A DNA stretch of 64,000 bases. It comes from Pectobacterium versatile. GTDB taxonomy: Bacteria > Pseudomonadota > Gammaproteobacteria > Enterobacterales > Enterobacteriaceae. A program made the translations under genes and the position numbers. Shown in pieces: positions 1 through 64,000 of the stretch (positions are counted from its first letter, which is position 1; each line of letters starts with the position of its first letter). The stretch lies in contig NZ_JAINZP010000012.1 in the NCBI RefSeq assembly GCF_020166435.1, forward strand, positions 1 to 64,000, given 5' to 3'. A model generated the notes under the pieces. It made no database searches and was not told the DNA's origin. It was given only the letters and a program-made list of their open reading frames with translations.

Positions 1-99
1 CCCCCAATGAACCCATAGAGAATATAGCAATAGTGATGATACCTCCTCGTGTGGGTGGATCACTATTGCCTGTTGGTGAGCCTAGGCCGCCGGGAAGAT

Positions 100-1206
100 A
101 TGATGAAGAAGACATTTAATCGTGAACGAGTTGATTCACTGGCAAACGCAGTATCACTAGGATGCAATAATACCGGACAGCCATGTTATGGGCATTTCGA
201 CAAAATAGCCTGGGTAACGGACTTGTTCGACAAGCGAGAGAATCGGATGCTGATAGACCGTTTATTTCAGCTTGAGTCTGGTGATAACTATCAGGTCAGG
301 GTTCGTACTGCTGGTAGGGATGAATGCGGCAGTCTTTATGGTCGGGTGGTTGAAATCCGGTTATCAAGTAAGCCTAAGCATCATCCTGTACTATTGATGA
401 TCTTCTTTGAGCCACTCAACAAAATACGCGGAGCAGTTCGTATGGAACTGAGCCCTCAGCATTATCAGTCCGAACAGATAACTGATTTATTCATCTGGCT
501 GGGGCGCAAAGGCTGTATTGGGAAATACTTATACCAAGGATTGAGGAATGCATGGATAACGACCGTCCATTACGCGTTGGATGTGATGGGTATGAAGCTA
601 CATGACTTTCTGATTGGTCTTGCCAAAGCCCATGATGGCGATTTCCATGATCTTCATGGTGAGCAGGAAGGTTTACGGCTAGGAACTACCACCGTCGTAG
701 CTTCGATATACGAAAAAATCAACGCTCCCGAGTTAAGCGTGGAAGAACGTCGGGCAACAGCTCAGTTAACACTGGATGAAAGCCAGCATGAGTGTTTTTT
801 ACGTCTGGAGCTGCGTCTGTCTCCAGGTAAGCAGAAACTGATGCTGAGTAACCTGTTGCAAATGGAGAACGTCCTATCACGATTGGCGTTCTACGATTGT
901 AAGCTAATGAAGGATCGCAAGCTGGACGCAAACTTTGCCCGGCGTCTGAAATACATGACTGTACCACGCGCTCGTAAAACGTTCCGTCCGGCCAGAGAGG
1001 TGAATGGCAGGGCTGTTAGTCCGACCAAAGCGGCAGCTAAAAAGCGGGTAGATAAGGTGATGAAAAGGTATCTGGTGGACTTGTTCGATGCAGACGCTAT
1101 CTGGCACAAACTTCCACTGGTTGTCGAGAAGCTGGGTATTCTGGGACAGCCGCAGTATTGGCAACTGGACATCCGTAAGAAATGGCTTAAATCTCGCGGG
1201 AAATAA
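100..1206 (+). CDS. Rep_trans-like rolling-circle replication initiation protein (putative)
   Basis: Probable replication initiator of the integrative element. The reading frame is open from position 49, but the ATG at 100 (followed at once by another at 103) has a GGGAAG ribosome site and gives 368 residues, so I prefer it. Counting from 100, family-like features are an aspartate-bearing strand HYALDVMG near 157-164, the segment LGTTTVVASIYEKIN near 194-208, which resembles the 'gs..S....iYdK' block of Rep_trans proteins, and FLRLELRLS near 233-241, which resembles their conserved 'RlElrl' strand. The C-terminal third is lysine/arginine-rich, suiting DNA binding. I see no HUH motif. The assignment rests on short motif resemblance, so function is probable, not proven. 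The next gene downstream is a polymerase-like protein, and an integrase closes the element. Confidence 0.5.
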   Translation: MMKKTFNRERVDSLANAVSLGCNNTGQPCYGHFDKIAWVTDLFDKRENRMLIDRLFQLESGDNYQVRVRTAGRDECGSLYGRVVEIRLSSKPKHHPVLLMIFFEPLNKIRGAVRMELSPQHYQSEQITDLFIWLGRKGCIGKYLYQGLRNAWITTVHYALDVMGMKLHDFLIGLAKAHDGDFHDLHGEQEGLRLGTTTVVASIYEKINAPELSVEERRATAQLTLDESQHECFLRLELRLSPGKQKLMLSNLLQMENVLSRLAFYDCKLMKDRKLDANFARRLKYMTVPRARKTFRPAREVNGRAVSPTKAAAKKRVDKVMKRYLVDLFDADAIWHKLPLVVEKLGILGQPQYWQLDIRKKWLKSRGK

Positions 1207-1534
1207 GCGCGGTGGCGTTACGGCAAGGATGCTGCATCCTCATCTGTGGGTTGTTCAACGGCAAACCTAAAATAGCGGATAGAAAATTAAATCTGGGAAA
1301 ATGAACGCCTTTTTACCATTCAAGGTTGCCAGATATTACTGCTACAAACCGGCTAACTACGGGTGTTATTGAGAGTCAGATTGGCACCTCGTACAATGGT
1401 AGGGGTAAACTGGCGATGGGTTTTGCAGATCCTGAAGATGGCAAGGATCGGCGGTTTTGAGTGAAATCGCGGTTTCAAAAGAGTGAAATTCAGGAAATAA
1501 CGTGCGTCTACCACCGCAATCTATTAGCCCCTGA

Positions 1535-1559
1535 CCGTTATTATACCGCCTAATAACGG
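1535..1559. repeat. Perfect inverted repeat, 9-bp arms, 7-bp spacer
   Basis: The arms CCGTTATTA (1535-1543) and TAATAACGG (1551-1559) are exact reverse complements around the spacer TACCGCC. No T-run follows, so a simple terminator is unlikely. A cruciform of this kind downstream of a rolling-circle-type rep gene could be a nick site or Rep-binding site, but nothing in the sequence proves it. Confidence 0.5.
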
Positions 1560-1824
1560 GTAACGTTGGGGGTGACCGCTACTCCCATTCTGGCTAAGCT
1601 GGGAATTAATCGCTCCTTCAGTCTACCAGGTATATTACTGTATCTATTAAGCTCTATAGGTACTGTATCTCTATATATTGTATATATGGTTTATCCATAC
1701 TATAGCCATTACCCAGTATCAGCTATCATGAGGCTCCAGCCTCCAATATTATCATCATCTAATAACCATCTGAACCTTGTTGGGTTCACGCGCGATTTTG
1801 CGTAATTCAGTTGTAAATAAATGG

Positions 1825-1847
1825 GGTCAGGGCATGGTGCTCTGGCC
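1825..1847 (+). promoter_or_regulatory. Leader stem-loop before the polymerase-like gene
   Basis: GGTCAGGGC and GCTCTGGCC can pair over all nine positions (two as G-U) around the 5-base loop ATGGT. The stem ends 18 bases before the start codon at 1866 and just before its AGGTGA ribosome site, so it could modulate translation of that gene. Confidence 0.35.
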
Positions 1848-1865
1848 TCTATATACAGGTGAATT

Positions 1866-3338
1866 ATGAAGCCATATATTACACATAACAATATCCTTGT
1901 GACAGATTCAACGCTGGATTATTTCAAGAAGATTGTTTTCAGCATTCCTTATAATGGTGTGCAGAGTTTACGGCGTCCTTTTTATCGTAATATTTCAGTA
2001 TTTCTCCAGCACGTTATTTGTGTCGCTACCTGTAGTCGTAAGAACAGGAAAAAAGCAAAAATTAAGGCGAATAAAAAATGGTCTTATTCTGTGCCAGTAC
2101 CGTTTGAGCTGGGACGGGAGAAACTTCCCGGTGTCTTTAAGAAAAGTGGGCCGACCCATGAGCGCGCAATGGAGGCGCTGGCAGGCGCGGGAATCATTAA
2201 ACTAACCGGTTATTCCAATGCTAAAAGTTCATGCCGGGAGTATGCTGTTTCTCAACGTTTTCTGCGTAAGTTGTTTGGCAACGACCGCGAGGCATACCTT
2301 AGCCGTGAGGATCGCTACCATTATCTGACTGACATTTTCACCAAGCGTAAAAGCTACTCATTAGATGAACTGATTGGGATTGCCATTGAACGCGGTCAGC
2401 ATGCTAAACATAAACAGTCGAAACGCGATATCCCAAACGTTGCCTTCAGGAAACGGGTAGTCGATGTATGGAACAACCTTGAACCGCTGGAAATCAATCT
2501 GGAGGCACTGCTGGATTACTATAACGAGAATCCCACCAAGAAGAACAAAATATTCATTTTCAACTTCCTGTCGCGACTGGCTGAAACAGGTGTGGATCTG
2601 GTGAAGGAGTCACCGTTGACGGTCTCTTACAGGCAATCTTATAAGACTGCGTACATTGGCGGGCGATCCTTTGAGATTGGCACTGGCTTTCAAAGTCTGC
2701 CTTCTGACATGAAGTGGGCGTGTCTGGCACGTGGTGTTAATTATGACATTAAGGGATGCCAGCTCGAGATACTACGACATGAGCTGTTGAGTATTGGCAT
2801 TTCGGCCGAGTCGCTGGAAGTTCTGGAAACTCAATATATCTGCCGGGTATTGCGTGTTGCGGAGGAACTGGTGAAGCAATTCAGGTTTTCCAGCGTATTC
2901 AACGTCGGGTTCGTCTCATTATCGCTTAAATCCAGCACCCGACGTCTGTTGAATCGTGAGTTAGGCAAGCTCGAGGCTGAACGAGTACTGAAGCAATGGA
3001 AACGCCTTCTGAAACCTTTACGAGATGATTTGGGGTTGCTGCTTGATCACTATGAGGGCACAGCTAAAACCAATCGTTACGGTAAATGCGTTACCAACGC
3101 GGTAGGGCAATCTTTCAACATTACCTGGAAAGATGTGGCAGCGCGTAAACGCTGGAAGTCAGATGTGATGCGCCGGAAGCTGCTATCGCATATGTTACAG
3201 GGGCTGGAAAGTCAGGCTGTATACGATTATGTTGCCAGCCATAAGGGTGTTTGCGCACTGGAGCATGATGGGTTTGTTTCATATGAGGAGGTAACGGACT
3301 GGTCACATCCATACCTGTTGATTGAGAAAAAACATTAG
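1866..3338 (+). CDS. Divergent family-A (Pol I-like) polymerase domain protein (putative)
   Basis: A 490-residue protein with an AGGTGA ribosome site 5 bases before ATG. The C-terminal 200 residues show the spaced landmarks of a family-A polymerase palm. Residues 293-303 (YDIKGCQLEIL, Asp294) match motif A, D-x4-E-L-R-I-L, with Gln at the usual steric-gate Glu position. FNVGF at 345-349 resembles the NFG of motif B. LQGLES at 444-449 resembles the Pol I QGTAAD helix. LEHDGF at 465-470 (His467-Asp468) matches the motif C HDE, with Gly replacing Glu. The N-terminal 200 residues are basic and unrecognised, and no 3'-5' exonuclease motifs are evident. A short polymerase beside a Rep protein suggests element replication. 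The reading is from motifs only; an unrelated fold is possible. Confidence 0.45.
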   Translation: MKPYITHNNILVTDSTLDYFKKIVFSIPYNGVQSLRRPFYRNISVFLQHVICVATCSRKNRKKAKIKANKKWSYSVPVPFELGREKLPGVFKKSGPTHERAMEALAGAGIIKLTGYSNAKSSCREYAVSQRFLRKLFGNDREAYLSREDRYHYLTDIFTKRKSYSLDELIGIAIERGQHAKHKQSKRDIPNVAFRKRVVDVWNNLEPLEINLEALLDYYNENPTKKNKIFIFNFLSRLAETGVDLVKESPLTVSYRQSYKTAYIGGRSFEIGTGFQSLPSDMKWACLARGVNYDIKGCQLEILRHELLSIGISAESLEVLETQYICRVLRVAEELVKQFRFSSVFNVGFVSLSLKSSTRRLLNRELGKLEAERVLKQWKRLLKPLRDDLGLLLDHYEGTAKTNRYGKCVTNAVGQSFNITWKDVAARKRWKSDVMRRKLLSHMLQGLESQAVYDYVASHKGVCALEHDGFVSYEEVTDWSHPYLLIEKKH

Positions 3339-3476
3339 GGAAGGTTATGTCATTTACTGTCCGGGGAGTTGGGCTGCTTTGAGCGATTAGCAGATGTTGC
3401 CTGTTATGGAAACCGTAAGCCCCTTCCCCAGAGAGGAACATGGTCTGGTAAAAGTGTAACGATATTACACACGGTT

Positions 3477-3481
3477 ATTTA
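3477..3481. repeat. Left 5-bp target-site duplication (ATTTA)
   Basis: ATTTA directly abuts the outer end of the left inverted repeat, and the same five bases abut the right one at 6417-6421. Five-base duplications are the signature of Tn3-family insertion. Confidence 0.85.
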
Positions 3482-3519
3482 GGGGGCCGCTTGGAAAACG
3501 GAAATTATCCCACGTTAAG
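3482..3519 (+). repeat. Left 38-bp Tn3-type terminal inverted repeat
   Basis: It runs from GGGGGCCG at the outer edge to CACGTTAAG at the inner edge. The stop codon of the left transposase remnant (TTA on this strand, 3515-3517) lies inside it. It differs from the right repeat at 6 of 38 positions. Confidence 0.88.
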
Positions 3520-3742
3520 ACTGCTTTTTGTACAATTTGGCATCGACTGTGCGTAATGGCCGATATTTCCCGGACCCCAGCTTAAGATTATTACGCCAGA
3601 CGTAATCTCCACTCAGATTGATATGTTCCCAACCCAGGGGAGAAAGATGAGATACCAGTTGCTCATTAATCGGGATGCCTTTTCGTTTCAATGACTCAAT
3701 GGCTCTTTCTATAGATGCATGGCTGACGATTCCAACGTAGAA
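3515..3742 (-). pseudogene. C-terminal remnant of a Tn3-family transposase (left end)
   Basis: Read on the minus strand, this encodes about 75 residues ending in the typical Tn3 TnpA tail: an [16 protein letters not shown] block, then VWRNN, then GKYRPLR. It has no start and is cut off by a stop at its inner side. It runs outward into the left inverted repeat, the normal position of a tnpA 3' end. The right end carries a related but diverged copy of the same tail, so the two ends are not a recent duplication of each other. Confidence 0.85.
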
Positions 3743-3893
3743 TCAACTCTAACTAGATAAAATCAACAGATTGATCACCCGTAACGGACCTGAACACGTT
3801 CATTCGGAGCCTGCCATTCCGGTGCTTTCGTTATTTTGTTGCATTTCGAGTGGGAAATAGGCCTTTCAACCACAGCCAGAGAGACACACCATT

Positions 3894-5375
3894 ATGTCAT
3901 CACCTACCATGGTTCAGGAATACCCGGAACTCAATACTCTTAACCCCCTGCTGAACAGTATTGTTGATAAAACCGTTGATAATGTTGCACGAAAACTGAT
4001 CGGCGGTTTTCGTAATAAACGAAATTCTCAACCGAATGCCAAGGCCCCCAACCTCAGTACAACGGTGGATGATACGCTTAACGCCACGTCGTCTGCGAGT
4101 GTGCTTGCCGTGGCGAATCGGGGTGTTCAGTGGAAGGAAATGATAAGCAAAAGTTTCACTCATGGCATTTCCTCTATTTCCACCATGAAGTTTGATGGTC
4201 AGTTCACGATCAAGAATGGTGTGCCGGAAGGCCTGAAAGATGTGCCGAATTCCCCGGGGGTCTATGTGGTTTATGACAGCGCCGGTGAGGTGCGGTATAT
4301 CGGCGATGCGAAGGATTTACAGAAACGGTGGCATGCCGGGCATCTGAATGAAAATAAAAACGCCGAAAAGAATGGCACAGAATACAAAATGGCGGCGGAG
4401 TTTGAAGAGGGCTGCACCGTCAAATTTATGGTCATGGATTCGGCAGAGACGGCAGCGGCGGTCGAGGCTAACATTTTAAAAAATGAGAAACCCCCGGTAA
4501 ATAAGAAAGAAGAGCTGTGCACAGAACAGGGTACGCGTTCTAATATCGAAGCAAAAAAAATGAAAGATGCGGCAAACGAGGCGGGAGGTCTGGCCTTTGG
4601 CGCAGGGAAAGAGGCATTAAAAAATGTCGGGTGGGATGTGTTGGAAACGCTCAGTACCACGATGATTAAAGCATTGAAGGATGAAGTTGTTGACCTGTTT
4701 ATCACCCAGAAAGCGCAGGTGAAAATCCGTCTAAAACGCTTTTTTGATAAAATATGGCAGGTTATCGTTAACCTGATAAAAGCCCCGTTAAATCTGCTTA
4801 GAGGTTTATTCGAGTTCGTGTTAAATGCACTGTCTCAGGCCATCGGGAAAATTTATCAGTTAGCAAAAAATATCTATGATCTGGGCATGGCGGCACTCTC
4901 GCTGATGAAGGGGAGCAAAACCATGACCAGGGAAGAAACCATCTATAAGGTCTCTGAGGTCATTATCACCAGCGGGACTCTGGTGTTCTGGGATGCGGTA
5001 GAACCGGTGATTGAATCCGGTATGGTGGCTCTTTTTGCTCCACTGGCTCCCTTTGCCCCTTATATTTCTGCCTCCCTGTGCGCGATGGGATTTGGGCTGA
5101 GCAGTTACCTTTTGGCCGATATCGTCCCTAAAGCCGTCAGCCTGATACTCTCAACGGAACCTGCCTATACTGCAAAAGGACGGGAGGCTTTCCAGCAGTT
5201 GATTGCTAACCATGAAACTAGTATGGGTATGGTGGCTGAACTGCAAAAATATGCAGGTAGCGCGGTGAATCTGATGAGTGAAACCCGGGAGCATACGGCA
5301 GAACTGAACAATGATGTCATCAGACTGACTCGCTTCTCTCTTGCCGAAGAGATTAAAAAGCTGGGAGCGCAGTAA
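3894..5375 (+). CDS. GIY-YIG nuclease-domain protein with hydrophobic C-terminal region (cassette gene A)
   Basis: A 493-residue protein; product family not recognised beyond its nuclease domain. Residues 1-115 are unassigned. A GIY-YIG domain spans about 118-205: GVY at 122-124, YIG at 135-137, Arg145-Trp146 with His150, the catalytic-type Glu191 (VEANILKNE) and Asn203, so all expected catalytic positions are present. Residues 225-340 are helical and amphipathic. About 372-420 is strongly hydrophobic with proline-rich FAPLAPFAP, suggesting membrane insertion or pore-like helices. About 425-493 is again helical. There is no N-terminal signal peptide, so the nuclease part should be cytoplasmic. 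The ribosome site is weak (AGAGAG). The next gene starts one base after the stop, so the two are co-translated. Phage defence, plasmid exclusion or toxin function are all possible; none is shown. Confidence 0.75.
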   Translation: MSSPTMVQEYPELNTLNPLLNSIVDKTVDNVARKLIGGFRNKRNSQPNAKAPNLSTTVDDTLNATSSASVLAVANRGVQWKEMISKSFTHGISSISTMKFDGQFTIKNGVPEGLKDVPNSPGVYVVYDSAGEVRYIGDAKDLQKRWHAGHLNENKNAEKNGTEYKMAAEFEEGCTVKFMVMDSAETAAAVEANILKNEKPPVNKKEELCTEQGTRSNIEAKKMKDAANEAGGLAFGAGKEALKNVGWDVLETLSTTMIKALKDEVVDLFITQKAQVKIRLKRFFDKIWQVIVNLIKAPLNLLRGLFEFVLNALSQAIGKIYQLAKNIYDLGMAALSLMKGSKTMTREETIYKVSEVIITSGTLVFWDAVEPVIESGMVALFAPLAPFAPYISASLCAMGFGLSSYLLADIVPKAVSLILSTEPAYTAKGREAFQQLIANHETSMGMVAELQKYAGSAVNLMSETREHTAELNNDVIRLTRFSLAEEIKKLGAQ

Positions 5376-5376
5376 T

Positions 5377-6234
5377 ATGACGGTTGTCACGATTGTTGAG
5401 AAGAACAAAGACTCCAGCATCGCCAGTTTCAAAAAAAATCTCCACGAAATAGGCAAAAAGCTGAAAGAGGAACGAGAGAGAAGTAAAGGGATACAAGAAG
5501 CGGCAGATGACTTCAATAATCGGGGTTTTTTGGAGCGTTGGGGTGGCAGTCTCACCTCGAGAAATGACACTGACTTAGCGACGATGATTGCAAGCTTGGG
5601 TGGCAGTCTGAATATCACCCAAGAAGTGATCGAGTGTTTATTACAAATCCAGTCAGAAAAAAATGTCGTGCTGAAAGAGTTTCATCTGGCGTTAATGAAT
5701 ACGATTCGAGACTTGAAACACAACGACACGATGCTGGATCTCAGCAGCCGTGAAAACTCACTGGCTATTCTTGAACATCTGAAATCCCAGGTGGAAGACA
5801 AACTGGAACAGGCACAGCGTGTCGAGGAACATGAAGAGGAGATTAACCGGTTACAGTCATTGAGCTGGCAGCAGGAGGAGATACTTCAACGTTTGCAGGC
5901 AAGTCAGGATGAGCACGCAACACAGCTTGCCCTCCTGAAGCAGGTTGTCCCAAAATTCGAGCGACAGCAGCAGGAGCAATGGCAACAGTCAGGGAAGCTG
6001 GCTCTGGCCCTTGAAGAGCAGGCGGATCAGTACCAGCAACAGTTGGCCTTACTGATGGACAAGCTGACCTTGCAGGAAAACGTCGCAACAGGCATGGCAG
6101 CGCGGGTCAGCGAATTAGAGAAGACGTCTCGATTAAAACGTGCAGGACTGCGCGATTACTTGCTGTTTGCGACTAGCGCTCTTGCCGCCGGACTGGTCGT
6201 TATCGAAGTGATGCGTTTTAACGGCGTTATTTAA
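5377..6234 (+). CDS. Coiled-coil protein with C-terminal membrane anchor (cassette gene B)
   Basis: A 285-residue protein with no recognised family. I use the ATG at 5377, which follows GGGAG inside the end of gene A and leaves a 1-base gap; an in-frame ATG upstream at 5341 lies within gene A. Residues 1-60 are charged and 61-130 mixed. About 131-255 is rich in Glu, Gln, Leu and Lys with heptad-like spacing, as in a long coiled coil. About 261-277 ([17 protein letters not shown]) is one hydrophobic segment near the end, followed by a few residues, as in tail-anchored proteins. The tight coupling to the GIY-YIG gene implies partnership, for example a scaffold, sensor or inhibitor at the membrane. 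The transposase remnant begins immediately after the stop. Confidence 0.7.
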
Positions 6235-6239
6235 CGGCG

Positions 6240-6377
6240 AGGTTTACCCATCTATCTCCGCTGGGATGGGAACACATCAACCTGAGTGGAGATTGCGTCT
6301 GGCGAACAAACCTCAAGCTGGGACAGGGAAAATACCGTTCGTTATGCTCAGTAGATAGCAGTCTGTACAAAAAATAG
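6240..6377 (+). pseudogene. C-terminal remnant of a Tn3-family transposase (right end)
   Basis: The forward frame ending at the TAG at 6375-6377 reads [16 protein letters not shown], then CVWRTN, then GKYRSL, ending LYKK. It matches the left remnant but differs at several residues, including Cys for Tyr after SGD. No start codon is present. It points outward into the right inverted repeat, mirroring the left end. Confidence 0.83.
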
Positions 6378-6378
6378 G

Positions 6379-6416
6379 CTTAACGTATGATGTTTTCCGT
6401 TTTCCAAGTGGACCCC
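6379..6416 (-). repeat. Right 38-bp Tn3-type terminal inverted repeat
   Basis: On the minus strand it reads from GGGGTCCA at the outer edge to TACGTTAAG at the inner edge. It is the inverted partner of 3482-3519, and its outer end touches the second ATTTA copy. Confidence 0.88.
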
Positions 6417-6421
6417 ATTTA
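6417..6421. repeat. Right 5-bp target-site duplication (ATTTA)
   Basis: Exact copy of the five bases at 3477-3481, directly outside the right inverted repeat. Confidence 0.85.
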
Positions 6422-6909
6422 GAACCATTTAAGCAGCGGTAAACAGCGGTCATTCGGTCTGAGTGTCTCAAAGTTTTTTGCAACATATGGACATTGCTAA
6501 TGAGCCAGCTGTTAGACATTCCTATCGAGCCTTGACAATCTATGTAACAGCAAAGTTGTAATGTCCGTTCTGGGCTAGGTTTAAGACGTCCGTCACGAGA
6601 TTTACCATCAAGAGATTCTGATAACGGCCCATGCAGCGGAGTTTTTTACTTTGGATGACGTCAACCGACTTAAAATCATTCAGGGTGTTGTCGACCGGCA
6701 CCTGACAACGCAGATGGCCGCGTAGCGCCAGGGTACCTCCTATCAGCTAAATCAAGCCAGGGCATGTGAAAATTTCGGTTGCTTGATAATGAGGTTAATC
6801 AACATCCGTTATTCATGCTTTATACATAATATAGGTTGAATTGTAGGTTATTTTAAATAATCACAAATTTAATATATTAATCAACGGTGAAACACCAACG
6901 CATCAGCGT
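6422..6909. other. 488-bp degenerate region between the cassette and the integrase
   Basis: There is no intact gene. A transposase fragment sits at 6636-6725, and the rest (about 6780-6900) is AT-rich with no clear function. The sequence before the cassette (3339-3476) and this stretch were contiguous before the Tn3-type insertion. Confidence 0.6.
6636..6725 (+). pseudogene. N-terminal fragment of an ISNCY/IS1202-type transposase
   Basis: The forward frame reads FFTLDDVNRLKIIQGVVDR, then HLTTQMAA and a stop at 6723. It resembles the N-terminal helix-turn-helix start of ISNCY-family transposases (E/D-x-x-R-x-x-V-L-Q-x-V, then a 'A-A-x-x-L' helix). Only about 30 codons remain, so this is a dead remnant. 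Identification is by motif memory only. Confidence 0.4.
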
Positions 6910-8091
6910 TTACGAAACATCAGTACTGCTTACCCATTCATCAAGTTTATCAGCCCATTCCTGCATCATCACTTTACGCTCATCAAGGTAAGTTGCATGG
7001 TTGTATGTGCGGCGAACATTATTGGTATCCGCATGGGCAAGCTGAGCCTCGATAGCATCAGGCCGATAGCCCATCTCGTTTAAACGTGTACTGCCTGTGG
7101 TTCGGGTCGCATGTGGGCTATACGTTCCGCTCCAGCCGAGGCTTTTCAGTAGCTGACGAAGAGAGTGTGATGTCATCGGGCCACGCGGATTATCTCGGCC
7201 CGGAAAGATGTGTTGTCGATGTCCGGTTAATCCCTGTAACGTTCTGAGCATGCTGACCGCTTGTGAGGGAAGGGGAATAACGTGTTCTCTGCGGGCTTTC
7301 ATGCGCGTTGCCGGAATGGTCCACAGTCCGTTATCAAGGTCGAATTCTGCCCATTCTGCTTCGGTTACTTCGGCTGGCCGCGCCAGCGTCCACCACATTA
7401 GCCACATGCAATAGTTAACCTGGTATGAGCCGCGACTGTTGTCAAAACAGCTTAATAACTTTCCGATTTGCTGAGGATTCAGTGCCTGTTTGTGCTGTGT
7501 CTTATTGGCGGGAAGGGCCTTGCGCACCGGCCATACAGGATCGCTATCAGCTCTGAGCGTCGCGACTGCCAACTCAAAAACCGATGAAATGGTGCGGCGG
7601 GCTTCAGCGGCAACGGTCGGAGCGCCGCGTTTAGCGATTTCCTGAAGAATTTTAAGAATGTGATGCGGGGTGATTTCCCTGATAGGAAGTTTGCCGATGG
7701 CGGGGAAAACTACACGCTCAAGCATATCAAGGCGGCGTGTTTTGGTGATGTCGGCCCAGTCTTTCATCTGCAACCACTCTTTGGCGATAAGCTCAAAGGT
7801 GTTGGAGGCATCGTTGACCTTGCGGATCTTATCTAACTGGCGAGCCTGTGTCGGGCTAACTCCATCTGCGACTTGTTTACGCGCTTGCTCACATTTCTCG
7901 CGAGCTTCGGCAAGTTTGACCGTCGGGTACTCACCCAACGCGAACATGCTGGATTTGCCGTTGAGTTTAAACCGATAGCGCCATGCCTTTTTGCCGTTGG
8001 GTTTCACTTCGAGGTAGAGACCGTTGAAGTCATTGAGTCGATAGAGTTTTTCTTTCGGCTTGGCAGTACGGCATTGCGTATCAGTGAGCAT
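6910..8091 (-). CDS. P4-type tyrosine recombinase/integrase
   Basis: A 393-residue integrase that catalyses site-specific insertion and excision of the element. The N-terminal arm-binding domain (DUF4102 type) covers about 1-85, with LYLEVKPNGKKAWRYRF. A core-binding domain covers about 95-180, and the catalytic domain runs from about 200 to 390. The catalytic set is complete: Arg238 (ARPAE), His327 and Arg330 (HATR), His353 (LAH) and the nucleophile Tyr363 (TYNHA). The tail matches the usual MMQEWADKLD ending. Its 5' side faces ychF, with repeated arm-type sites in between, so the attachment site should lie within 8176-8305. Full length and intact, so probably active. Confidence 0.95.
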   Translation of the reverse strand: MLTDTQCRTAKPKEKLYRLNDFNGLYLEVKPNGKKAWRYRFKLNGKSSMFALGEYPTVKLAEAREKCEQARKQVADGVSPTQARQLDKIRKVNDASNTFELIAKEWLQMKDWADITKTRRLDMLERVVFPAIGKLPIREITPHHILKILQEIAKRGAPTVAAEARRTISSVFELAVATLRADSDPVWPVRKALPANKTQHKQALNPQQIGKLLSCFDNSRGSYQVNYCMWLMWWTLARPAEVTEAEWAEFDLDNGLWTIPATRMKARREHVIPLPSQAVSMLRTLQGLTGHRQHIFPGRDNPRGPMTSHSLRQLLKSLGWSGTYSPHATRTTGSTRLNEMGYRPDAIEAQLAHADTNNVRRTYNHATYLDERKVMMQEWADKLDEWVSSTDVS

Positions 8092-8123
8092 AGCGAGTCC
8101 TTGTCTATTTCTTATACCGCTAT

Positions 8124-8175
8124 TGTACTCACCTAAAATGAAGATGGAAACTGATTGTACTCATGCCTGTACTCA
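8124..8175. promoter_or_regulatory. Three direct TGTACTCA repeats, probable integrase arm sites
   Basis: Identical octamers lie at 8124-8131, 8156-8163 and 8168-8175, immediately upstream of the integrase gene. Short direct repeats there are the usual arm-type binding sites of P4-like integrases, which also repress their own promoter. Binding is inferred from position and repetition. Confidence 0.55.
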
Positions 8176-8221
8176 TTTTTGACTGCGCTGTCATGAGATT
8201 AAGTGAGACGCCATGAAAAGA

Positions 8222-8247
8222 AAAATCCACGCAATTGCGTGGATTTT
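8222..8247 (-). terminator. ychF: Palindromic terminator after ychF
   Basis: A perfect 26-bp palindrome centred on 8234/8235 (inner part CCACGCAATTGCGTGG). On the minus strand it is followed by a T-rich run (TTTTTCTTTTC), as expected for a Rho-independent terminator 60 bases past the ychF stop. It also lies in the probable attachment region of the element. Confidence 0.75.
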
Positions 8248-8305
8248 ATGGGGTTTTCTGGTGTTCATGTGATGTTGTGATATCCCATGAGAAAACCGAA
8301 ATGAT

Positions 8306-9397
8306 TTAGACGTTGAACAGGAAGTTCATCACATCGCCATCTTTAACGATGTATTCCTTGCCTTCTGAACGCATTTTTCCGGCTTCTTTCGCGCCTTGTT
8401 CACCTTTGTAGGTGATGAAGTCTTCATAGGCGATAGTCTGGGCGCGGATGAAGCCTTTTTCGAAATCGGTGTGAATCTTACCAGCGGCCTGCGGGGCGGT
8501 GGCGCCGACAGGGATGGTCCAGGCACGAACTTCTTTCACGCCAGCGGTGAAGTAGGTTTGCAGGTCAAGCAGTTCATAGCCTGCACGGATTACGCGGTTC
8601 AGGCCCGGCTCTTCTAAACCTAATTCAGCCATGAATTCTTCACGGTCGGCGTCATCCAGTTCCGCAATATCTGATTCAACGGCGGCGCAGACGGCCACAA
8701 CGACAGAACCTTCAGCGGCTGCGATTTCGCGCACTTTATCGAGGTATGGATTGTTTTCGAAACCGTCTTCGTTAACGTTAGCGATGTACATCGTTGGTTT
8801 CAGCGTCAGGAAGCTCAGGTAGCGGATAGCTGCTTTGTCTTCATCGCTTAAATCCAGTGAGCGCAGCATGCCAGCGTTTTCCAACTGCGGTAAACATTTC
8901 TCCAGCGCGGCCAGTTCAGCTTTAGCATCTTTATCGCCGCCTTTCGCTCTCTTCTGCACGCGATGAATGGCGCGTTCGCAGGTGTCGAGGTCAGACAGTG
9001 CTAATTCAGTGTTGATGACTTCGATGTCATCAGCCGGATCAACTTTGTTGTTTACGTGGATAATGTTGTCGTTTTCGAAGCAGCGTACAACGTGGCCGAT
9101 GGCTTCCGTTTCACGAATGTTAGTCAGGAACTGGTTACCCAAACCTTCACCTTTGGACGCGCCTTTTACCAGACCAGCGATATCAACAAATTCCATGGTG
9201 GTAGGAAGGATACGCTGCGGCTTAACGATCTCAGCCAGCTTGTCCAGACGTGGATCGGGCATCGGTACTACGCCGGTGTTCGGCTCGATGGTACAAAACG
9301 GGAAGTTGGCCGCTTCGATGCCGGCTTTGGTCAACGCATTGAACAGAGTGGATTTACCGACGTTAGGCAGCCCAACGATACCGCATTTGAATCCCAT
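8306..9397 (-). CDS. ychF: Ribosome-binding ATPase YchF (Obg-like, OLA1 family)
   Basis: A 363-residue cytoplasmic P-loop protein of the Obg-like family that prefers ATP, binds ribosomes and is linked to stress and peroxide responses. The nucleotide loop GLPNVGKS is at residues 9-16. The [19 protein letters not shown] switch region near 70-90 and the C-terminal TGS domain (from about 278, ending in MNFLFNV) are all present at the family's usual length. It sits downstream of pth on the same strand, as in other enterobacteria. It is the first core gene to the right of the integrative element and looks undamaged. Confidence 0.98.
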
Positions 9398-9526
9398 GTT
9401 TATATCACCTTAAATAACTTATTAATCAGGCAATTACTATCTCTTGCCTGTCAGAATGGAAATATTTCGGCCGATTATACACGGAATGGCGATTTATCTC
9501 GATCTGCCATCCGCATTCTGACCAGA

Positions 9527-10114
9527 TTATGCCGCTTTGAAGGCATGCAAGCGGTTCATCGCTTTGATCATGTCTTCTTTCATCAGGATTTCTGTGCAGC
9601 GTACGGCTTCGTCAATGGCATCGTCGATCAGCGTCTGCTCGCTCGTTGGCGGTTTACCCAGCACAAAACCGGTCACTTTGCTTTTATCGCCCGGATGGCC
9701 GATACCGATGCGTAAACGATGGAAGTTCGGGTTGTTGCCCAATTTACTGATGATGTCTTTCAGACCGTTATGGCCGCCGTGTCCGCCGCCTAACTTAAGT
9801 TTGGCAATTCCCGGTAATAAATCCAGCTCATCGTGGGCAACCAGAATTTCATCAGGCTGGATGCGGTAGAAAGTGGCCATTGCCGCGACGGCTTTGCCGC
9901 TCAGGTTCATGAACGTGGTGGGAACCAGCAGGCGTACATCTTGCCCAGCCAGATTCAGGCGAGAGGTGTAACCAAAAAATTTGCTTTCTTCTTTCAGCGG
10001 CTGACGGTAAGACTCCGCCAGACGATCGACAAACCAAGCACCCGCATTATGACGAGTGGCGGCATATTCCGCGCCAGGATTAGCCAGGCCGACAATTAAT
10101 TTAATGCTGCTCAC
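9527..10114 (-). CDS. pth: Peptidyl-tRNA hydrolase
   Basis: A 195-residue enzyme that frees tRNA from peptidyl-tRNAs dropped off the ribosome. The N-terminal GLANPG block (9-14) with Asn12, the catalytic His22 (TRHNAG) and the AHDELDL segment are conserved. Length matches the family. It is about 130 bases upstream of ychF on the same strand, probably co-transcribed. Confidence 0.98.
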
Positions 10115-10553
10115 GGTATATTCCAGATTACGTGCTTAAACTTACGCAGGGTAGTGTGATAAACGAAAGCGCTAGTTTACACACCGCATGAGGTATAGCC
10201 AAATATACACGTCATACTTCAAGCTGCACGTGCGTTGGCTTTCCTCGCTCACCCCAGTCACTTACTTGAGTAAGCTCCTGGGGATTCACTGCGTTGCCGC
10301 CTTCCTGCAACTCGAATTATTTAGGGTATATCGGTGTTGGAATGTGAAAACATTGTTATTTGTTTAGTGGTGTGATTATTCGGATTTTTGTCTATTTGTT
10401 TGTTTAAACGTAAAAAAATATTAATCATTCCCCTTATCTGTGATCCCTCCCGCAATCATCTCAGTACATTATTGTCTATAATTACATCAACAATAAGACA
10501 GTAAACAGTAATGGCACTCCGATTCATCCACAAAATTAATCTGGAGGTGGCAG
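10115..10553. other. Intergenic region between pth and ychH, including a dispersed repeat
   Basis: A divergent promoter region. It contains the short-form repeat at 10205-10332. The remainder, about 10335-10540, is AT-rich and should hold the ychH promoter. I saw only half of a possible CRP site (TGTGATCC near 10439), so I do not call one. Confidence 0.5.
10205..10332 (+). repeat. Dispersed intergenic repeat, short form (copy 1)
   Basis: About 128 bases running from a GTCATACTTCAAG start, through a palindromic core (CCCCAG ... TTACTTGAGTAAG ... CTGGGG), to an AACTCGAATTATTTAGGGTAT end. A close copy lies at 60349-60476. Longer relatives lie at 10911-11109 (inverted) and 53063-53393, and half-copies near 20432-20460 and 43763-43795. 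All are intergenic. Confidence 0.85.
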
Positions 10554-10823
10554 ATGAAACGCAAGAACGTGACAGTACTAGGTAATGTATTGATGGGTAT
10601 CGGGATGATCATGATGATTGGCGGCATCGGTTTTTCTATCGCCAGCCAGTTCCCGAAACTGAATGTTCCTGAATATATGACTTACATTGATCTGGTCAGT
10701 ATTTTTTCTGGCGCAATATTTTGGTTGGCGGGGGCGCGTATTAGCGGGCGTGAAGAAGTCGCAGACCGTTATTGGTGGGTTAAGCACTTTGATAAGCGTT
10801 GCCGCCGCCAGCGTCATCCATAA
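10554..10823 (+). CDS. ychH: Stress-induced inner membrane protein YchH
   Basis: An 89-residue protein of the YchH family (about 92 residues in E. coli). It has two hydrophobic segments, about 9-31 (VLGNVLMGIGMIMMIGGIGF) and 44-62 (YIDLVSIFSGAIFWLAGAR), then a basic tail, so it should span the inner membrane twice. Its molecular role is not established; in E. coli it is CRP-dependent and stress-induced. It has a good AGGTGG ribosome site. The dauA (ychM) gene that usually follows in E. coli is absent; prs comes next on the opposite strand. Confidence 0.92.
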   Translation: MKRKNVTVLGNVLMGIGMIMMIGGIGFSIASQFPKLNVPEYMTYIDLVSIFSGAIFWLAGARISGREEVADRYWWVKHFDKRCRRQRHP

Positions 10824-10866
10824 CCGTTAATGAAGTTATAGGCGTTAATGTACATTGAACAATAGA

Positions 10867-10896
10867 GCCGCTGTAGCCTCGCTATGGCGGTTTTTT
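10867..10896 (+). terminator. Terminator after ychH
   Basis: The GCCGCTGTAGC / GCTATGGCGG stem is followed by TTTTTTG, 44 bases after the ychH stop. Confidence 0.75.
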
Positions 10897-10910
10897 GTTT
10901 TTTATCGTGG

Positions 10911-11109
<199 letters not shown>

Positions 11110-11119
11110 GAAATAAGAA

Positions 11120-11141
11120 AGCCACCTTGTTACAGGTGGCT
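11120..11141 (-). terminator. prs: Terminator after prs
   Basis: Arms AGCCACCT and AGGTGGCT enclose a 6-base loop, followed on the minus strand by TTCTTATTTC. It lies about 40 bases past the prs stop. Confidence 0.75.
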
Positions 11142-11182
11142 CCATCATTATCGTTTTTGATCGGTTACCCGATCAGCGGCGA

Positions 11183-13140
<1,958 letters not shown>

Positions 13141-13143
13141 CGC

Positions 13144-13767
13144 TTATTTAACCATCCAGTTATTCATCTTCAGCTTAATACGCTGTTCACCTTGAACCAG
13201 CTCCAGACTGGTTGGCAGCGGAGGTGTCAGCTCAGTGTTGTAGCTCTGATAGCTGACATTCCAGTTTTGATTGCCCTGGCGATAGGTGATGGTTTTCAGC
13301 AGGTAGCGTTCATCCAGCGTGAATTCGGTCGCATCACCTGGGATGCCGAGAATCCACTGGCGCAGATTGTTCAGTGGGATCGCCATGCCAGTCAGTTGCT
13401 GAATCATGTGTTCGGCATCCTTACCCACGTAACGCTTGCCTTGATTGTCGGTGATTTGCACGCCGTCAGGTTGGGCACGCAGTTCTAATTCGGTGCTACC
13501 GAGCGGGTTGGTCAACAGCAACCGATAACGCTGCGGCGGTGTGTCCTGCCAGAAGAAATTGGCTGATACTCTTTTACTATCGGAGATATAGGCAAAAGCA
13601 CCGCGCGTCTGATATTGGCTGAGTTGCTGTACGTTTTGCTGATGTTGTTGCCACTCTGGCGACGTTGGGCTTTTACCCGTTTGAGTCGGTTGATTAACGC
13701 TACAGGCGGCTAGCAATACGCTGGCTAAAGGCAGTAAACGCAGGCATCGGACGGTTTGGGTTGGCAT
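13144..13767 (-). CDS. lolB: Outer-membrane lipoprotein LolB
   Basis: Accepts lipoproteins from LolA at the inner face of the outer membrane. I take the ATG at 13767 (207 residues, as in E. coli), which places a proper lipoprotein signal at the N-terminus: basic residues, a hydrophobic stretch, then LLAAC with lipidated Cys22. An upstream ATG at 13839 would bury this signal. The GAFAYISD and [10 protein letters not shown] segments are characteristic. It is divergent from hemA, as in E. coli. Confidence 0.97.
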
Positions 13768-13999
13768 GTTGGTCGTATCCTGTAAATGAACGAAGTTCGT
13801 GAGACATGTCACGCTAACGGGCTTACTACTCAGCGTCAATGATTGTTATTCGTTAATGATATTTATTATTTTTTGTCAAAAAACGTATACCTCAGATGAG
13901 GTGTATCGCGTGCTGTCGCTTTTCTTGCTCTCCTGCATCAAGTAGAATGCGATTCAAACGAAATCCATACTAAGATCGGTATTACTCAGAAACAGCCTA

Positions 14000-15256
14000 A
14001 TGACCCTGCTTGCGCTTGGTATTAATCACAAAACCGCACCGGTTTCTCTGCGTGAACGTGTTGTGTTCTCACCAGATAAATTAGGAGTGGCCCTCGACAG
14101 TCTGCTACAGCAACCGCTGGTGCAGGGCGGTGTTGTGCTGTCTACCTGCAATCGTACGGAACTCTATCTTAGCGTTGACGAACAGGAAAACCAGCGTGAG
14201 CAACTGATTCGCTGGCTGTGTGAATATCACCAATTGCGCCCAGAAGAAGTCAACGGCAGCCTGTACTGGCATCAGGATAACGCCGCTGTTAGCCATTTGA
14301 TGCGCGTTGCCAGCGGTCTGGATTCTCTCGTGTTAGGTGAACCGCAGATTTTGGGGCAGGTGAAGAAGGCCTTTGCCGAATCACAGCGTGGTCATTCTCT
14401 GTCCAGCGAGCTGGAGCGGCTGTTTCAGAAATCCTTTACCGTTGCCAAGCGGGTTCGTACGGAAACGGATATCGGTGCCAGTGCGGTATCGGTGGCGTTT
14501 GCTGCTTGTACGCTGGCGCGGCAGATTTTTGAATCACTGTCGGATGTCACGGTGCTGCTGGTTGGTGCCGGAGAAACCATTGAACTGGTCGCTCGCTATC
14601 TTCGCGAGCACAAAGTGCAGAAAATGGTGATCGCGAACCGCACCCGTGAACGCGCACAGGCGCTGGCAACGGAAGTCGGTGCAGAAGTCATCACGCTGGC
14701 AGAGCTGGACGAACAGCTCGTCCATGCCGATATCGTGATCAGTTCAACGGCAAGTACACTGCCGATTATCGGAAAAGGGATGATGGAACGGACGCTGAAA
14801 GCGAGACGGAATCAGCCAATGCTGATGGTAGATATTGCGGTACCGCGTGATATTGAGCCGGAAGTTGGCAAATTGCCTAACGTTTATCTCTACAGCGTGG
14901 ACGATCTGCATGCGATCATTCAACATAACCTCGCGCAGCGCAAAGCGGCGGCGGTACAGGCTGAATCTATCGTGCAGCAGGAAAGCTCCGACTTCATGGC
15001 GTGGCTGCGTGCGCAGTCCGCGGTGGAGACCATTCGCGATTATCGCGCTCAGGCCGATGAATTGCGTGCGGAAATGACGGCCAAGGCGCTGGCTGCCATT
15101 CAACAAGGCAATGACGTTGAAGCGGTGATTCAGGAACTGACACACCGTTTAACCAACCGTCTGATTCACGCGCCGACCAAATCCCTTCAGCAAGCCGCTC
15201 GTGACGGCGACCAACACCGATTACAAATTTTACGTGACAGCCTTGGGCTGGACTAG
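14000..15256 (+). CDS. hemA: Glutamyl-tRNA reductase
   Basis: Reduces glutamyl-tRNA to glutamate-1-semialdehyde, the first committed step of C5-pathway tetrapyrrole synthesis. It has 418 residues, as in E. coli. The catalytic Cys50 lies in [10 protein letters not shown]. The NADPH-binding [13 protein letters not shown] block is near 188-200, and the C-terminal dimerisation helices are present. It is divergent from lolB and followed 33 bases later by prfA. Confidence 0.98.
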
Positions 15257-15289
15257 CATTCATCTCTATTACAGGATTTAACCGCCCGC

Positions 15290-16372
15290 ATGAAGCCTTC
15301 TATTGTTGCTAAACTGGAAGCGTTACAAGAACGCCATGAAGAAGTCCAGGCGTTACTCGGTGAGCCCAGCGTCATCGCTGATATGGATCGCTTTCGCGCG
15401 TTGTCGCGAGAATATGCGCAGCTCACTGATATTACCCGCTGTTTCCAGCAATGGCAGCAGGCGCAAGAGGATCAGCAAACCGCAGAAATGATGCTGGACG
15501 ATCCTGAAATGCGCGATATGGCACAGGAAGAGCTGAAGGAAAGCAAAGCGACGATTGAAGCACTGGAGCAGCAGCTTCAGGTGCTGTTGTTGCCAAAAGA
15601 TCCCGACGATGAGCGCGGCTGTTTTCTGGAAGTGCGCGCCGGAACCGGCGGTGACGAAGCGGCAATCTTTGCCGGCGATCTGTTCCGTATGTATAGCCGT
15701 TATGCTGAAGCACGCCGTTGGCGTGTTGAGGTGGTGAGCGCCAGCGATGGCGAACATGGCGGTTATAAAGAAGTTATCGCCAAAATCTCTGGTGATGGAG
15801 TGTACGGCCAGCTCAAGTTTGAATCCGGTGGCCATCGCGTTCAGCGTGTTCCTGCGACTGAATCTCAAGGGCGTATTCACACCTCGGCCTGTACGGTCGC
15901 CGTTATGGCGGAAGTGCCGGAAGCGGAGATGCCGGACATCAACCCAGCGGATTTGCGCATTGATACCTTCCGCTCTTCTGGCGCGGGCGGTCAGCACGTT
16001 AACACCACCGATTCCGCCATCCGTATTACCCACTTGCCAACCGGTATTGTCGTGGAGTGTCAGGATGAGCGTTCACAGCACAAAAACAAAGCCAAAGCGC
16101 TGTCGGTGTTGGGCGCGCGTATTCGTGCCGCAGAAGTGCAGAAACGTCAGTTGGAAGAAGCGTCAACCCGCCGTAACCTGCTCGGCAGCGGCGATCGCTC
16201 TGACCGTATTCGTACTTACAATTTCCCGCAGGGAAGGGTGACCGATCACCGCATTAACCTGACGCTTTACCGGCTGGATGAAGTTATGGAAGGGAAACTG
16301 GACACGCTGATTCAACCAGTCGTGCAGGAATACCAGGCCGATCAGCTTGCTGCGTTGTCCGAGCAGGAATAA
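15290..16372 (+). CDS. prfA: Peptide chain release factor 1
   Basis: Recognises UAA and UAG and triggers peptide release. It has 360 residues. The PAT tripeptide for stop-codon reading lies in [12 protein letters not shown] (about 184-195) and the universal GGQ in [10 protein letters not shown] (about 226-235). The stop shares one base with the prmC start (TAATG), which fits, since PrmC methylates this factor's GGQ glutamine. Confidence 0.98.
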
Positions 16373-17217
16373 TGACGTATCAGGATTGGTTAATCTCGGC
16401 CACGGCACAGCTCGTGGCGGGAGAAAGCCCGAAGCGAGATGCGGAGATTTTGCTGGGCTTTGTGACTGGTAAGTCCCGCACGTTCCTGCTGGCGTTTGGT
16501 GAAACTGAGCTGAACGCGCCTGAACAGCAGCAATTAACTGAACTGCTGGCGCGTCGTGAACAGGGCGAACCTATCGCTTATTTGATCGGCGTGCGCGAGT
16601 TCTGGTCACTGTCGCTGGCTGTTTCGCCCGCCACGCTGATTCCTCGACCTGATACCGAATGTCTGGTCGAACAAGCCTTGCTACGCTTGCCTCAAACGCC
16701 GTGTGCCGCGCTGGATCTGGGCACCGGAACCGGCGCGATCGCGCTGGCGCTGGCGAGCGAACGGCGTGATTGTCGGGTGACTGGCGTTGATGTTCAACCT
16801 GATGCCGTTACGTTAGCGACAAAAAATGCCCAGCAATTGGGGCTCGACAACGCTAGTTTCCTGTCAGGAAGTTGGTATTCACCGCTTGATCACACGCGTT
16901 TTGCGCTTATCGCCAGTAACCCACCGTATATCGATGCGGATGATGTGCATCTGTCGCAGGGAGATGTCCGTTTTGAACCTGCCAGCGCACTGATTGCCGC
17001 CGACAACGGACTGGCGGATTTACGCACGATTATTGAATCCGCTCCGCATTATTTAGACGACGGTGCCTGGCTGCTGCTGGAACATGGCTGGCAGCAGGCT
17101 AACGCGGTGCGTCAGCTATTGCAGGCCCGAGGATTTACACAAATAGAAACCTGTCAGGACTATGGTGGCAATGACCGCGTGTCGTTAGGTCGCTGGTTGG
17201 ATACCCCAATTTATTAG
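16372..17217 (+). CDS. prmC: Release factor glutamine methyltransferase
   Basis: A SAM-dependent enzyme that N5-methylates the GGQ glutamine of RF1 and RF2. It has 281 residues. The SAM loop LDLGTGTGAIALAL is near 116-129 and the catalytic NPPY in IASNPPYID near 184-187. It overlaps prfA by one base and is followed by sirB2 after 5 bases. Confidence 0.98.
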   Translation: MTYQDWLISATAQLVAGESPKRDAEILLGFVTGKSRTFLLAFGETELNAPEQQQLTELLARREQGEPIAYLIGVREFWSLSLAVSPATLIPRPDTECLVEQALLRLPQTPCAALDLGTGTGAIALALASERRDCRVTGVDVQPDAVTLATKNAQQLGLDNASFLSGSWYSPLDHTRFALIASNPPYIDADDVHLSQGDVRFEPASALIAADNGLADLRTIIESAPHYLDDGAWLLLEHGWQQANAVRQLLQARGFTQIETCQDYGGNDRVSLGRWLDTPIY

Positions 17218-17222
17218 GAGCA

Positions 17223-17624
17223 ATGGACGTGATAACTCTTTACCCAGCCACGATATATCTGCATCTGGCAACGGTTGGTATCAGTATTTCCCTGTTTGTG
17301 ATTCGTTTTTTTTGGCTGTGCCGGCAATCCGCTATGCTGCAACAGCGCTGGGTGAAAATCCTGCCGCATATTAACGACACCTTGTTATTAATCAGCGGTA
17401 TTGGTTTAATCGTTCTCAGCCATACGTATCCGTTTACTCCCGAGCAAAGCTGGCTGACGGAAAAACTGTTTGGCGTTATCATTTATATCCTTCTTGGCGC
17501 TATCGCCTTGGGGAAACGCCCTCGTAGCCAGAACGTTCGCTGGCTGGCGTTTGTATCTGCTTTAATATGCTTTGGTGTGGTCGTGCTGCTGGCACTGACG
17601 CAGTCACCGTTGCTGATGGAATAA
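17223..17624 (+). CDS. sirB2: SirB2-family membrane protein
   Basis: A 133-residue protein with four hydrophobic segments (about 8-28, 49-68, 79-97 and 105-125), typical of the SirB2/YchQ family. Its function is unknown. The gene sits between prmC and sirB1 in the conserved operon, 2 bases before sirB1. A GGAG ribosome site is seen. Confidence 0.93.
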   Translation: MDVITLYPATIYLHLATVGISISLFVIRFFWLCRQSAMLQQRWVKILPHINDTLLLISGIGLIVLSHTYPFTPEQSWLTEKLFGVIIYILLGAIALGKRPRSQNVRWLAFVSALICFGVVVLLALTQSPLLME

Positions 17625-17626
17625 TT

Positions 17627-18436
17627 ATGAGTGCTATTGCTGATTTTGAATTCAACCAGTCACTGCTAAGTGATGGTGTCGTGTTGGTTTCACAGGCGAT
17701 TCGCCGCGACTTTCCCGCTCAGGATGTGCGGCAAAATCTGCAACAGCTGGTTGAGAACGCTCGAGCCGCTATTCCTGACGGTCTTGAGCAAGATCTTCAG
17801 CTTGAAAAACTGATTGAGCTGTTTTATCACACCTGGGGATTCGGTGGTGCGGGCGGCGTTTATCGCCTATCTGATGCGCTGTGGCTGGATAAGGTGCTTG
17901 AATCTCGTCAGGGCCTGCCTGTGTCGTTGGGTATCATCTTTTTGCATATCGCCAATGAACTCGGTCTGCCGCTGATGCCAGTGATTTTCCCGACGCAGTT
18001 GATTCTGCGTGCCGACTGGCTCGATGAAGAGATGTGGCTGATCAATCCGCTAAATGGCGATACGTTGAGCGAGCATGTGCTGGAAGTGTGGCTGAAAGGT
18101 AATATTGGCCCGTCAACCCGTCTGCTGGATGAAGATCTGGATGAAGCTGAAAATGTCCTCATCGTGCGTAAAATGCTCGACACGCTGAAAGTCGCCCTGA
18201 TGGAAGAAAAACAGATGGAGCTGGCGCTGAGAGCCAGCGAAGCGGTGCTGCAGTTTGACCCAGATGATCCCTATGAAATCCGCGATCGCGGCCTGATTTA
18301 TGCTCAACTGGATTGCGATCATATTGCACTGTCCGATCTCAACTATTTCGTTGAACAGTGCCCGGAAGATCCGGTGAGTGAAATGATAAAAGTGCAGATT
18401 CACTCGATAGAGCAAAAACAGATTGTCTTGCATTAA
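17627..18436 (+). CDS. sirB1: SirB1-family protein (transglutaminase-like fold)
   Basis: A 269-residue cytoplasmic protein. I start at the ATG at 17627, two bases after sirB2; an upstream in-frame start lies inside sirB2. The first part (about 90-130, LDKVLESRQGLPVSLGIIFLHIA) matches the SirB1/YchA family, and the C-terminal 80 residues look like TPR helices. Its biochemical role is not established. Confidence 0.93.
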   Translation: MSAIADFEFNQSLLSDGVVLVSQAIRRDFPAQDVRQNLQQLVENARAAIPDGLEQDLQLEKLIELFYHTWGFGGAGGVYRLSDALWLDKVLESRQGLPVSLGIIFLHIANELGLPLMPVIFPTQLILRADWLDEEMWLINPLNGDTLSEHVLEVWLKGNIGPSTRLLDEDLDEAENVLIVRKMLDTLKVALMEEKQMELALRASEAVLQFDPDDPYEIRDRGLIYAQLDCDHIALSDLNYFVEQCPEDPVSEMIKVQIHSIEQKQIVLH

Positions 18437-18484
18437 AAAAACAGTCTTACATTAAGAAACCGTTTTGCAGTAATGCAGCGTTAA

Positions 18485-19366
<882 letters not shown>

Positions 19367-19389
19367 TCTGTGTAGTTTCGGCCTATAGA

Positions 19390-19415
19390 AAAACCCGCGA
19401 TTCGCGGGTTTTTTG
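19390..19415 (+). terminator. kdsA: Terminator after kdsA
   Basis: Nine-base-pair stem AACCCGCGA / TCGCGGGTT with a one-base centre, followed by TTTTTT, 25 bases past the stop. Confidence 0.9.
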
Positions 19416-19459
19416 TCTTATAACGCTTCACCGTTTTCTACGGCACAGTGCGATGGCTG

Positions 19460-20413
19460 TTATTTATAGAGGTCGGCACTGATTGTGAGATTGTTACCTT
19501 TACCTTCCCACTGTCTGGTGATGTGGTAGTACTTGGCACCTTTGTCACCTGCACGTTTGGCAACGGCCTCAGACACCTGTGTCATATTGGTGTAGTTGCC
19601 ACGGAACTGAATAGAGTCGAAAGGCACCATCTGTGCTGCCGTGGCGTTGTTCAATTCCTGAATTTGTATGCCATCAGGTAATGTTACTGTGTAACGTCCG
19701 CCTTTTGACGACTGCGTTTCGAAGAAATTACCTACGTTGCGGCTAGGGCTGCCGGAGTTGGCGACACCTGGGATTTCCACTTTAGCGGCTTCTGCACCAC
19801 CCGCAGCTAACGCTGCGCGGCCTGCATCAGAATCCGCTGGAATCACGTCCGTGCTCTGGGTCTGGCGCTTCGGTGCATCGGCTTTATAAATGTATGCAGT
19901 GACTTTCTGGTTGGCACTATTCGAGTTCACATCAACCTGACGGACTATGTAGAACGAATCGGCATTTTTCTCTTTTGCCGCTTTCGCAATGGCGTCATTT
20001 ACGTCCGGCTGGCTGCGGAAGAATCCGCCAACGGTTACTGTGTCATACGGTTCCAGCCCGTAAGCCACATCTTTCGGCAGCTCTTTCACGCCGTAGAACG
20101 TGCGGAATTGGGTGTCTTGATTCGCTTTTGGTGCATCTTTGCGATACAGGTCGACCGTGACATTCCAGTTGCCACTCGAATTAGCATCATCCATCGCTTG
20201 CACATAAAACGACTCTGCGCCCAGTTTGTCGGCGCGTTTTGAGGCTGCGGCTACCGCTTCATTGATCGCGTTAAAACGTCCTTTAAACGTAATTCGTTCA
20301 AAGGGTTGCAGAGATTCTGCCTGCTCAGGCGTAAGTTCCTGTGCAGCCTGCGCTGAAAATGCCGAGAGTGATAACAACAATGTGGATGCAATAACAGTAG
20401 TCTTCAGCTTCAT
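19460..20413 (-). CDS. ydgH: YdgH-family periplasmic protein with three YdgH/BhsA-like (DUF1471) repeats
   Basis: A 317-residue exported protein (E. coli YdgH is 314). I start at the ATG at 20413, which gives a clean signal peptide of about 22 residues ending SAQA; the upstream frame extension is non-coding repeat sequence. Three related domains follow, each with an F-[DE]-[RST]-[IV]-x-[FV]-x-G-x-[FY] strand and a 'GA.sfYv' strand: about 32-90, 108-165 and 257-317. The role of such proteins is unclear beyond envelope stress association. It is transcribed opposite to pntA, with which it shares a 580-bp intergenic region. Confidence 0.93.
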   Translation of the reverse strand: MKLKTTVIASTLLLSLSAFSAQAAQELTPEQAESLQPFERITFKGRFNAINEAVAAASKRADKLGAESFYVQAMDDANSSGNWNVTVDLYRKDAPKANQDTQFRTFYGVKELPKDVAYGLEPYDTVTVGGFFRSQPDVNDAIAKAAKEKNADSFYIVRQVDVNSNSANQKVTAYIYKADAPKRQTQSTDVIPADSDAGRAALAAGGAEAAKVEIPGVANSGSPSRNVGNFFETQSSKGGRYTVTLPDGIQIQELNNATAAQMVPFDSIQFRGNYTNMTQVSEAVAKRAGDKGAKYYHITRQWEGKGNNLTISADLYK

Positions 20414-20993
20414 AAAAAATCCTTTCGCCTTCCTGCCACTCGAATTATTTAAGGTATAGCAATCAACCTGTAACGGAATAGGGCTGATTATCGCACGGAA
20501 TAAATTCTTGTGCTTTAGCATTTTCAGCGGGCTGAAAAGCCGTGATACTTCGGCTTGGAACAAGAAAAGTGCTAATAATAACGGTTAATGATTGTTTTGA
20601 CATCATAAGGGATATTTATACAAATTATCGCATTAACAACCTTGTAACACATCGTTTTTGTGAAACAGCCCAGAAAAATACTTCTGTAATAATGCTACAA
20701 AAGGCAGAGAAGACCATGATTTTCGACCAAGAAAGGCTGACAGAACCTGTGATAACTCGGCTTTTCTGTGAAATTCATTTTATTTATGGATCATCGATCA
20801 CATTTTCAGTACGTTATAAATGAGTTCGCCTACAGTGAGACGCCTCAAAAAACGTGTGGTAAGAAGATGATAAGACCCTCTTCCTACCGCGTGAATGTGG
20901 GGATATAGGGTGCAGCAGGTCTCGGCGAATTCATATAACAGAATAGGGTGAGAATAATAACCTTCGTTAAAAATAAGCGAAAAGGGTATCAGC
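20414..20993. other. 580-bp divergent intergenic region, ydgH / pntA
   Basis: There is no gene. Near 20432-20460 lies the tail half of the dispersed repeat (CTCGAATTATTTAAGGTATA). The rest, AT-rich at about 20560-20800, must hold the divergent ydgH and pntA promoters. I see no other clear structure. Confidence 0.6.
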
Positions 20994-22523
20994 ATGCGTA
21001 TTGGTGTACCAAGAGAGCGGTTGGCCAATGAAGCCCGTGTAGCAGCGACGCCGAAAACGGTTGAACAGCTGCTGAAACTGGGTTTTACGGTCTCGATAGA
21101 ACGTGAAGCGGGAAAACTGGCAAGTTTTGACGATGCGGCATACGAAGAAGTCGGTGCGTCGATTGTTGACAGTTCGGAAGTCTGGCAAGCCGATATCGTC
21201 CTGAAGGTGAATGCGCCGCAGGATGATGAAATCGAACTGACCCGCGCGGGCAGTACGGTTGTCAGCTTTATCTGGCCAGCGCAGAACCCAGAGCTGCTGG
21301 CAAAGCTGGCTGCCCGTCAGGTGACGGTGATGGCGATGGATTCCGTCCCGCGTATTTCGCGCGCGCAGTCACTGGATGCGCTCAGCTCGATGGCCAACAT
21401 CGCGGGTTACCGTGCCATCGTTGAGGCCGCCCACGAATTTGGCCGCTTCTTTACCGGACAGATTACCGCCGCAGGTAAGGTTCCGCCTGCTAAGGTCATG
21501 ATTATCGGTGCTGGCGTGGCCGGTTTGGCCGCGATCGGTGCCGCAGGTAGTTTAGGCGCTATCGTTCGTGCTTTTGATACCCGCCCTGAAGTAAAAGAGC
21601 AGGTTAAGAGCATGGGGGCTGAGTTCCTCGAGCTCGACTTTGAAGAGGAAGCGGGTAGCGGCGACGGCTATGCCAAAGTCATGTCCGAAGCCTTTATCAA
21701 AGCGGAAATGGAACTGTTTGCCGCTCAGGCAAAAGAAGTCGACATTATCGTCACTACAGCCCTGATCCCTGGAAAACCGGCGCCACGTCTGATCACCAAA
21801 GAAATGGTGCTGAGCATGAAGCCCGGCAGCGTGATTGTCGATTTAGCGGCGCAAACGGGCGGGAACTGCGAACTGACCGTAGCCGATCGCGTCACCGTGA
21901 CGGAAAACGGCGTCAAAATTATCGGTTACACCGATTTGCCTAGCCGTCTGCCGACGCAATCTTCACAGCTTTACGGCACGAACCTGGTTAACCTGCTGAA
22001 ATTACTCTGCAAAGAGAAAAATGGCGAAATCGACGTCGATTTTGACGATACCGTGATTCGCGGTGTGACCGTCATTAAAGAAGGTGAAATTACCTGGCCA
22101 GCACCGCCGATTCAGGTTTCTGCACAGCCACAGCAGGCAAAACCTGCCGCTGCGGTGGTGAAGGAAGCTGCCAAACCGACGTCGCCATGGAAGAAATATG
22201 CGTTCCTCGTAATCGCTATCCTGCTGTTTGGCTGGCTGGCCGATGTCGCGCCTAAAGAGTTCTTGTCTCACTTTACCGTTTTTGCGCTGTCCTGCGTGGT
22301 GGGCTATTACGTTGTCTGGAATGTCAGCCACGCATTGCACACGCCATTAATGTCAGTCACTAACGCAATATCAGGCATTATCGTTGTCGGAGCATTGTTG
22401 CAGATCGGCCACGGCGGATGGGTGTCGTTCTTCTCGTTCATTGCCGTATTGATCGCCAGCATCAATATTTTCGGTGGTTTCACCGTGACTCAGCGCATGC
22501 TGAAAATGTTCCGTAAAAACTAA
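20994..22523 (+). CDS. pntA: Proton-translocating NAD(P) transhydrogenase, alpha subunit
   Basis: The NAD(H)-binding subunit of the inner-membrane enzyme that uses the proton gradient to make NADPH from NADH. It has 509 residues. The cytoplasmic dI domain (about 1-380) contains the NAD loop [14 protein letters not shown] near 171-184. It is followed by a proline/alanine linker and four hydrophobic segments from about 402 to 500. pntB follows 10 bases later. Confidence 0.98.
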
Positions 22524-22533
22524 GGGGTAACAC

Positions 22534-23922
22534 ATGTCTGGTGGATTAGTAACTGCTGCATACATTGTTGCCGCAATTCTCTTTATTTTCAGTTTGGCTG
22601 GGTTGTCCAAGCACGAAACGTCGCAACAAGGAAACATCTTTGGTATCAGCGGTATGGCGCTTGCGCTGATCGCGACGATTCTGGGACCGGATTCTGGCAA
22701 CGTGGGTTGGATTATCGTCGCGATGGCGATCGGTGGATCAATCGGTATTTATCTGGCGCGTAAGGTTGAAATGACCGAAATGCCAGAACTGGTCGCGATT
22801 CTTCACAGCTTTGTGGGCTTGGCTGCGGTACTCGTTGGCTTTAATAGCTTCCTCGACCACGGTGAAATTACCGATCCGGTGATGGTTAATATCCATTTAA
22901 CGGAAGTCTTCCTGGGTATCTTCATCGGTGCCGTGACCTTCACGGGCTCGGTCATCGCGTTCGGTAAACTGCGTGGCAATATCTCCTCCAAGCCATTGAT
23001 GCTGCCTCATCGCCATAAAATGAATCTGGCGGCGCTGGTTGTGTCCTTCCTGCTGCTGCTGGTTTTCGTCAATACGGGCAGCGTAGCGTTGCAGGTACTG
23101 GCACTGATTCTGATGACAGCGATTGCACTGGTATTTGGCTGGCATCTGGTTGCATCGATTGGCGGTGCGGACATGCCAGTCGTCGTTTCTATGCTGAACT
23201 CCTACTCTGGTTGGGCGGCAGCGGCAGCGGGCTTCATGCTGAGCAATGACCTGCTGATCGTGACCGGTGCTCTGGTGGGTTCTTCTGGTGCGATTCTGTC
23301 TTACATCATGTGTAAAGCGATGAACCGTTCCTTTATCAGCGTGATTGCCGGTGGTTTTGGTACAGATGGCGTTTCCTCTAGTGAGAGTGAAGAGGTGGGT
23401 GAATACCGTGAGGCTTCAGCGGAAGACGTGGCTGATTTACTCAAGAACTCAACTTCAGTCATCATCACTCCGGGATACGGTATGGCCGTCGCGCAGGCGC
23501 AGTACCCTGTGCATGACATCACCGCAAAACTGCGTGCACGTGGCATCAACGTTCGTTTTGGTATTCACCCCGTTGCAGGGCGTCTACCGGGTCATATGAA
23601 CGTGCTGTTGGCTGAAGCAAAAGTCCCTTACGACATCGTGTTGGAAATGGATGAAATTAACGACGATTTCACCGATACCGACACTGTGCTGGTTATTGGT
23701 GCGAATGACACCGTTAACCCGGCAGCGCAAGAAGATCCACACAGCCCAATCGCGGGCATGCCAGTGCTGGAAGTGTGGAAAGCGCAGAATGTTATCGTGT
23801 TTAAACGTTCGATGAACACCGGTTACGCTGGCGTACAGAACCCGCTGTTCTTTAAAGAGAACACGCAGATGCTGTTTGGCGATGCCAAAGACAGCGTTGA
23901 GGCGATTCTGAAAGCACTGTAA
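22534..23922 (+). CDS. pntB: Proton-translocating NAD(P) transhydrogenase, beta subunit
   Basis: The NADP(H)-binding subunit, 462 residues. About 260 N-terminal residues form many membrane helices. The C-terminal dIII domain carries [13 protein letters not shown] (about 314-326), [19 protein letters not shown] and [12 protein letters not shown], all family landmarks. It is co-transcribed with pntA and ends at a terminator. Confidence 0.98.
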
Positions 23923-23944
23923 GCGTGACAGGAAGTAGAAAACG

Positions 23945-23969
23945 AAAGGGGCGAGTATCGCCCTTTTTT
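23945..23969 (+). terminator. Terminator after pntB
   Basis: The AAAGGGGCGA / TCGCCCTTTTTT stem with a GTA loop lies about 22 bases past the stop. Confidence 0.85.
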
Positions 23970-24030
23970 ACATCTTAAATACGTTCTACTCATCATACTT
24001 TCACGTGCATGTACGTTGCATGACATTGCC

Positions 24031-24060
24031 AAAAATAATGCCAGCACTGAGGCTGGCATT
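24031..24060 (-). terminator. Terminator after uspE
   Basis: Nine-base arms AATGCCAGC / GCTGGCATT around a 6-base loop, followed on the minus strand by ATTTTTGG. It lies 30 bases past the uspE stop. Confidence 0.8.
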
Positions 24061-24089
24061 GTTCGATTCGAACGTGATGAAACGTGCGA

Positions 24090-25040
24090 TCAGCTGTTAT
24101 CGCTTTCTTCCTGCGTAATTGGTGAAACGAAATCATCGGGTTTGACCGCGAGCAGGTCGCACTTCAAGTGATCAATAACATGTTCGACGGTGTTGCCGAT
24201 AAAGGCGGCGGAAAGTCCGGTTCGCCCCAGAGACCCTAATACCACGACGCCTGCCTGTAAATGCTCCGCCAGATCGGGAATCACGTCTTCCGGCAACCCT
24301 TTTTCTACGTGTGTGACGCGTTCATCCAGACTAAATTTTTGCCGTAGCGATTTCATGGCAATAAGGTGCTGGCCTCGAATCGCATCGTTGTAGACGCTGG
24401 GATCGAAATCAGGCAATTCAATGGCGATATTGATGGGGGTAACGGGGTAGGCACCAACCAGATGAACCTCGGTTTGGTCAACCTGTTGCGCCAGCTCCAG
24501 CGTTTCCGATACTAATTTGATATTGAGCGGATCGTGATAAGGATCTTCGCTGGCCAGATTGACCGCAACCAGTGCACGGCCTTCGGTCGGCCATGGCTGA
24601 TCTTTTACCATCCACACAGGGCAAGGACATTTGCGTAGTAGCTGCCAGTCTGTTGGCGTAAAGATAACCGCTTCCAGCCGATCGTGCTGATGTGCCATTT
24701 TCAACAACAGGTCATGTTGCCCAGAAATCACTTCCCGAATAATGGATTCAAATGGTTTATTGTGCCAAACCACTTTGATTTCTATCGAAACGCCAGCGTC
24801 AAGGTAGTATTTGCACTGTTCCGCAATCCACTCGGTCCGCTGCTGAATAACGCCCTGACGCATCTCCACTCTTTCATCGGGGGAAAGCAGAGTCGTCATT
24901 TCATAAGAGAAATCATAAATCGGCAGAAATGCCTTGATACGGCCGCCAAGTCGCTGAACCAGGTAAACCGCCCGACGCAGCGCTGGTTGGTCATCCTGAT
25001 TTGGGTCAATAGCTACCAGTAAGTTCTGATACTTTGCCAT
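24090..25040 (-). CDS. uspE: Universal stress protein E
   Basis: A 316-residue protein made of two tandem Usp domains (about 3-145 and 155-305). Each starts with a 'LVAI/VAVN' strand. The second ends in [23 protein letters not shown], the G-x2-G-x9-G-S/N nucleotide-binding pattern. It is a cytoplasmic stress-resistance protein. It lies beside fnr, with fnr upstream, as in E. coli, and may be co-expressed although a hairpin separates them. Confidence 0.95.
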
Positions 25041-25176
25041 AGCTCCTCCAAACAGCTGTTACTCCACAGCCTGTCATTCAAGAGTACCGCAATGGAATCG
25101 TTTTGGACAACAGAGATAAGCCGCAGAATAACAAAATAGGAAATATCACGGATGGGGCGGAAAAGAGAGGATAAAA

Positions 25177-25212
25177 TTGACGTTGCCACAGTAAAAAAAG
25201 CGGCAACGTCAA
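25177..25212 (-). terminator. fnr: Hairpin after fnr
   Basis: Arms TTGACGTTGCC and GGCAACGTCAA enclose a 14-base loop that contains the T-tract on the fnr strand. It lies 18 bases past the fnr stop. It is a likely terminator or attenuator between fnr and uspE, though the T-run sits in the loop rather than after the stem. Confidence 0.55.
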
Positions 25213-25230
25213 ATGGTTAGGCTGGAAAGA

Positions 25231-25977
25231 TTATTTTCGCGAGGAACCGGCTAATTCGGAAAGCGCATCAATATTCTCGATCGTGATGTATTTTCCTTTT
25301 ACCGCCAGCGTACCGCTTTTCTGGAAACGCCCCAGCAGACGGCTGATGGTTTCAACGGTTAGCCCCAGATAGTTGCCGATATCACCGCGAGTCATGGTCA
25401 GACGGAATTCACGCGGCGAGAAACCGCGCTGAGCAAAACGGCGGGATAGGTTGTAGACAAACGCCGCCAGACGCTCTTCAGCATTCTTTTTCGACAGCAG
25501 CAGAATCATGTCCTGATCGCCACGAATCTCGCCGCTCATCAGGCGCATCATCTGTTGACGCAGGTTAGGCATTTTCCCAGAGAGATCGTCCAACGTCTCG
25601 AAAGGGATTTCGCAGACCATTGAGGTCTCCAGCGCCTGAGCGAAACTCGGGTGTTGAGCGGTACCGATGGCATCAAAGCCCACCAAATCACCCGCCAGAT
25701 GAAAACCTGTGATCTGCTCGTCGCCTTGCTCCGTGATGGTGTAGCTTTTTATCGTCCCAGAGCGGATGGCGTACAGCGATCTCAGCTCATCGCCTGCTTT
25801 AAACAGCGCTTGCCCCTTCTGGATAGGCTTCTTCCTTTCAATGATGTTGTCGAGCTGATCAAGCTCGTGTTCATTTAGGGTGAAAGGGATGCATAGCTGA
25901 CTGATACTGCAATCCTGACAGTGGATTGCACAACCGCCAGACTGGATGCGTCGGATAATTCGCTTTTCCGGGATCAT
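25231..25977 (-). CDS. fnr: Fumarate and nitrate reduction regulator FNR
   Basis: The global anaerobic transcription regulator, 248 residues. Cys20, Cys23 and Cys29 ([10 protein letters not shown]) plus the later Cys in SMVCEIPF bind the oxygen-sensitive [4Fe-4S] cluster. The cyclic-nucleotide-type fold spans about 35-140. The dimerisation helix and the helix-turn-helix near 197-221 ([18 protein letters not shown]) are intact. An FNR-like box just upstream suggests autoregulation, as in E. coli. Confidence 0.98.
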
Positions 25978-25997
25978 GGGCTTTGCTCAGGCAATAA

Positions 25998-26011
25998 TTG
26001 ATATTGGTCAA
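25998..26011. promoter_or_regulatory. FNR box upstream of fnr
   Basis: TTGATATTGGTCAA matches the consensus TTGAT-N4-ATCAA with one mismatch. It lies 21 bases upstream of the fnr start, consistent with negative autoregulation. Confidence 0.7.
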
Positions 26012-26246
26012 TTTTAACAGCTTTTATCGGCTGTGATAAGACCGACAATCATCGGAATAGACGAATAAATAGTGAACTAACTATAATTTTTCGATTTTAC
26101 TGAAAAATATTTCGATATATCAGCGCCGCGTAGCGATAATATTTTCGTCCACCGCGTTACCGAACGGTTAACACGTTGATTAATCCGAATCACTTACGGC
26201 CATAAGCAATTCGGAGGAGTATTTTCGCCTGTCTGAAGCACAAAAA

Positions 26247-26780
26247 TTATAATGGCAAATTATTTTGGCGAGGTAAAAAACCTTCGTGTGTCAATAACCA
26301 CTGCTTACGGTGAATGCCACCGGCATAGCCGGTCAGTGCGCCGCCAGTGCCGATGACTCTGTGGCACGGAACCACGATGCTGACAGGGTTTGAGCCGTTT
26401 GCCATGCCGACCGCACGCGCCGCACCGGTACGCCCTAGCAGGGTCGCGAGCTCGCCGTATGTGGTAATTTCTCCGCAGGGAATTTGACGTAATTTCCGCC
26501 AAACCTGCTGCTGGAATTCCGTCCCTACGGAGGCAACTGGCAGCGTATCAATAATCGCTAATTCGCCATCAAAATAGCGTTGCAGGCTGTCTGTCAGACC
26601 ACCGGGATTATGGCGTGACTGTAACGAAAAGGGATCATTTCGATAACTGCGGTTGAGTGAGCGAAATAAATCATCCTCATACTCGCGCCACTCGACGGCC
26701 CGCAAATGATTATTTTCATCAGCAATAATCAATAACTCTCCAAGCGGAGTTGCCATCGTGTCCTGAAAAAAAGTCTGCAT
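26247..26780 (-). CDS. ogt: Methylated-DNA-[protein]-cysteine S-methyltransferase
   Basis: Suicide repair of O6-alkylguanine and O4-alkylthymine by transfer of the alkyl group to a cysteine. It has 177 residues. The acceptor is Cys139 in IVVPCHRVIG, with GTGGALTGYAGG after it. The DNA-binding helix GRTGAARAVGMAN precedes it. It is next to fnr as in E. coli. It starts at 26780; an upstream ribosome site, AGGAATCACT, is modest. Confidence 0.96.
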   Translation of the reverse strand: MQTFFQDTMATPLGELLIIADENNHLRAVEWREYEDDLFRSLNRSYRNDPFSLQSRHNPGGLTDSLQRYFDGELAIIDTLPVASVGTEFQQQVWRKLRQIPCGEITTYGELATLLGRTGAARAVGMANGSNPVSIVVPCHRVIGTGGALTGYAGGIHRKQWLLTHEGFLPRQNNLPL

Positions 26781-27371
26781 AGTGATTCCTTACGCGCTTG
26801 TCGCTTTCTTGTATCTCTCATTAGTTACGTGTCGATTATCCGGCATCCTCAGACGGATTGAAAATAAAATGCGAGATATGTCACTCAGTGAGGTGAAAAA
26901 GGAGAAAGCCATCACGATAATAACCCCGTATAGCTCCGGCGTGTTCTCATGTCTGGCAAGATAGAAGGGGGATTTGGGTAGAGAACGTTTCGTTTTTCAT
27001 AACAGGTTGGTTTCGGCGTTGCGAACGATGCCGTTCTAGCGAAAATCCCGTTGATGCACGAACACTTAAGAGAGCCAATGCACATTCAGTATGAGCATAT
27101 TGAGTGCATCCTGTCTGATATTATTAATAAAATCAAATGTTAATATAGAAATGCTCAATTTGTATTTATGAGAACTGGAGCATGTCAATCTTGATTCTAC
27201 TGCCAGATAACATCAGCACATGGCAATAATGTGAAGGTGAGTGATGTGGGTATGCTCTATTTTTTATGGCAAAGGTATATGCCACGTGCCTGTCAATTCG
27301 GTGAAATTTTTAGCGCCCTGTTTTATGTACGAATAGCTATGTGCTCTATGTTATTGGAGGAAATACGCAGA
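26781..27371. other. 591-bp intergenic region before the oxidoreductase gene
   Basis: I find no convincing gene or structured element. A 60-codon open stretch at 26782-26964 has no ribosome site and overlaps the ogt promoter, so I leave it out. The right half (27100-27371) is AT-rich and should hold the promoter of the next gene. Confidence 0.5.
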
Positions 27372-28667
27372 ATGAAAAAAAAATATGCCGTAGTGGGAAC
27401 GGGGGGCCGAGCGGGCCTCTATCTGGAATCTATCGCCAGGGATTATCAGGATCAGGGACAATTTGTTGCTTTTTGCGATACCAACCAGACACGAATGGAT
27501 TACGCCAACCGTATTGTCCATAAATTTGGACACGATAATGTGGCGACGTACTATGCCGATAAGTTTGAGCAGATGATCGCGGAAACCAAGCCAGATATTG
27601 TTATTGTGACGTCTATAGACCGCACGCATCATCATTATATTATCCGAGCAATGGAATTAGGGTGTGATGTTATCAGTGAAAAACCGATGACGATTGACGA
27701 AGAAAAATGTCAGGCCATTATTGATGCGATTAATCGTACCGGACGTAAATTACGGGTAACCTTTAACTACCGCTACGCGCCGCATCACAGCAAAGTCCGC
27801 GAATTAATTGCCGCAGGGCTGATTGGCGAAGTCTATTCTGTCCATTTTGAGTGGCTGTTAAATACTGAACACGGGGCAGATTATTTCCGTCGCTGGCACC
27901 GTGATAAACGCAATAGTGGTGGGTTGCTGGTGCATAAATCTACCCACCATTTCGACCTGGTCAATTTCTGGCTAAACAGCGAACCGGAAACGGTCTACGC
28001 ACAAGGCGATTTGCGTTTTTATGGTAAAGCTAACGCTGAAGCTCGCGGCGTCACGGAATTTTATTCACGTTCACATAATAGCGCGGAGGCGGAAAACGAT
28101 CCGTTTGCGTTGCATATGAATCAAAGCGAACAGCTGACCGCCTTATATTTAGACGCTGAACATGAAGACGGTTATTACCGCGATAAAAGCGTGTTCGATG
28201 ACGGGATTAATATTGAAGATGTACTGAGTGTGATGGTGCGCTATAAGAGCAAAGCCATCATGACCTATTCATTAAATGCCTATTTACCTTGGGAAGGGCT
28301 GAATGTGGTGTTTAATGGTAGTAAAGGGCGATTGGAAATGAAATTGGTGGAAAAATCTTACGTAAACGGAGGCGGAAAAAAAGAGGATGAAGGTGCGCTG
28401 AATGAATGCGAAATAAAGATCTATCCGATGTTTGACGAGCCTTATGTCGTACCGGTTGAATTTAAAGCGGGCGGACATGGCGGCGGCGATCAGGTCATGT
28501 TAAACGATCTGTTTGGTACACCGGAGCCCGATCCCTTACATCGTGCAGCGGATTATCGTGACGGGGCCATGTCTATTTTAACTGGTATTGCCGCCAATCG
28601 GTCATTACGCACCGAACTGCCAGTGAAAATAAGCGAACTGGCCGTTAACCTGAAAAAAGGGAATTAA
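27372..28667 (+). CDS. Gfo/Idh/MocA-family NAD(P)-dependent oxidoreductase
   Basis: A 431-residue sugar/inositol-type dehydrogenase. I start at the ATG at 27372 with GGAGG upstream, since it begins with the Rossmann loop VVGTGGRAG at residues 7-15; 47 codons upstream are open but not protein-like. The family's EKP motif is present as ISEKPMTID near 96-104, and the catalytic region HKSTHHFD near 187-194 resembles the Lys/His pair of the family. The substrate is unknown. The next gene is a sugar-binding protein, so a role in catabolism of an imported plant sugar is plausible. Confidence 0.85.
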   Translation: MKKKYAVVGTGGRAGLYLESIARDYQDQGQFVAFCDTNQTRMDYANRIVHKFGHDNVATYYADKFEQMIAETKPDIVIVTSIDRTHHHYIIRAMELGCDVISEKPMTIDEEKCQAIIDAINRTGRKLRVTFNYRYAPHHSKVRELIAAGLIGEVYSVHFEWLLNTEHGADYFRRWHRDKRNSGGLLVHKSTHHFDLVNFWLNSEPETVYAQGDLRFYGKANAEARGVTEFYSRSHNSAEAENDPFALHMNQSEQLTALYLDAEHEDGYYRDKSVFDDGINIEDVLSVMVRYKSKAIMTYSLNAYLPWEGLNVVFNGSKGRLEMKLVEKSYVNGGGKKEDEGALNECEIKIYPMFDEPYVVPVEFKAGGHGGGDQVMLNDLFGTPEPDPLHRAADYRDGAMSILTGIAANRSLRTELPVKISELAVNLKKGN

Positions 28668-28785
28668 TGAAAACACCTGCCTGAAGGCTATTTCAGGCGG
28701 CAAGCGATTCCGCATCCGTAGTACCTGTCTACCCTTAAAAGGGCAGCGGGTGGAAACCTCCGAATACAATTATAAGGGTTTTATT

Positions 28786-30105
28786 ATGGCGAAAAAACGG
28801 AACACATTATCTCCCCTGCTCCTGCTTTGTGCCGCTCTTCCACTGGGCGCTACATTTTCTCATTTTGCTGACGCTGCCGAGATCCGCATCTCCTGGTGGG
28901 GTGGTAATCAGCGGCACGAGGCTACGCTAGCTGCTATTAACGCGTTTCAAAAAGCCAACCCGACGATTACTGTCAAAGCCGAATATGCTGGCTGGGACGG
29001 CTATCTCTCCCGCCTGTCAACCCAGATGGCTGGGGGGCAAGAACCTGATGTCATGCGTATTGACTGGAACTGGCTGCCGCAGTTTTCGCGCAATGGCGAC
29101 GGTTTTTATGATTTGAATAAGCAAAAAGATATTCTGGGACTGGGAGATTTTCCGCCTAGCGCTCTGAAAGCGGCGGACGTAAAAGGGAAGCAGCAAGGTC
29201 TCCCGATTTCGATGACGTCCCGCAGCATGATTTACAATAAAACTACTTGGGACAACGCGGGCGTCGCTTACCCGAAAACCTGGGATGAACTGTTTGCCGC
29301 TGGTCCCGTATTTAAACAAAAGCTGGGTGACAACTATTACCCACTTGGTGTTGCCCAAGGGTCAAGCGATGTGTTGGATATTCTTACGCTCGGCCGTAGT
29401 TACATGGCACAGAAATACGGCATTGATATGATCGATGAGAAAAAGCAGAGCATTGCCTATAGCCGCGATCAAGTACGGGAACTCTTCGGTTTTTATAAAA
29501 AGCTGGTTGATTCCCATGTGATACCCGATCAGCGCTATTTCTCCTCGTTCGGCCGTACCAACGTCTATGAGATTCGTCCTTGGATTAACGGCGAATTAGC
29601 TGGGATGTATTTATGGGATTCTGCCATCTATACCTACTCCAGTAATATGCCAAAGGATGCCGTGTTGGAAACGGGGCCGTTCCTCACCATGCCCAATGCC
29701 AAAGATTCGGGGCTGACCACCAAACCGTCTTCGCTGTTCGCCATCAGTAAGAACAGCAAGCATCCTAAGGAAGCGGCGATGCTGATGAGTTTCATGCTGA
29801 GTAACCCGGAGGGCGTGAAGGCATTAGGATTGCAAAATGGGATGCCTGCTAACCCGAAAGCGCAAAAATTGCTGGAAGATATCGGCGTGATTAACCCCGG
29901 TAATCTGTTAGCGAATGCCTATCGGGCGGCCGCGGAGCAACCTGCGTCTAAGGTGCCAGTTTCACCGTTTATGGAAAATCAGGAATTGGTTCAACTGTGG
30001 ACGAGCAGTCTGCAAAAACTGGATTACGGTAACGGAGAGGTGAATAAGGTTGCCGATGATTTCCTGAACGGCGCTAACCGTATATTAAAACGTGCTATCC
30101 GCTAA
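28786..30105 (+). CDS. ABC transporter sugar-binding protein (family 1 solute-binding)
   Basis: A 439-residue periplasmic binding protein. I use the ATG at 28786 (AAGGG ribosome site), which gives a standard signal peptide ending ADAAEIRISWWGG. It has the usual 'W.g..r......i..f...' start, the pattern GWDGYLSRLSTQMAGGQEPDVM (residues split around 64-85) and C-terminal AAMLMSFMLSNPEG. No permease or ATPase gene is nearby; neighbours are the oxidoreductase upstream and an unrelated operon downstream. It presumably supplies a transporter encoded elsewhere. Confidence 0.9.
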   Translation: MAKKRNTLSPLLLLCAALPLGATFSHFADAAEIRISWWGGNQRHEATLAAINAFQKANPTITVKAEYAGWDGYLSRLSTQMAGGQEPDVMRIDWNWLPQFSRNGDGFYDLNKQKDILGLGDFPPSALKAADVKGKQQGLPISMTSRSMIYNKTTWDNAGVAYPKTWDELFAAGPVFKQKLGDNYYPLGVAQGSSDVLDILTLGRSYMAQKYGIDMIDEKKQSIAYSRDQVRELFGFYKKLVDSHVIPDQRYFSSFGRTNVYEIRPWINGELAGMYLWDSAIYTYSSNMPKDAVLETGPFLTMPNAKDSGLTTKPSSLFAISKNSKHPKEAAMLMSFMLSNPEGVKALGLQNGMPANPKAQKLLEDIGVINPGNLLANAYRAAAEQPASKVPVSPFMENQELVQLWTSSLQKLDYGNGEVNKVADDFLNGANRILKRAIR

Positions 30106-30121
30106 CCACTGCTGTTAATGT

Positions 30122-30161
30122 GCGATGCCATATCCTTTGCGATATGGCATCGCGACATTTT
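30122..30161 (+). terminator. Terminator after the sugar-binding protein gene
   Basis: Perfect 13-bp arms GCGATGCCATATC and GATATGGCATCGC around a 6-base loop, followed by GACATTTTTT. Confidence 0.9.
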
Positions 30162-30187
30162 TTACGCCGTGCCTGCATGCCCTTTGC

Positions 30188-31417
30188 TCATGGCCTTTCT
30201 GCAGTGAGCTGTACCGTACTGATGGTGCGTGCGCGAAAACCCGCTTCACAATAGCAAAGGTAAAACACCCACAGGCGCTGGAAAGGTTCATCAAAGCCCT
30301 GAGCATTCAGCATATGCCACTGTTGATAAAAGCGCTGCCGCCATTCGCTGAGGGTGCGAGCGTAGTCCTGACCGATATCAAACAGATCGCGGGTGATAAA
30401 ATCGGTATGCCGCGTCATGGTGGTCGTCATCGCGGTAATTGAGGGCAGAAAACCGCCGGGAAAAATGTAGCGTTGGATAAAATCGACGTTACGGCAGTAG
30501 TGGCTGTACCGCTGGTCGGCAATCGTGATCGCCTGAAGCACCATGCGGCCTTGTGGACGCAGCAATTGCTGGCAGCGTTTGAAGAAAGTGGGTAAATAGG
30601 CTTTTCCGACCGCTTCGATCATTTCGACCGACACCAGCTTGTCATACTGACCGGTCAACGCGCGGTAATCCTGTAACAGCACAGTCACTTTATGGCTCAG
30701 GCCTGCTTGCTGAATGCGCTCAACCGCGTAGTCATATTGCTGTTGTGACAGCGTGGTCGTGGTGACGTGACAGCCATATTCACGCGCGGCCAGTTCGGCT
30801 AATCCCCCCCAGCCGGTGCCAATTTCCAGTAAATGATCCGTTTCACAGAGCGCCAACTGTTCGCAGAGACGGCGCAACTTGGCGCGCTGTGCGTCTTCCA
30901 GCGTCATTTCGGGTTGCTGATACCAGGCGCTAGAGTAGAGCATCTCGCTATCGAGAAAGCTGCGGTAAAAATGGTTGCCCAGATCGTAGTGAGCGGCGAT
31001 ATTTTTCTGCGCCTGCTGTGGGCGGTTACGGCGGCACCAGTGGATAAACCGGTGAAATGGCCCCGTCAACCAGCCAAAACGCGTTTCAAGCGTATCGATT
31101 AGCGCCTGATTCTGCGCCAAAAGCTGGAGAACGAGCGTGAGGTTGGTTGAGCTCCAATCACCATCGATATAGCTTTCGCCGGCAGCGATACTTCCACCGA
31201 GCAGTACACGGCGATAAACGCGATGGTTATGTATCGTGATTTCACCTTGCAGCGTCGCGTGTTGATCCCCGAATAACGTTTCATTGCCTTCTGGTTCGCG
31301 AAGGCGCAACCCTCCGCCGTCTATTCGACTAAGCAGAAGAAACACCACTTTTCTGGCCCGAGTATAGCGAGCGGTATTGCTCGGGTGACGCACCAACTGT
31401 GTTTCCGTTGAACTCAT
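30188..31417 (-). CDS. Cyclopropane-fatty-acyl-phospholipid synthase family methyltransferase
   Basis: A 409-residue SAM-dependent enzyme of the Cfa/Mma family. The N-terminal domain, about 1-120, has the GESYIDGDW segment. The SAM loop LEIGTGWGGLAELAA is near 198-212, and SVEMIEAVG and FIQRYIFPGG are family blocks. It acts on unsaturated acyl chains of membrane lipids. It is the last gene of a five-gene operon and overlaps the previous gene by 4 bases (ATGA). The partner genes suggest a modified product rather than a plain cyclopropane ring. Confidence 0.9.
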   Translation of the reverse strand: MSSTETQLVRHPSNTARYTRARKVVFLLLSRIDGGGLRLREPEGNETLFGDQHATLQGEITIHNHRVYRRVLLGGSIAAGESYIDGDWSSTNLTLVLQLLAQNQALIDTLETRFGWLTGPFHRFIHWCRRNRPQQAQKNIAAHYDLGNHFYRSFLDSEMLYSSAWYQQPEMTLEDAQRAKLRRLCEQLALCETDHLLEIGTGWGGLAELAAREYGCHVTTTTLSQQQYDYAVERIQQAGLSHKVTVLLQDYRALTGQYDKLVSVEMIEAVGKAYLPTFFKRCQQLLRPQGRMVLQAITIADQRYSHYCRNVDFIQRYIFPGGFLPSITAMTTTMTRHTDFITRDLFDIGQDYARTLSEWRQRFYQQWHMLNAQGFDEPFQRLWVFYLCYCEAGFRARTISTVQLTAERP

Positions 31418-32139
31418 GGGGTGTCCTTTTTTCCAGACTGCGGATGAGGATAAACGGGAGAACGTTTAATCCACAGTTTCAAAGCCTGCCAATATATGGT
31501 GCAGGCGGTTTTCATCGTCATTAACGGTAGAGACCAAAGCTGAGCACGCAGGGCGGCACGAGTGAGCGGCTGACGATGCAGCACCAGCGTCGCATCAAAC
31601 TCGCGTCCTTGTCTGTGATTCTCGATGTGGATCCTCAGACGCGCGTCGGGCGGCGTGAGTCGCCAGTGATACACCATCTCCATTGGGTTAAAAGGCGACA
31701 CATGAAACGCTTTGGAAACAGGCATAGAACCATCGGGGACGACAGCATAGGTGTGACGTTCGTTCCAGGGGGTATTACGCACTTCTGCCAATAGCCAGCG
31801 TAGTTCGTTATGCTCATCGTACAAATAATAGAAATTGACCGGATTGAAATAACAGCCCAGATAGCGTAGCTGACACAGCAGCAAGACCTTCCCCGTGAGG
31901 CGTTCCCCGGTCAGTTCCGCAATTCGATCCTGCGCTTTGGTTTTGATGTCGCCGCCACCGAGGTAATCGCCGCGACAAAATGACGCAGGGGAAAAGCGCT
32001 CCAGCGCAATCCCCACATGCGGCAAGGCAGGGATCTCATCTAAATCGATTAACGTCATGAATAACGCATAGTCGAAACGATGTGTGACGGGCGTGAAGCG
32101 TCGGTGGCGAACCTTGCCAACATACAAGGCGCTATTCAT
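31414..32139 (-). CDS. DUF1365 family protein
   Basis: A 241-residue protein; start at the ATG at 32139 (MNSALYVGKVRHRRF), the typical opening 'Y.G.V.H.R..P..H.F.Y'. Conserved blocks are LCQLRYLGCYFNPVNFYYLYD and EVRNTPWNERHTY. Function is unproven. It is consistently encoded between an FAD amine-oxidase-like gene and a Cfa-like gene, as here, so it likely acts on the same lipid. It overlaps the upstream gene by 8 bases and the downstream gene by 4. Confidence 0.9.
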   Translation of the reverse strand: MNSALYVGKVRHRRFTPVTHRFDYALFMTLIDLDEIPALPHVGIALERFSPASFCRGDYLGGGDIKTKAQDRIAELTGERLTGKVLLLCQLRYLGCYFNPVNFYYLYDEHNELRWLLAEVRNTPWNERHTYAVVPDGSMPVSKAFHVSPFNPMEMVYHWRLTPPDARLRIHIENHRQGREFDATLVLHRQPLTRAALRAQLWSLPLMTMKTACTIYWQALKLWIKRSPVYPHPQSGKKDTP

Positions 32140-33400
32140 CTTGCACACTCTGATGGAGGAGGTTGACGACATCCAACGCGCTTTTGACGCCGTCTTCATG
32201 AAAACCGTTGTACCAATAGGCGCCACAAAACCAACTGCGGTTGTGCCCATTAATACGTTCACGCTGCTGCTGGTACTCGGTCGTCTGTTGAGTAAACACC
32301 GGGTGATGATAAACCGCGTGGTGCAGTATTTTATTCGGGTCAATATCCTGCTGGGGGTTTAGCGAGACACAGAAGGTGGTGGATGAACGAATACCTTGCA
32401 GGATGTTCATGTTATAGGTCACGGAGGCCCGCACGCGGCTAAACGCCTGATCGACCGGCAGACGGTAATTCCAGCTTGCCCACGCTCGCTGATTATGGGG
32501 AAGAAGCTGGGTGTCGGTATGCAAAACCACGCGGTTAGGCTGATAGCGTATGCCGCCGAGGATACGCTGCTCATCGGGCGTACTCGTTGCCAGCAGCGCC
32601 AGCGTCTGATCGGAATGGCAGGCGAAAATCACCTGATCGAATCGGTACGCCTGCTCGGCGGTATGCACCGTAGCACCTGCATCATCGCGTGTTACCTGAT
32701 TGACGGGCGTCTGGACGTGGATCGTCGCCCGATTGTGGATGCGCTCTGCGAGTCGCCGCACATATTCCCGTGAACCACCGGGAACCACCATCCATTGCGG
32801 GCGATTGACCAAATCCAGTAACCCGTGATGGTTGAAGAAGGTCAGGAAAAGCGACAGCGGGAAATGCCGCATATCCTCAAGCGACGACGACCAGATTGCT
32901 GCACCCATCGGCAAAAGATAGTGCTGGGCAAAGAACGGCGAGAATTTTTCCTGCTGCAACAAATGGCTTAGCGTCAGCCCCTGATAATCACCGCTGGCAA
33001 GATACCGCTTGCAGACGCGGTTAAAGCGCACAATCTCCGCAACGAAACGATAGAAACTGGGGCGGATCAGGTTGCCGCGCTGGGCGAATAGCGTGTTTAA
33101 CGTATGGCCGTTATATTCCAGACCTGAAACTGGATTACTAACCGAAAAGCTCATTTCTGTCGGCTGACCGGTTAACCCCAGTTCATCCAGCAGCGCAATA
33201 AAATGGGGATAGGTCCGCTCGTTGTAGACAATAAATCCCGTGTCGATGGCGTAGGTCGTGCCATCCTGAACCACATCGACCGTTGCCGTGTGGCCACCCA
33301 GATAATTGTTCGCCTCAAACACCGACACCTGAAAGCGATCGGATAATCTGAGCGCGCAGGTTAAGCCAGCAATACCGCTACCAATAATGGCAATCTTCAT
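32132..33400 (-). CDS. FAD-dependent oxidoreductase (amine oxidase / desaturase-like)
   Basis: A 422-residue flavoprotein; the ATG at 33400 places the FAD loop at the N-terminus (IAIIGSGIAGLTCALRL). YNERTYPHF near 60-68 and the tail GAYWYNGFHEDGVKSAL are typical of the amine-oxidase-like proteins that accompany Cfa-type genes. It is likely to introduce or rearrange double bonds in an acyl chain; substrate unproven. It starts 5 bases after the SDR gene and overlaps DUF1365. Confidence 0.88.
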   Translation of the reverse strand: MKIAIIGSGIAGLTCALRLSDRFQVSVFEANNYLGGHTATVDVVQDGTTYAIDTGFIVYNERTYPHFIALLDELGLTGQPTEMSFSVSNPVSGLEYNGHTLNTLFAQRGNLIRPSFYRFVAEIVRFNRVCKRYLASGDYQGLTLSHLLQQEKFSPFFAQHYLLPMGAAIWSSSLEDMRHFPLSLFLTFFNHHGLLDLVNRPQWMVVPGGSREYVRRLAERIHNRATIHVQTPVNQVTRDDAGATVHTAEQAYRFDQVIFACHSDQTLALLATSTPDEQRILGGIRYQPNRVVLHTDTQLLPHNQRAWASWNYRLPVDQAFSRVRASVTYNMNILQGIRSSTTFCVSLNPQQDIDPNKILHHAVYHHPVFTQQTTEYQQQRERINGHNRSWFCGAYWYNGFHEDGVKSALDVVNLLHQSVQDE

Positions 33401-33405
33401 ACGTT

Positions 33406-34122
33406 TTACCTTACTAACCGGCTGGCGAGCAGACGTTGCCATGACTGTGGGAGCACTGAAATCGCGTTGAGCAACAGCGCAAAGCGCAGAGGAAAAGTGA
33501 TCTCACGTTTTTTCTTTGCCAGACCACGGCGAATAGTTTCTGAGGCTTGTGATACGGAAATCAGCATCGGCATCGGGAAGTCATTACGTGCGGTCAACGG
33601 GGTATCGACAAAACCGGGTAAGATCAGGGACACGGTGATATTGCGAGCCTGCAAATCCAGCGATAGGCTGCGGGCGAAGTAGGCCAGCGCTGCCTTTGAC
33701 GCGCCATAGGCTTCCGCTCTTGGCAGCGCAACGAGGCTGGCGGTCGAACCAACCAGCGCCAGATGGCTACCGTTGGCAAGCTGTGGCAATAACACCGACA
33801 GGCAATTCACCGGGCCGATCACGTTAGTTGTCAGCACCCGACTGACTTTTTTCGCTTCAACGACGCCGTTATCCAGATACTCACAGGTTCCCGCACTGAG
33901 AATCACCAGATCGACCGTGACGCCGTCCAACGCCTGCTGTGTATCTGCCAGATTCGTCATATCAAATGCTATCGTGCGAATGGTTGGGAAGGCGGCAGTT
34001 AATGCGTTAAGTCGTTGTTCATCGCGCCCGCAGGCGAGGACGTCCCAGCCGTCTCTGGCATAATCCAGCGCCAATTGCTGGCCGATTCCAGAACTCGCCC
34101 CAGTAATCAACACGCGTTTCAT
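33406..34122 (-). CDS. Short-chain dehydrogenase/reductase
   Basis: A 238-residue classical SDR. The NAD(P) loop TGASSGIG is at residues 7-14, NAG is replaced by SAG at about 86-88, and the catalytic Ser (VGSTAS) is followed by YGASK (Tyr-x3-Lys) near 139-143. It has a basic C-terminal stretch. It overlaps the upstream NTF2-like gene by 4 bases. Confidence 0.9.
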   Translation of the reverse strand: MKRVLITGASSGIGQQLALDYARDGWDVLACGRDEQRLNALTAAFPTIRTIAFDMTNLADTQQALDGVTVDLVILSAGTCEYLDNGVVEAKKVSRVLTTNVIGPVNCLSVLLPQLANGSHLALVGSTASLVALPRAEAYGASKAALAYFARSLSLDLQARNITVSLILPGFVDTPLTARNDFPMPMLISVSQASETIRRGLAKKKREITFPLRFALLLNAISVLPQSWQRLLASRLVR

Positions 34123-34598
34123 GTCTGAAGTCTCGACTTCAGGTGGCTGATGAGCGAGCCAAGCAGGGGAACATGCTGATAAAGCATTGCGCCCATGTCG
34201 TAATAATCACGGTGATAGATAACGTTGTTGTCGGCGAAGAGCAGGTGGCTACAGCCCGCTAATGTCAGCGGCGCGTTGCGCTTTAACGACGGATGCGCGT
34301 AGTGCATCGTCCAGAACATTGTCGCACCGCCGCGGAAGGTATGGATATCGACGATCTCGAACTGACAGTAGCTCAGATTATCGAGTGAATGAGAAAAGTA
34401 GCGATGCAAAGCACTCAACCCATGATGGCTGGAAACGGGGTCGATGAAGTGAATATCCTGATGATAGATATCACTCAGCTCCGTTAATCTCTCGGCTGTC
34501 AGCTCTCGATAAAATGCCCTTATTTTCAGCAGAATAGGCTCATATTCATCATTCTCTACCGAGATGTCGTCTTCCTCACGCGCTTTTTCTATCGTCAT
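34119..34598 (-). CDS. NTF2-like (SnoaL-fold) protein, first gene of the lipid operon
   Basis: A 159-residue protein; the ATG at 34598 has GGAGTG upstream, while the 22 upstream codons look non-coding. It has the cone-shaped NTF2-like pattern: a helix with FYRELTAERLTELSDIYH, FIDPVSSHHG, then a strand-rich second half ending in MGAMLYQHVPLLG. Proteins of this type accompany SDR, amine-oxidase, DUF1365 and Cfa-like genes in many proteobacteria, often beside an ECF sigma factor; none is present here. Role unknown. Confidence 0.8.
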   Translation of the reverse strand: MTIEKAREEDDISVENDEYEPILLKIRAFYRELTAERLTELSDIYHQDIHFIDPVSSHHGLSALHRYFSHSLDNLSYCQFEIVDIHTFRGGATMFWTMHYAHPSLKRNAPLTLAGCSHLLFADNNVIYHRDYYDMGAMLYQHVPLLGSLISHLKSRLQT

Positions 34599-34941
34599 AA
34601 CCACTCCTGTTAAGGTCACCCACTCCCACGCGGTGGAAATGGCTAACAGATAGAGGAACATCAACGCTTATTAATTGAAAGATATCAACTTAGGTATAGA
34701 TTGAATCCACCGTTCGTCAAATAAGAATTTGAGGAATGGTTAAGAGGCAGTGATTCTTTAATTATCTAGAAAATAAAGTATTTAATTATTTTAAAAAAAA
34801 TTATTAATGAGTAAATCATTTCTGATTGTCGATTTTATTTAATTTGCAAATTTTAAAAAATTAATTATATTAATTCAGATTTTGATTTTAAGACTTAATT
34901 TTTATGTCTTGGATTTTTTTAAAAACAAATGAGAATAAATC
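34599..34941. other. 343-bp AT-rich intergenic region
   Basis: There is no gene. From about 34740 the composition is extremely AT-rich with long A and T runs, unlike the neighbouring operons, and this continues through the next gene. Such DNA is a usual H-NS target and marks a likely acquired segment. Confidence 0.6.
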
Positions 34942-35340
34942 ATGTCAATATTTTTTCAATCAATAAATAGTAAATTTAACACTTCATCTGATTCATGGGA
35001 GAATATCCCTGGGCTTTCTTTGAATTTAAAGGATCTTGCCCGTGCAGGTTCAAAAGAAGCATTAGTTACATTAACAGTTCCCTCTCCATACGCTACCGGT
35101 AATAATAATCCAGGGATAGATTTCGCAATTACTATTAATGGTAATATTCTTTCATTTGGTTCAGTGAGTTACTCTGATAAAAACCCTGCATCTCCCGGGA
35201 GAATTCCATTTTCTATTCAAATATTTGTAGATTTACAGAATCATGGTCAATCGGGTACAATACAAGCACAATGGAAAAGTGTTCGAGGCAGTACAGTACA
35301 TATTGACAGCCCTTGCAGTATTAGTGCTGTCGTTAATTAA
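34942..35340 (+). CDS. Small beta-rich protein of unknown function in AT-rich DNA
   Basis: A 132-residue protein with no recognised family and no signal peptide. It is nearly all alternating hydrophobic/polar stretches separated by Gly, Pro, Asn and Ser turns (ALVTLTVPSPYA, PGIDFAITINGN, PGRIPFSIQIFVDL, GTIQAQWKSVRGSTVHIDS), which suggests a compact jelly-roll or lectin-like sandwich. Codon and base use is strongly AT-biased compared with all neighbours, so it was probably acquired. It stands alone, with its own terminator, in a region of plant-interaction genes. A secreted or carbohydrate-binding role is a guess. Confidence 0.75.
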   Translation: MSIFFQSINSKFNTSSDSWENIPGLSLNLKDLARAGSKEALVTLTVPSPYATGNNNPGIDFAITINGNILSFGSVSYSDKNPASPGRIPFSIQIFVDLQNHGQSGTIQAQWKSVRGSTVHIDSPCSISAVVN

Positions 35341-35434
35341 TTATAATTAATAAATTTACCCCACCCAAAAAATATATCAATGCTGATTTATTATTTATTA
35401 AATCTATTAGTTTGATATCAAATATGTAGTAACG

Positions 35435-35479
35435 AAAAATCAGAATATCAAGGTAATGATATTTGATATTCTGATTTTT
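35435..35479 (+). terminator. Long hairpin terminator after the orphan gene
   Basis: Perfect 17-bp arms, AAAAATCAGAATATCAA (35435-35451) and its complement (35463-35479), around an 11-base loop. The A/T ends let it work in both directions. Confidence 0.8.
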
Positions 35480-35588
35480 ACAAGGAAGGTATTATATTTT
35501 TTACGTTTTGAGCCTATCTTTCCAGTGCATAGTCATTAATTAAGTATGCCTGAAATTTAGTTGATTTCCCCTCAAATCTTGTATTGCA

Positions 35589-35639
35589 GAAAAAAAGAAA
35601 ACATGGCGCAAAATGTAGTGACAACGTCACGCCATGTTT
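35589..35639 (-). terminator. Terminator after srfC
   Basis: Ten-base arms AAACATGGCG (35599-35608) and CGCCATGTTT (35630-35639), followed on the minus strand by a TTTTCTTTTTTT run. It lies 28 bases past the srfC stop. Confidence 0.7.
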
Positions 35640-35666
35640 CCTAGATCGACAGCGGTAGACTGAACG

Positions 35667-38129
35667 TTATTTCTCCGCGGGTTTAATCAACGTCAGAATC
35701 GTGCCTAGCTGTTCACGCTGTTCCGCGCTGACTTCGCGCGCAGCGGAATAGCCCGCATTCTGAATAATCATCTCATTCAAACCCACCAGCCAGTCATAGA
35801 TATAAAACGCCGTATTGTTGGTTGGCGTGAGCGACAGCTTGGTTAAGCGCTGTGAAGCCCCAAAGCTGACCGCCTGTTTTTCGGGTTTAGCGAAAATTTT
35901 ATGACCGCGATTGATACGGCTGGCAGGGCGCAGGGATTCATCAAGCTGCTGGAAACCGAGCCAGGCAACGAAGTCACCGAGAATAGTCAGCACGCGTGAA
36001 ACCTGACGGTCTGCCTTATTCTCGCGGTTGATGCCCAACTGCTCGCCGTCGACCAACATGTCAACCAGCGCCTCTTCGATCCGTAAGCGGATACTGCCAG
36101 TAATCAATTCTTCAACCAGCATTTCGATCGTCGCTTTCGGCACGTTCAGCAAATCGAGAAGCGGGGCATTTTCCGGCAGGCCACGCAAATAGTTAATCCA
36201 ATAACGATAAACACCGTGTGCGTAGTCCGCCTCATAGCTGTGGTCGACCGTCAAAATCGGCGGAGCAGGTTGATCGATAGCGATCGGTTCATCGGCAAAC
36301 AGATCGATTTCGATCCCGACACCAAACGGATCGCTATGAGCGGACGGGGCGGAGAGGTCTTCGGCATCAGCGTGGAAACCGCCATAGCTTGCCCCTTTCT
36401 GCTGCAGATACAGACGGCGCAGCTCATCACGCGAAGGCAGCAGCCGTTCCAGCAGTTCACCGTGTACACCGGTTCGGGTCTGGAGCGATTTGAGCAAGGT
36501 CTCTGCGATGCGCTGTTTTTCTGCCGGATCGTCAACATCAACGGGCAGATACCAGTTACCCAGCAGGTTATCGCTGAGTTCACGTTGGAGTTCGCTAAGC
36601 TGTTCGCTGATGCGCCCCAGTTTTACATCCCGGTGAACTTCCGCGCCCAGCCACGTTGCCATCCGCGCTACGCCGCGTTTATCCATCGCCAGCATCGTTC
36701 CCCAGGCATCGCCCGGATTACCTACATAGCGTTGTACCGCGGCATCATAGTTTTGCCCGTGCGTAATGCGACGATCGTGGCGGGTGACCGCCCAAATCAG
36801 CCCCGGTTTACGGTGACTACGAACCTGTGCGTTTTCGCCTTGAGTCTGTTTAACCCAATGATCCAGCGCCTTGCCGACCACTTTAACGTCGGCGCGGTTG
36901 CCTGCGGCGCTGCATACCATCAGTACGTTCATTTCCTGATTATCGGTATAACGCTCCAGCAGATAGGCGCGTTTCGCCCGCAATAGCGTGTGCGCCAGTG
37001 GATGCTGTGTGCTTTGCTGTCTTGCTGGTGGCTCGTCCCGCGTCTCGCGGATCTCACCAAAACCGGGGAAGTCCAGCACATCGACCTGCTCGAACAGCGC
37101 TTCTTTAGGCGGCAAATGCAGCGGGATAAGCAACTCCGCCGTCAGCATCGTTAACTCAGCCAGCGAAAGCTCCGTCGTTTTCCCCGCGCGGCCATTCTGA
37201 ACCGGCCGCACCAGCACGCCGGGATCGTCGGCACTGTGTAAGCGTTCCAGCGCCGAACCGTCGATCAGACCGTCTGCCGGATTTAACTCATCATCCACCA
37301 GTATCCGCAGCGGCGCTAACAGCTTGCGCGTACCGGCCAGATGTTGCAGCGTGTGGCTGAAATGACGATAGGCGGTGGTCAGCGAATTCAGCTCGCCCCA
37401 CAGTACAGAGAAGAGCTGGGCGCGATCGTCAACGGTGAGATAAGGTGCTAATTCAATCGCAACCGGCCAGAAGTGGGCTTCCAGCTGTTTTTGCCGTTTG
37501 ACATCATGACGCGCGAGGTAGTCCCAGAGTTCGACGACTTCATCGCGGCTCATCCCTTCAACGGGTTCTGGCTGACGGTGCATCAACAGCGTTTTAATGT
37601 GTTCAGCAATATGGCGCTCGTCCAACTCTTCAAACGTGGTCTCTTGATTGAGATCGTTTAAAAACGCGTTGGCCATGATCTTGCCGATATCCAACTCACT
37701 GAGCAGTTGCAACTGAACGGGGAACGATTTGTTCTTCACGCCGGACTGTCGGCTAAACCGCGTAACAAGCGCGGTTGCCCGGTCGGACGGATTAATATGA
37801 TCGATAAAATCCAGCTGTTGCCCCTCAAACGAGGTTTCCAGCTTGCCGTTTTCGCCCCCGGCCAGCGATGTGATCAGGTAGGACTTTCCCGCCTGAGATA
37901 GGCCAAAAAAGCCGATGGCAATGTCTTTCTGCGCCACGTCGGACAGGTGCTGTGCTTTATTGTGATTACGGCGCAGTTTGACGATCAGACGGTCAGCTTC
38001 GATATCCAGACGCGGGGCGTTCTGGCGAGTGCTGTCAACCCAGTCGATGGCCTGTTCAACACCTTGCGCGACGGCCTGTAGCTGGCCGTGAAGTCGGGTA
38101 GAGAGCTGTTTGGGCGTTAATCGTTTCAT
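35667..38129 (-). CDS. srfC: SrfC-family virulence-associated protein with P-loop GTPase-like domain
   Basis: An 820-residue cytoplasmic protein, third gene of srfABC. A Walker A motif FFGLSQAGKS is near residues 74-83, and a DFPGFGE segment near 352-358 resembles a GTPase switch (D-x2-G). The rest is largely helical. srfABC was named in Salmonella as SsrB-regulated factors; the products are widely called virulence factors but their mechanism is poorly known. It overlaps srfB by 4 bases (ATGA). A SrfA membrane protein, an actin-like SrfB and a GTPase-like SrfC suggest an assembled machine. Confidence 0.92.
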   Translation of the reverse strand: MKRLTPKQLSTRLHGQLQAVAQGVEQAIDWVDSTRQNAPRLDIEADRLIVKLRRNHNKAQHLSDVAQKDIAIGFFGLSQAGKSYLITSLAGGENGKLETSFEGQQLDFIDHINPSDRATALVTRFSRQSGVKNKSFPVQLQLLSELDIGKIMANAFLNDLNQETTFEELDERHIAEHIKTLLMHRQPEPVEGMSRDEVVELWDYLARHDVKRQKQLEAHFWPVAIELAPYLTVDDRAQLFSVLWGELNSLTTAYRHFSHTLQHLAGTRKLLAPLRILVDDELNPADGLIDGSALERLHSADDPGVLVRPVQNGRAGKTTELSLAELTMLTAELLIPLHLPPKEALFEQVDVLDFPGFGEIRETRDEPPARQQSTQHPLAHTLLRAKRAYLLERYTDNQEMNVLMVCSAAGNRADVKVVGKALDHWVKQTQGENAQVRSHRKPGLIWAVTRHDRRITHGQNYDAAVQRYVGNPGDAWGTMLAMDKRGVARMATWLGAEVHRDVKLGRISEQLSELQRELSDNLLGNWYLPVDVDDPAEKQRIAETLLKSLQTRTGVHGELLERLLPSRDELRRLYLQQKGASYGGFHADAEDLSAPSAHSDPFGVGIEIDLFADEPIAIDQPAPPILTVDHSYEADYAHGVYRYWINYLRGLPENAPLLDLLNVPKATIEMLVEELITGSIRLRIEEALVDMLVDGEQLGINRENKADRQVSRVLTILGDFVAWLGFQQLDESLRPASRINRGHKIFAKPEKQAVSFGASQRLTKLSLTPTNNTAFYIYDWLVGLNEMIIQNAGYSAAREVSAEQREQLGTILTLIKPAEK

Positions 38130-41113
38130 TTTTTAAATACACTCCCACTATCGATCCAATAATGGGTCGCACCTGAGCCGTTAGCGGATAATGTGTTCAA
38201 TTTGAGTCGTAAATGCTGTGGTGGAACGCGGGTGCCGTCTTCCAGCACCGCATCGGCAATCTCAAAGCGTTCGGGGCTGTTTTGATCGTCGCTTTTCGTC
38301 ACGGTCAACCGGACGCGCAGCTTACTGTCGCCGACGACCTTACGCGCTAAATCCTGATCGACGATTGAGAGCATATAGAGCGAAGACGCAGGCCAGCGTT
38401 CGTTGTCCAACTGGCGGAAGCCGAGGCAGAGTGAACCACGCACCTGGAAACTGAGTTTCGGGTCAAGCTCGAAATCCGGCGCATCCAGATCGATATCGCT
38501 GTAGTAAACGTTATCCAGCGTCAGCGCGTTGCTGCTGTCCATCATGCCGAGGTAGCGCACTGTAGAATAAGGTTGGAAATCACCAACCTTAAAGTAAAAG
38601 CCCGGTAGGCGCAGATCGAGCGCCAGCAGGCACAGCATCGCGCCGACGGCGGCAGTGGATTTCGGGTTATCGATGCGCCCACGTTTGTTAAACGGATACC
38701 AGTCATTGGTGTGATAGCCATCCAGCGAAAGCATTCGGTTAATCGGCAGCGGTTGCAGGTGGCGGAACAGCGCTTGAATCCCTGGGAAGCGCGAAGGGCG
38801 ACCCGTCAGTAGCAGTACATCGCACGAATACAGCGATACCACTTCAGACATCAGGCGCAGATTCTGCGTGATGTTCATTTTGTTAGACAGGAATTCGCCG
38901 TGCAGCTTGTTCAGTTTGAGAATCAGCGGCACTTGCAAAATATCGAAGACCTTGTCGCTGACTGGCAGTTCGCGCTGCACTTCCGTATTGATGTATTCCA
39001 GCACTTTTTCCGTTGGCGCCTGTTCCAACAATTCGCCGAAGGTCGATTCGATCTCGGCGCTGGTGTCCAGCGGATCAAAGCGCTCATAGGCTTCAAGAAT
39101 CGCGCGACCAATCGGGATGAAGACCTGTAGCGTGACCTGCTGGCGCAGCGTGAGCTGCGCGTCCATACGGCCTTCATTGCCAAACAGTTTCGCCATTAGC
39201 GCATCTGGGCTGGCCATTCCGGCGGTTTTTAGCGCAGTCTGTAGCGCGGGGAGGATATAAAGCTGAATCACATCCAGCAAGATATCGTCGCCCGCGACCT
39301 TAAAGCCTTCACGGAACAGCAGGCGCGGAATAATTTTAACGTTGTTGCCGACGCCGTCATCGAGCAGATATTGCGTAATGGCGAGGTCGGTGGTGCCGCC
39401 GCCGATGTCGATTGAGGCAATACGCAGCGTTTTACCTGCGGGTTCACCTTCATCGAGTTCTTTATCGGGGCGCGCCATGCTGGCGAAGAAATCTTCCGCA
39501 CGGCCACCAAAGTTCACCTGCGCTTCGTTATACAGGTAAACCATCTGTCCACATGTGGCTTCATCCCATTCGATTTGCACGTCAGGCACCGGAACTCGGC
39601 TCTGCTGCTTGTCGGCTGGCGTGGTGAAATCCTCATCCATCGGGTGCCAGTCCATCGCTTTCCAGACCAGCGCGATCGCTTCATGCATCCGGCGGCGGAA
39701 AATTTCACGCTCGGGTTTCGGCATCGCGGAAGGCAACGTCAGAATGATATTTCGTAATTGGCGCGGTGCGCTGCTGTGGATCATCTTCAACCGCTGAGCG
39801 GCGCTGTTCATCTGCATCAGCGCTTGGGCCAGCAGTTCGGAGAGCATGAATGTCATGATCGAACTGCGGCTGTAGTGCGGTGAAAACACCGGTAAGCGCT
39901 CTTCCAACGGCTGGTTATAGAGCGGCTGGCCTTCATCATTCAGCATGATGGTCAACGGCATGGCTGTCGCTAACGGTTCAGTCTGCGAATGGGCGTCCGT
40001 CTGGCTAAAACGCCAGCCTGGGGTATAGCTTTCTTCATCCCACAGATAGCGGCGCGGGCTGGAAATACCGCTCGATCCTTCCGTTCCCTGACGCAGCAGC
40101 GCCATGCGGCTGGCTTCGCGTCCGACGCGGGTGATTGACGGCCAGATGAACGCGTCATCACGGCCGCTTTCCACGGAGAAATTGTCTTTACCGAACTTCG
40201 CCTGTGAAAATTCAACGCGGCTCTCGAAAAGTTCGTTATACAGATAATGTGGCTCACTCAGATCGCGCAACTGCAGTTCATAGGTCTGTTTCAGGCCGTT
40301 GCTTTCGTCCGCATGGTCCTCAACTAAAATGCCGCAGGTGTGCGAGTTACCGACGTCTAAAATCAGGTCAACGTTGACGGCGGGTTCCTGCAGCGTGCTG
40401 GTATTGATCCGAATTTCCGGTATTTCGAGCTGGTTGCCCAGCATATCCAACACATTCAGGTAATGTGCCTGATATTCAAACCCTCTGAGTGCCACTTTTA
40501 TATCGTGGCTGTCACGGCTTTCCAGCGCTTTAACCCGCTGAGCAAAGACTTCGCGCAGCCAGCCGTCGACCCAGGTTTCATCAAGGAATTCACCTAGTTC
40601 GTCGCTGTGATAAGCCAGCGCGAAACTCCCGCCGGTTTTGATGTCATTGGCATTAGGTGCCAGCGACTCGTACTCGTGGCCTTCTGGGTAGGTTTTGGTA
40701 TCGAACGCCAGACAAATACGGTGCGTATTGCCGTCCTGATCGGGTGTATCCAACGCAAGAATTTGCATCCGCGCCCAGTTATCCGGCCCGCCCATGAAGG
40801 TGCGCGGCGGATTAAAGCGGAAGAAGGGCAGCGGCAGCCAAATGTTCTCCAGCAGCTTCAGCGATTGCTCAAGCGAAATGCTCAGCTCAGGCTTCACTAC
40901 TTCCGGCGGCATCCCGGTGGCAGAAGGCAGCAGGAATTTATCCGACTGTTCATCATACAGCAGGTGCAGCAGAGGGCCGTTGGCACTTTTACGCACATAG
41001 CGGTTAGGCTGCTCAGCCGAAAACTGCGGCTTTAAGGCAAAATCCAAAAACTGAATTCCGCTGTCCTGAATCAACGTAATGCGTTGTTTATAATCGGTAA
41101 TCGTCGCCAGCAT
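38126..41113 (-). CDS. srfB: SrfB-family protein with actin/HSP70-like ATPase signature
   Basis: A 995-residue protein, second gene of srfABC. LILDVGNSHTCGILVEDH (about 255-272) and SIDIGGGTTDLAI (about 581-593) look like the phosphate loops of the actin/HSP70 fold. No signal peptide or membrane segment is evident. It starts at 41113 with a GAGAG ribosome site within the end of srfA, so all three srf genes are translationally linked. Confidence 0.92.
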   Translation of the reverse strand: MLATITDYKQRITLIQDSGIQFLDFALKPQFSAEQPNRYVRKSANGPLLHLLYDEQSDKFLLPSATGMPPEVVKPELSISLEQSLKLLENIWLPLPFFRFNPPRTFMGGPDNWARMQILALDTPDQDGNTHRICLAFDTKTYPEGHEYESLAPNANDIKTGGSFALAYHSDELGEFLDETWVDGWLREVFAQRVKALESRDSHDIKVALRGFEYQAHYLNVLDMLGNQLEIPEIRINTSTLQEPAVNVDLILDVGNSHTCGILVEDHADESNGLKQTYELQLRDLSEPHYLYNELFESRVEFSQAKFGKDNFSVESGRDDAFIWPSITRVGREASRMALLRQGTEGSSGISSPRRYLWDEESYTPGWRFSQTDAHSQTEPLATAMPLTIMLNDEGQPLYNQPLEERLPVFSPHYSRSSIMTFMLSELLAQALMQMNSAAQRLKMIHSSAPRQLRNIILTLPSAMPKPEREIFRRRMHEAIALVWKAMDWHPMDEDFTTPADKQQSRVPVPDVQIEWDEATCGQMVYLYNEAQVNFGGRAEDFFASMARPDKELDEGEPAGKTLRIASIDIGGGTTDLAITQYLLDDGVGNNVKIIPRLLFREGFKVAGDDILLDVIQLYILPALQTALKTAGMASPDALMAKLFGNEGRMDAQLTLRQQVTLQVFIPIGRAILEAYERFDPLDTSAEIESTFGELLEQAPTEKVLEYINTEVQRELPVSDKVFDILQVPLILKLNKLHGEFLSNKMNITQNLRLMSEVVSLYSCDVLLLTGRPSRFPGIQALFRHLQPLPINRMLSLDGYHTNDWYPFNKRGRIDNPKSTAAVGAMLCLLALDLRLPGFYFKVGDFQPYSTVRYLGMMDSSNALTLDNVYYSDIDLDAPDFELDPKLSFQVRGSLCLGFRQLDNERWPASSLYMLSIVDQDLARKVVGDSKLRVRLTVTKSDDQNSPERFEIADAVLEDGTRVPPQHLRLKLNTLSANGSGATHYWIDSGSVFKK

Positions 41114-41115
41114 GA

Positions 41116-42525
41116 TTATTTACTCTCGCGCTTTATCGTCATCGGGAAAACGGTGTTTTCGTCATAGCGACCAATACACTCTGCCGCAGCGCCGGAGGCA
41201 CCTTGTTTACAGACCAATTCCGGCATTTGGAAACGAGAATTATCAGAGCAGCGGGCGCCGGAACGGCTGTTGATGATCAGATTGCCAGAGCTCATTAATC
41301 CTGCCTCAACGTTAGCGCGACACGTGACACCGTCACCATGAGTGATGCGTGCCGTGCCTTTTCCATTTTGAATCTGGTAGCGCAGGCTAGGCGGCCTGCC
41401 GGTAATCGGCGCTTTGCTATCAACAATGACGCGCCAGTTGCCGTTCAGGAATTTGATGGAACCGATTTTCACCGCGTCGGCTGGCATGACGAGATCATCT
41501 TTGCCCGCAGGAATCACTGGCACTGGCTCGGCAACGGGTTCAGCCGGCGGCGCAACAGGCTCTTTTGGTTCCGTGACCGCAGGTGCTTCCGGTTTTACCG
41601 CTTCTACTACAGGCGCAGCAGCAACCGGTGCCGTAGCGACTGATGGCTCAGCGGTTTTCACAACCTCTTTTTCTGCGACAGGTGGAACAGGCGTGCTTTC
41701 TTGCTGTGGCGCTGGTTCAGCCGGCGTAGAAGAAGGCAGGGCACGTTTTTCTGGCTTGACCGTCGCGGCTAAATCGGATGTTGGCTTGTCGTCTTGTCCT
41801 GACACGCAGCCACGTATTTGCAGTGACAAAATCGCTAATAGTGCGGCGGCAGGTAACAGCCACCACAGGCGGAAGAACGGCGCGCGAGCAGGCACTGCCG
41901 CAGCGGCGACAGGCGCAGGCGTTGGCTCGGCGGCACTGACAGGCTGTGGTTCGGGTTCTGGCTCGGGAACGGGTTCAACCAGCGGTAATGTTGGGGCGCT
42001 TGCTGCGGGGGCGGGCGCAACAAAAAGCGGTTCCGCTTCCTTGATGAGCGGTCGCAGGCAGTCCAATGCATCAAGACGGGATTTCTTATCGAGATTGACG
42101 AAGCCCCAGAACGTTAAGACCGGTTTACCATCAACCAGATAGACGTGGTTCGCTCCAGGGAACTGTATCGCTTTTGCCAGCAGGACACCGAAGAGTTTCT
42201 GCCCCGCTTTTTCTGCATTTTGCGCACGCTGGCTGATGTCGGCAACCGCAGCTTGATAAGTTTCCAGTAACGCCAGCGCCTTTTCTCGTTCTTCTTCGCT
42301 CGCGGCAATCCAGGAGGTGACTTTACCGTCAACCGGCGAATACCAGTCAATGCGGTCGCCATGCTCGTTGGGTTGGGGAATCGCCAGACAATCGGCAATC
42401 TGCTGCTGTTTTCTGAGACGTAACGTTTCCCGCAATTGAAGTGCTGATGCGTAAACTGGCTGGCCGTTCTCACCCAGCGCCAGAAAATCATCCAAACTTC
42501 CACTACGTAAAAATAATTTTGCCAC
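41116..42525 (-). CDS. srfA: SrfA-family membrane protein
   Basis: A 469-residue protein, first gene of srfABC, with a GTG start at 42525. The N-terminal 170 residues are soluble. Around 180-215 it is Pro/Ala/Glu-rich. A single membrane segment (LWWLLPAAALLAILSLQI) lies near 223-240, then a long Pro/Ala/Val/Glu-rich spacer (about 250-345) that could cross the periplasm. The C-terminal domain has several cysteines (CRANVE, CSDNS, CKQGAS, AECIG). The spacer resembles those of envelope-spanning proteins. Confidence 0.9.
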   Translation of the reverse strand: MAKLFLRSGSLDDFLALGENGQPVYASALQLRETLRLRKQQQIADCLAIPQPNEHGDRIDWYSPVDGKVTSWIAASEEEREKALALLETYQAAVADISQRAQNAEKAGQKLFGVLLAKAIQFPGANHVYLVDGKPVLTFWGFVNLDKKSRLDALDCLRPLIKEAEPLFVAPAPAASAPTLPLVEPVPEPEPEPQPVSAAEPTPAPVAAAAVPARAPFFRLWWLLPAAALLAILSLQIRGCVSGQDDKPTSDLAATVKPEKRALPSSTPAEPAPQQESTPVPPVAEKEVVKTAEPSVATAPVAAAPVVEAVKPEAPAVTEPKEPVAPPAEPVAEPVPVIPAGKDDLVMPADAVKIGSIKFLNGNWRVIVDSKAPITGRPPSLRYQIQNGKGTARITHGDGVTCRANVEAGLMSSGNLIINSRSGARCSDNSRFQMPELVCKQGASGAAAECIGRYDENTVFPMTIKRESK

Positions 42526-42813
42526 GCAAAAGAGACCTTTTGTAATGATGCCTAAAGCAGAAAATAGAGTGTAATCTGCGACAGGGTATACTGTAGTGCG
42601 AATGATGGCTAATCAAACGCTTAAAGAAGTGATAAAACTAACAAATATTTGGGCAATAGAAAAAGTGGGAAACGAGAAGTGTACTCACGTGCAGCAGATG
42701 ACGTCCAGATAATATGATGAAAACACTGACAAAAATGAGGCATTCTCTTTCAGCTATGATTTGCAGAAATGAGGGATGCTGCGCGACGCCAGCCTCCCTC
42801 AAGGCAGTGAGAA

Positions 42814-43503
42814 TTAAAGCTGGACGTTACCCGTGATCAGGTAAGCAGATGAGGTGCTTTGTGACATCGGCGGCAGTGTATCACTGAGGACGTTGCCTTT
42901 TACGTCGGTAAATTCAATCGGAATATCGTTCATTCCAACGTGCTCAACAATAAAGTGGTTATAATCGGTTTTCTGTGCAGCAATCCATTGGTTATTGCGC
43001 ATATATTTCATCTCAATAACGGGATATTTTACGTTCCTGAATTGCACCGCAGCCCAATAAGGGTTTGAACCTTCCTTTATTCGATAAATAACGTTGCCAT
43101 TTACCGGCGCTTCGATCAGCGTCCAGTCGATATTAATTTTTCCATCCCGCAGATCGCCTATTTTCTCAAAGGCGTTAAACGATAAATCCAAGGCACAATC
43201 GCCACCTTCAGGATAGAGATCGGTGACATAAACCACCGTACTGCCTTTTGGCCCATTCACTTTCAGATAGGCCCCAGCCAGTGACGCCTTCACGCCACGA
43301 TAATCCAGCTGGTTTCGGTTTAACGCCGTGATCTCCATGTTCTGCGGGATCGGATCCAGTAAAAGGGCACCGCCCTGATAGCCAGAGCCCGTTGCGGTGG
43401 CGTAGCCGTAACAGATGTCGTCCAGTTCCCACTGGGCGTGGGCGGTATTAATCAGGGGAATAACGCATAGTGCAGACAAGGCTAATGAGGTTATTTTATT
43501 CAT
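42814..43503 (-). CDS. Secreted bacterial expansin (EXLX1 family)
   Basis: A 229-residue exported protein that loosens plant cell walls without hydrolysis. The signal peptide ends AHA at about residue 23. Domain 1 carries YATATGSGYQGG (Thr36, Thr38, Ser40), TDLYPEG (Asp95, Tyr97, Glu99) and ALDLS (Asp106), equivalent to the Bacillus subtilis EXLX1 residues T12, T14, S16, D71, Y73, E75 and the essential D82. Domain 2 binds cellulose through a flat aromatic row. Here the usual Trp-Trp is Tyr149-Trp150, with Tyr181 (DYNHF) retained. Cys31 and Cys103, absent in EXLX1, could form a disulfide. It is monocistronic and next to srfA; a plant-associated lifestyle is implied. Confidence 0.96.
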   Translation of the reverse strand: MNKITSLALSALCVIPLINTAHAQWELDDICYGYATATGSGYQGGALLLDPIPQNMEITALNRNQLDYRGVKASLAGAYLKVNGPKGSTVVYVTDLYPEGGDCALDLSFNAFEKIGDLRDGKINIDWTLIEAPVNGNVIYRIKEGSNPYWAAVQFRNVKYPVIEMKYMRNNQWIAAQKTDYNHFIVEHVGMNDIPIEFTDVKGNVLSDTLPPMSQSTSSAYLITGNVQL

Positions 43504-43811
43504 GTTTCACATCCAATATGATTCAAGATTAATAACATAGGTGAGTGGTAAAATAAAAAACCAAAACGGAAATCCATTTTTTGGCCTATTGATAATAGGA
43601 GTTTTGTATAAATAGGTAAATCGGTTTTATCTTAAAAGAGTAAAGCAGTGAATATATCACTGAGTTTATTTCTATAGAGTGAAATAATTATATGCGTGAA
43701 TAATCGATTTGGATTTATTCAGAATGTGTTCTACGGTTTAAAGGGTGACAACATTATTTCGCGCATGCAACTTGAAGCATGACGGGTATATAACGATGAA
43801 GAGGAGACAGC
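43504..43811. other. 308-bp divergent intergenic region, expansin / osmC
   Basis: AT-rich, with no gene. A half-copy of the dispersed repeat lies at 43763-43795 (reads TATACCCGTCATGCTTCAAG on the minus strand). Both promoters should lie here; I see no clear operator. Confidence 0.5.
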
Positions 43812-44240
43812 ATGACCATTCATAAGAAAGGGCAAGCGCATTGGGAAGGGGATATCAAGCAGGGAAAAGGCACCGTCTCAACGGAAAGCGGTGCACTGCA
43901 ACAGCAGCCTTACGGCTTCAATACCCGTTTTGAGGGTAAGCCCGGCACGAACCCGGAAGAACTGATTGGCGCAGCGCATGCGGCCTGTTTCTCTATGGCG
44001 CTCTCGCTGATGTTAGGCGAAGAAGGGCATAAACCTGAATCGATCGATACCACGGCGGATGTGGCGCTGGATAAAGTCGATGGTGGGTTCGCCATCACCA
44101 AAATTGCGCTGCACAGCACGGTGAAACTGCCGGGTATTGATGAAGCCACGTTCGATAGCATCATCCAAAAAGCGAAAGCGGGCTGCCCGGTATCAAAAGT
44201 GCTCAAAGCCGAGATTACGTTGGCGTATCAGTTGAATTAA
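43812..44240 (+). CDS. osmC: Osmotically inducible peroxiredoxin OsmC
   Basis: A 142-residue thiol peroxidase that reduces organic hydroperoxides. The two redox cysteines lie in AAHAACFSMALS (Cys59, with Glu49 upstream) and KAGCPVSKVL (Cys125). Length and the MTIHKKGQAHWEGD opening match E. coli OsmC. A GAGGAG ribosome site precedes it. A terminator follows at 44321. Confidence 0.97.
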   Translation: MTIHKKGQAHWEGDIKQGKGTVSTESGALQQQPYGFNTRFEGKPGTNPEELIGAAHAACFSMALSLMLGEEGHKPESIDTTADVALDKVDGGFAITKIALHSTVKLPGIDEATFDSIIQKAKAGCPVSKVLKAEITLAYQLN

Positions 44241-44320
44241 GGACAGCAGTTGAACTAAGAAAAAGCCGCTGAACTAAGGCTGTTCCACGTTTTACCGATA
44301 AAACTGATGTTGATAGAAAG

Positions 44321-44351
44321 GCTTACCGGCGTCGCTCGGTAAGCTTTTTTT
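44321..44351 (+). terminator. osmC: Terminator after osmC
   Basis: Arms GCTTACCG / CGGTAAGC, then TTTTTTT. It is about 80 bases past the stop; the following 200 bases are AT-rich and hold the promoter of the next gene. Confidence 0.85.
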
Positions 44352-44556
44352 ACATTTATACAATTAAAAACAACGAAACGATTAAAAATAATTTAACATC
44401 TTTACGATAATAACCATAAAATTAGCATAGTCATTGCTGCATGATGCGGGCTATGGCGTAGGACGCAATATAACAAGAGCAATATTGGGCTGGCCGGTTT
44501 GTGGTGGTCAGATTCTCTGAGTATGTCGTGCTGTGGAACACAAGCGAGAGTTCAAG

Positions 44557-44952
44557 ATGAATAAAATGACCAAATTCTGTTTTTCTGTGCTGTTGGCCGG
44601 TAGTTTGCTGACCCCTGTTTTGGCAAATGCCACCACGTCGGAAGATATGCGCGGTATGCAGAAAAGTTATACCGCCGCCACTAAAGCGGACGATGCCGCC
44701 GTGCTGAAAACCGCGCTGAGCACATTCCGTGAGCACGTTGAGCACGCTAAAACGCAGGTGCCGCCTGATTTCGCCAAACAGCCTGCCGATGGCCCAGACA
44801 GAAAAGCCTATGTGGAAGGTCTGGATAAGATTTTGCAAAAAGTGGACAGCGCACAGGCTCTGGCGGATGCCGGTAAACTGAGCGAAGCCAAAGCGGTATT
44901 AGCTGAAATCAATACCTTGAAAGGCGAATACCACAGTAAATTGAGAGGCTAA
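44557..44952 (+). CDS. cybC: Cytochrome b562 family periplasmic protein
   Basis: A 131-residue exported four-helix-bundle haem protein. I start at the ATG at 44557, giving a signal peptide ending ANA. The haem ligands of E. coli cytochrome b562 have counterparts: the Met of SEDMRGM at the start of helix 1 and the His of GEYHSKLRG at the end of helix 4. The pattern of four helices and the length match. The physiological role of this family is uncertain. It stands alone, with a strong terminator. Confidence 0.88.
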   Translation: MNKMTKFCFSVLLAGSLLTPVLANATTSEDMRGMQKSYTAATKADDAAVLKTALSTFREHVEHAKTQVPPDFAKQPADGPDRKAYVEGLDKILQKVDSAQALADAGKLSEAKAVLAEINTLKGEYHSKLRG

Positions 44953-44971
44953 GTCGCTTTTCGTTTACCAT

Positions 44972-45005
44972 AAGCCGCCAGTGAGTTCGAACTCACTGGC
45001 GGCTT
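44972..45005 (+). terminator. cybC: 34-bp perfect palindrome terminator after cybC
   Basis: Seventeen-base arms (AAGCCGCCAGTGAGTTC and its complement) meet without a spacer, followed by TTTTTTT. Confidence 0.9.
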
Positions 45006-45057
45006 TTTTTATTATAAATGTTACGACAGTCAGGATTGCCAGCTAAGGGGAAACAGG

Positions 45058-45612
45058 ATGATGTCACCACCACACGATGCAACGCATGATGGCAAAGATA
45101 CACAAAGCAGAATTCTTGAGGCCGCGCTGGAAGTCATACTGGATCACGGCGTGAGGGGGGCAACCTACCGAAAAATAGCGCAGCAGGCCGGATTGTCGCC
45201 GGGGACGCTAACCTATCGCTACAGCAGTATTGAATTGCTGTTGAGCAGCGCCTTCATCTATATGGTCGATGGGATCTCGCACGCGTTCCGTGTTCGCCTC
45301 AAGCAGGCAAAGGATATCGACAGCGCGCGCGAAGCGGTAGTTGACCTGATTTGTGGAGACATCTGGGCAACGCCGCGTCACCTGACGTTAAGTTTTGAAC
45401 TGTACGCGCTGGCATCGCGGAAAGAAGAGTATCGGTTGATATTGCAGGAGTGGATGACGCGCAGTAGAACATCGCTTCACCTCCATTTCAGTATCGCAAC
45501 CGCGTGCTCATTGGATGCGATGATTGAAGGATATACGATTCATAACTATCTCAATAATGAAGCCGTCAGCCGAGAAGATATTCTCAATACGGTAATCAAA
45601 CTGACCTCTTGA
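45058..45612 (+). CDS. TetR-family transcriptional regulator
   Basis: A 184-residue repressor. The N-terminal helix-turn-helix covers about 16-60 (SRILEAALEVILDHGVRGATYRKIAQQAGLS... YRYSS), and the ligand-binding C-terminal part is unassigned. A second ATG lies one codon on. The next gene is an MFS transporter, and an 18-bp palindrome between them is its probable operator. Confidence 0.93.
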   Translation: MMSPPHDATHDGKDTQSRILEAALEVILDHGVRGATYRKIAQQAGLSPGTLTYRYSSIELLLSSAFIYMVDGISHAFRVRLKQAKDIDSAREAVVDLICGDIWATPRHLTLSFELYALASRKEEYRLILQEWMTRSRTSLHLHFSIATACSLDAMIEGYTIHNYLNNEAVSREDILNTVIKLTS

Positions 45613-45702
45613 TTCTGCCTGACGCGATCGTGTCAGCCATCTCCCATTAAAAAAGAACGTAGTGAAACAGGTGCAAAGTGGTGCATATTCGTGCGATAGT
45701 TA

Positions 45703-45720
45703 TTCGTACATATGTACGAA
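45703..45720. promoter_or_regulatory. 18-bp perfect palindrome, probable TetR-type operator
   Basis: TTCGTACATATGTACGAA lies 27 bases before the MFS gene start and 90 bases after the regulator's stop. A diverged half-repeat (ATTCGTGCGA) lies just upstream. The size and symmetry suit a TetR dimer; no similar site is seen before the regulator itself. Confidence 0.65.
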
Positions 45721-45747
45721 TTGGTTTAAATAAAGACGACGAGAACC

Positions 45748-46944
45748 ATGATCACAAAACCCGTTATCAATAAATTTGCCCTGTTCGGGCTGATGTTCAT
45801 TCCCGGTTTTACGTGGGCAACTTGGGTGACTCGAACCCCCGTTATGCGTGACGTTCTGAATGCCTCAACGGAAACGATGGGCATGATTCTATTTGGTTTT
45901 TCATGTGGTTCCATGCTCGGCGTATTGGGTGCAGGAAAAGTCATTAACGTTCTCGGCATTCGTAAAACCATGGCCGGTGGATTCCTGTTGCTTCTGCTTG
46001 GGCTACTTATGCTTGCTGCGTCGCTTTCGATTCAAAGTACGCCCAGCGCTTTTATGGGATTGTTGATTTTCGGCGCGGGAGTCGGCTTGGTTGATATCGC
46101 TATCAACATTGAAGGCGCGGCGTTTGAACAGCACCTGAATAAAAGCCTGATGACTACGCTGCACGGTTTTTTTAGTCTCGGAACGCTGGTCGGCGCGCTG
46201 ACTGGGATGGCGATGACGGCGTTTGGTATCAATACTACGCTGCATTTTGTGGTGGCCGTAACACTGTCGATACTCACTGCAATGTTGCTGATGCGCCAAA
46301 TGCCGTGGCTGAGCGATCTGGCCCGTTCTGAGCAAGAAGAAAAGGGCGACTACAAGACGCAGGTCTTCAACGAACTTAAAGACAGTCGCTTGCTGATTCT
46401 CGGTGTGGTTATTCTTGCGATGGCGCTTGCAGAAGGTTCTGCCAACGACTGGCTACCGTTATTGATGATCGATGGTCACAACTTTGGTCACACGTCGGGG
46501 ACGCTGGTTTATGTCGGATTCACTGCTGGTATGACGCTGGGCCGTTTTGCCGGAGGATATTTTGTCGATCGCTTTGGCAAGGTTAATGTGCTCCGTTTCA
46601 GCGCCGCTTCCGCCGCACTTGGGCTGACGTTGGTCATTTTCTCTAATGATCCACTGCTGGCCGCCGCTGCGGTTATCTTCTGGGGTATTGGCGCCTCGCT
46701 GGGCTTCCCGCTCACCATTTCCGCCGCAGGAAGCGGGGAAAACAGTGCCGTTCGCGTCACGATTGCCGCAACGCTGGGCTACTTTGCTTTCCTCGTCGGC
46801 CCGCCTGCGCTGGGCTTCCTTGGCGAGGTTGCAGGGTTACGCATCGCCATGCTGCCGGTGCTTGTCATGGTGATTCTGGCCTTTATCTGTTCGTCTTCCG
46901 CCCGTGAACGTGCGGCCAAAACGGCATCTGAAACCCCATCCTGA
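45748..46944 (+). CDS. MFS transporter
   Basis: A 398-residue inner-membrane carrier with about twelve hydrophobic segments. Features are GSMLGVLGAGKVINVLGIRK in the first cytoplasmic loop region and a second-half motif GRFAGGYFVDRFGKVNVL (about 264-281), which matches the MFS loop signature G-x3-D-R-x-G. The substrate is unknown. It probably responds to the adjacent TetR regulator as an exporter. Confidence 0.9.
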   Translation: MITKPVINKFALFGLMFIPGFTWATWVTRTPVMRDVLNASTETMGMILFGFSCGSMLGVLGAGKVINVLGIRKTMAGGFLLLLLGLLMLAASLSIQSTPSAFMGLLIFGAGVGLVDIAINIEGAAFEQHLNKSLMTTLHGFFSLGTLVGALTGMAMTAFGINTTLHFVVAVTLSILTAMLLMRQMPWLSDLARSEQEEKGDYKTQVFNELKDSRLLILGVVILAMALAEGSANDWLPLLMIDGHNFGHTSGTLVYVGFTAGMTLGRFAGGYFVDRFGKVNVLRFSAASAALGLTLVIFSNDPLLAAAAVIFWGIGASLGFPLTISAAGSGENSAVRVTIAATLGYFAFLVGPPALGFLGEVAGLRIAMLPVLVMVILAFICSSSARERAAKTASETPS

Positions 46945-47023
46945 CGTTTCTGCGCGGTTCCGTTTCGTGTTACCGGAACCGCATAGTATCTTCCATGCTA
47001 TTGATTACATTGATAATGAATGG

Positions 47024-47037
47024 TGTGATGCATCACA
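47024..47037. promoter_or_regulatory. 14-bp perfect palindrome before the GNAT gene
   Basis: TGTGATGCATCACA resembles a CRP site but has a 4-base spacer instead of 6, so it may be bound by another regulator. It is 44 bases upstream of the acetyltransferase start. Confidence 0.35.
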
Positions 47038-47081
47038 GTCAGCGAGGCTGACCATCACTCGGATTTGGAAAAATAAACACA

Positions 47082-47570
47082 ATGGTAAATTTAACGGATA
47101 TGGCTGAGGGGGATTACCCCGAATATCGCCAGTTTTTTATTCTTGAATATGCTCAGGATCTACAGGAATCCCGAGGATATGACGCAGAAAAGGCGAGGGC
47201 GATCGCCACGCAATCGATCGATATTGCGTTACCGCAGGGCGTTCACACTGCAGCTAATAAATTATGGTGCATTCATTCCTCAGATAACGCAGACGGCATT
47301 ATCGGCTACTTGTGGGTCGTTCTGAAAGAAAACGCCGCCTGGGTCTCTGATTTTTGCCTTCTGCCTGTATGGCGGGGTCGAGGTTTCGGTAAGGCCTCGC
47401 TTGCTGCGCTGGACCTAGCGCTCACTGCGTTGGGTATTGGCGAAATCGGGCTGAGAGTGGCTGTGCATAATCCGGTTGCCAAGGCGTTATATGAAAAAAA
47501 TGGCTTCCAGATCACTGGTTTTAATATGCATAAAAGTCTGGAACCGAACCCTCCATCAGATCGCCATTAA
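47082..47570 (+). CDS. GNAT-family N-acetyltransferase
   Basis: A 162-residue acetyl-CoA-dependent transferase. The acetyl-CoA loop is FCLLPVWRGRGFGKASL near 97-113 (R-G-x-G-x-G/A), followed by GLRVAVHNPVAKALYEKNGFQITG, the typical final strand-helix-strand. The target is unknown. An alternative start is the ATG at 47100. Confidence 0.9.
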   Translation: MVNLTDMAEGDYPEYRQFFILEYAQDLQESRGYDAEKARAIATQSIDIALPQGVHTAANKLWCIHSSDNADGIIGYLWVVLKENAAWVSDFCLLPVWRGRGFGKASLAALDLALTALGIGEIGLRVAVHNPVAKALYEKNGFQITGFNMHKSLEPNPPSDRH

Positions 47571-47736
47571 CCCAATGAAATAGGACAAGCGCACCCCAAC
47601 GACCACTGTCCCCAACTCCTTTCTTGCTCACCTCTGCGCCGCTAAAGTTCAAAAAAAAGACGCCGATAAACAAATAGTAGGAGCTCATTGCAACGGAATG
47701 TTGATTACGCTAAGTATCAACTCTAGGGGAGCCATA

Positions 47737-49710
47737 ATGGCCAAACAATTAATACAAAAAAAAACAATGAGTACCCGCGCTCAAGTCCTGCTAACTGGCG
47801 CATTAACCATCGCACTCGGTTTCGCTGTCACCATCGGGGTGCTCAGCTGGCAGTCCAGTAAGGAACAAAAGTCTCTGGCCGAACGCTATTTACAGCAAAT
47901 AGCCCAAAGCGAAGCATTAAGAATTCAACAGGAACTCAACTACGCCCGGGATGTGGCGCATAACCTTGGACAAGGGCTGGTTGCGTTGCCCGCCGCAGGC
48001 ATTAAAGACCGCGCCGTGGTCGATAAAATGACGGAATATGCCCTGCGGGATAACCCAGAATACCTCTCGATTTCAGTCATTTTTGAAGAGAATGTGTTTG
48101 ACGGTCGTGATGCTGAGTTTGCCGATCAGCCCGGCCAGGCACCTAAAGGCCGCTACGCCTGGTTTGTCGATCGCGATCAGGCTGGTAATTACAAGATGCA
48201 TCCTCTGCAGTCCTTCCTGACTCCCGGCCAGGGCGATTACTACCTGTTGCCGCAAAAGAGCCAGAAAGATACGCTCATTGAACCCTATTCTTATGCTTAC
48301 AATGGCGTTCCAACGCTGCTGACGTCAGTCGCCGCACCGATTGTCAGTCAGGGTAAACTGTGGGGTGTCGTCACTTCAGATATTTCTCTTGCGTCATTGC
48401 AGCAAAAAGTTAACCAGATTAAACCTTGGGAAGGCGGTGGCTACGCGATGCTGTTATCCAGTGCGGGTAAAGTCATTTCTTATCCTGATAAGTCACAAAC
48501 AAGCAAAGACTGGCAAGGCCCGACGGATAATTTCACTTCTTCCGTGGTACAGCACGATGATGCGATTTTGGGCGAACAAGCGCTGGTGACTTGGCAGCCA
48601 GTTACCATCGGTAATAGCACCGAAAAATGGTATCTGGGGATTGTTGCACCAGTGAGTCAGGTGATGGCCGCTTCTGAGCGACAGCTGATAAATGCCGTTA
48701 TCATGATGGTGATCAGCATTCTGTTGGTGAGCGCGTTGCTGGGCTGGGTATTCAGCCGTAAAGTGCTTAAACCGATTGGCGGCGAGCCACTTGAAGCTGC
48801 AACCATCGCGCTGGCTGTGGCGGAAGGGCGACTGAGTAATGTGATTGACGTGAAAACCAACGATCGCAGCAGCCTGTTCTTCGCGCTGCATACGATGCAA
48901 TCACAACTGCGTCAGGTGGTCGGACAAATCAAAGACGCCAGTAATTCCGTGCGACAAGGCGCAGCGGAAATTGCCAGCGGTAACCTCAACCTTGCATCGC
49001 GTACGGAGCAACAGGCTGCTGCACTGGAGCAAACGGCGGCGAGCATGGAAGAGATCACCGCAACGGTGAAACACAATGCTAACAACGCGCATCAGGCAAC
49101 TACGCTAACAGAAAATGCCACGAAGATTGCTCAGCGCGGCGAATCGCTGGTCAGTCAGGTGGTTCAGACGATGGCGCAGATTGACGAGAGCGCGAAGAAG
49201 ATTGGCGATATTACCGCCATGATTAACAGCATCGCTTTCCAGACCAACATTCTGGCGTTGAACGCCGCAGTAGAAGCGGCACGAGCGGGCGAGCAGGGAA
49301 GAGGATTCGCCGTTGTGGCATCGGAAGTTCGCAGCCTCGCACAGCGCAGCGCCAGCGCGGTGAAAGAGATTGCCGCACTGATTGAGGAATCCAGCCAGCG
49401 TGTTGAAAGCGGCGTTAAACTGGTGAACGATGCCGGTAAAACCATGCAGGATATGACACACGCCGTCAGCTCGGTGCAAAGTATCATCGGTGAGATTGTC
49501 ACGGCATCGGATGAGCAGGCGAAAGGCATTAGTCAGGTCACGATTGCCGTCAATGAAATGGATGGTGTGACGCAGCAAAACTCCGCATTAGTACAGCAGA
49601 TGTCAGCTGCAGCCAGTTCGCTTGAAGATCAGTCCATGTCGTTAACGCAGGCGATAGAGCATTTTCGTTTGGAACAGCAGCATGTGTCACCTCATGCGCT
49701 CTTAAAGTAA
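47737..49710 (+). CDS. Methyl-accepting chemotaxis protein
   Basis: A 657-residue chemoreceptor. I use the ATG at 47737 (AGGGGAG ribosome site) rather than an ATG at 47698. A first membrane segment lies at about 16-38, then a large periplasmic double-CACHE-like domain (about 40-290, with YAWFVDRDQAGNYKM and YSYAYNGVPTLLTSVAAPI). A second membrane segment lies at about 293-315, then HAMP, and the signalling hairpin NILALNAAVEAARAGEQGRG near 503-522. It has no C-terminal NWETF-type pentapeptide, so it would rely on other receptors for CheR/CheB docking. The ligand is unknown; amino or organic acids are usual. Confidence 0.95.
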   Translation: MAKQLIQKKTMSTRAQVLLTGALTIALGFAVTIGVLSWQSSKEQKSLAERYLQQIAQSEALRIQQELNYARDVAHNLGQGLVALPAAGIKDRAVVDKMTEYALRDNPEYLSISVIFEENVFDGRDAEFADQPGQAPKGRYAWFVDRDQAGNYKMHPLQSFLTPGQGDYYLLPQKSQKDTLIEPYSYAYNGVPTLLTSVAAPIVSQGKLWGVVTSDISLASLQQKVNQIKPWEGGGYAMLLSSAGKVISYPDKSQTSKDWQGPTDNFTSSVVQHDDAILGEQALVTWQPVTIGNSTEKWYLGIVAPVSQVMAASERQLINAVIMMVISILLVSALLGWVFSRKVLKPIGGEPLEAATIALAVAEGRLSNVIDVKTNDRSSLFFALHTMQSQLRQVVGQIKDASNSVRQGAAEIASGNLNLASRTEQQAAALEQTAASMEEITATVKHNANNAHQATTLTENATKIAQRGESLVSQVVQTMAQIDESAKKIGDITAMINSIAFQTNILALNAAVEAARAGEQGRGFAVVASEVRSLAQRSASAVKEIAALIEESSQRVESGVKLVNDAGKTMQDMTHAVSSVQSIIGEIVTASDEQAKGISQVTIAVNEMDGVTQQNSALVQQMSAAASSLEDQSMSLTQAIEHFRLEQQHVSPHALLK

Positions 49711-49900
49711 AAAGTGACATCGTCACTCGGTAACCTAACGGTTGCTGGGTGACATCTTTAATCCTTCTGTGATTTTTGCTCCACATCCCCCCTGAATTTT
49801 CCCCAATATCGTGTGTGGCATTCACCACTCCGCGAAAGTTGTATCGAGCCTTTAATTAAGGCAAATTGAATCATCCTGATATTGTTAAGAAAAAATAACC

Positions 49901-50782
49901 ATGCACTTGAATTACCCCTGTCTGAGAGCGTTCATGGAGATTGTCCGTAGCGGCAGTTTTGAAATTGCGGCTCGTAAACTCCACGTCACGCCGTCTGCCA
50001 TCAGCCAGCGTATCAAGCAGTTAGAAGATCAGCTTGGTCAGGTACTGATCGTAAGGAGTAATCCCTGTCGAGCAACGCCGACGGGGCAAACGTTACTTCG
50101 GCACGCAGAACAGATAGATATGTTGGAGAGCGAGCTTTTCAGTACGCTTGAAATGCCAGTCAGACCGAGTATTTCAGTGGCTGTGAATGCGGATTCAATA
50201 GACGGATGGTTTCTGGATGCGATGGAAAATGCCTGTCACCAATCCAATATTTTGCTCGATATCCTCGTTGAGGATCAGGAGCATTCGGCAACCTTGCTGC
50301 GTGAAGGTCGAGTCATGGCGGCGGTCAGTGCCAGCCCGGAACCCATTCAAGGTTGCAGCGTGGAATATTTGGGAACCATGCGCTATCGCGCCTACTGCTC
50401 ACCGATTTTTCACGAGACGTACTTTGCTGACGGCATCAATGCGGACAGTTTGCAAAAAGCGCCGCTCCTGATATTTAACAATAAGGACAGATTACAATCC
50501 TTATTTATAGAGTCGCTGGTTCCAACCGCGATCGAACCGCCACAGCAATTCGTTCCTTCAACGGCGGCCTTTGTCGGTGCCATTTTCAGAGGGCTAGGGT
50601 GGGGGATGATCCCAGAACATATGGCATCATCGCATACGGAAAAAGGCGAATTAGTACCGTTTCAAGCCGGAAATCCTATCGATATTCGACTGTACTGGCA
50701 CCGTTGGAATATCCGCTCTGCATCGTTGGAAGCATTAAGCCAGAGCGTGCGAACGGCGGCCGTTCGGCATCTTTTCCGGTAA
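49901..50782 (+). CDS. LysR-family regulator, ArgP-like
   Basis: A 293-residue regulator with an N-terminal winged helix (about 3-60: AFMEIVRSGSFEIAARKLHV, then SAISQRIKQLE). The opening and effector domain (VAVNADSIDGWFLDAM) resemble ArgP, which senses lysine/arginine. It is more divergent than a true ArgP and is not next to argO, so it is better treated as an ArgP paralogue with unknown target. Confidence 0.85.
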   Translation: MHLNYPCLRAFMEIVRSGSFEIAARKLHVTPSAISQRIKQLEDQLGQVLIVRSNPCRATPTGQTLLRHAEQIDMLESELFSTLEMPVRPSISVAVNADSIDGWFLDAMENACHQSNILLDILVEDQEHSATLLREGRVMAAVSASPEPIQGCSVEYLGTMRYRAYCSPIFHETYFADGINADSLQKAPLLIFNNKDRLQSLFIESLVPTAIEPPQQFVPSTAAFVGAIFRGLGWGMIPEHMASSHTEKGELVPFQAGNPIDIRLYWHRWNIRSASLEALSQSVRTAAVRHLFR

Positions 50783-50822
50783 TGGTGTCAAGCCAAGGAC
50801 ACGAGCGACCGCGACGTAAACG

Positions 50823-51089
50823 CTATCGGCGGCCCCGTAGGTTTGTACTGGCTGACCATTCATAAGTTGCTGAGGAATCAGGTTTAAACTTATTTTTCTT
50901 CTTCTCGGCCTTTGCCTGTTTTGCTACGGCTTCACGTTCCTTCATCAGCTTATCGATGTAATCATCTTTAATATGATTACTCTCAGAGTTGGTCAGCGGG
51001 CGGTCCTGTTTTTTTCTCGCCTGATCGAGTAACGTCTTAAGCTGACGTTGTTCACTTTCTGTCATGTCTTTCTGAGTCAGTCTTGGCAT
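50823..51089 (-). CDS. yjbD: DUF3811 family protein (YjbD)
   Basis: An 88-residue, very basic, helical protein. I start at the ATG at 51089 (MPRLTQKDMTESEQRQL), which matches the YjbD/DUF3811 opening; upstream codons are not protein-like. It is rich in Lys, Glu and Ala and ends in a basic Arg-rich tail. Function unknown. Confidence 0.85.
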   Translation of the reverse strand: MPRLTQKDMTESEQRQLKTLLDQARKKQDRPLTNSESNHIKDDYIDKLMKEREAVAKQAKAEKKKNKFKPDSSATYEWSASTNLRGRR

Positions 51090-51244
51090 GGGGATGGACC
51101 TGATAAGCGGGCTAGAAAATACATTGTAGAGGAAAACGCTCTGAGGCCCAGATAAATCGTAAAGCGACCCTTCCTGATTTCTTGATAATTGGCACACCAC
51201 TTATTTATTCAGGCATAGTAGAAAACACATAGTGGAGAGAAACC

Positions 51245-51580
51245 ATGTCACCAGAATTGGCCGTAGCGGCACAGTTTAAGGCCTATAACGAACATGACAT
51301 CGATGCATTCGTGTCATGCTTTTCACCAGATTTCAAAGCATACCGCATGCCAGCAGAAACGCCATCGATGGTAGGAAAAGAGGCGTTGAGAGAGTTTTAC
51401 GTTAATAACCGATTCAACAACCCAGAACTGAGAGCGGAATTGGTATCTCGTACAGTGCTAGGTAATAAGGTATTTGACCATGAATTAATTCATGGGCTTT
51501 CACCAGAACCAATAGAAAGTATCGCCGTCTTTGAGATAGAGCAGGGCCTTATTAATACCGCCTGGTTTTTCTTTCCTTAG
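51245..51580 (+). CDS. SnoaL/NTF2-like domain protein
   Basis: A 111-residue protein of the nuclear-transport-factor-2-like fold often annotated as steroid delta-isomerase-like. The pattern AAQFKAYNEHDIDAFVSCFSPDFKAYRMP, split by turns, and the final strands IAVFEIEQGLINTAWFFFP are typical. GGAGAG ribosome site. Function unknown; single gene. Confidence 0.85.
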   Translation: MSPELAVAAQFKAYNEHDIDAFVSCFSPDFKAYRMPAETPSMVGKEALREFYVNNRFNNPELRAELVSRTVLGNKVFDHELIHGLSPEPIESIAVFEIEQGLINTAWFFFP

Positions 51581-51810
51581 TAAATTTAAAAGAGAGCTGC
51601 CACGCTCTGATCCTGAAACACATCAAGAATTTGATTTATTCAATAAAGCCGACCAATAGATAAATGTTATCGTCGAGGTTGGTGACAATTCCTTCCCAAA
51701 TGCTAGAGTAGTCTTCAGTTTTACCTTTTAACTAGTGTTTTATTCCATTAAATAAGCATTTTTCCAGTAGATTAGACGGTCTTTAACGGAGAGAAAGGGA
51801 GAGCGGTAGC

Positions 51811-53070
51811 ATGCGGGTTGTGATTCTGGGAAGTGGCGTCGTTGGCGTAAGTACCGCCTGGTATCTTGCGCAGGCAGGGCATGATGTTACCGTTATCGAC
51901 AGGCAACCGGAGCCCGCGTTGGAAACCAGCGCTGGGAATGCCGGACAAATCTCCCCTGGCTATGCCGCGCCTTGGGCTGCGCCGGGAATACCGCTGAAAG
52001 CGATAAAGTGGATGTTTCAGCGCCATGCACCGCTGGCCATCCGGCCGGACTTTACGGCTGCACAGCTTTGCTGGATGTGGCAAATGTTGATCAACTGCGA
52101 TGCACGCCACTATAAAACCAATAAAGCGCGGATGGTGCGTCTGGCGGAATACAGCCGCGACTGTTTGCAAGCGCTGCGGCAGGATACCGGCATCCAGTAC
52201 GAAGGTCGGCAAGGTGGAACGCTGCAACTGTTCCGCACTGAGCAGCAGTATGAAAACGCGACACGCGATATCGCCGTGCTGGAAGAGGCTGACGTACCGT
52301 ATCAACTGTTGACTCGTCATGAGCTGGCCTCGGTTGAACCCGCGCTGGCGAACGTGGCGGGTAAACTGACTGGCGGGCTGCGTTTACCGCATGATGAGAC
52401 GGGCGACTGCCAGCTGTTCACTCGCCAATTGGCGGCGATGTCCGCCGAGGCCGGCGTCACCTTTAAACTGGGGCGTAACGTTCATCAGTTGCGGGTTGAA
52501 GGGCAGAGCGTCACGGGCGTGCAGTGCGACGACGAAATCATCGTGGCAGATGCCTATGTGATGGCCTGCGGCTCCTATTCCACTGGATTACTGCGTCAGT
52601 GGTTTGATATTCCGGTCTATCCGCTGAAGGGCTATTCGCTGACGATCCCGCTAGCAGATGACGCCTCGGCACCGGTTTCTACCGTACTGGATGAAACCTA
52701 TAAAATAGCGATTACCCGTTTTGATCGTCGAATCCGTGTTGGTGGAATGGCTGAAGTCGTGGGCTTCAACACTGAGCTGAATCCCAAGCGCCGTGAAACG
52801 CTGGAAATGGTGGTGCGCGATCTCTATCCTCATTGCGGCCCGATTGAGCAAGCAACATTCTGGACGGGACTGCGTCCGATGACGCCGGACGGCACGCCGC
52901 TGGTAGGGCGCTCACCGCTGAAAAATCTGTATCTGAATACGGGGCACGGCACGTTGGGCTGGACGATGGCCTGTGGATCGGGGAAGTTGCTGGCGGATAT
53001 TCTGTCGGACAAATCACCGGAGATTGAAGCCGATGATTTGTCCGTGTCTCGCTATACTCGTCATACTTAA
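51811..53070 (+). CDS. dadA: D-amino acid dehydrogenase (DadA-type, FAD)
   Basis: A 419-residue membrane-associated flavoprotein that oxidises D-amino acids to 2-oxo acids. The FAD loop GSGVVG is at residues 7-12, followed by [15 protein letters not shown] near 38-52, the family landmark. [17 protein letters not shown] and [16 protein letters not shown] close the FAD fold. It is a little shorter than E. coli DadA (432). No alanine racemase gene (dadX) follows, unlike the usual dadAX operon. Confidence 0.92.
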
Positions 53071-53393
53071 AGTTGCATGTGCGTTGGCTGCGCTACTCGG
53101 CACACTTGCGTGTGCCTCCCACGTTGGGGCTGCTGCAAGCAGCGTTCAAACCTGCCTCTGGCTGGTTTGTCACTCACCCGAATCACTTACCTGAGTAAGC
53201 TCATCGGGATGAAATGAGAGACATTCTGTTTCTCACCGAAGGCCCGCCGCTGGCTGGACAAATTCGTTCCCGACGAATTTGTCCTTCGCTTGCCGCGTTA
53301 CAAGGCTTATAAATAAGCCTCGCCCTAACGGGCCAACGCCTTGCGTTGTTCAAACGTTTACGTTTGTCCTGAAACTTTAATTATTTAGAGTAC
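53063..53393 (+). repeat. Dispersed intergenic repeat, long form (copy 3)
   Basis: About 330 bases from CGTCATACTTAAAGTTGCAT to TTTAATTATTTAGAGTAC. It has the TTACCTGAGTAAGCTCATCG core, the GAGAGACATTC block and the inverted repeat GACAAATTCGTTCCC / GACGAATTTGTC found in the copy at 10911-11109, plus further insert sequence (TGCCTCCCACGTTGGGGC) not in the others. It fills the gap between dadA and the exporter gene. Confidence 0.8.
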
Positions 53394-53419
53394 CTATCTT
53401 TTGTGTTCTGTTTTTTGAA

Positions 53420-54619
53420 CTACGTGCGGGGCAGTGGCGTAATGCTGCCCTTGTGGTGCCGCGTGAGCAGGCGGGCGCGTATCGCCAGTAAGGCGGCACA
53501 GAGCATCACCAGCGCCAGTGATATTTTTGACGGCAAAGGGAGCGCCATAGCAATCAGCCCTAGCGCTGCACCGCCCGCCATTTGCACAAATCCTACCATC
53601 GCTGACGCAATTCCCGCCTCATTGGAATAAGGCTCCAGCGCATAGCTGGTGGACGGCCCGATCAAAAATGCCAGACCAGCACAGGCCAGCGCGACGGGCA
53701 GCATGTAGGTTGGCCAGGTGTTTTGCATCGCTTCGGGTAAGAGAACGACGCCGCTAAGCAGCGAAAGAAAACCCGCCCCCATCAGCAGGCTACCGATAGC
53801 CAGACAGCGCGGCCGGCCGACTTTGCGGATAATACGATTTGCAAAGAAGCTGACCAGCATGATCCAAAAACCGTTTACGCCAAAGGCAATGGAAAACTCA
53901 AGCGGCGTGAGCTGGGCCTCATTCATCAACACTACAGGAGAGAAGGTGACATAGGTTAACGCCATCCCCATCGCGCCCGCGTTGACTGATGCGAATCCCA
54001 AAAATTGGCGATCGGATAACAGACGTGCGTATTGGCGCAGCGGCAAGCCGTGTACGGGCAACGTTGAATCCGGTCGCGTTTCGGGAAGAAAGCGGATGAC
54101 GAGTGCCAGAACCAAAATGCTGTAGCCCGCGAGGAACCAGAAGGGCGCACGCCAGCCGAAGGCTTCGGCCAACAGCCCGCCTAATAGCGGTGCCAACGCG
54201 GGTACAATGTTCAGCGCACCGTTAAGAAAACCATAGGTTCTGGCGGCATCATCACCGTTTAGTTTGTCACGCACGCTGCTGAAAATTGCGACCGCGGTAC
54301 AACAGACGGCCAGCCCCTGAAAAAGGCGTGAGAGGATGAACAGCGTGGCGCTGGTAGCCAGTGCAGCCATGATCGCGCCGATGAGATAGATAATCACACC
54401 AGCCAGCGCCATAGGGCGTCGACCGTACTTATCGACCAGCGGCCCCGCCAGAAGTTGGCCTAATCCCATGATCAGAATAAACAGTGCGACGGTGGACTGA
54501 ATCAGCGATTCTGGGCTGTTCAGCGCCACGGCGATGGCGGGAATAAGCGGTAAATAGATGTCAATGCCCAGCGGGCCGAGTAGAACCAGAGCCAGTAAGA
54601 TCAGAACAAATCGTTGCAT
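53420..54619 (-). CDS. Bcr/CflA-family drug efflux MFS transporter
   Basis: A 399-residue carrier with about twelve hydrophobic segments. LGPLGIDIYLPLIPAIA (about 18-34) is the family's opening, and GQLLAGPLVDKYGRRPMAL (about 57-75) is the MFS loop motif. Likely proton-driven export of drugs or metabolites. No strong ribosome site is visible before the ATG. A perfect 12-bp inverted repeat lies about 70 bases upstream. Confidence 0.92.
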   Translation of the reverse strand: MQRFVLILLALVLLGPLGIDIYLPLIPAIAVALNSPESLIQSTVALFILIMGLGQLLAGPLVDKYGRRPMALAGVIIYLIGAIMAALATSATLFILSRLFQGLAVCCTAVAIFSSVRDKLNGDDAARTYGFLNGALNIVPALAPLLGGLLAEAFGWRAPFWFLAGYSILVLALVIRFLPETRPDSTLPVHGLPLRQYARLLSDRQFLGFASVNAGAMGMALTYVTFSPVVLMNEAQLTPLEFSIAFGVNGFWIMLVSFFANRIIRKVGRPRCLAIGSLLMGAGFLSLLSGVVLLPEAMQNTWPTYMLPVALACAGLAFLIGPSTSYALEPYSNEAGIASAMVGFVQMAGGAALGLIAMALPLPSKISLALVMLCAALLAIRARLLTRHHKGSITPLPRT

Positions 54620-54687
54620 AACAAAACAGAAATCTACGTTTTATGGGTTTGACAGGGTAATGCGCACACTGGCGGAAAGAAAGCGTT

Positions 54688-54712
54688 ATATTTGTGACAA
54701 TGTCACAAATAT
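54688..54712. promoter_or_regulatory. Perfect 12-bp inverted repeat, probable operator of the efflux gene
   Basis: The arms ATATTTGTGACA and TGTCACAAATAT are separated by a single A. It lies 68 bases upstream of the efflux gene start. It resembles TGTGA-N5-TCACA, one base short of a CRP site, so a dedicated repressor or activator is likelier. Confidence 0.6.
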
Positions 54713-54849
54713 GTCGTATGAGATGACATTGCGAGGCAGCATGAAGACGGTAATCAACAGTGCGGATATCGTCTATCTGAGATTCAGAGAGAAAAAATCA
54801 GCCAGCTAACGATTAATCATCAACAGATAACTGGCCGACTGAGAGGGAG

Positions 54850-56124
54850 TTAATGTCCTACCGTTTGTTTACGGAAGAGTTCACGGAAGACAGGGTAAAT
54901 ATCATCCTGATCGCGGATATGCTGCATAGCGAAATTATCGAACGTATCGCGCAGCGTTTCATATTCGCGCCAGAGCGTCTGGTGTGAACGCCGGGTGATT
55001 TCAATGTAGCTATAGTAACGGACCATCGGCAGAAGCTGATTCGCCAGAATCTGGTGACACAACGGGGAGTCATCAGCCCAGTTATCACCATCCGAGGCCT
55101 GTGCCGCGTAGATATTCCACTGTGACGGATCGTAACGCTCGCGAACCACTTCCTCCATCAGCTTTAACGCACTGGAGACAATGGTGCCGCCGGTTTCCTG
55201 AGAGTAGAAGAACTCCTGTTCATCGACCTCTTTGGCCTGCGTATGGTGGCGAATGTAGACGACGTCGACGTTTTTATAATTTCTGCTGAGGAACAGATAC
55301 AGCAGAATATAAAAGCGCTTCGCCATGTCTTTCGTCGCCTGATCCATCGAGCCGGACACATCCATCAAACAGAACATCACGGCCTGGCTCGACGGCTCGG
55401 CCCGGCGCTCGTAGTTCCTGTAGCGCAGGTCAAACGTATCGATAAACGGCACGCGGGCGATTTTCTGGCGCAATTCGGTAATTTCCTGACGCAGCCGTTC
55501 CTCTTCCAGCAATTGTGCAGGTTCGGTATGCGCCAGCTGTTCCAGTGACTCTTCCAGCTCATGCAGCGTGCGCCGTTTACCCGCTGTCATCGCCATACGG
55601 CGTGCCAGCGAGTTTTGCAGCGAGCGCACCACGCTGATATTGGCAGGAACACCGTTAGCGGTGTACCCGGCGCGGTGCGTTTTGTACTCGGTCATCTGCC
55701 GATGCTGGGTCTTCTTCAGATTTGGCAGCGCCAGATCTTCAAACAGCAGGTCCAGATATTCGTCTTTGGAGATTTGAAAGACAAATTCATCCTCGCCTTC
55801 GCCATCTTTACTGGCATCTCCCTGACCGGAACCACCGCCGCCACCTCCTTGTGGCCGCTCGATTTTGTCGTTCTGTACAAAGTGATCGTTGCCCGGGTGG
55901 ACGCGGTGGCGGCGTCCTCCACGGCCCTGATGGAACATCGGTTCGTTGATGTCTGCATTGGGGATCGAGACGGACTCCCCGCTTTCGATGTCGGTCACCG
56001 AACGCTTATTAATGGCCTCGGAAATCGACTGTTTTATTTGCGACTTATAGCGGCGCAGAAAGCGTTGGCGGTTCACCGTGCTTTTGTTTTTGCCGTTCAG
56101 TCGTCGGTCAATAAAATAGGCCAT
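54850..56124 (-). CDS. yeaH: YeaH/YhbH family protein (DUF444)
   Basis: A 424-residue cytoplasmic protein acting with the kinase YeaG. I use the ATG at 56124 ([20 protein letters not shown]); nine more codons upstream are open. A glycine-rich stretch ([10 protein letters not shown]) is near 103-112. A von Willebrand A-like segment starts with [16 protein letters not shown] near 243-258, giving a DxSxS metal site. It follows yeaG by 36 bases in one operon. Confidence 0.96.
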
Positions 56125-56160
56125 GTTTCCCCCAAACGCTGTTGCCAGCATCGTGCGTCA

Positions 56161-58095
56161 TTATGATGATTTCCTCACCCGTAGATACCATTCGCACAGC
56201 AAACGCACCTGTTTCCGGGTATAGCCTTTCTCCATCATGCGATCGACGAAGTCATCATGTTTTTTCTGTTCATCCGTTGAAGTTTTGGTATTAAACGAAA
56301 TCACAGGCAGCAGCTCTTCCGTATTGGAGAACATCTTTTTCTCGATAACCGTGCGCAGTTTCTCATAACTGGTCCAGTTTGGATTCCGGCTGCTATTGCT
56401 GGCACGGGCACGCAGGACAAAGTTGACGATCTCGTTACGGAAGTCTTTGGGGTTACTGATGCCCGCCGGCTTCTCGATCTTTTCCAGCTCGGCGTTTAAT
56501 GATTCGCGATCAAACAGTTGACCAGTATCTGGGTCACGGTACTCCTGATCCTGAATCCAAAAATCCGCATAGGTAACATAACGGTCAAAAATATTCTGTC
56601 CGTATTCGGAATAGGATTCGAGATAGGCGGTCTGGATCTCTTTACCAATAAACTCGGCGTACTTCGGTGTCAGATAGCCTTTCAGGTGCTCCAGATACTT
56701 CTCTGCCAACTCCTGCGGGAACTGCTCGCGCTCGATCTGCTGTTCCAGTACGTAGAACAGGTGCACCGGGTTGGCCGCGACTTCGCTGTGATCGAAGTTA
56801 AAGACGCGCGACAGAATTTTGAACGCAAAGCGAGTCGACAGGCCGTTCATTCCCTCATCGACGCCTGCATAGTCGCGATACTCCTGATAGGATTTCGCCT
56901 TCGGATCGGTATCTTTCAGGCTTTCCCCGTCGTACACCCGCATCTTGGAGTAGATGCTGGAGTTTTCCGGATCTTTCAGGCGTGACAGAATGGAGAAACG
57001 GGCCAGCGTTTCCAGCGTGCCGGGCGCGCAAGGGGCATGCGTCAGCTCGCTGTGATCCAGCAATTTGTCGTAGATTTTGACCTCTTCGGAGACACGCAGG
57101 CAGTACGGCACCTTCACGATATACACGCGGTCAAGAAACGCTTCATTGTTCTTGTTGTTACGGAATTGCACCCACTCGGATTCATTGGAGTGCGCCAAAA
57201 TAATCCCGTTGAACGGCAGGGCGGCAATGCCTTCCGTCCCGTTATAGTTGCCTTCCTGTGTTGCGGTCAGCAGTGGGTGGAGCACCTTAATCGGCGCTTT
57301 GAACATTTCGACGAATTCCATAATGCCCTGGTTCGCGCGGCACAACGCGCCGGAGTAGCCGTAGGCATCGGGATCGTTCTGGGCAAAATGTTCCAGCTTG
57401 CGGATATCGACTTTACCGACCAGTGCTGAAATATCCTGATTATTCTCATCACCGGGCTCGGTTTTCGCGATCCCAATTTGCGCCAGAATTGATGGCCACA
57501 CTTTGACAACTCTGAACTTGGTAATGTCGCCGCCAAATTCCTGAAGGCGCTTGGCTGCCCACGGTGACATGATGGTACCGAGGTAGCGCCGTGGGATGGC
57601 ATACTCTTTCTCAAGTATCGCGGCATCTTCCTGCGGGTTGAACAGGCAGAGCGGGTGGTCATTCACCGGGCTGCGTTCGCCGTTGGCGCTGAGGATGTAA
57701 ATCGGTACGCGCTGCATTAGCGCTTTCAGGCGTTCGGCCAGAGAGGATTTCCCGCCGCCGACCGGCCCCAACAGATACAGAATCTGTTTCTTCTCTTCTA
57801 ATCCCTGCGCGGCATGTTTCAGGTAAGAGACAATCTGTTCGATGGCCTCTTCCATACCGTAAAATTCTTCAAAAGCAGGGTAGCGAGCAATCACCCGGTT
57901 TGAGAATAGGCGCGACATTCGTGATTCTTGGGCGGTATCCACCATTACAGGCTCACCGATAGCCGTTAACAATCGTTCAGCCGCGTTCGCATAAGCGTTG
58001 CGATCCTGCTGACAGATAGTAAGGAATTCCTGCAGAGTGAACTCTTCATCCTTGGCAGCGTCGTAGCGCTGGCGGTAGTGATCAAATATGTTCAT
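56161..58095 (-). CDS. yeaG: PrkA-type serine protein kinase YeaG
   Basis: A 644-residue AAA-type kinase involved in starvation and stress adaptation. The Walker A motif LLGPVGGGKSSL lies near 107-118, after the EEAIEQIVSYLKHAAQGLEE segment. The C-terminal PrkA domain is complete (ending RKQVRLLCEWYLRVRKSS). It heads the yeaGH operon behind a good sigma-54 promoter. Confidence 0.98.
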   Translation of the reverse strand: MNIFDHYRQRYDAAKDEEFTLQEFLTICQQDRNAYANAAERLLTAIGEPVMVDTAQESRMSRLFSNRVIARYPAFEEFYGMEEAIEQIVSYLKHAAQGLEEKKQILYLLGPVGGGKSSLAERLKALMQRVPIYILSANGERSPVNDHPLCLFNPQEDAAILEKEYAIPRRYLGTIMSPWAAKRLQEFGGDITKFRVVKVWPSILAQIGIAKTEPGDENNQDISALVGKVDIRKLEHFAQNDPDAYGYSGALCRANQGIMEFVEMFKAPIKVLHPLLTATQEGNYNGTEGIAALPFNGIILAHSNESEWVQFRNNKNNEAFLDRVYIVKVPYCLRVSEEVKIYDKLLDHSELTHAPCAPGTLETLARFSILSRLKDPENSSIYSKMRVYDGESLKDTDPKAKSYQEYRDYAGVDEGMNGLSTRFAFKILSRVFNFDHSEVAANPVHLFYVLEQQIEREQFPQELAEKYLEHLKGYLTPKYAEFIGKEIQTAYLESYSEYGQNIFDRYVTYADFWIQDQEYRDPDTGQLFDRESLNAELEKIEKPAGISNPKDFRNEIVNFVLRARASNSSRNPNWTSYEKLRTVIEKKMFSNTEELLPVISFNTKTSTDEQKKHDDFVDRMMEKGYTRKQVRLLCEWYLRVRKSS

Positions 58096-58551
58096 AGCGA
58101 TGCCCGTCCTTCGTCGATTAGCACAGATTAAGAGAGCGTGTGGAATATATGCCTATTAATGTATTGCCCTCCGAAAGAAGAAATCTCCTGAGTCCAGCAA
58201 CCCTTATGCCAACTTGTAGCGTCAGGGCGTCGTGATTTTATTCATTCCTGCTGGTCAAGGAAGACGTCACCTTCTGTATTAAAGCGTAGTTTGCATCCGT
58301 AAAATTTCCTCTAGTCTACAGACGTATTTTTAAGATATTTCAAGGACTCACTTTCAGGAAAATCCGTGTAACATTATACAGAATGGGCGTTCCGCCTTAA
58401 GGACACCGCCTATTACCGACGTTAGCGCACGTAAAACCTATCGAATATATAGGTTATTCGTTAATGTTATTTTTATATAACCTGAACGCGAACGTGTGTA
58501 ATTGGCTTATCATGTTTCATGATATTTATCTGTAATAGGAAATAGAAAACT
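58096..58551. other. 456-bp divergent intergenic region, yeaG / mipA
   Basis: It holds the sigma-54 promoter of yeaG (58196-58212) and, about 100 bases before mipA, a 7-bp inverted repeat AACCTAT / ATAGGTT (58435-58455). There is no gene. Confidence 0.6.
58196..58212 (-). promoter_or_regulatory. Sigma-54 promoter of yeaGH
   Basis: On the minus strand TTGGCATAAGGGTTGCT fits the -24/-12 consensus TTGGCAC-N5-TTGC with correct GG to GC spacing. It lies about 100 bases upstream of yeaG. In E. coli yeaGH is known to be NtrC/sigma-54 dependent, which agrees. I did not find a clear NtrC site upstream. Confidence 0.8.
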
Positions 58552-59301
58552 GTGAAAAAACCTCAACTATGTATGCTGGCCGCACTGGTTTCTGGTGCTG
58601 TGCTCCTGCCTTCAGCCTATGCCGCAGAGGTTTCTCTGGGTCTTGGCGCTGCGGGTTCAACGTCTGTGTACCGTGGTGTTGATAATGATGTTAATCCGCT
58701 TCCTGTACTGAATTATGAAAGTGAAAATTTTTATTTCCGCGGGCTGGGTGGTGGATACTACCTGTGGAATGACGGCGCAAATCGTTTCTCTTTAACAGCG
58801 TATTACCTGCCTTTAGGGTTTAAGCCGGGAGATAGCGACGATCTGCGTATGAAGCAGTTGGACAAACGCCGCGGTACGCTGATGGCGGGTGCGGCTTATC
58901 GTCATACTGCCGACTGGGGTGAGATTCGTACTGTGCTGGCAGGGGATACGCTGGATTACAGCAACGGTTTCGCGTGGGATACCGCTTACCTTTACCGCTT
59001 CTCAATGGGCGATCTGAGCATCACCCCGGGTATCGGCGCCACCTGGTTCAGTGAAAACATGAACCAGTATTACTACGGCGTTAGCGCACAAGAATCTGCT
59101 CGTTCCGGCTTTACCCAATATAGCCCTGGCGATGGCTGGGCTCCGTATCTTGAACTGAGTGCGGGCTATCAGATTAACCAAAGCTGGAGCGCCTGGGCCG
59201 TGGGCCGTTACACGCGTCTGTCTGACGAAATGAAAGACAGTCCGATTGTTGATAGTAACCACAGCATCTTAATGAGCGCGGGCGTCAGCTATCGCTTCTG
59301 A
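58552..59301 (+). CDS. mipA: MipA/OmpV family outer membrane protein
   Basis: A 249-residue beta-barrel protein with a GTG start (AGGAAA upstream). The signal peptide ends SAYA at about residue 24. Alternating strands and the terminal SYRF (aromatic end residue) mark an outer membrane barrel. In E. coli MipA scaffolds MltA with PBP1B. It lies between yeaG and yeaE as in E. coli (yeaF). Confidence 0.93.
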   Translation: MKKPQLCMLAALVSGAVLLPSAYAAEVSLGLGAAGSTSVYRGVDNDVNPLPVLNYESENFYFRGLGGGYYLWNDGANRFSLTAYYLPLGFKPGDSDDLRMKQLDKRRGTLMAGAAYRHTADWGEIRTVLAGDTLDYSNGFAWDTAYLYRFSMGDLSITPGIGATWFSENMNQYYYGVSAQESARSGFTQYSPGDGWAPYLELSAGYQINQSWSAWAVGRYTRLSDEMKDSPIVDSNHSILMSAGVSYRF

Positions 59302-59358
59302 TGTTTTTCATGAGCGCTTTTAATGCTCTTCGTAAGCATGGTGCATCTGCCGTACAAT

Positions 59359-59380
59359 AATGGGGTGATATCACCCCATT
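59359..59380. promoter_or_regulatory. 22-bp perfect palindrome between mipA and yeaE
   Basis: It is centred on GGGGTGATATCACCCC and extends three more base pairs each side. It is 58 bases after the mipA stop and has no T-run, so it may be an operator for yeaE (start 59460) or a weak terminator. Confidence 0.45.
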
Positions 59381-59459
59381 TGCACATTTATGGTACGCCG
59401 AATGCCATGTTAGGTTTGACGGCAAACCAGTTACGTTGACAGCAAACAGGGAGGAACGC

Positions 59460-60311
59460 ATGACAAAAGCGATTCGTTTTCCAGATGACACCCGCGTACC
59501 GGCAATCGGTCAGGGAACGTGGTACATGGGCGAAGATGCCCGCACGAGAGCTCAGGAAGTGACGGCGTTGCAAGCAGGTATCGACCTTGGGTTAACGCTG
59601 ATTGATACCGCCGAAATGTATGCGGAAGGCAGGGCGGAGGACGTAGTCGGAGACGCAATACGCGGCCGTCGTGATAGCGTTTATCTGGTATCGAAAGTGT
59701 ACCCGCACAATGCGGGAGGCGAAAAAGCGATACAGGCGTGTGAACGCAGCCTGAAGCGGCTAAAAACCGAGCGTATTGATCTGTATCTGCTGCACTGGCG
59801 TGGTGGCATTCCGTTAGTGGATACGATCGCCGCAATGGAGCGATTGCAGCAGGCGGGAAAAATCGGCCAGTGGGGCGTGTCCAATCTCGATCTTGAGGAT
59901 ATGCAGGAGCTGTGGTCGCTAAATGGCGGACAGCACTGCATGACTAATCAGGTGCTTTACCATTTGGCCTCGCGCGGTATTGAATTTGATTTGTTGCCGT
60001 GGTGTCAGCAACAGCAGCTTCCCGTGATGGCGTATTGCCCGCTGGCGCAGGCAGGGCGCTTGCGTGAGGGATTATTCTCGCATCCGGTGGTGAACCGCAT
60101 TGCGCGTGAACATAACATCACGCCTGCTCAACTTTTACTGGCGTGGGTGATTCGCCAGCCGGGCGTGATCGCGATTCCAAAAGCCAGTTCTGTAAAGCAT
60201 GTGCAGGAAAATGCGAAAGCGCTGGACGTGGTGTTGTCTGAGGACGATCTCGGGCAGTTGGATCAGGCGTTTCCACCGCCGACGCGCAAACAGCATTTGG
60301 ATGTGGTGTAG
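59460..60311 (+). CDS. yeaE: Aldo/keto reductase YeaE
   Basis: A 283-residue NADPH-dependent reductase active on methylglyoxal-like aldehydes in E. coli. I start at the ATG at 59460 (GGGAGGA upstream). The catalytic tetrad is seen: Asp in IDTAEMY, Tyr in the same MYAEG segment, Lys in LVSKVYP and His in LLHWRG. The tail motif IPKASSVKHVQENAKAL binds the cofactor. Confidence 0.96.
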   Translation: MTKAIRFPDDTRVPAIGQGTWYMGEDARTRAQEVTALQAGIDLGLTLIDTAEMYAEGRAEDVVGDAIRGRRDSVYLVSKVYPHNAGGEKAIQACERSLKRLKTERIDLYLLHWRGGIPLVDTIAAMERLQQAGKIGQWGVSNLDLEDMQELWSLNGGQHCMTNQVLYHLASRGIEFDLLPWCQQQQLPVMAYCPLAQAGRLREGLFSHPVVNRIAREHNITPAQLLLAWVIRQPGVIAIPKASSVKHVQENAKALDVVLSEDDLGQLDQAFPPPTRKQHLDVV

Positions 60312-60348
60312 CGGAAGATAAAACATTTGCAGAAGAGGTGTATGGCGG

Positions 60349-60476
60349 TATACCCGTCATACTTCAAGCCGCATGTGCGTTGGCTTCTCTTACTCACCCC
60401 AGTCACTTACTTGTGTAAGCTCCTGGGGATTCGTGCGGTTGCCGCCTTCACGCAACTCGAATTATTTAGGGTATAT
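60349..60476 (+). repeat. Dispersed intergenic repeat, short form (copy 4)
   Basis: Nearly the same as the copy at 10205-10332: ACCCGTCATACTTCAAGC start, CCCCAGTCACTTACTTG and CTCCTGGGGATTC core, and AACTCGAATTATTTAGGGTA end. It lies between the convergent yeaE and yeaD genes. Confidence 0.88.
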
Positions 60477-60486
60477 GCAGCGGTGG

Positions 60487-61356
60487 TTATTTCTTGATGC
60501 GGATAACCGTCGCCAAGCGAGCCGGAGCCTTGGCAGATGCGACAAACGGTTGATTAATTCGCGCGGTTTCCACACACACGAACGTTTTATATCCCTCATC
60601 TGGCATATCGCTAATCGTACGAGACAGCTCTGCACCGGGGTTCCATGACACCACATCGCTATGGTGCGTATGGTGTACTTCGATAGCGCGTTTCAGTACC
60701 GCATCATGTACCACGCTGGTGTCCTGCGGTTGGGTATAAATACGGTCTGTACGGTCGGTAAAGACTAAATCGCCTTGCTGCGTTGCCAGCTTGCCCTGAT
60801 CCACTTTATCGATGAATGATTCACCCAGACCGGCAATGCGAATATCGCTGATGTCGCCGATGTTGAAATAGGTGTGCAGCGCGCTGGTGATGCTGTAATC
60901 GCCATGCGCTTCCAGCTCAATGCCGCACTCTTTACCCAGTTTAAAGCAAGCGATGAGTGTGAATTCATGCGGCCAGCTCTTACGCGTTTCTTCATTGTCT
61001 CGCAGCGTGAATGTGAGCTGCACACCGTGCTCATCTTCGCTGTGAGCGGTAAATTCCCACGGCAGCAGACGGGCAAAACCGTGGTTAGGATCGGCGAAAG
61101 GGCCAAACCAAGGGAAACAAATCGGTACACCGCCGCGAATCGCAACGTGATGAGTAAAAGGCGTATTGTCGCTCAACCAGAGCACGGGCTCTTCGTTTGT
61201 CGGCTGCCAACTGAGCAGATGCGCCCCTTGTAATGCGACCGCTGCGCGCACTTCGGGATGATCAACGACGATGATAGGTAGTTGATCCAGCTGACGCTGG
61301 CTGAGGGTTGCGCTAATTTGCTTAGTGACGGGGAGTGAGAAAATTGTGTTATGCAT
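60487..61356 (-). CDS. yeaD: D-hexose-6-phosphate mutarotase (aldose 1-epimerase family)
   Basis: A 289-residue enzyme that interconverts hexose-6-phosphate anomers. I start at the ATG at 61356; 16 upstream codons overlap the promoter. Family blocks are GGVPICFPWFGPF, HTYFNIGDI (catalytic His region) and the Glu in VVSWNPGAELSR. It follows gapA on the same strand, separated by a terminator. Confidence 0.96.
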   Translation of the reverse strand: MHNTIFSLPVTKQISATLSQRQLDQLPIIVVDHPEVRAAVALQGAHLLSWQPTNEEPVLWLSDNTPFTHHVAIRGGVPICFPWFGPFADPNHGFARLLPWEFTAHSEDEHGVQLTFTLRDNEETRKSWPHEFTLIACFKLGKECGIELEAHGDYSITSALHTYFNIGDISDIRIAGLGESFIDKVDQGKLATQQGDLVFTDRTDRIYTQPQDTSVVHDAVLKRAIEVHHTHHSDVVSWNPGAELSRTISDMPDEGYKTFVCVETARINQPFVASAKAPARLATVIRIKK

Positions 61357-61412
61357 GATAGTGCCTTTTTTTGATTGTTTTTCGTGGTAAAAAGAAATCT
61401 GCAATTAACAAT

Positions 61413-61443
61413 AAAAAAGGGCGACATTACGTCGCCCTTTTTT
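61413..61443. terminator. Symmetric terminator between gapA and yeaD
   Basis: GGGCGAC / GTCGCCC arms around ATTAC, with A6 before and T6 after, so it acts in both directions. It ends gapA transcripts 20 bases past the stop. Confidence 0.9.
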
Positions 61444-61463
61444 CACAGAATCATCGCTGACGC

Positions 61464-62802
<1,339 letters not shown>

Positions 62803-63222
62803 ATGACTAACGACTCTGCTTCGCATACCCCGTCCGACAACACTGAATTGACAGAGATGCAGCGCTATGTCACCCAGCAACGCGGTACGGAGCCTGCGTT
62901 TTCAGGCAAATTGTTGCATAACAAGCGCACTGGCGCTTATCACTGCCTCTGCTGCCAGGCTCCGCTGTTTTATTCCGACAGCAAATATGACTCCGGCTGT
63001 GGCTGGCCGAGCTTCGATCAGCCCGTTTCCTCAGAGGCGATTCGCTATCTGGAAGATGACTCACACAATATGCGCCGCATCGAGATCCGCTGCGGGCAGT
63101 GTGATGCGCATCTGGGGCACGTTTTCCCTGATGGCCCGAAAACCACGGGAGAGCGCTACTGCGTGAATTCCGCCTCGCTGAGTTTTATCGACGACGTTGA
63201 TGGCGAACGCGTTGACGGGTAA
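62803..63222 (+). CDS. msrB: Peptide-methionine (R)-S-oxide reductase
   Basis: A 139-residue repair enzyme for methionine R-sulfoxide. Zinc is bound by two CxxC pairs (CLCC near 48-51 and CGQCD near 97-100). The catalytic cysteine is in [10 protein letters not shown] near 118-127, and GCGWPSF is conserved. It is divergent from gapA and followed by yeaC, as in E. coli. Confidence 0.98.
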
Positions 63223-63354
63223 TCTGTCCTCGATAGGTGTGGCAGTGACAGGCTGATAATGTTTTAGCTTTAAACGATTCAGCTACGATGAAACGCTACA
63301 CAAACTGGAATCCAGTAATAATAAATCTGACCTTTCTCGGAGCAGAAACCGGAT

Positions 63355-63633
63355 ATGGAACTCAATGATCTGATCGATGCCATGACGCCAGAAATTTACC
63401 AACGGTTAGTCACGGCGGTGGAGTTAGGCAAATGGCCAGATGGTGTCGCGTTGACGGCTGAGCAGAAAGAAAATTGCCTGCAAATGGTGATGATGTGGCA
63501 GGCTCGTCATAACGAAGAGGCTGAGCACATGACGATTGGCACTGATGGCGAAATCGTGATGAAGAGCAAGCAGGAGTTGAAGCGCGAGTTTAACATCGCT
63601 GACGCCATTATTACGTTGAAACCCAACGCGTAA
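63355..63633 (+). CDS. yeaC: YeaC family protein (DUF1315)
   Basis: A 92-residue helical protein of unknown function. MTPEIYQRLVTAVELGKWPDG and QMVMMWQARHNE are the family's landmarks. It lies between msrB and pncA as in other enterobacteria and ends at a terminator. Confidence 0.95.
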   Translation: MELNDLIDAMTPEIYQRLVTAVELGKWPDGVALTAEQKENCLQMVMMWQARHNEEAEHMTIGTDGEIVMKSKQELKREFNIADAIITLKPNA

Positions 63634-63643
63634 CGTGTGAGCA

Positions 63644-63670
63644 GGCAGCCTCATTGGCTGCCGCTATTTT
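63644..63670 (+). terminator. Terminator after yeaC
   Basis: GGCAGCC / GGCTGCC stem with TCATT loop, followed by GCTATTTT. Confidence 0.75.
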
Positions 63671-63685
63671 CAGTTGTCAGTCGCG

Positions 63686-64000
63686 CTAACGGGCAGAAGA
63701 CAACGTAGTAAGAAACTGCGTCATATCCGTCAGTATCGCGCCACGTTGCGCCATTTCCCGTAACGCAGATTCGCTGTCATCAGGCGAAAGATTCACGCCA
63801 CGACAACCATCCACCAGGACTTCGGTGTGATAGCCCAGCGCAATCGCATCCAATACGCTGAACTTGACGCAATAATCTGTTGCCAGCCCCAGAATCGTCA
63901 AATGGGTGATGTGATTAGCGTGTAACCACGCATCCAATTCGGTTTTAACCCGGTGCCCATTATCGAAAAAAGCGCTATAGCTATCGATCTCCGGCTGCGT
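63686..64000 (-). CDS. pncA: Nicotinamidase (partial, runs off the window)
   Basis: The C-terminal 104 residues of PncA, which hydrolyses nicotinamide to nicotinate in NAD salvage. IDSYSAFFDNGHR begins the visible part, and the catalytic cysteine lies in ILGLATDYCVKFSVLDA. DGCRGVNLSPDDSESAL is the usual tail. The start codon lies beyond position 64000; an internal Met at 63937 is not the start. Confidence 0.96.
   Translation of the reverse strand, partial: TQPEIDSYSAFFDNGHRVKTELDAWLHANHITHLTILGLATDYCVKFSVLDAIALGYHTEVLVDGCRGVNLSPDDSESALREMAQRGAILTDMTQFLTTLSSAR

Follow-up and report, generated by a model that had tools for sequence, protein, structure and literature searches.

Introduction

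SNIPE, a GIY-YIG nuclease bound to the membrane, cleaves phage DNA while it is being injected (PMC13190303). In the available excerpts of that report, the SNIPE of E. coli is one protein with an N-terminal transmembrane (TM) segment, DUF4041 and a C-terminal GIY-YIG domain, which requires its catalytic glutamate and is toxic to the host when the membrane segment is absent (PMC13190303). It is also described as associating with tape measure proteins. According to the same excerpts, about one third of the SNIPE homologues are without a predicted TM segment, the system is widespread, and it is presented (2026) as a new mode of self/non-self discrimination based on where DNA enters and not on its sequence or modification (PMC13190303). 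DUF4041 is termed a central coiled-coil domain in the accessible part of another source (PMC9519451). A further GIY-YIG phage defence, PD-T4-3, is a single-gene system whose mechanism is called unknown in the portion of its source at hand (PMC12409345). WYL regulators, as stated in the available parts of the respective reports, occur beside phage-defence systems (PMC9122601, PMC9122588) and also control DNA-damage responses (PMC10693628, PMC11804915).

Here, a locus of Pectobacterium versatile with a GIY-YIG nuclease gene (gene 1) and a helical, presumably tail-anchored partner (gene 2) was analysed and compared with these systems. The window refers to the whole stretch of DNA that was analysed (64,000 nucleotides), and all positions are given in it.

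Locus organization and mobile cassette

Gene 1 and gene 2 (Table 1) were the sole evident genes between two inverted arms of 168 bp each (78% alike), and the translation of each arm corresponds to the C-terminal end of a Tn3-family transposase. The left and right repeats were identical at 32 of 38 positions. With its 38-bp inverted repeats and 5-bp duplication, the window cassette is a Tn3-derived composite element. No sigma-70 consensus site was found from position 3400 to gene 1 on the strand of gene 1, and no Rfam family reached the gathering score in positions 1-10000 of the window.

Table 1. Positions of the features of the locus in the window.
Feature	Position	Strand	Description
Target-site duplication, left	3477..3481	.	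ATTTA, 5 bp
Left 38-bp Tn3-type inverted repeat	3482..3519	+	Repeat scan
Left arm	3482..3649	-	Tn3-family tnpA 3' end, outward; matches annotated Tn3-family transposase genes
Region upstream of gene 1	3712..3893	+	Common to Klebsiella plasmids; presumed promoter region
Gene 1	3894..5375	+	493 aa; ATG at 3894; GIY-YIG nuclease; helical, hydrophobic C-terminal region
GIY-YIG domain	4254..4502	+	Residues 121-203; GVY122-124, YIG135-137, R145, E191, N203
Gene 1 stretch holding hydrophobic segments	4761..5150	+	Residues 290-308, 355-419; invariant W366, D367, P371, E374
Gene 2	5377..6234	+	285 aa; helical, probably coiled-coil; C-terminal anchor
Best-conserved part of gene 2	5563..5685	+	Residues 63-103: ND.DLA.M...LGGSL..TQ ... 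FH
Gene 2 C-terminal hydrophobic segment	6157..6213	+	Residues 261-279; in 7/7 diverse members
Right arm	6249..6416	+	Second tnpA 3' end, outward; 78% alike to left arm
Right 38-bp Tn3-type inverted repeat	6379..6416	-	Repeat scan
Target-site duplication, right	6417..6421	.	ATTTA, 5 bp
Tyrosine integrase of surrounding island	6910..8091	-	Adjoins ychF; context, outside module

The same insertion with identical flanking bases was present in a second genus (genome G184, locus L030). Between the window and L030, dS was 0.033 for gene 1 and 0.011 for gene 2 compared to 1.48 for ychF and 2.01 for pth, which indicates that the segment moved recently between genera. In the E. coli genomes searched for an empty insertion site, no record covered 80% of the joined flanks. 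The Klebsiella copies matched positions 3712-6243 only, without the arms, and the travelling unit is thus smaller than the window cassette. In addition, no inverted repeat of the cassette type was found at L032, L037, L038, L046 and L048 with up to 14 mismatches. The Tn3-type cassette is confined to the window and its near relatives, and the pair exists elsewhere without it. The preliminary description of the pair as the sole cargo of a mobile cassette therefore stood for the window and its near relatives and not for the copies elsewhere.

One explanation of the locus is that the pair assists the transposition or homing of the Tn3-derived cassette. Such a role would fit its position, with no other cargo between the two tnpA remnants and their inverted repeats, and GIY-YIG domains are found in homing endonucleases. 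However, because the Klebsiella copies and the five loci named above are without the arms or repeats, the pair occurs independently of the cassette, and a transposition or homing role was considered highly improbable.

Predicted proteins

Gene 1 begins with a conserved region of about 110 residues (residues 1-110) that precedes the GIY-YIG domain. The Pfam family PF01541 (GIY-YIG) matched residues 121-203 of the window protein with 33.5 bits (cut-off 22.6, E 5.4e-8) and was also above its cut-off in gene 1 of L037, L038 and L040. The GIY, YIG, Arg, Glu and Asn positions are those which we take to define the GIY-YIG nuclease superfamily. All five catalytic positions (GVY, Y-I/V-G, Arg, Glu, Asn) were kept in 12 of the 12 intact gene 1 copies given (window, L024-L026, L028, L030, L031, L037, L038, L040, L046 and L048); 19 more near-identical Klebsiella records and the broken copy of Enterobacter sp. 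EA-1 stand outside this count. Judged by its domain match and motif residues, gene 1 is a member of the GIY-YIG nuclease superfamily. This agrees with the preliminary description, which had read a complete-looking domain from GVY, YIG, R145, E191 and N203 and had set conservation of the nuclease residues among homologues as a test of its proposal.

The families and solved structures closest to the nuclease part were UvrC N domains. The UvrC/Cho models gave 12.5-42.3 bits against gene 1, over the N domain only, with cut-offs of 285 or more. A fold search with the poor gene 1 model placed two GIY-YIG structures on top (E 0.07) and gave nothing at E 0.001 or better, and a profile search of the C-terminal part against solved structures gave nothing below E 0.01.

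The Kyte-Doolittle profile of gene 1 showed hydrophobic segments at residues 290-308 and across 355-419, and this tract was kept in 7 of 7 diverse members. The C-terminal part was helical in a low-confidence model (mean pLDDT 43.8), so that the long helical and hydrophobic C-terminal region noticed at the outset was recovered. Many positions beyond the nuclease domain, e.g. W366, D367, P371 and E374, were invariant among nine aligned gene 1 sequences (48-98% identity to that of the window). D367 and E374 are conserved charged residues inside the hydrophobic tract, which is unusual in plain membrane helices.

In the window, one base separates gene 2 from the stop codon of gene 1. Hydropathy predicted a single hydrophobic segment in gene 2 at residues 261-279, in line with the C-terminal membrane segment first proposed. 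Identity of gene 2 drops to 27% among aligned members and the C-terminal hydrophobic segment is still found in 7/7. The protein was predicted to be almost entirely helix (mean pLDDT 72.6), and the long predicted helices together with weak matches to coiled-coil families suggest that it is probably a coiled coil, as it had been called before. No Pfam family was above the cut-off for gene 2 of the window, L037, L038 and L040 and no NCBIfam family for that of the window, while the PHROG matches were weak (best 0.007). The fold search with the gene 2 model produced generic long-helix matches and nothing at 0.001 or better, and the profile search against solved structures gave nothing below E 0.01. 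Hydropathy is the basis on which both proteins would be placed at the membrane.

Occurrence and selection

Gene 1 was present in 21 of 72,556 plasmid records, all of them Klebsiella, and gene 2 in the identical 21 records. Gene 1 was found in 0 of 50,697 phage records, and a single IMG/VR contig, the same in five scans, carried the pair. On this prophage-like contig, the pair comes after repressor-like and replication-like genes (by eye). The pair occurs on plasmids, on chromosomes and on one prophage-like contig. Among the plasmid records with the pair, 18 of 21 were typed as conjugative, and a plasmid replication gene preceded gene 1 by approximately 1.3-1.4 kb in an E. coli plasmid and in 5 of the 8 Klebsiella regions that were viewed. 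Both observations would suit plasmid or element exclusion, in which the module would act at the membrane on the incoming DNA of competing plasmids, cutting it for the benefit of the carrier and not of the host. However, cargo of any kind is commonly found on conjugative plasmids, and the pair is also chromosomal and on the prophage-like contig; exclusion was regarded as unlikely.

Among the matches listed for the family sample, 4 of 392 genomes (G000, G184, G122 and G028) had gene 1 proper, and the same four had gene 2 (4 of 246 genomes). Both genes were in pieces in G028 (Enterobacter sp. EA-1, 49% complete). The 259 further genomes with a gene 1 match (263 minus four) were taken as carrying UvrC-type genes because the matches listed span approximately residues 68-200, mostly 112-172, in frames of mostly about 600 aa. 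A contig scan confirmed five loci from 68 candidate stretches, namely Siccibacter (L031), Pantoea, Kosakonia, EA-1 (L032) and Aquabacterium. Around the Aquabacterium genome G762, one more genome was found in the family sample (G795; 2 of 299 including G762) and one in the order sample (G1195; 2 of 349 including G762). These three genomes are presumably Burkholderiales, as assigned from the genus name Aquabacterium. The class sample of 369 genomes gave the own genome and two weak matches of the C-terminal part (E 3.7e-4 and 7.0e-4), which were short and 31-32% identical, and the phylum sample gave the genome of the window alone (1 of 299).

Pairing of the homologues had been named beforehand as a second test, and it was borne out by the shared 21 plasmid records and the shared four genomes of the samples of 392 and 246. 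In all 10 measured loci, gene 2 lies downstream of gene 1 in the same orientation; the spacing was 1 bp in seven, 26-28 bp in two and a 4-bp overlap in one, with the start codon of gene 2 at L040 and L046 being chosen by the analyst. In E. coli, one record covered 67% of the query and the next ones 8% (Tn3 arm only). This record is the plasmid p21AR0133C, which carries an intact gene 1 and a gene 2 with an annotated length of 110 aa that an insertion has apparently shortened; in no other case seen was an intact gene 1 without an intact gene 2 beside it.

Two adjoining genes on mobile elements, one of them a nuclease, that co-occur in the sampled records and genomes could also constitute a toxin-antitoxin or addiction pair, with gene 1 as a toxic nuclease and gene 2 as the inhibitor that stabilises the element. 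The shortened gene 2 of p21AR0133C speaks against a strict requirement for a complete gene 2 beside gene 1, although its first part could still neutralise the nuclease. An antitoxin of 285 aa with a conserved membrane anchor would, to our knowledge, be unusual. Overall, an addiction pair appears rather improbable.

Of 9 comparisons for gene 1, one yielded no dS; the other 8 gave a dN/dS of 0.08-0.26, and of 0.08-0.11 wherever dS exceeded 0.2. For gene 2, dN/dS was 0.23-0.48 in the 6 of 9 comparisons with dS above 0.04; the value of 0.82 between the window and L030 means little at a dS of 0.011, and two comparisons were without dS. These ratios indicate that gene 1 is under strong purifying selection and that gene 2 evolves faster, a pattern expected of a conserved enzyme and a faster-changing partner. 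Because the pair was found in further genera and in a second order, and gene 1 keeps a dN/dS of approximately 0.1 (dS > 0.2), the pairing exceeds chance, and a conserved two-gene module is close to certain.

Genomic context

A WYL regulator adjoined the pair in both of the two Burkholderiales loci with visible flanks. In G795, the gene for a WYL-WCX protein lies upstream of gene 1 and is divergent; in this locus (L046) gene 1 starts at 9540 and the WYL frame used starts at 10184, inside a longer open frame. In G1195, the WYL gene lies 7 bases after gene 2 on the same strand. The two WYL proteins were 26% identical over the aligned part. The L040 sequence ends 683 bp upstream, about where G795 carries its WYL gene. 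No annotated WYL gene was present in the plasmid regions viewed.

The proximity of WYL regulators gives a hint of defence only, since such regulators also serve DNA-damage responses. A role in DNA repair or stress would have a membrane-linked UvrC/Cho-like nuclease acting after damage and switched on by damage-sensing WYL regulators. The nearest solved structures, UvrC N domains, would agree with it, as would the control of DNA-damage responses by WYL regulators described in the available parts of two sources (PMC10693628, PMC11804915). However, the pair is rare, recently transferred and cassette-borne, gene 1 is without the remaining UvrC domains and its partner changes faster, all of which makes a repair role rather improbable.

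A RES-Xre toxin-antitoxin pair and a KGGVGR ATPase gene with matches to PADLOC candidate models adjoined the Siccibacter copy, and a DUF262 pair was within approximately 8 kb in 4 of the 8 Klebsiella plasmid regions viewed. A survey of defence islands, prophages and other Tn3 cassettes had been proposed at the outset; the pair was found on plasmids, on the prophage-like contig and in the same cassette in G184, and the Pantoea and Kosakonia copies sit among metabolic genes and not in defence islands (by eye).

Tape measure matches of gene 1

PHROG tape measure families were matched by gene 1 of L048, L040 and L038 (3 of 3, E ≤ 0.01), and all 8 members of alignment A9 gave tape measure matches with their C-terminal parts at E ≤ 1 (best 7.4e-5). 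The full-length gene 1 of the window matched no tape measure family at E ≤ 0.1. In a tblastn search against phages, annotated tape measure genes were hit in 35 of the best 40 of 63 matches (best E 0.1), and in 5 of 7 in a second search (best E 2). The controls of shuffled sequences (0 of 2), an MFS transporter (0 of 1) and gene 2 (0 of 1) were without a tape measure match. However, 3 of 6 reversed C-terminal parts matched tape measure families, one of them at 8.2e-6, which beats the best forward match; this control covers the profile searches. Homology of the C-terminal region of gene 1 to tape measure proteins was dropped, as half of the reversed sequences match too, one of them more strongly. 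By its sequence, the tract shares a tape-measure-like helical pattern and composition, and homology is not claimed.

Proposed mechanism

The reading favoured here is a membrane defence module, to which mobility, the WYL neighbours in Burkholderiales and analogy with SNIPE point. The sequence supports the nuclease domain with its catalytic residues, the pairing, the adjoining frames, the C-terminal hydrophobic segment, the mobility and the selection. The module would be a two-gene immune unit that spreads horizontally. Gene 1 would encode a DNA endonuclease with a GIY-YIG (UvrC N-domain-like) fold whose hydrophobic tract lies on or in the inner membrane, and gene 2 a cytoplasmic coiled-coil protein tail-anchored in the same membrane. 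The gene 2 protein may bind that of gene 1, holding the nuclease at the membrane and off the chromosome, and may provide the recognition module that contacts phage or conjugation machinery. That gene 2 changes faster would fit a sensor or adapter touching a changing partner. DNA passing the inner membrane could then be cut on entry, by analogy with SNIPE. The hypothesis of the preliminary description, in which the coiled-coil protein senses or recruits at the membrane and controls a nuclease directed at incoming or host DNA, is partly supported.

We infer a membrane location, complex formation, DNA as the substrate and a defence role for the pair, with different strength. A membrane-associated nuclease complex is quite probable, and immunity of some kind, against phages or plasmids, is somewhat favoured. 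For a membrane-held nuclease that acts in the proposed manner, cutting DNA from phages or other sources as it enters, we estimate a probability of about 0.42. Several observations weigh against a SNIPE-like reading. With 1 of 299 genomes in the phylum sample, the family is rare, whereas SNIPE is reported as widespread in the excerpts of its source. The Pantoea and Kosakonia copies lie outside defence islands by eye, the plasmid regions viewed have no annotated WYL gene, and the charged D367 and E374 are conserved in the hydrophobic tract.

A wider proposal describes an undescribed two-component family of enterobacteria and Burkholderiales, in which cutting and targeting would be divided and a membrane-embedded GIY-YIG nuclease would be joined by a faster-evolving tail-anchored sensor, placed under WYL control in Burkholderiales and given a tract that possibly mimics tape measure proteins; taken whole, it is tentative and rather doubtful. 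In its boldest part, a tract imitating tape measure helices would settle in the phage DNA channel, and the sequence support for this part was lost to the reversed control.

If the pair, as a two-gene design unrelated to SNIPE, likewise discriminated self from non-self by where DNA enters, location-based DNA immunity would have arisen more than once. A presumed sensor encoded by a separate gene would also make the determinants of specificity easy to swap and test.

Relation to described systems

No PADLOC family matched gene 1 of the window at E ≤ 0.1 or 7 of 7 members of alignment A6 at E ≤ 1. Gene 2 of the window gave weak PADLOC matches (0.037 and 0.056), and weak matches were also obtained for gene 1 of L048 (homing endonuclease 8.7e-4, DpdD 0.008), gene 2 of L048 (DruC 4e-4 and others) and gene 2 of L046 (PDC-S26 2.4e-4). 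Beyond the GIY-YIG domain, the searches of Pfam, NCBIfam and PHROGs gave no described system for either gene, no open-access paper searched contained any of four protein accessions of the pair, and none among those listed dealt with the pair. Clear membership of both genes in a system already described had been named beforehand as a third test, and no such membership was seen: PADLOC gave no match for gene 1 of the window or A6 and weak ones otherwise, and no Pfam family was above the cut-off for gene 2. This is in line with the initial impression that no standard system has such a pairing.

DUF4041 (PF13250) was absent from gene 1 and gene 2 of the window (Pfam, E ≤ 0.1) and from the pairs of L037, L038 and L040 (E ≤ 1; for gene 2 of L038, among the best 25 matches). 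A DUF4041 search of 38 genomes gave no match anywhere, controls included. Since DUF4041 is absent from both genes, the pair is not a SNIPE. Given the TM-less homologues in the excerpts of the SNIPE report, TM position by itself is no strict criterion for SNIPE.

As far as the available parts of the sources describe them, SNIPE and the pair are alike in having a GIY-YIG nuclease, a membrane part and a coiled-coil part and in a likely action at DNA entry. They differ in that the GIY-YIG domain of the pair is mid-protein with the hydrophobic tract C-terminal to the nuclease, whereas the TM segment of SNIPE is N-terminal and its nuclease C-terminal. The pair also splits the parts, with the long helices and the clear anchor on the gene 2 protein. 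PD-T4-3 similarly has a GIY-YIG nuclease domain in a defence setting, but it is a single gene. UvrC/Cho proteins share the domain and motif order with the nuclease part; the pair matches the N domain only, and the hydrophobic tract and partner gene replace the other UvrC domains. The Tn3-derived TIME and TIME-COMP elements resemble the window cassette in carrying non-autonomous cargo between two Tn3-type ends, according to the accessible parts of their reports (PMC4133298, PMC13367494), but the window ends are tnpA 3' remnants that are 22% apart and their mobility in trans is putative. Overall, as far as seen, the family is undescribed in the databases and literature searched, and the membrane-bound GIY-YIG kind is already known through SNIPE.

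Proteins and integrases around the pair

The 490-aa protein was matched by PHROG 30690, a family annotated as of unknown function, with an E value of 8e-33. No Pfam family was found for it, and no relative was found among solved structures at E < 0.3. Two of its motifs, YDIKGCQLEILRHEL and LEHDGF, look family-A-polymerase-like by eye. Its relatives were half-length in two Proteus records and short in one E. coli record. For the 385-aa protein, searches of Pfam, PADLOC, NCBIfam and PHROGs gave no family at E ≤ 0.1; inspected by eye, its sequence is reminiscent of the replication initiators of small rolling-circle elements.

A hotspot of integration seems to lie on the ychF side, since the relative genome at L030 has an integrase copy at the same site, split in two frames, and a second integrase close by.

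Features of the window and of related loci
Feature	Location	Strand	Remark
385-aa protein	window 49-1206	+	no family match
490-aa protein	window 1866-3338	+	PHROG 30690 match
Tyrosine integrase	window 6910-8091	-	adjoins ychF
Integrases of relative genome	L030 2671-3856 and 9638-10990
Short gene 2 and surroundings	L026 9656-14818		E. coli plasmid p21AR0133C
933-aa ATPase with 153-aa partner	L031 10546-13818		KGGVGR/MinD-like plus Sll1717-type

Surroundings of the pair in other genomes

In plasmid p21AR0133C, gene 2 of the pair is 110 aa by annotation and its end adjoins a weak Tn3-type repeat (26/38 positions) as well as genes for a chemotaxis protein and a Tn5403-type transposase. The pair has a common neighbourhood in Enterobacter sp. 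EA-1 (L032) and Kosakonia (L038). Reading frames were broken across the whole EA-1 region, a pattern suggestive of sequencing error. In the shared neighbourhood, a gene that by eye resembles class A beta-lactamases lies approximately 3-4 kb off. In Siccibacter (L031), the ATPase and its partner sit directly upstream of the pair, with matches to the PADLOC candidate models PDC-M28B and PDC-M28C.
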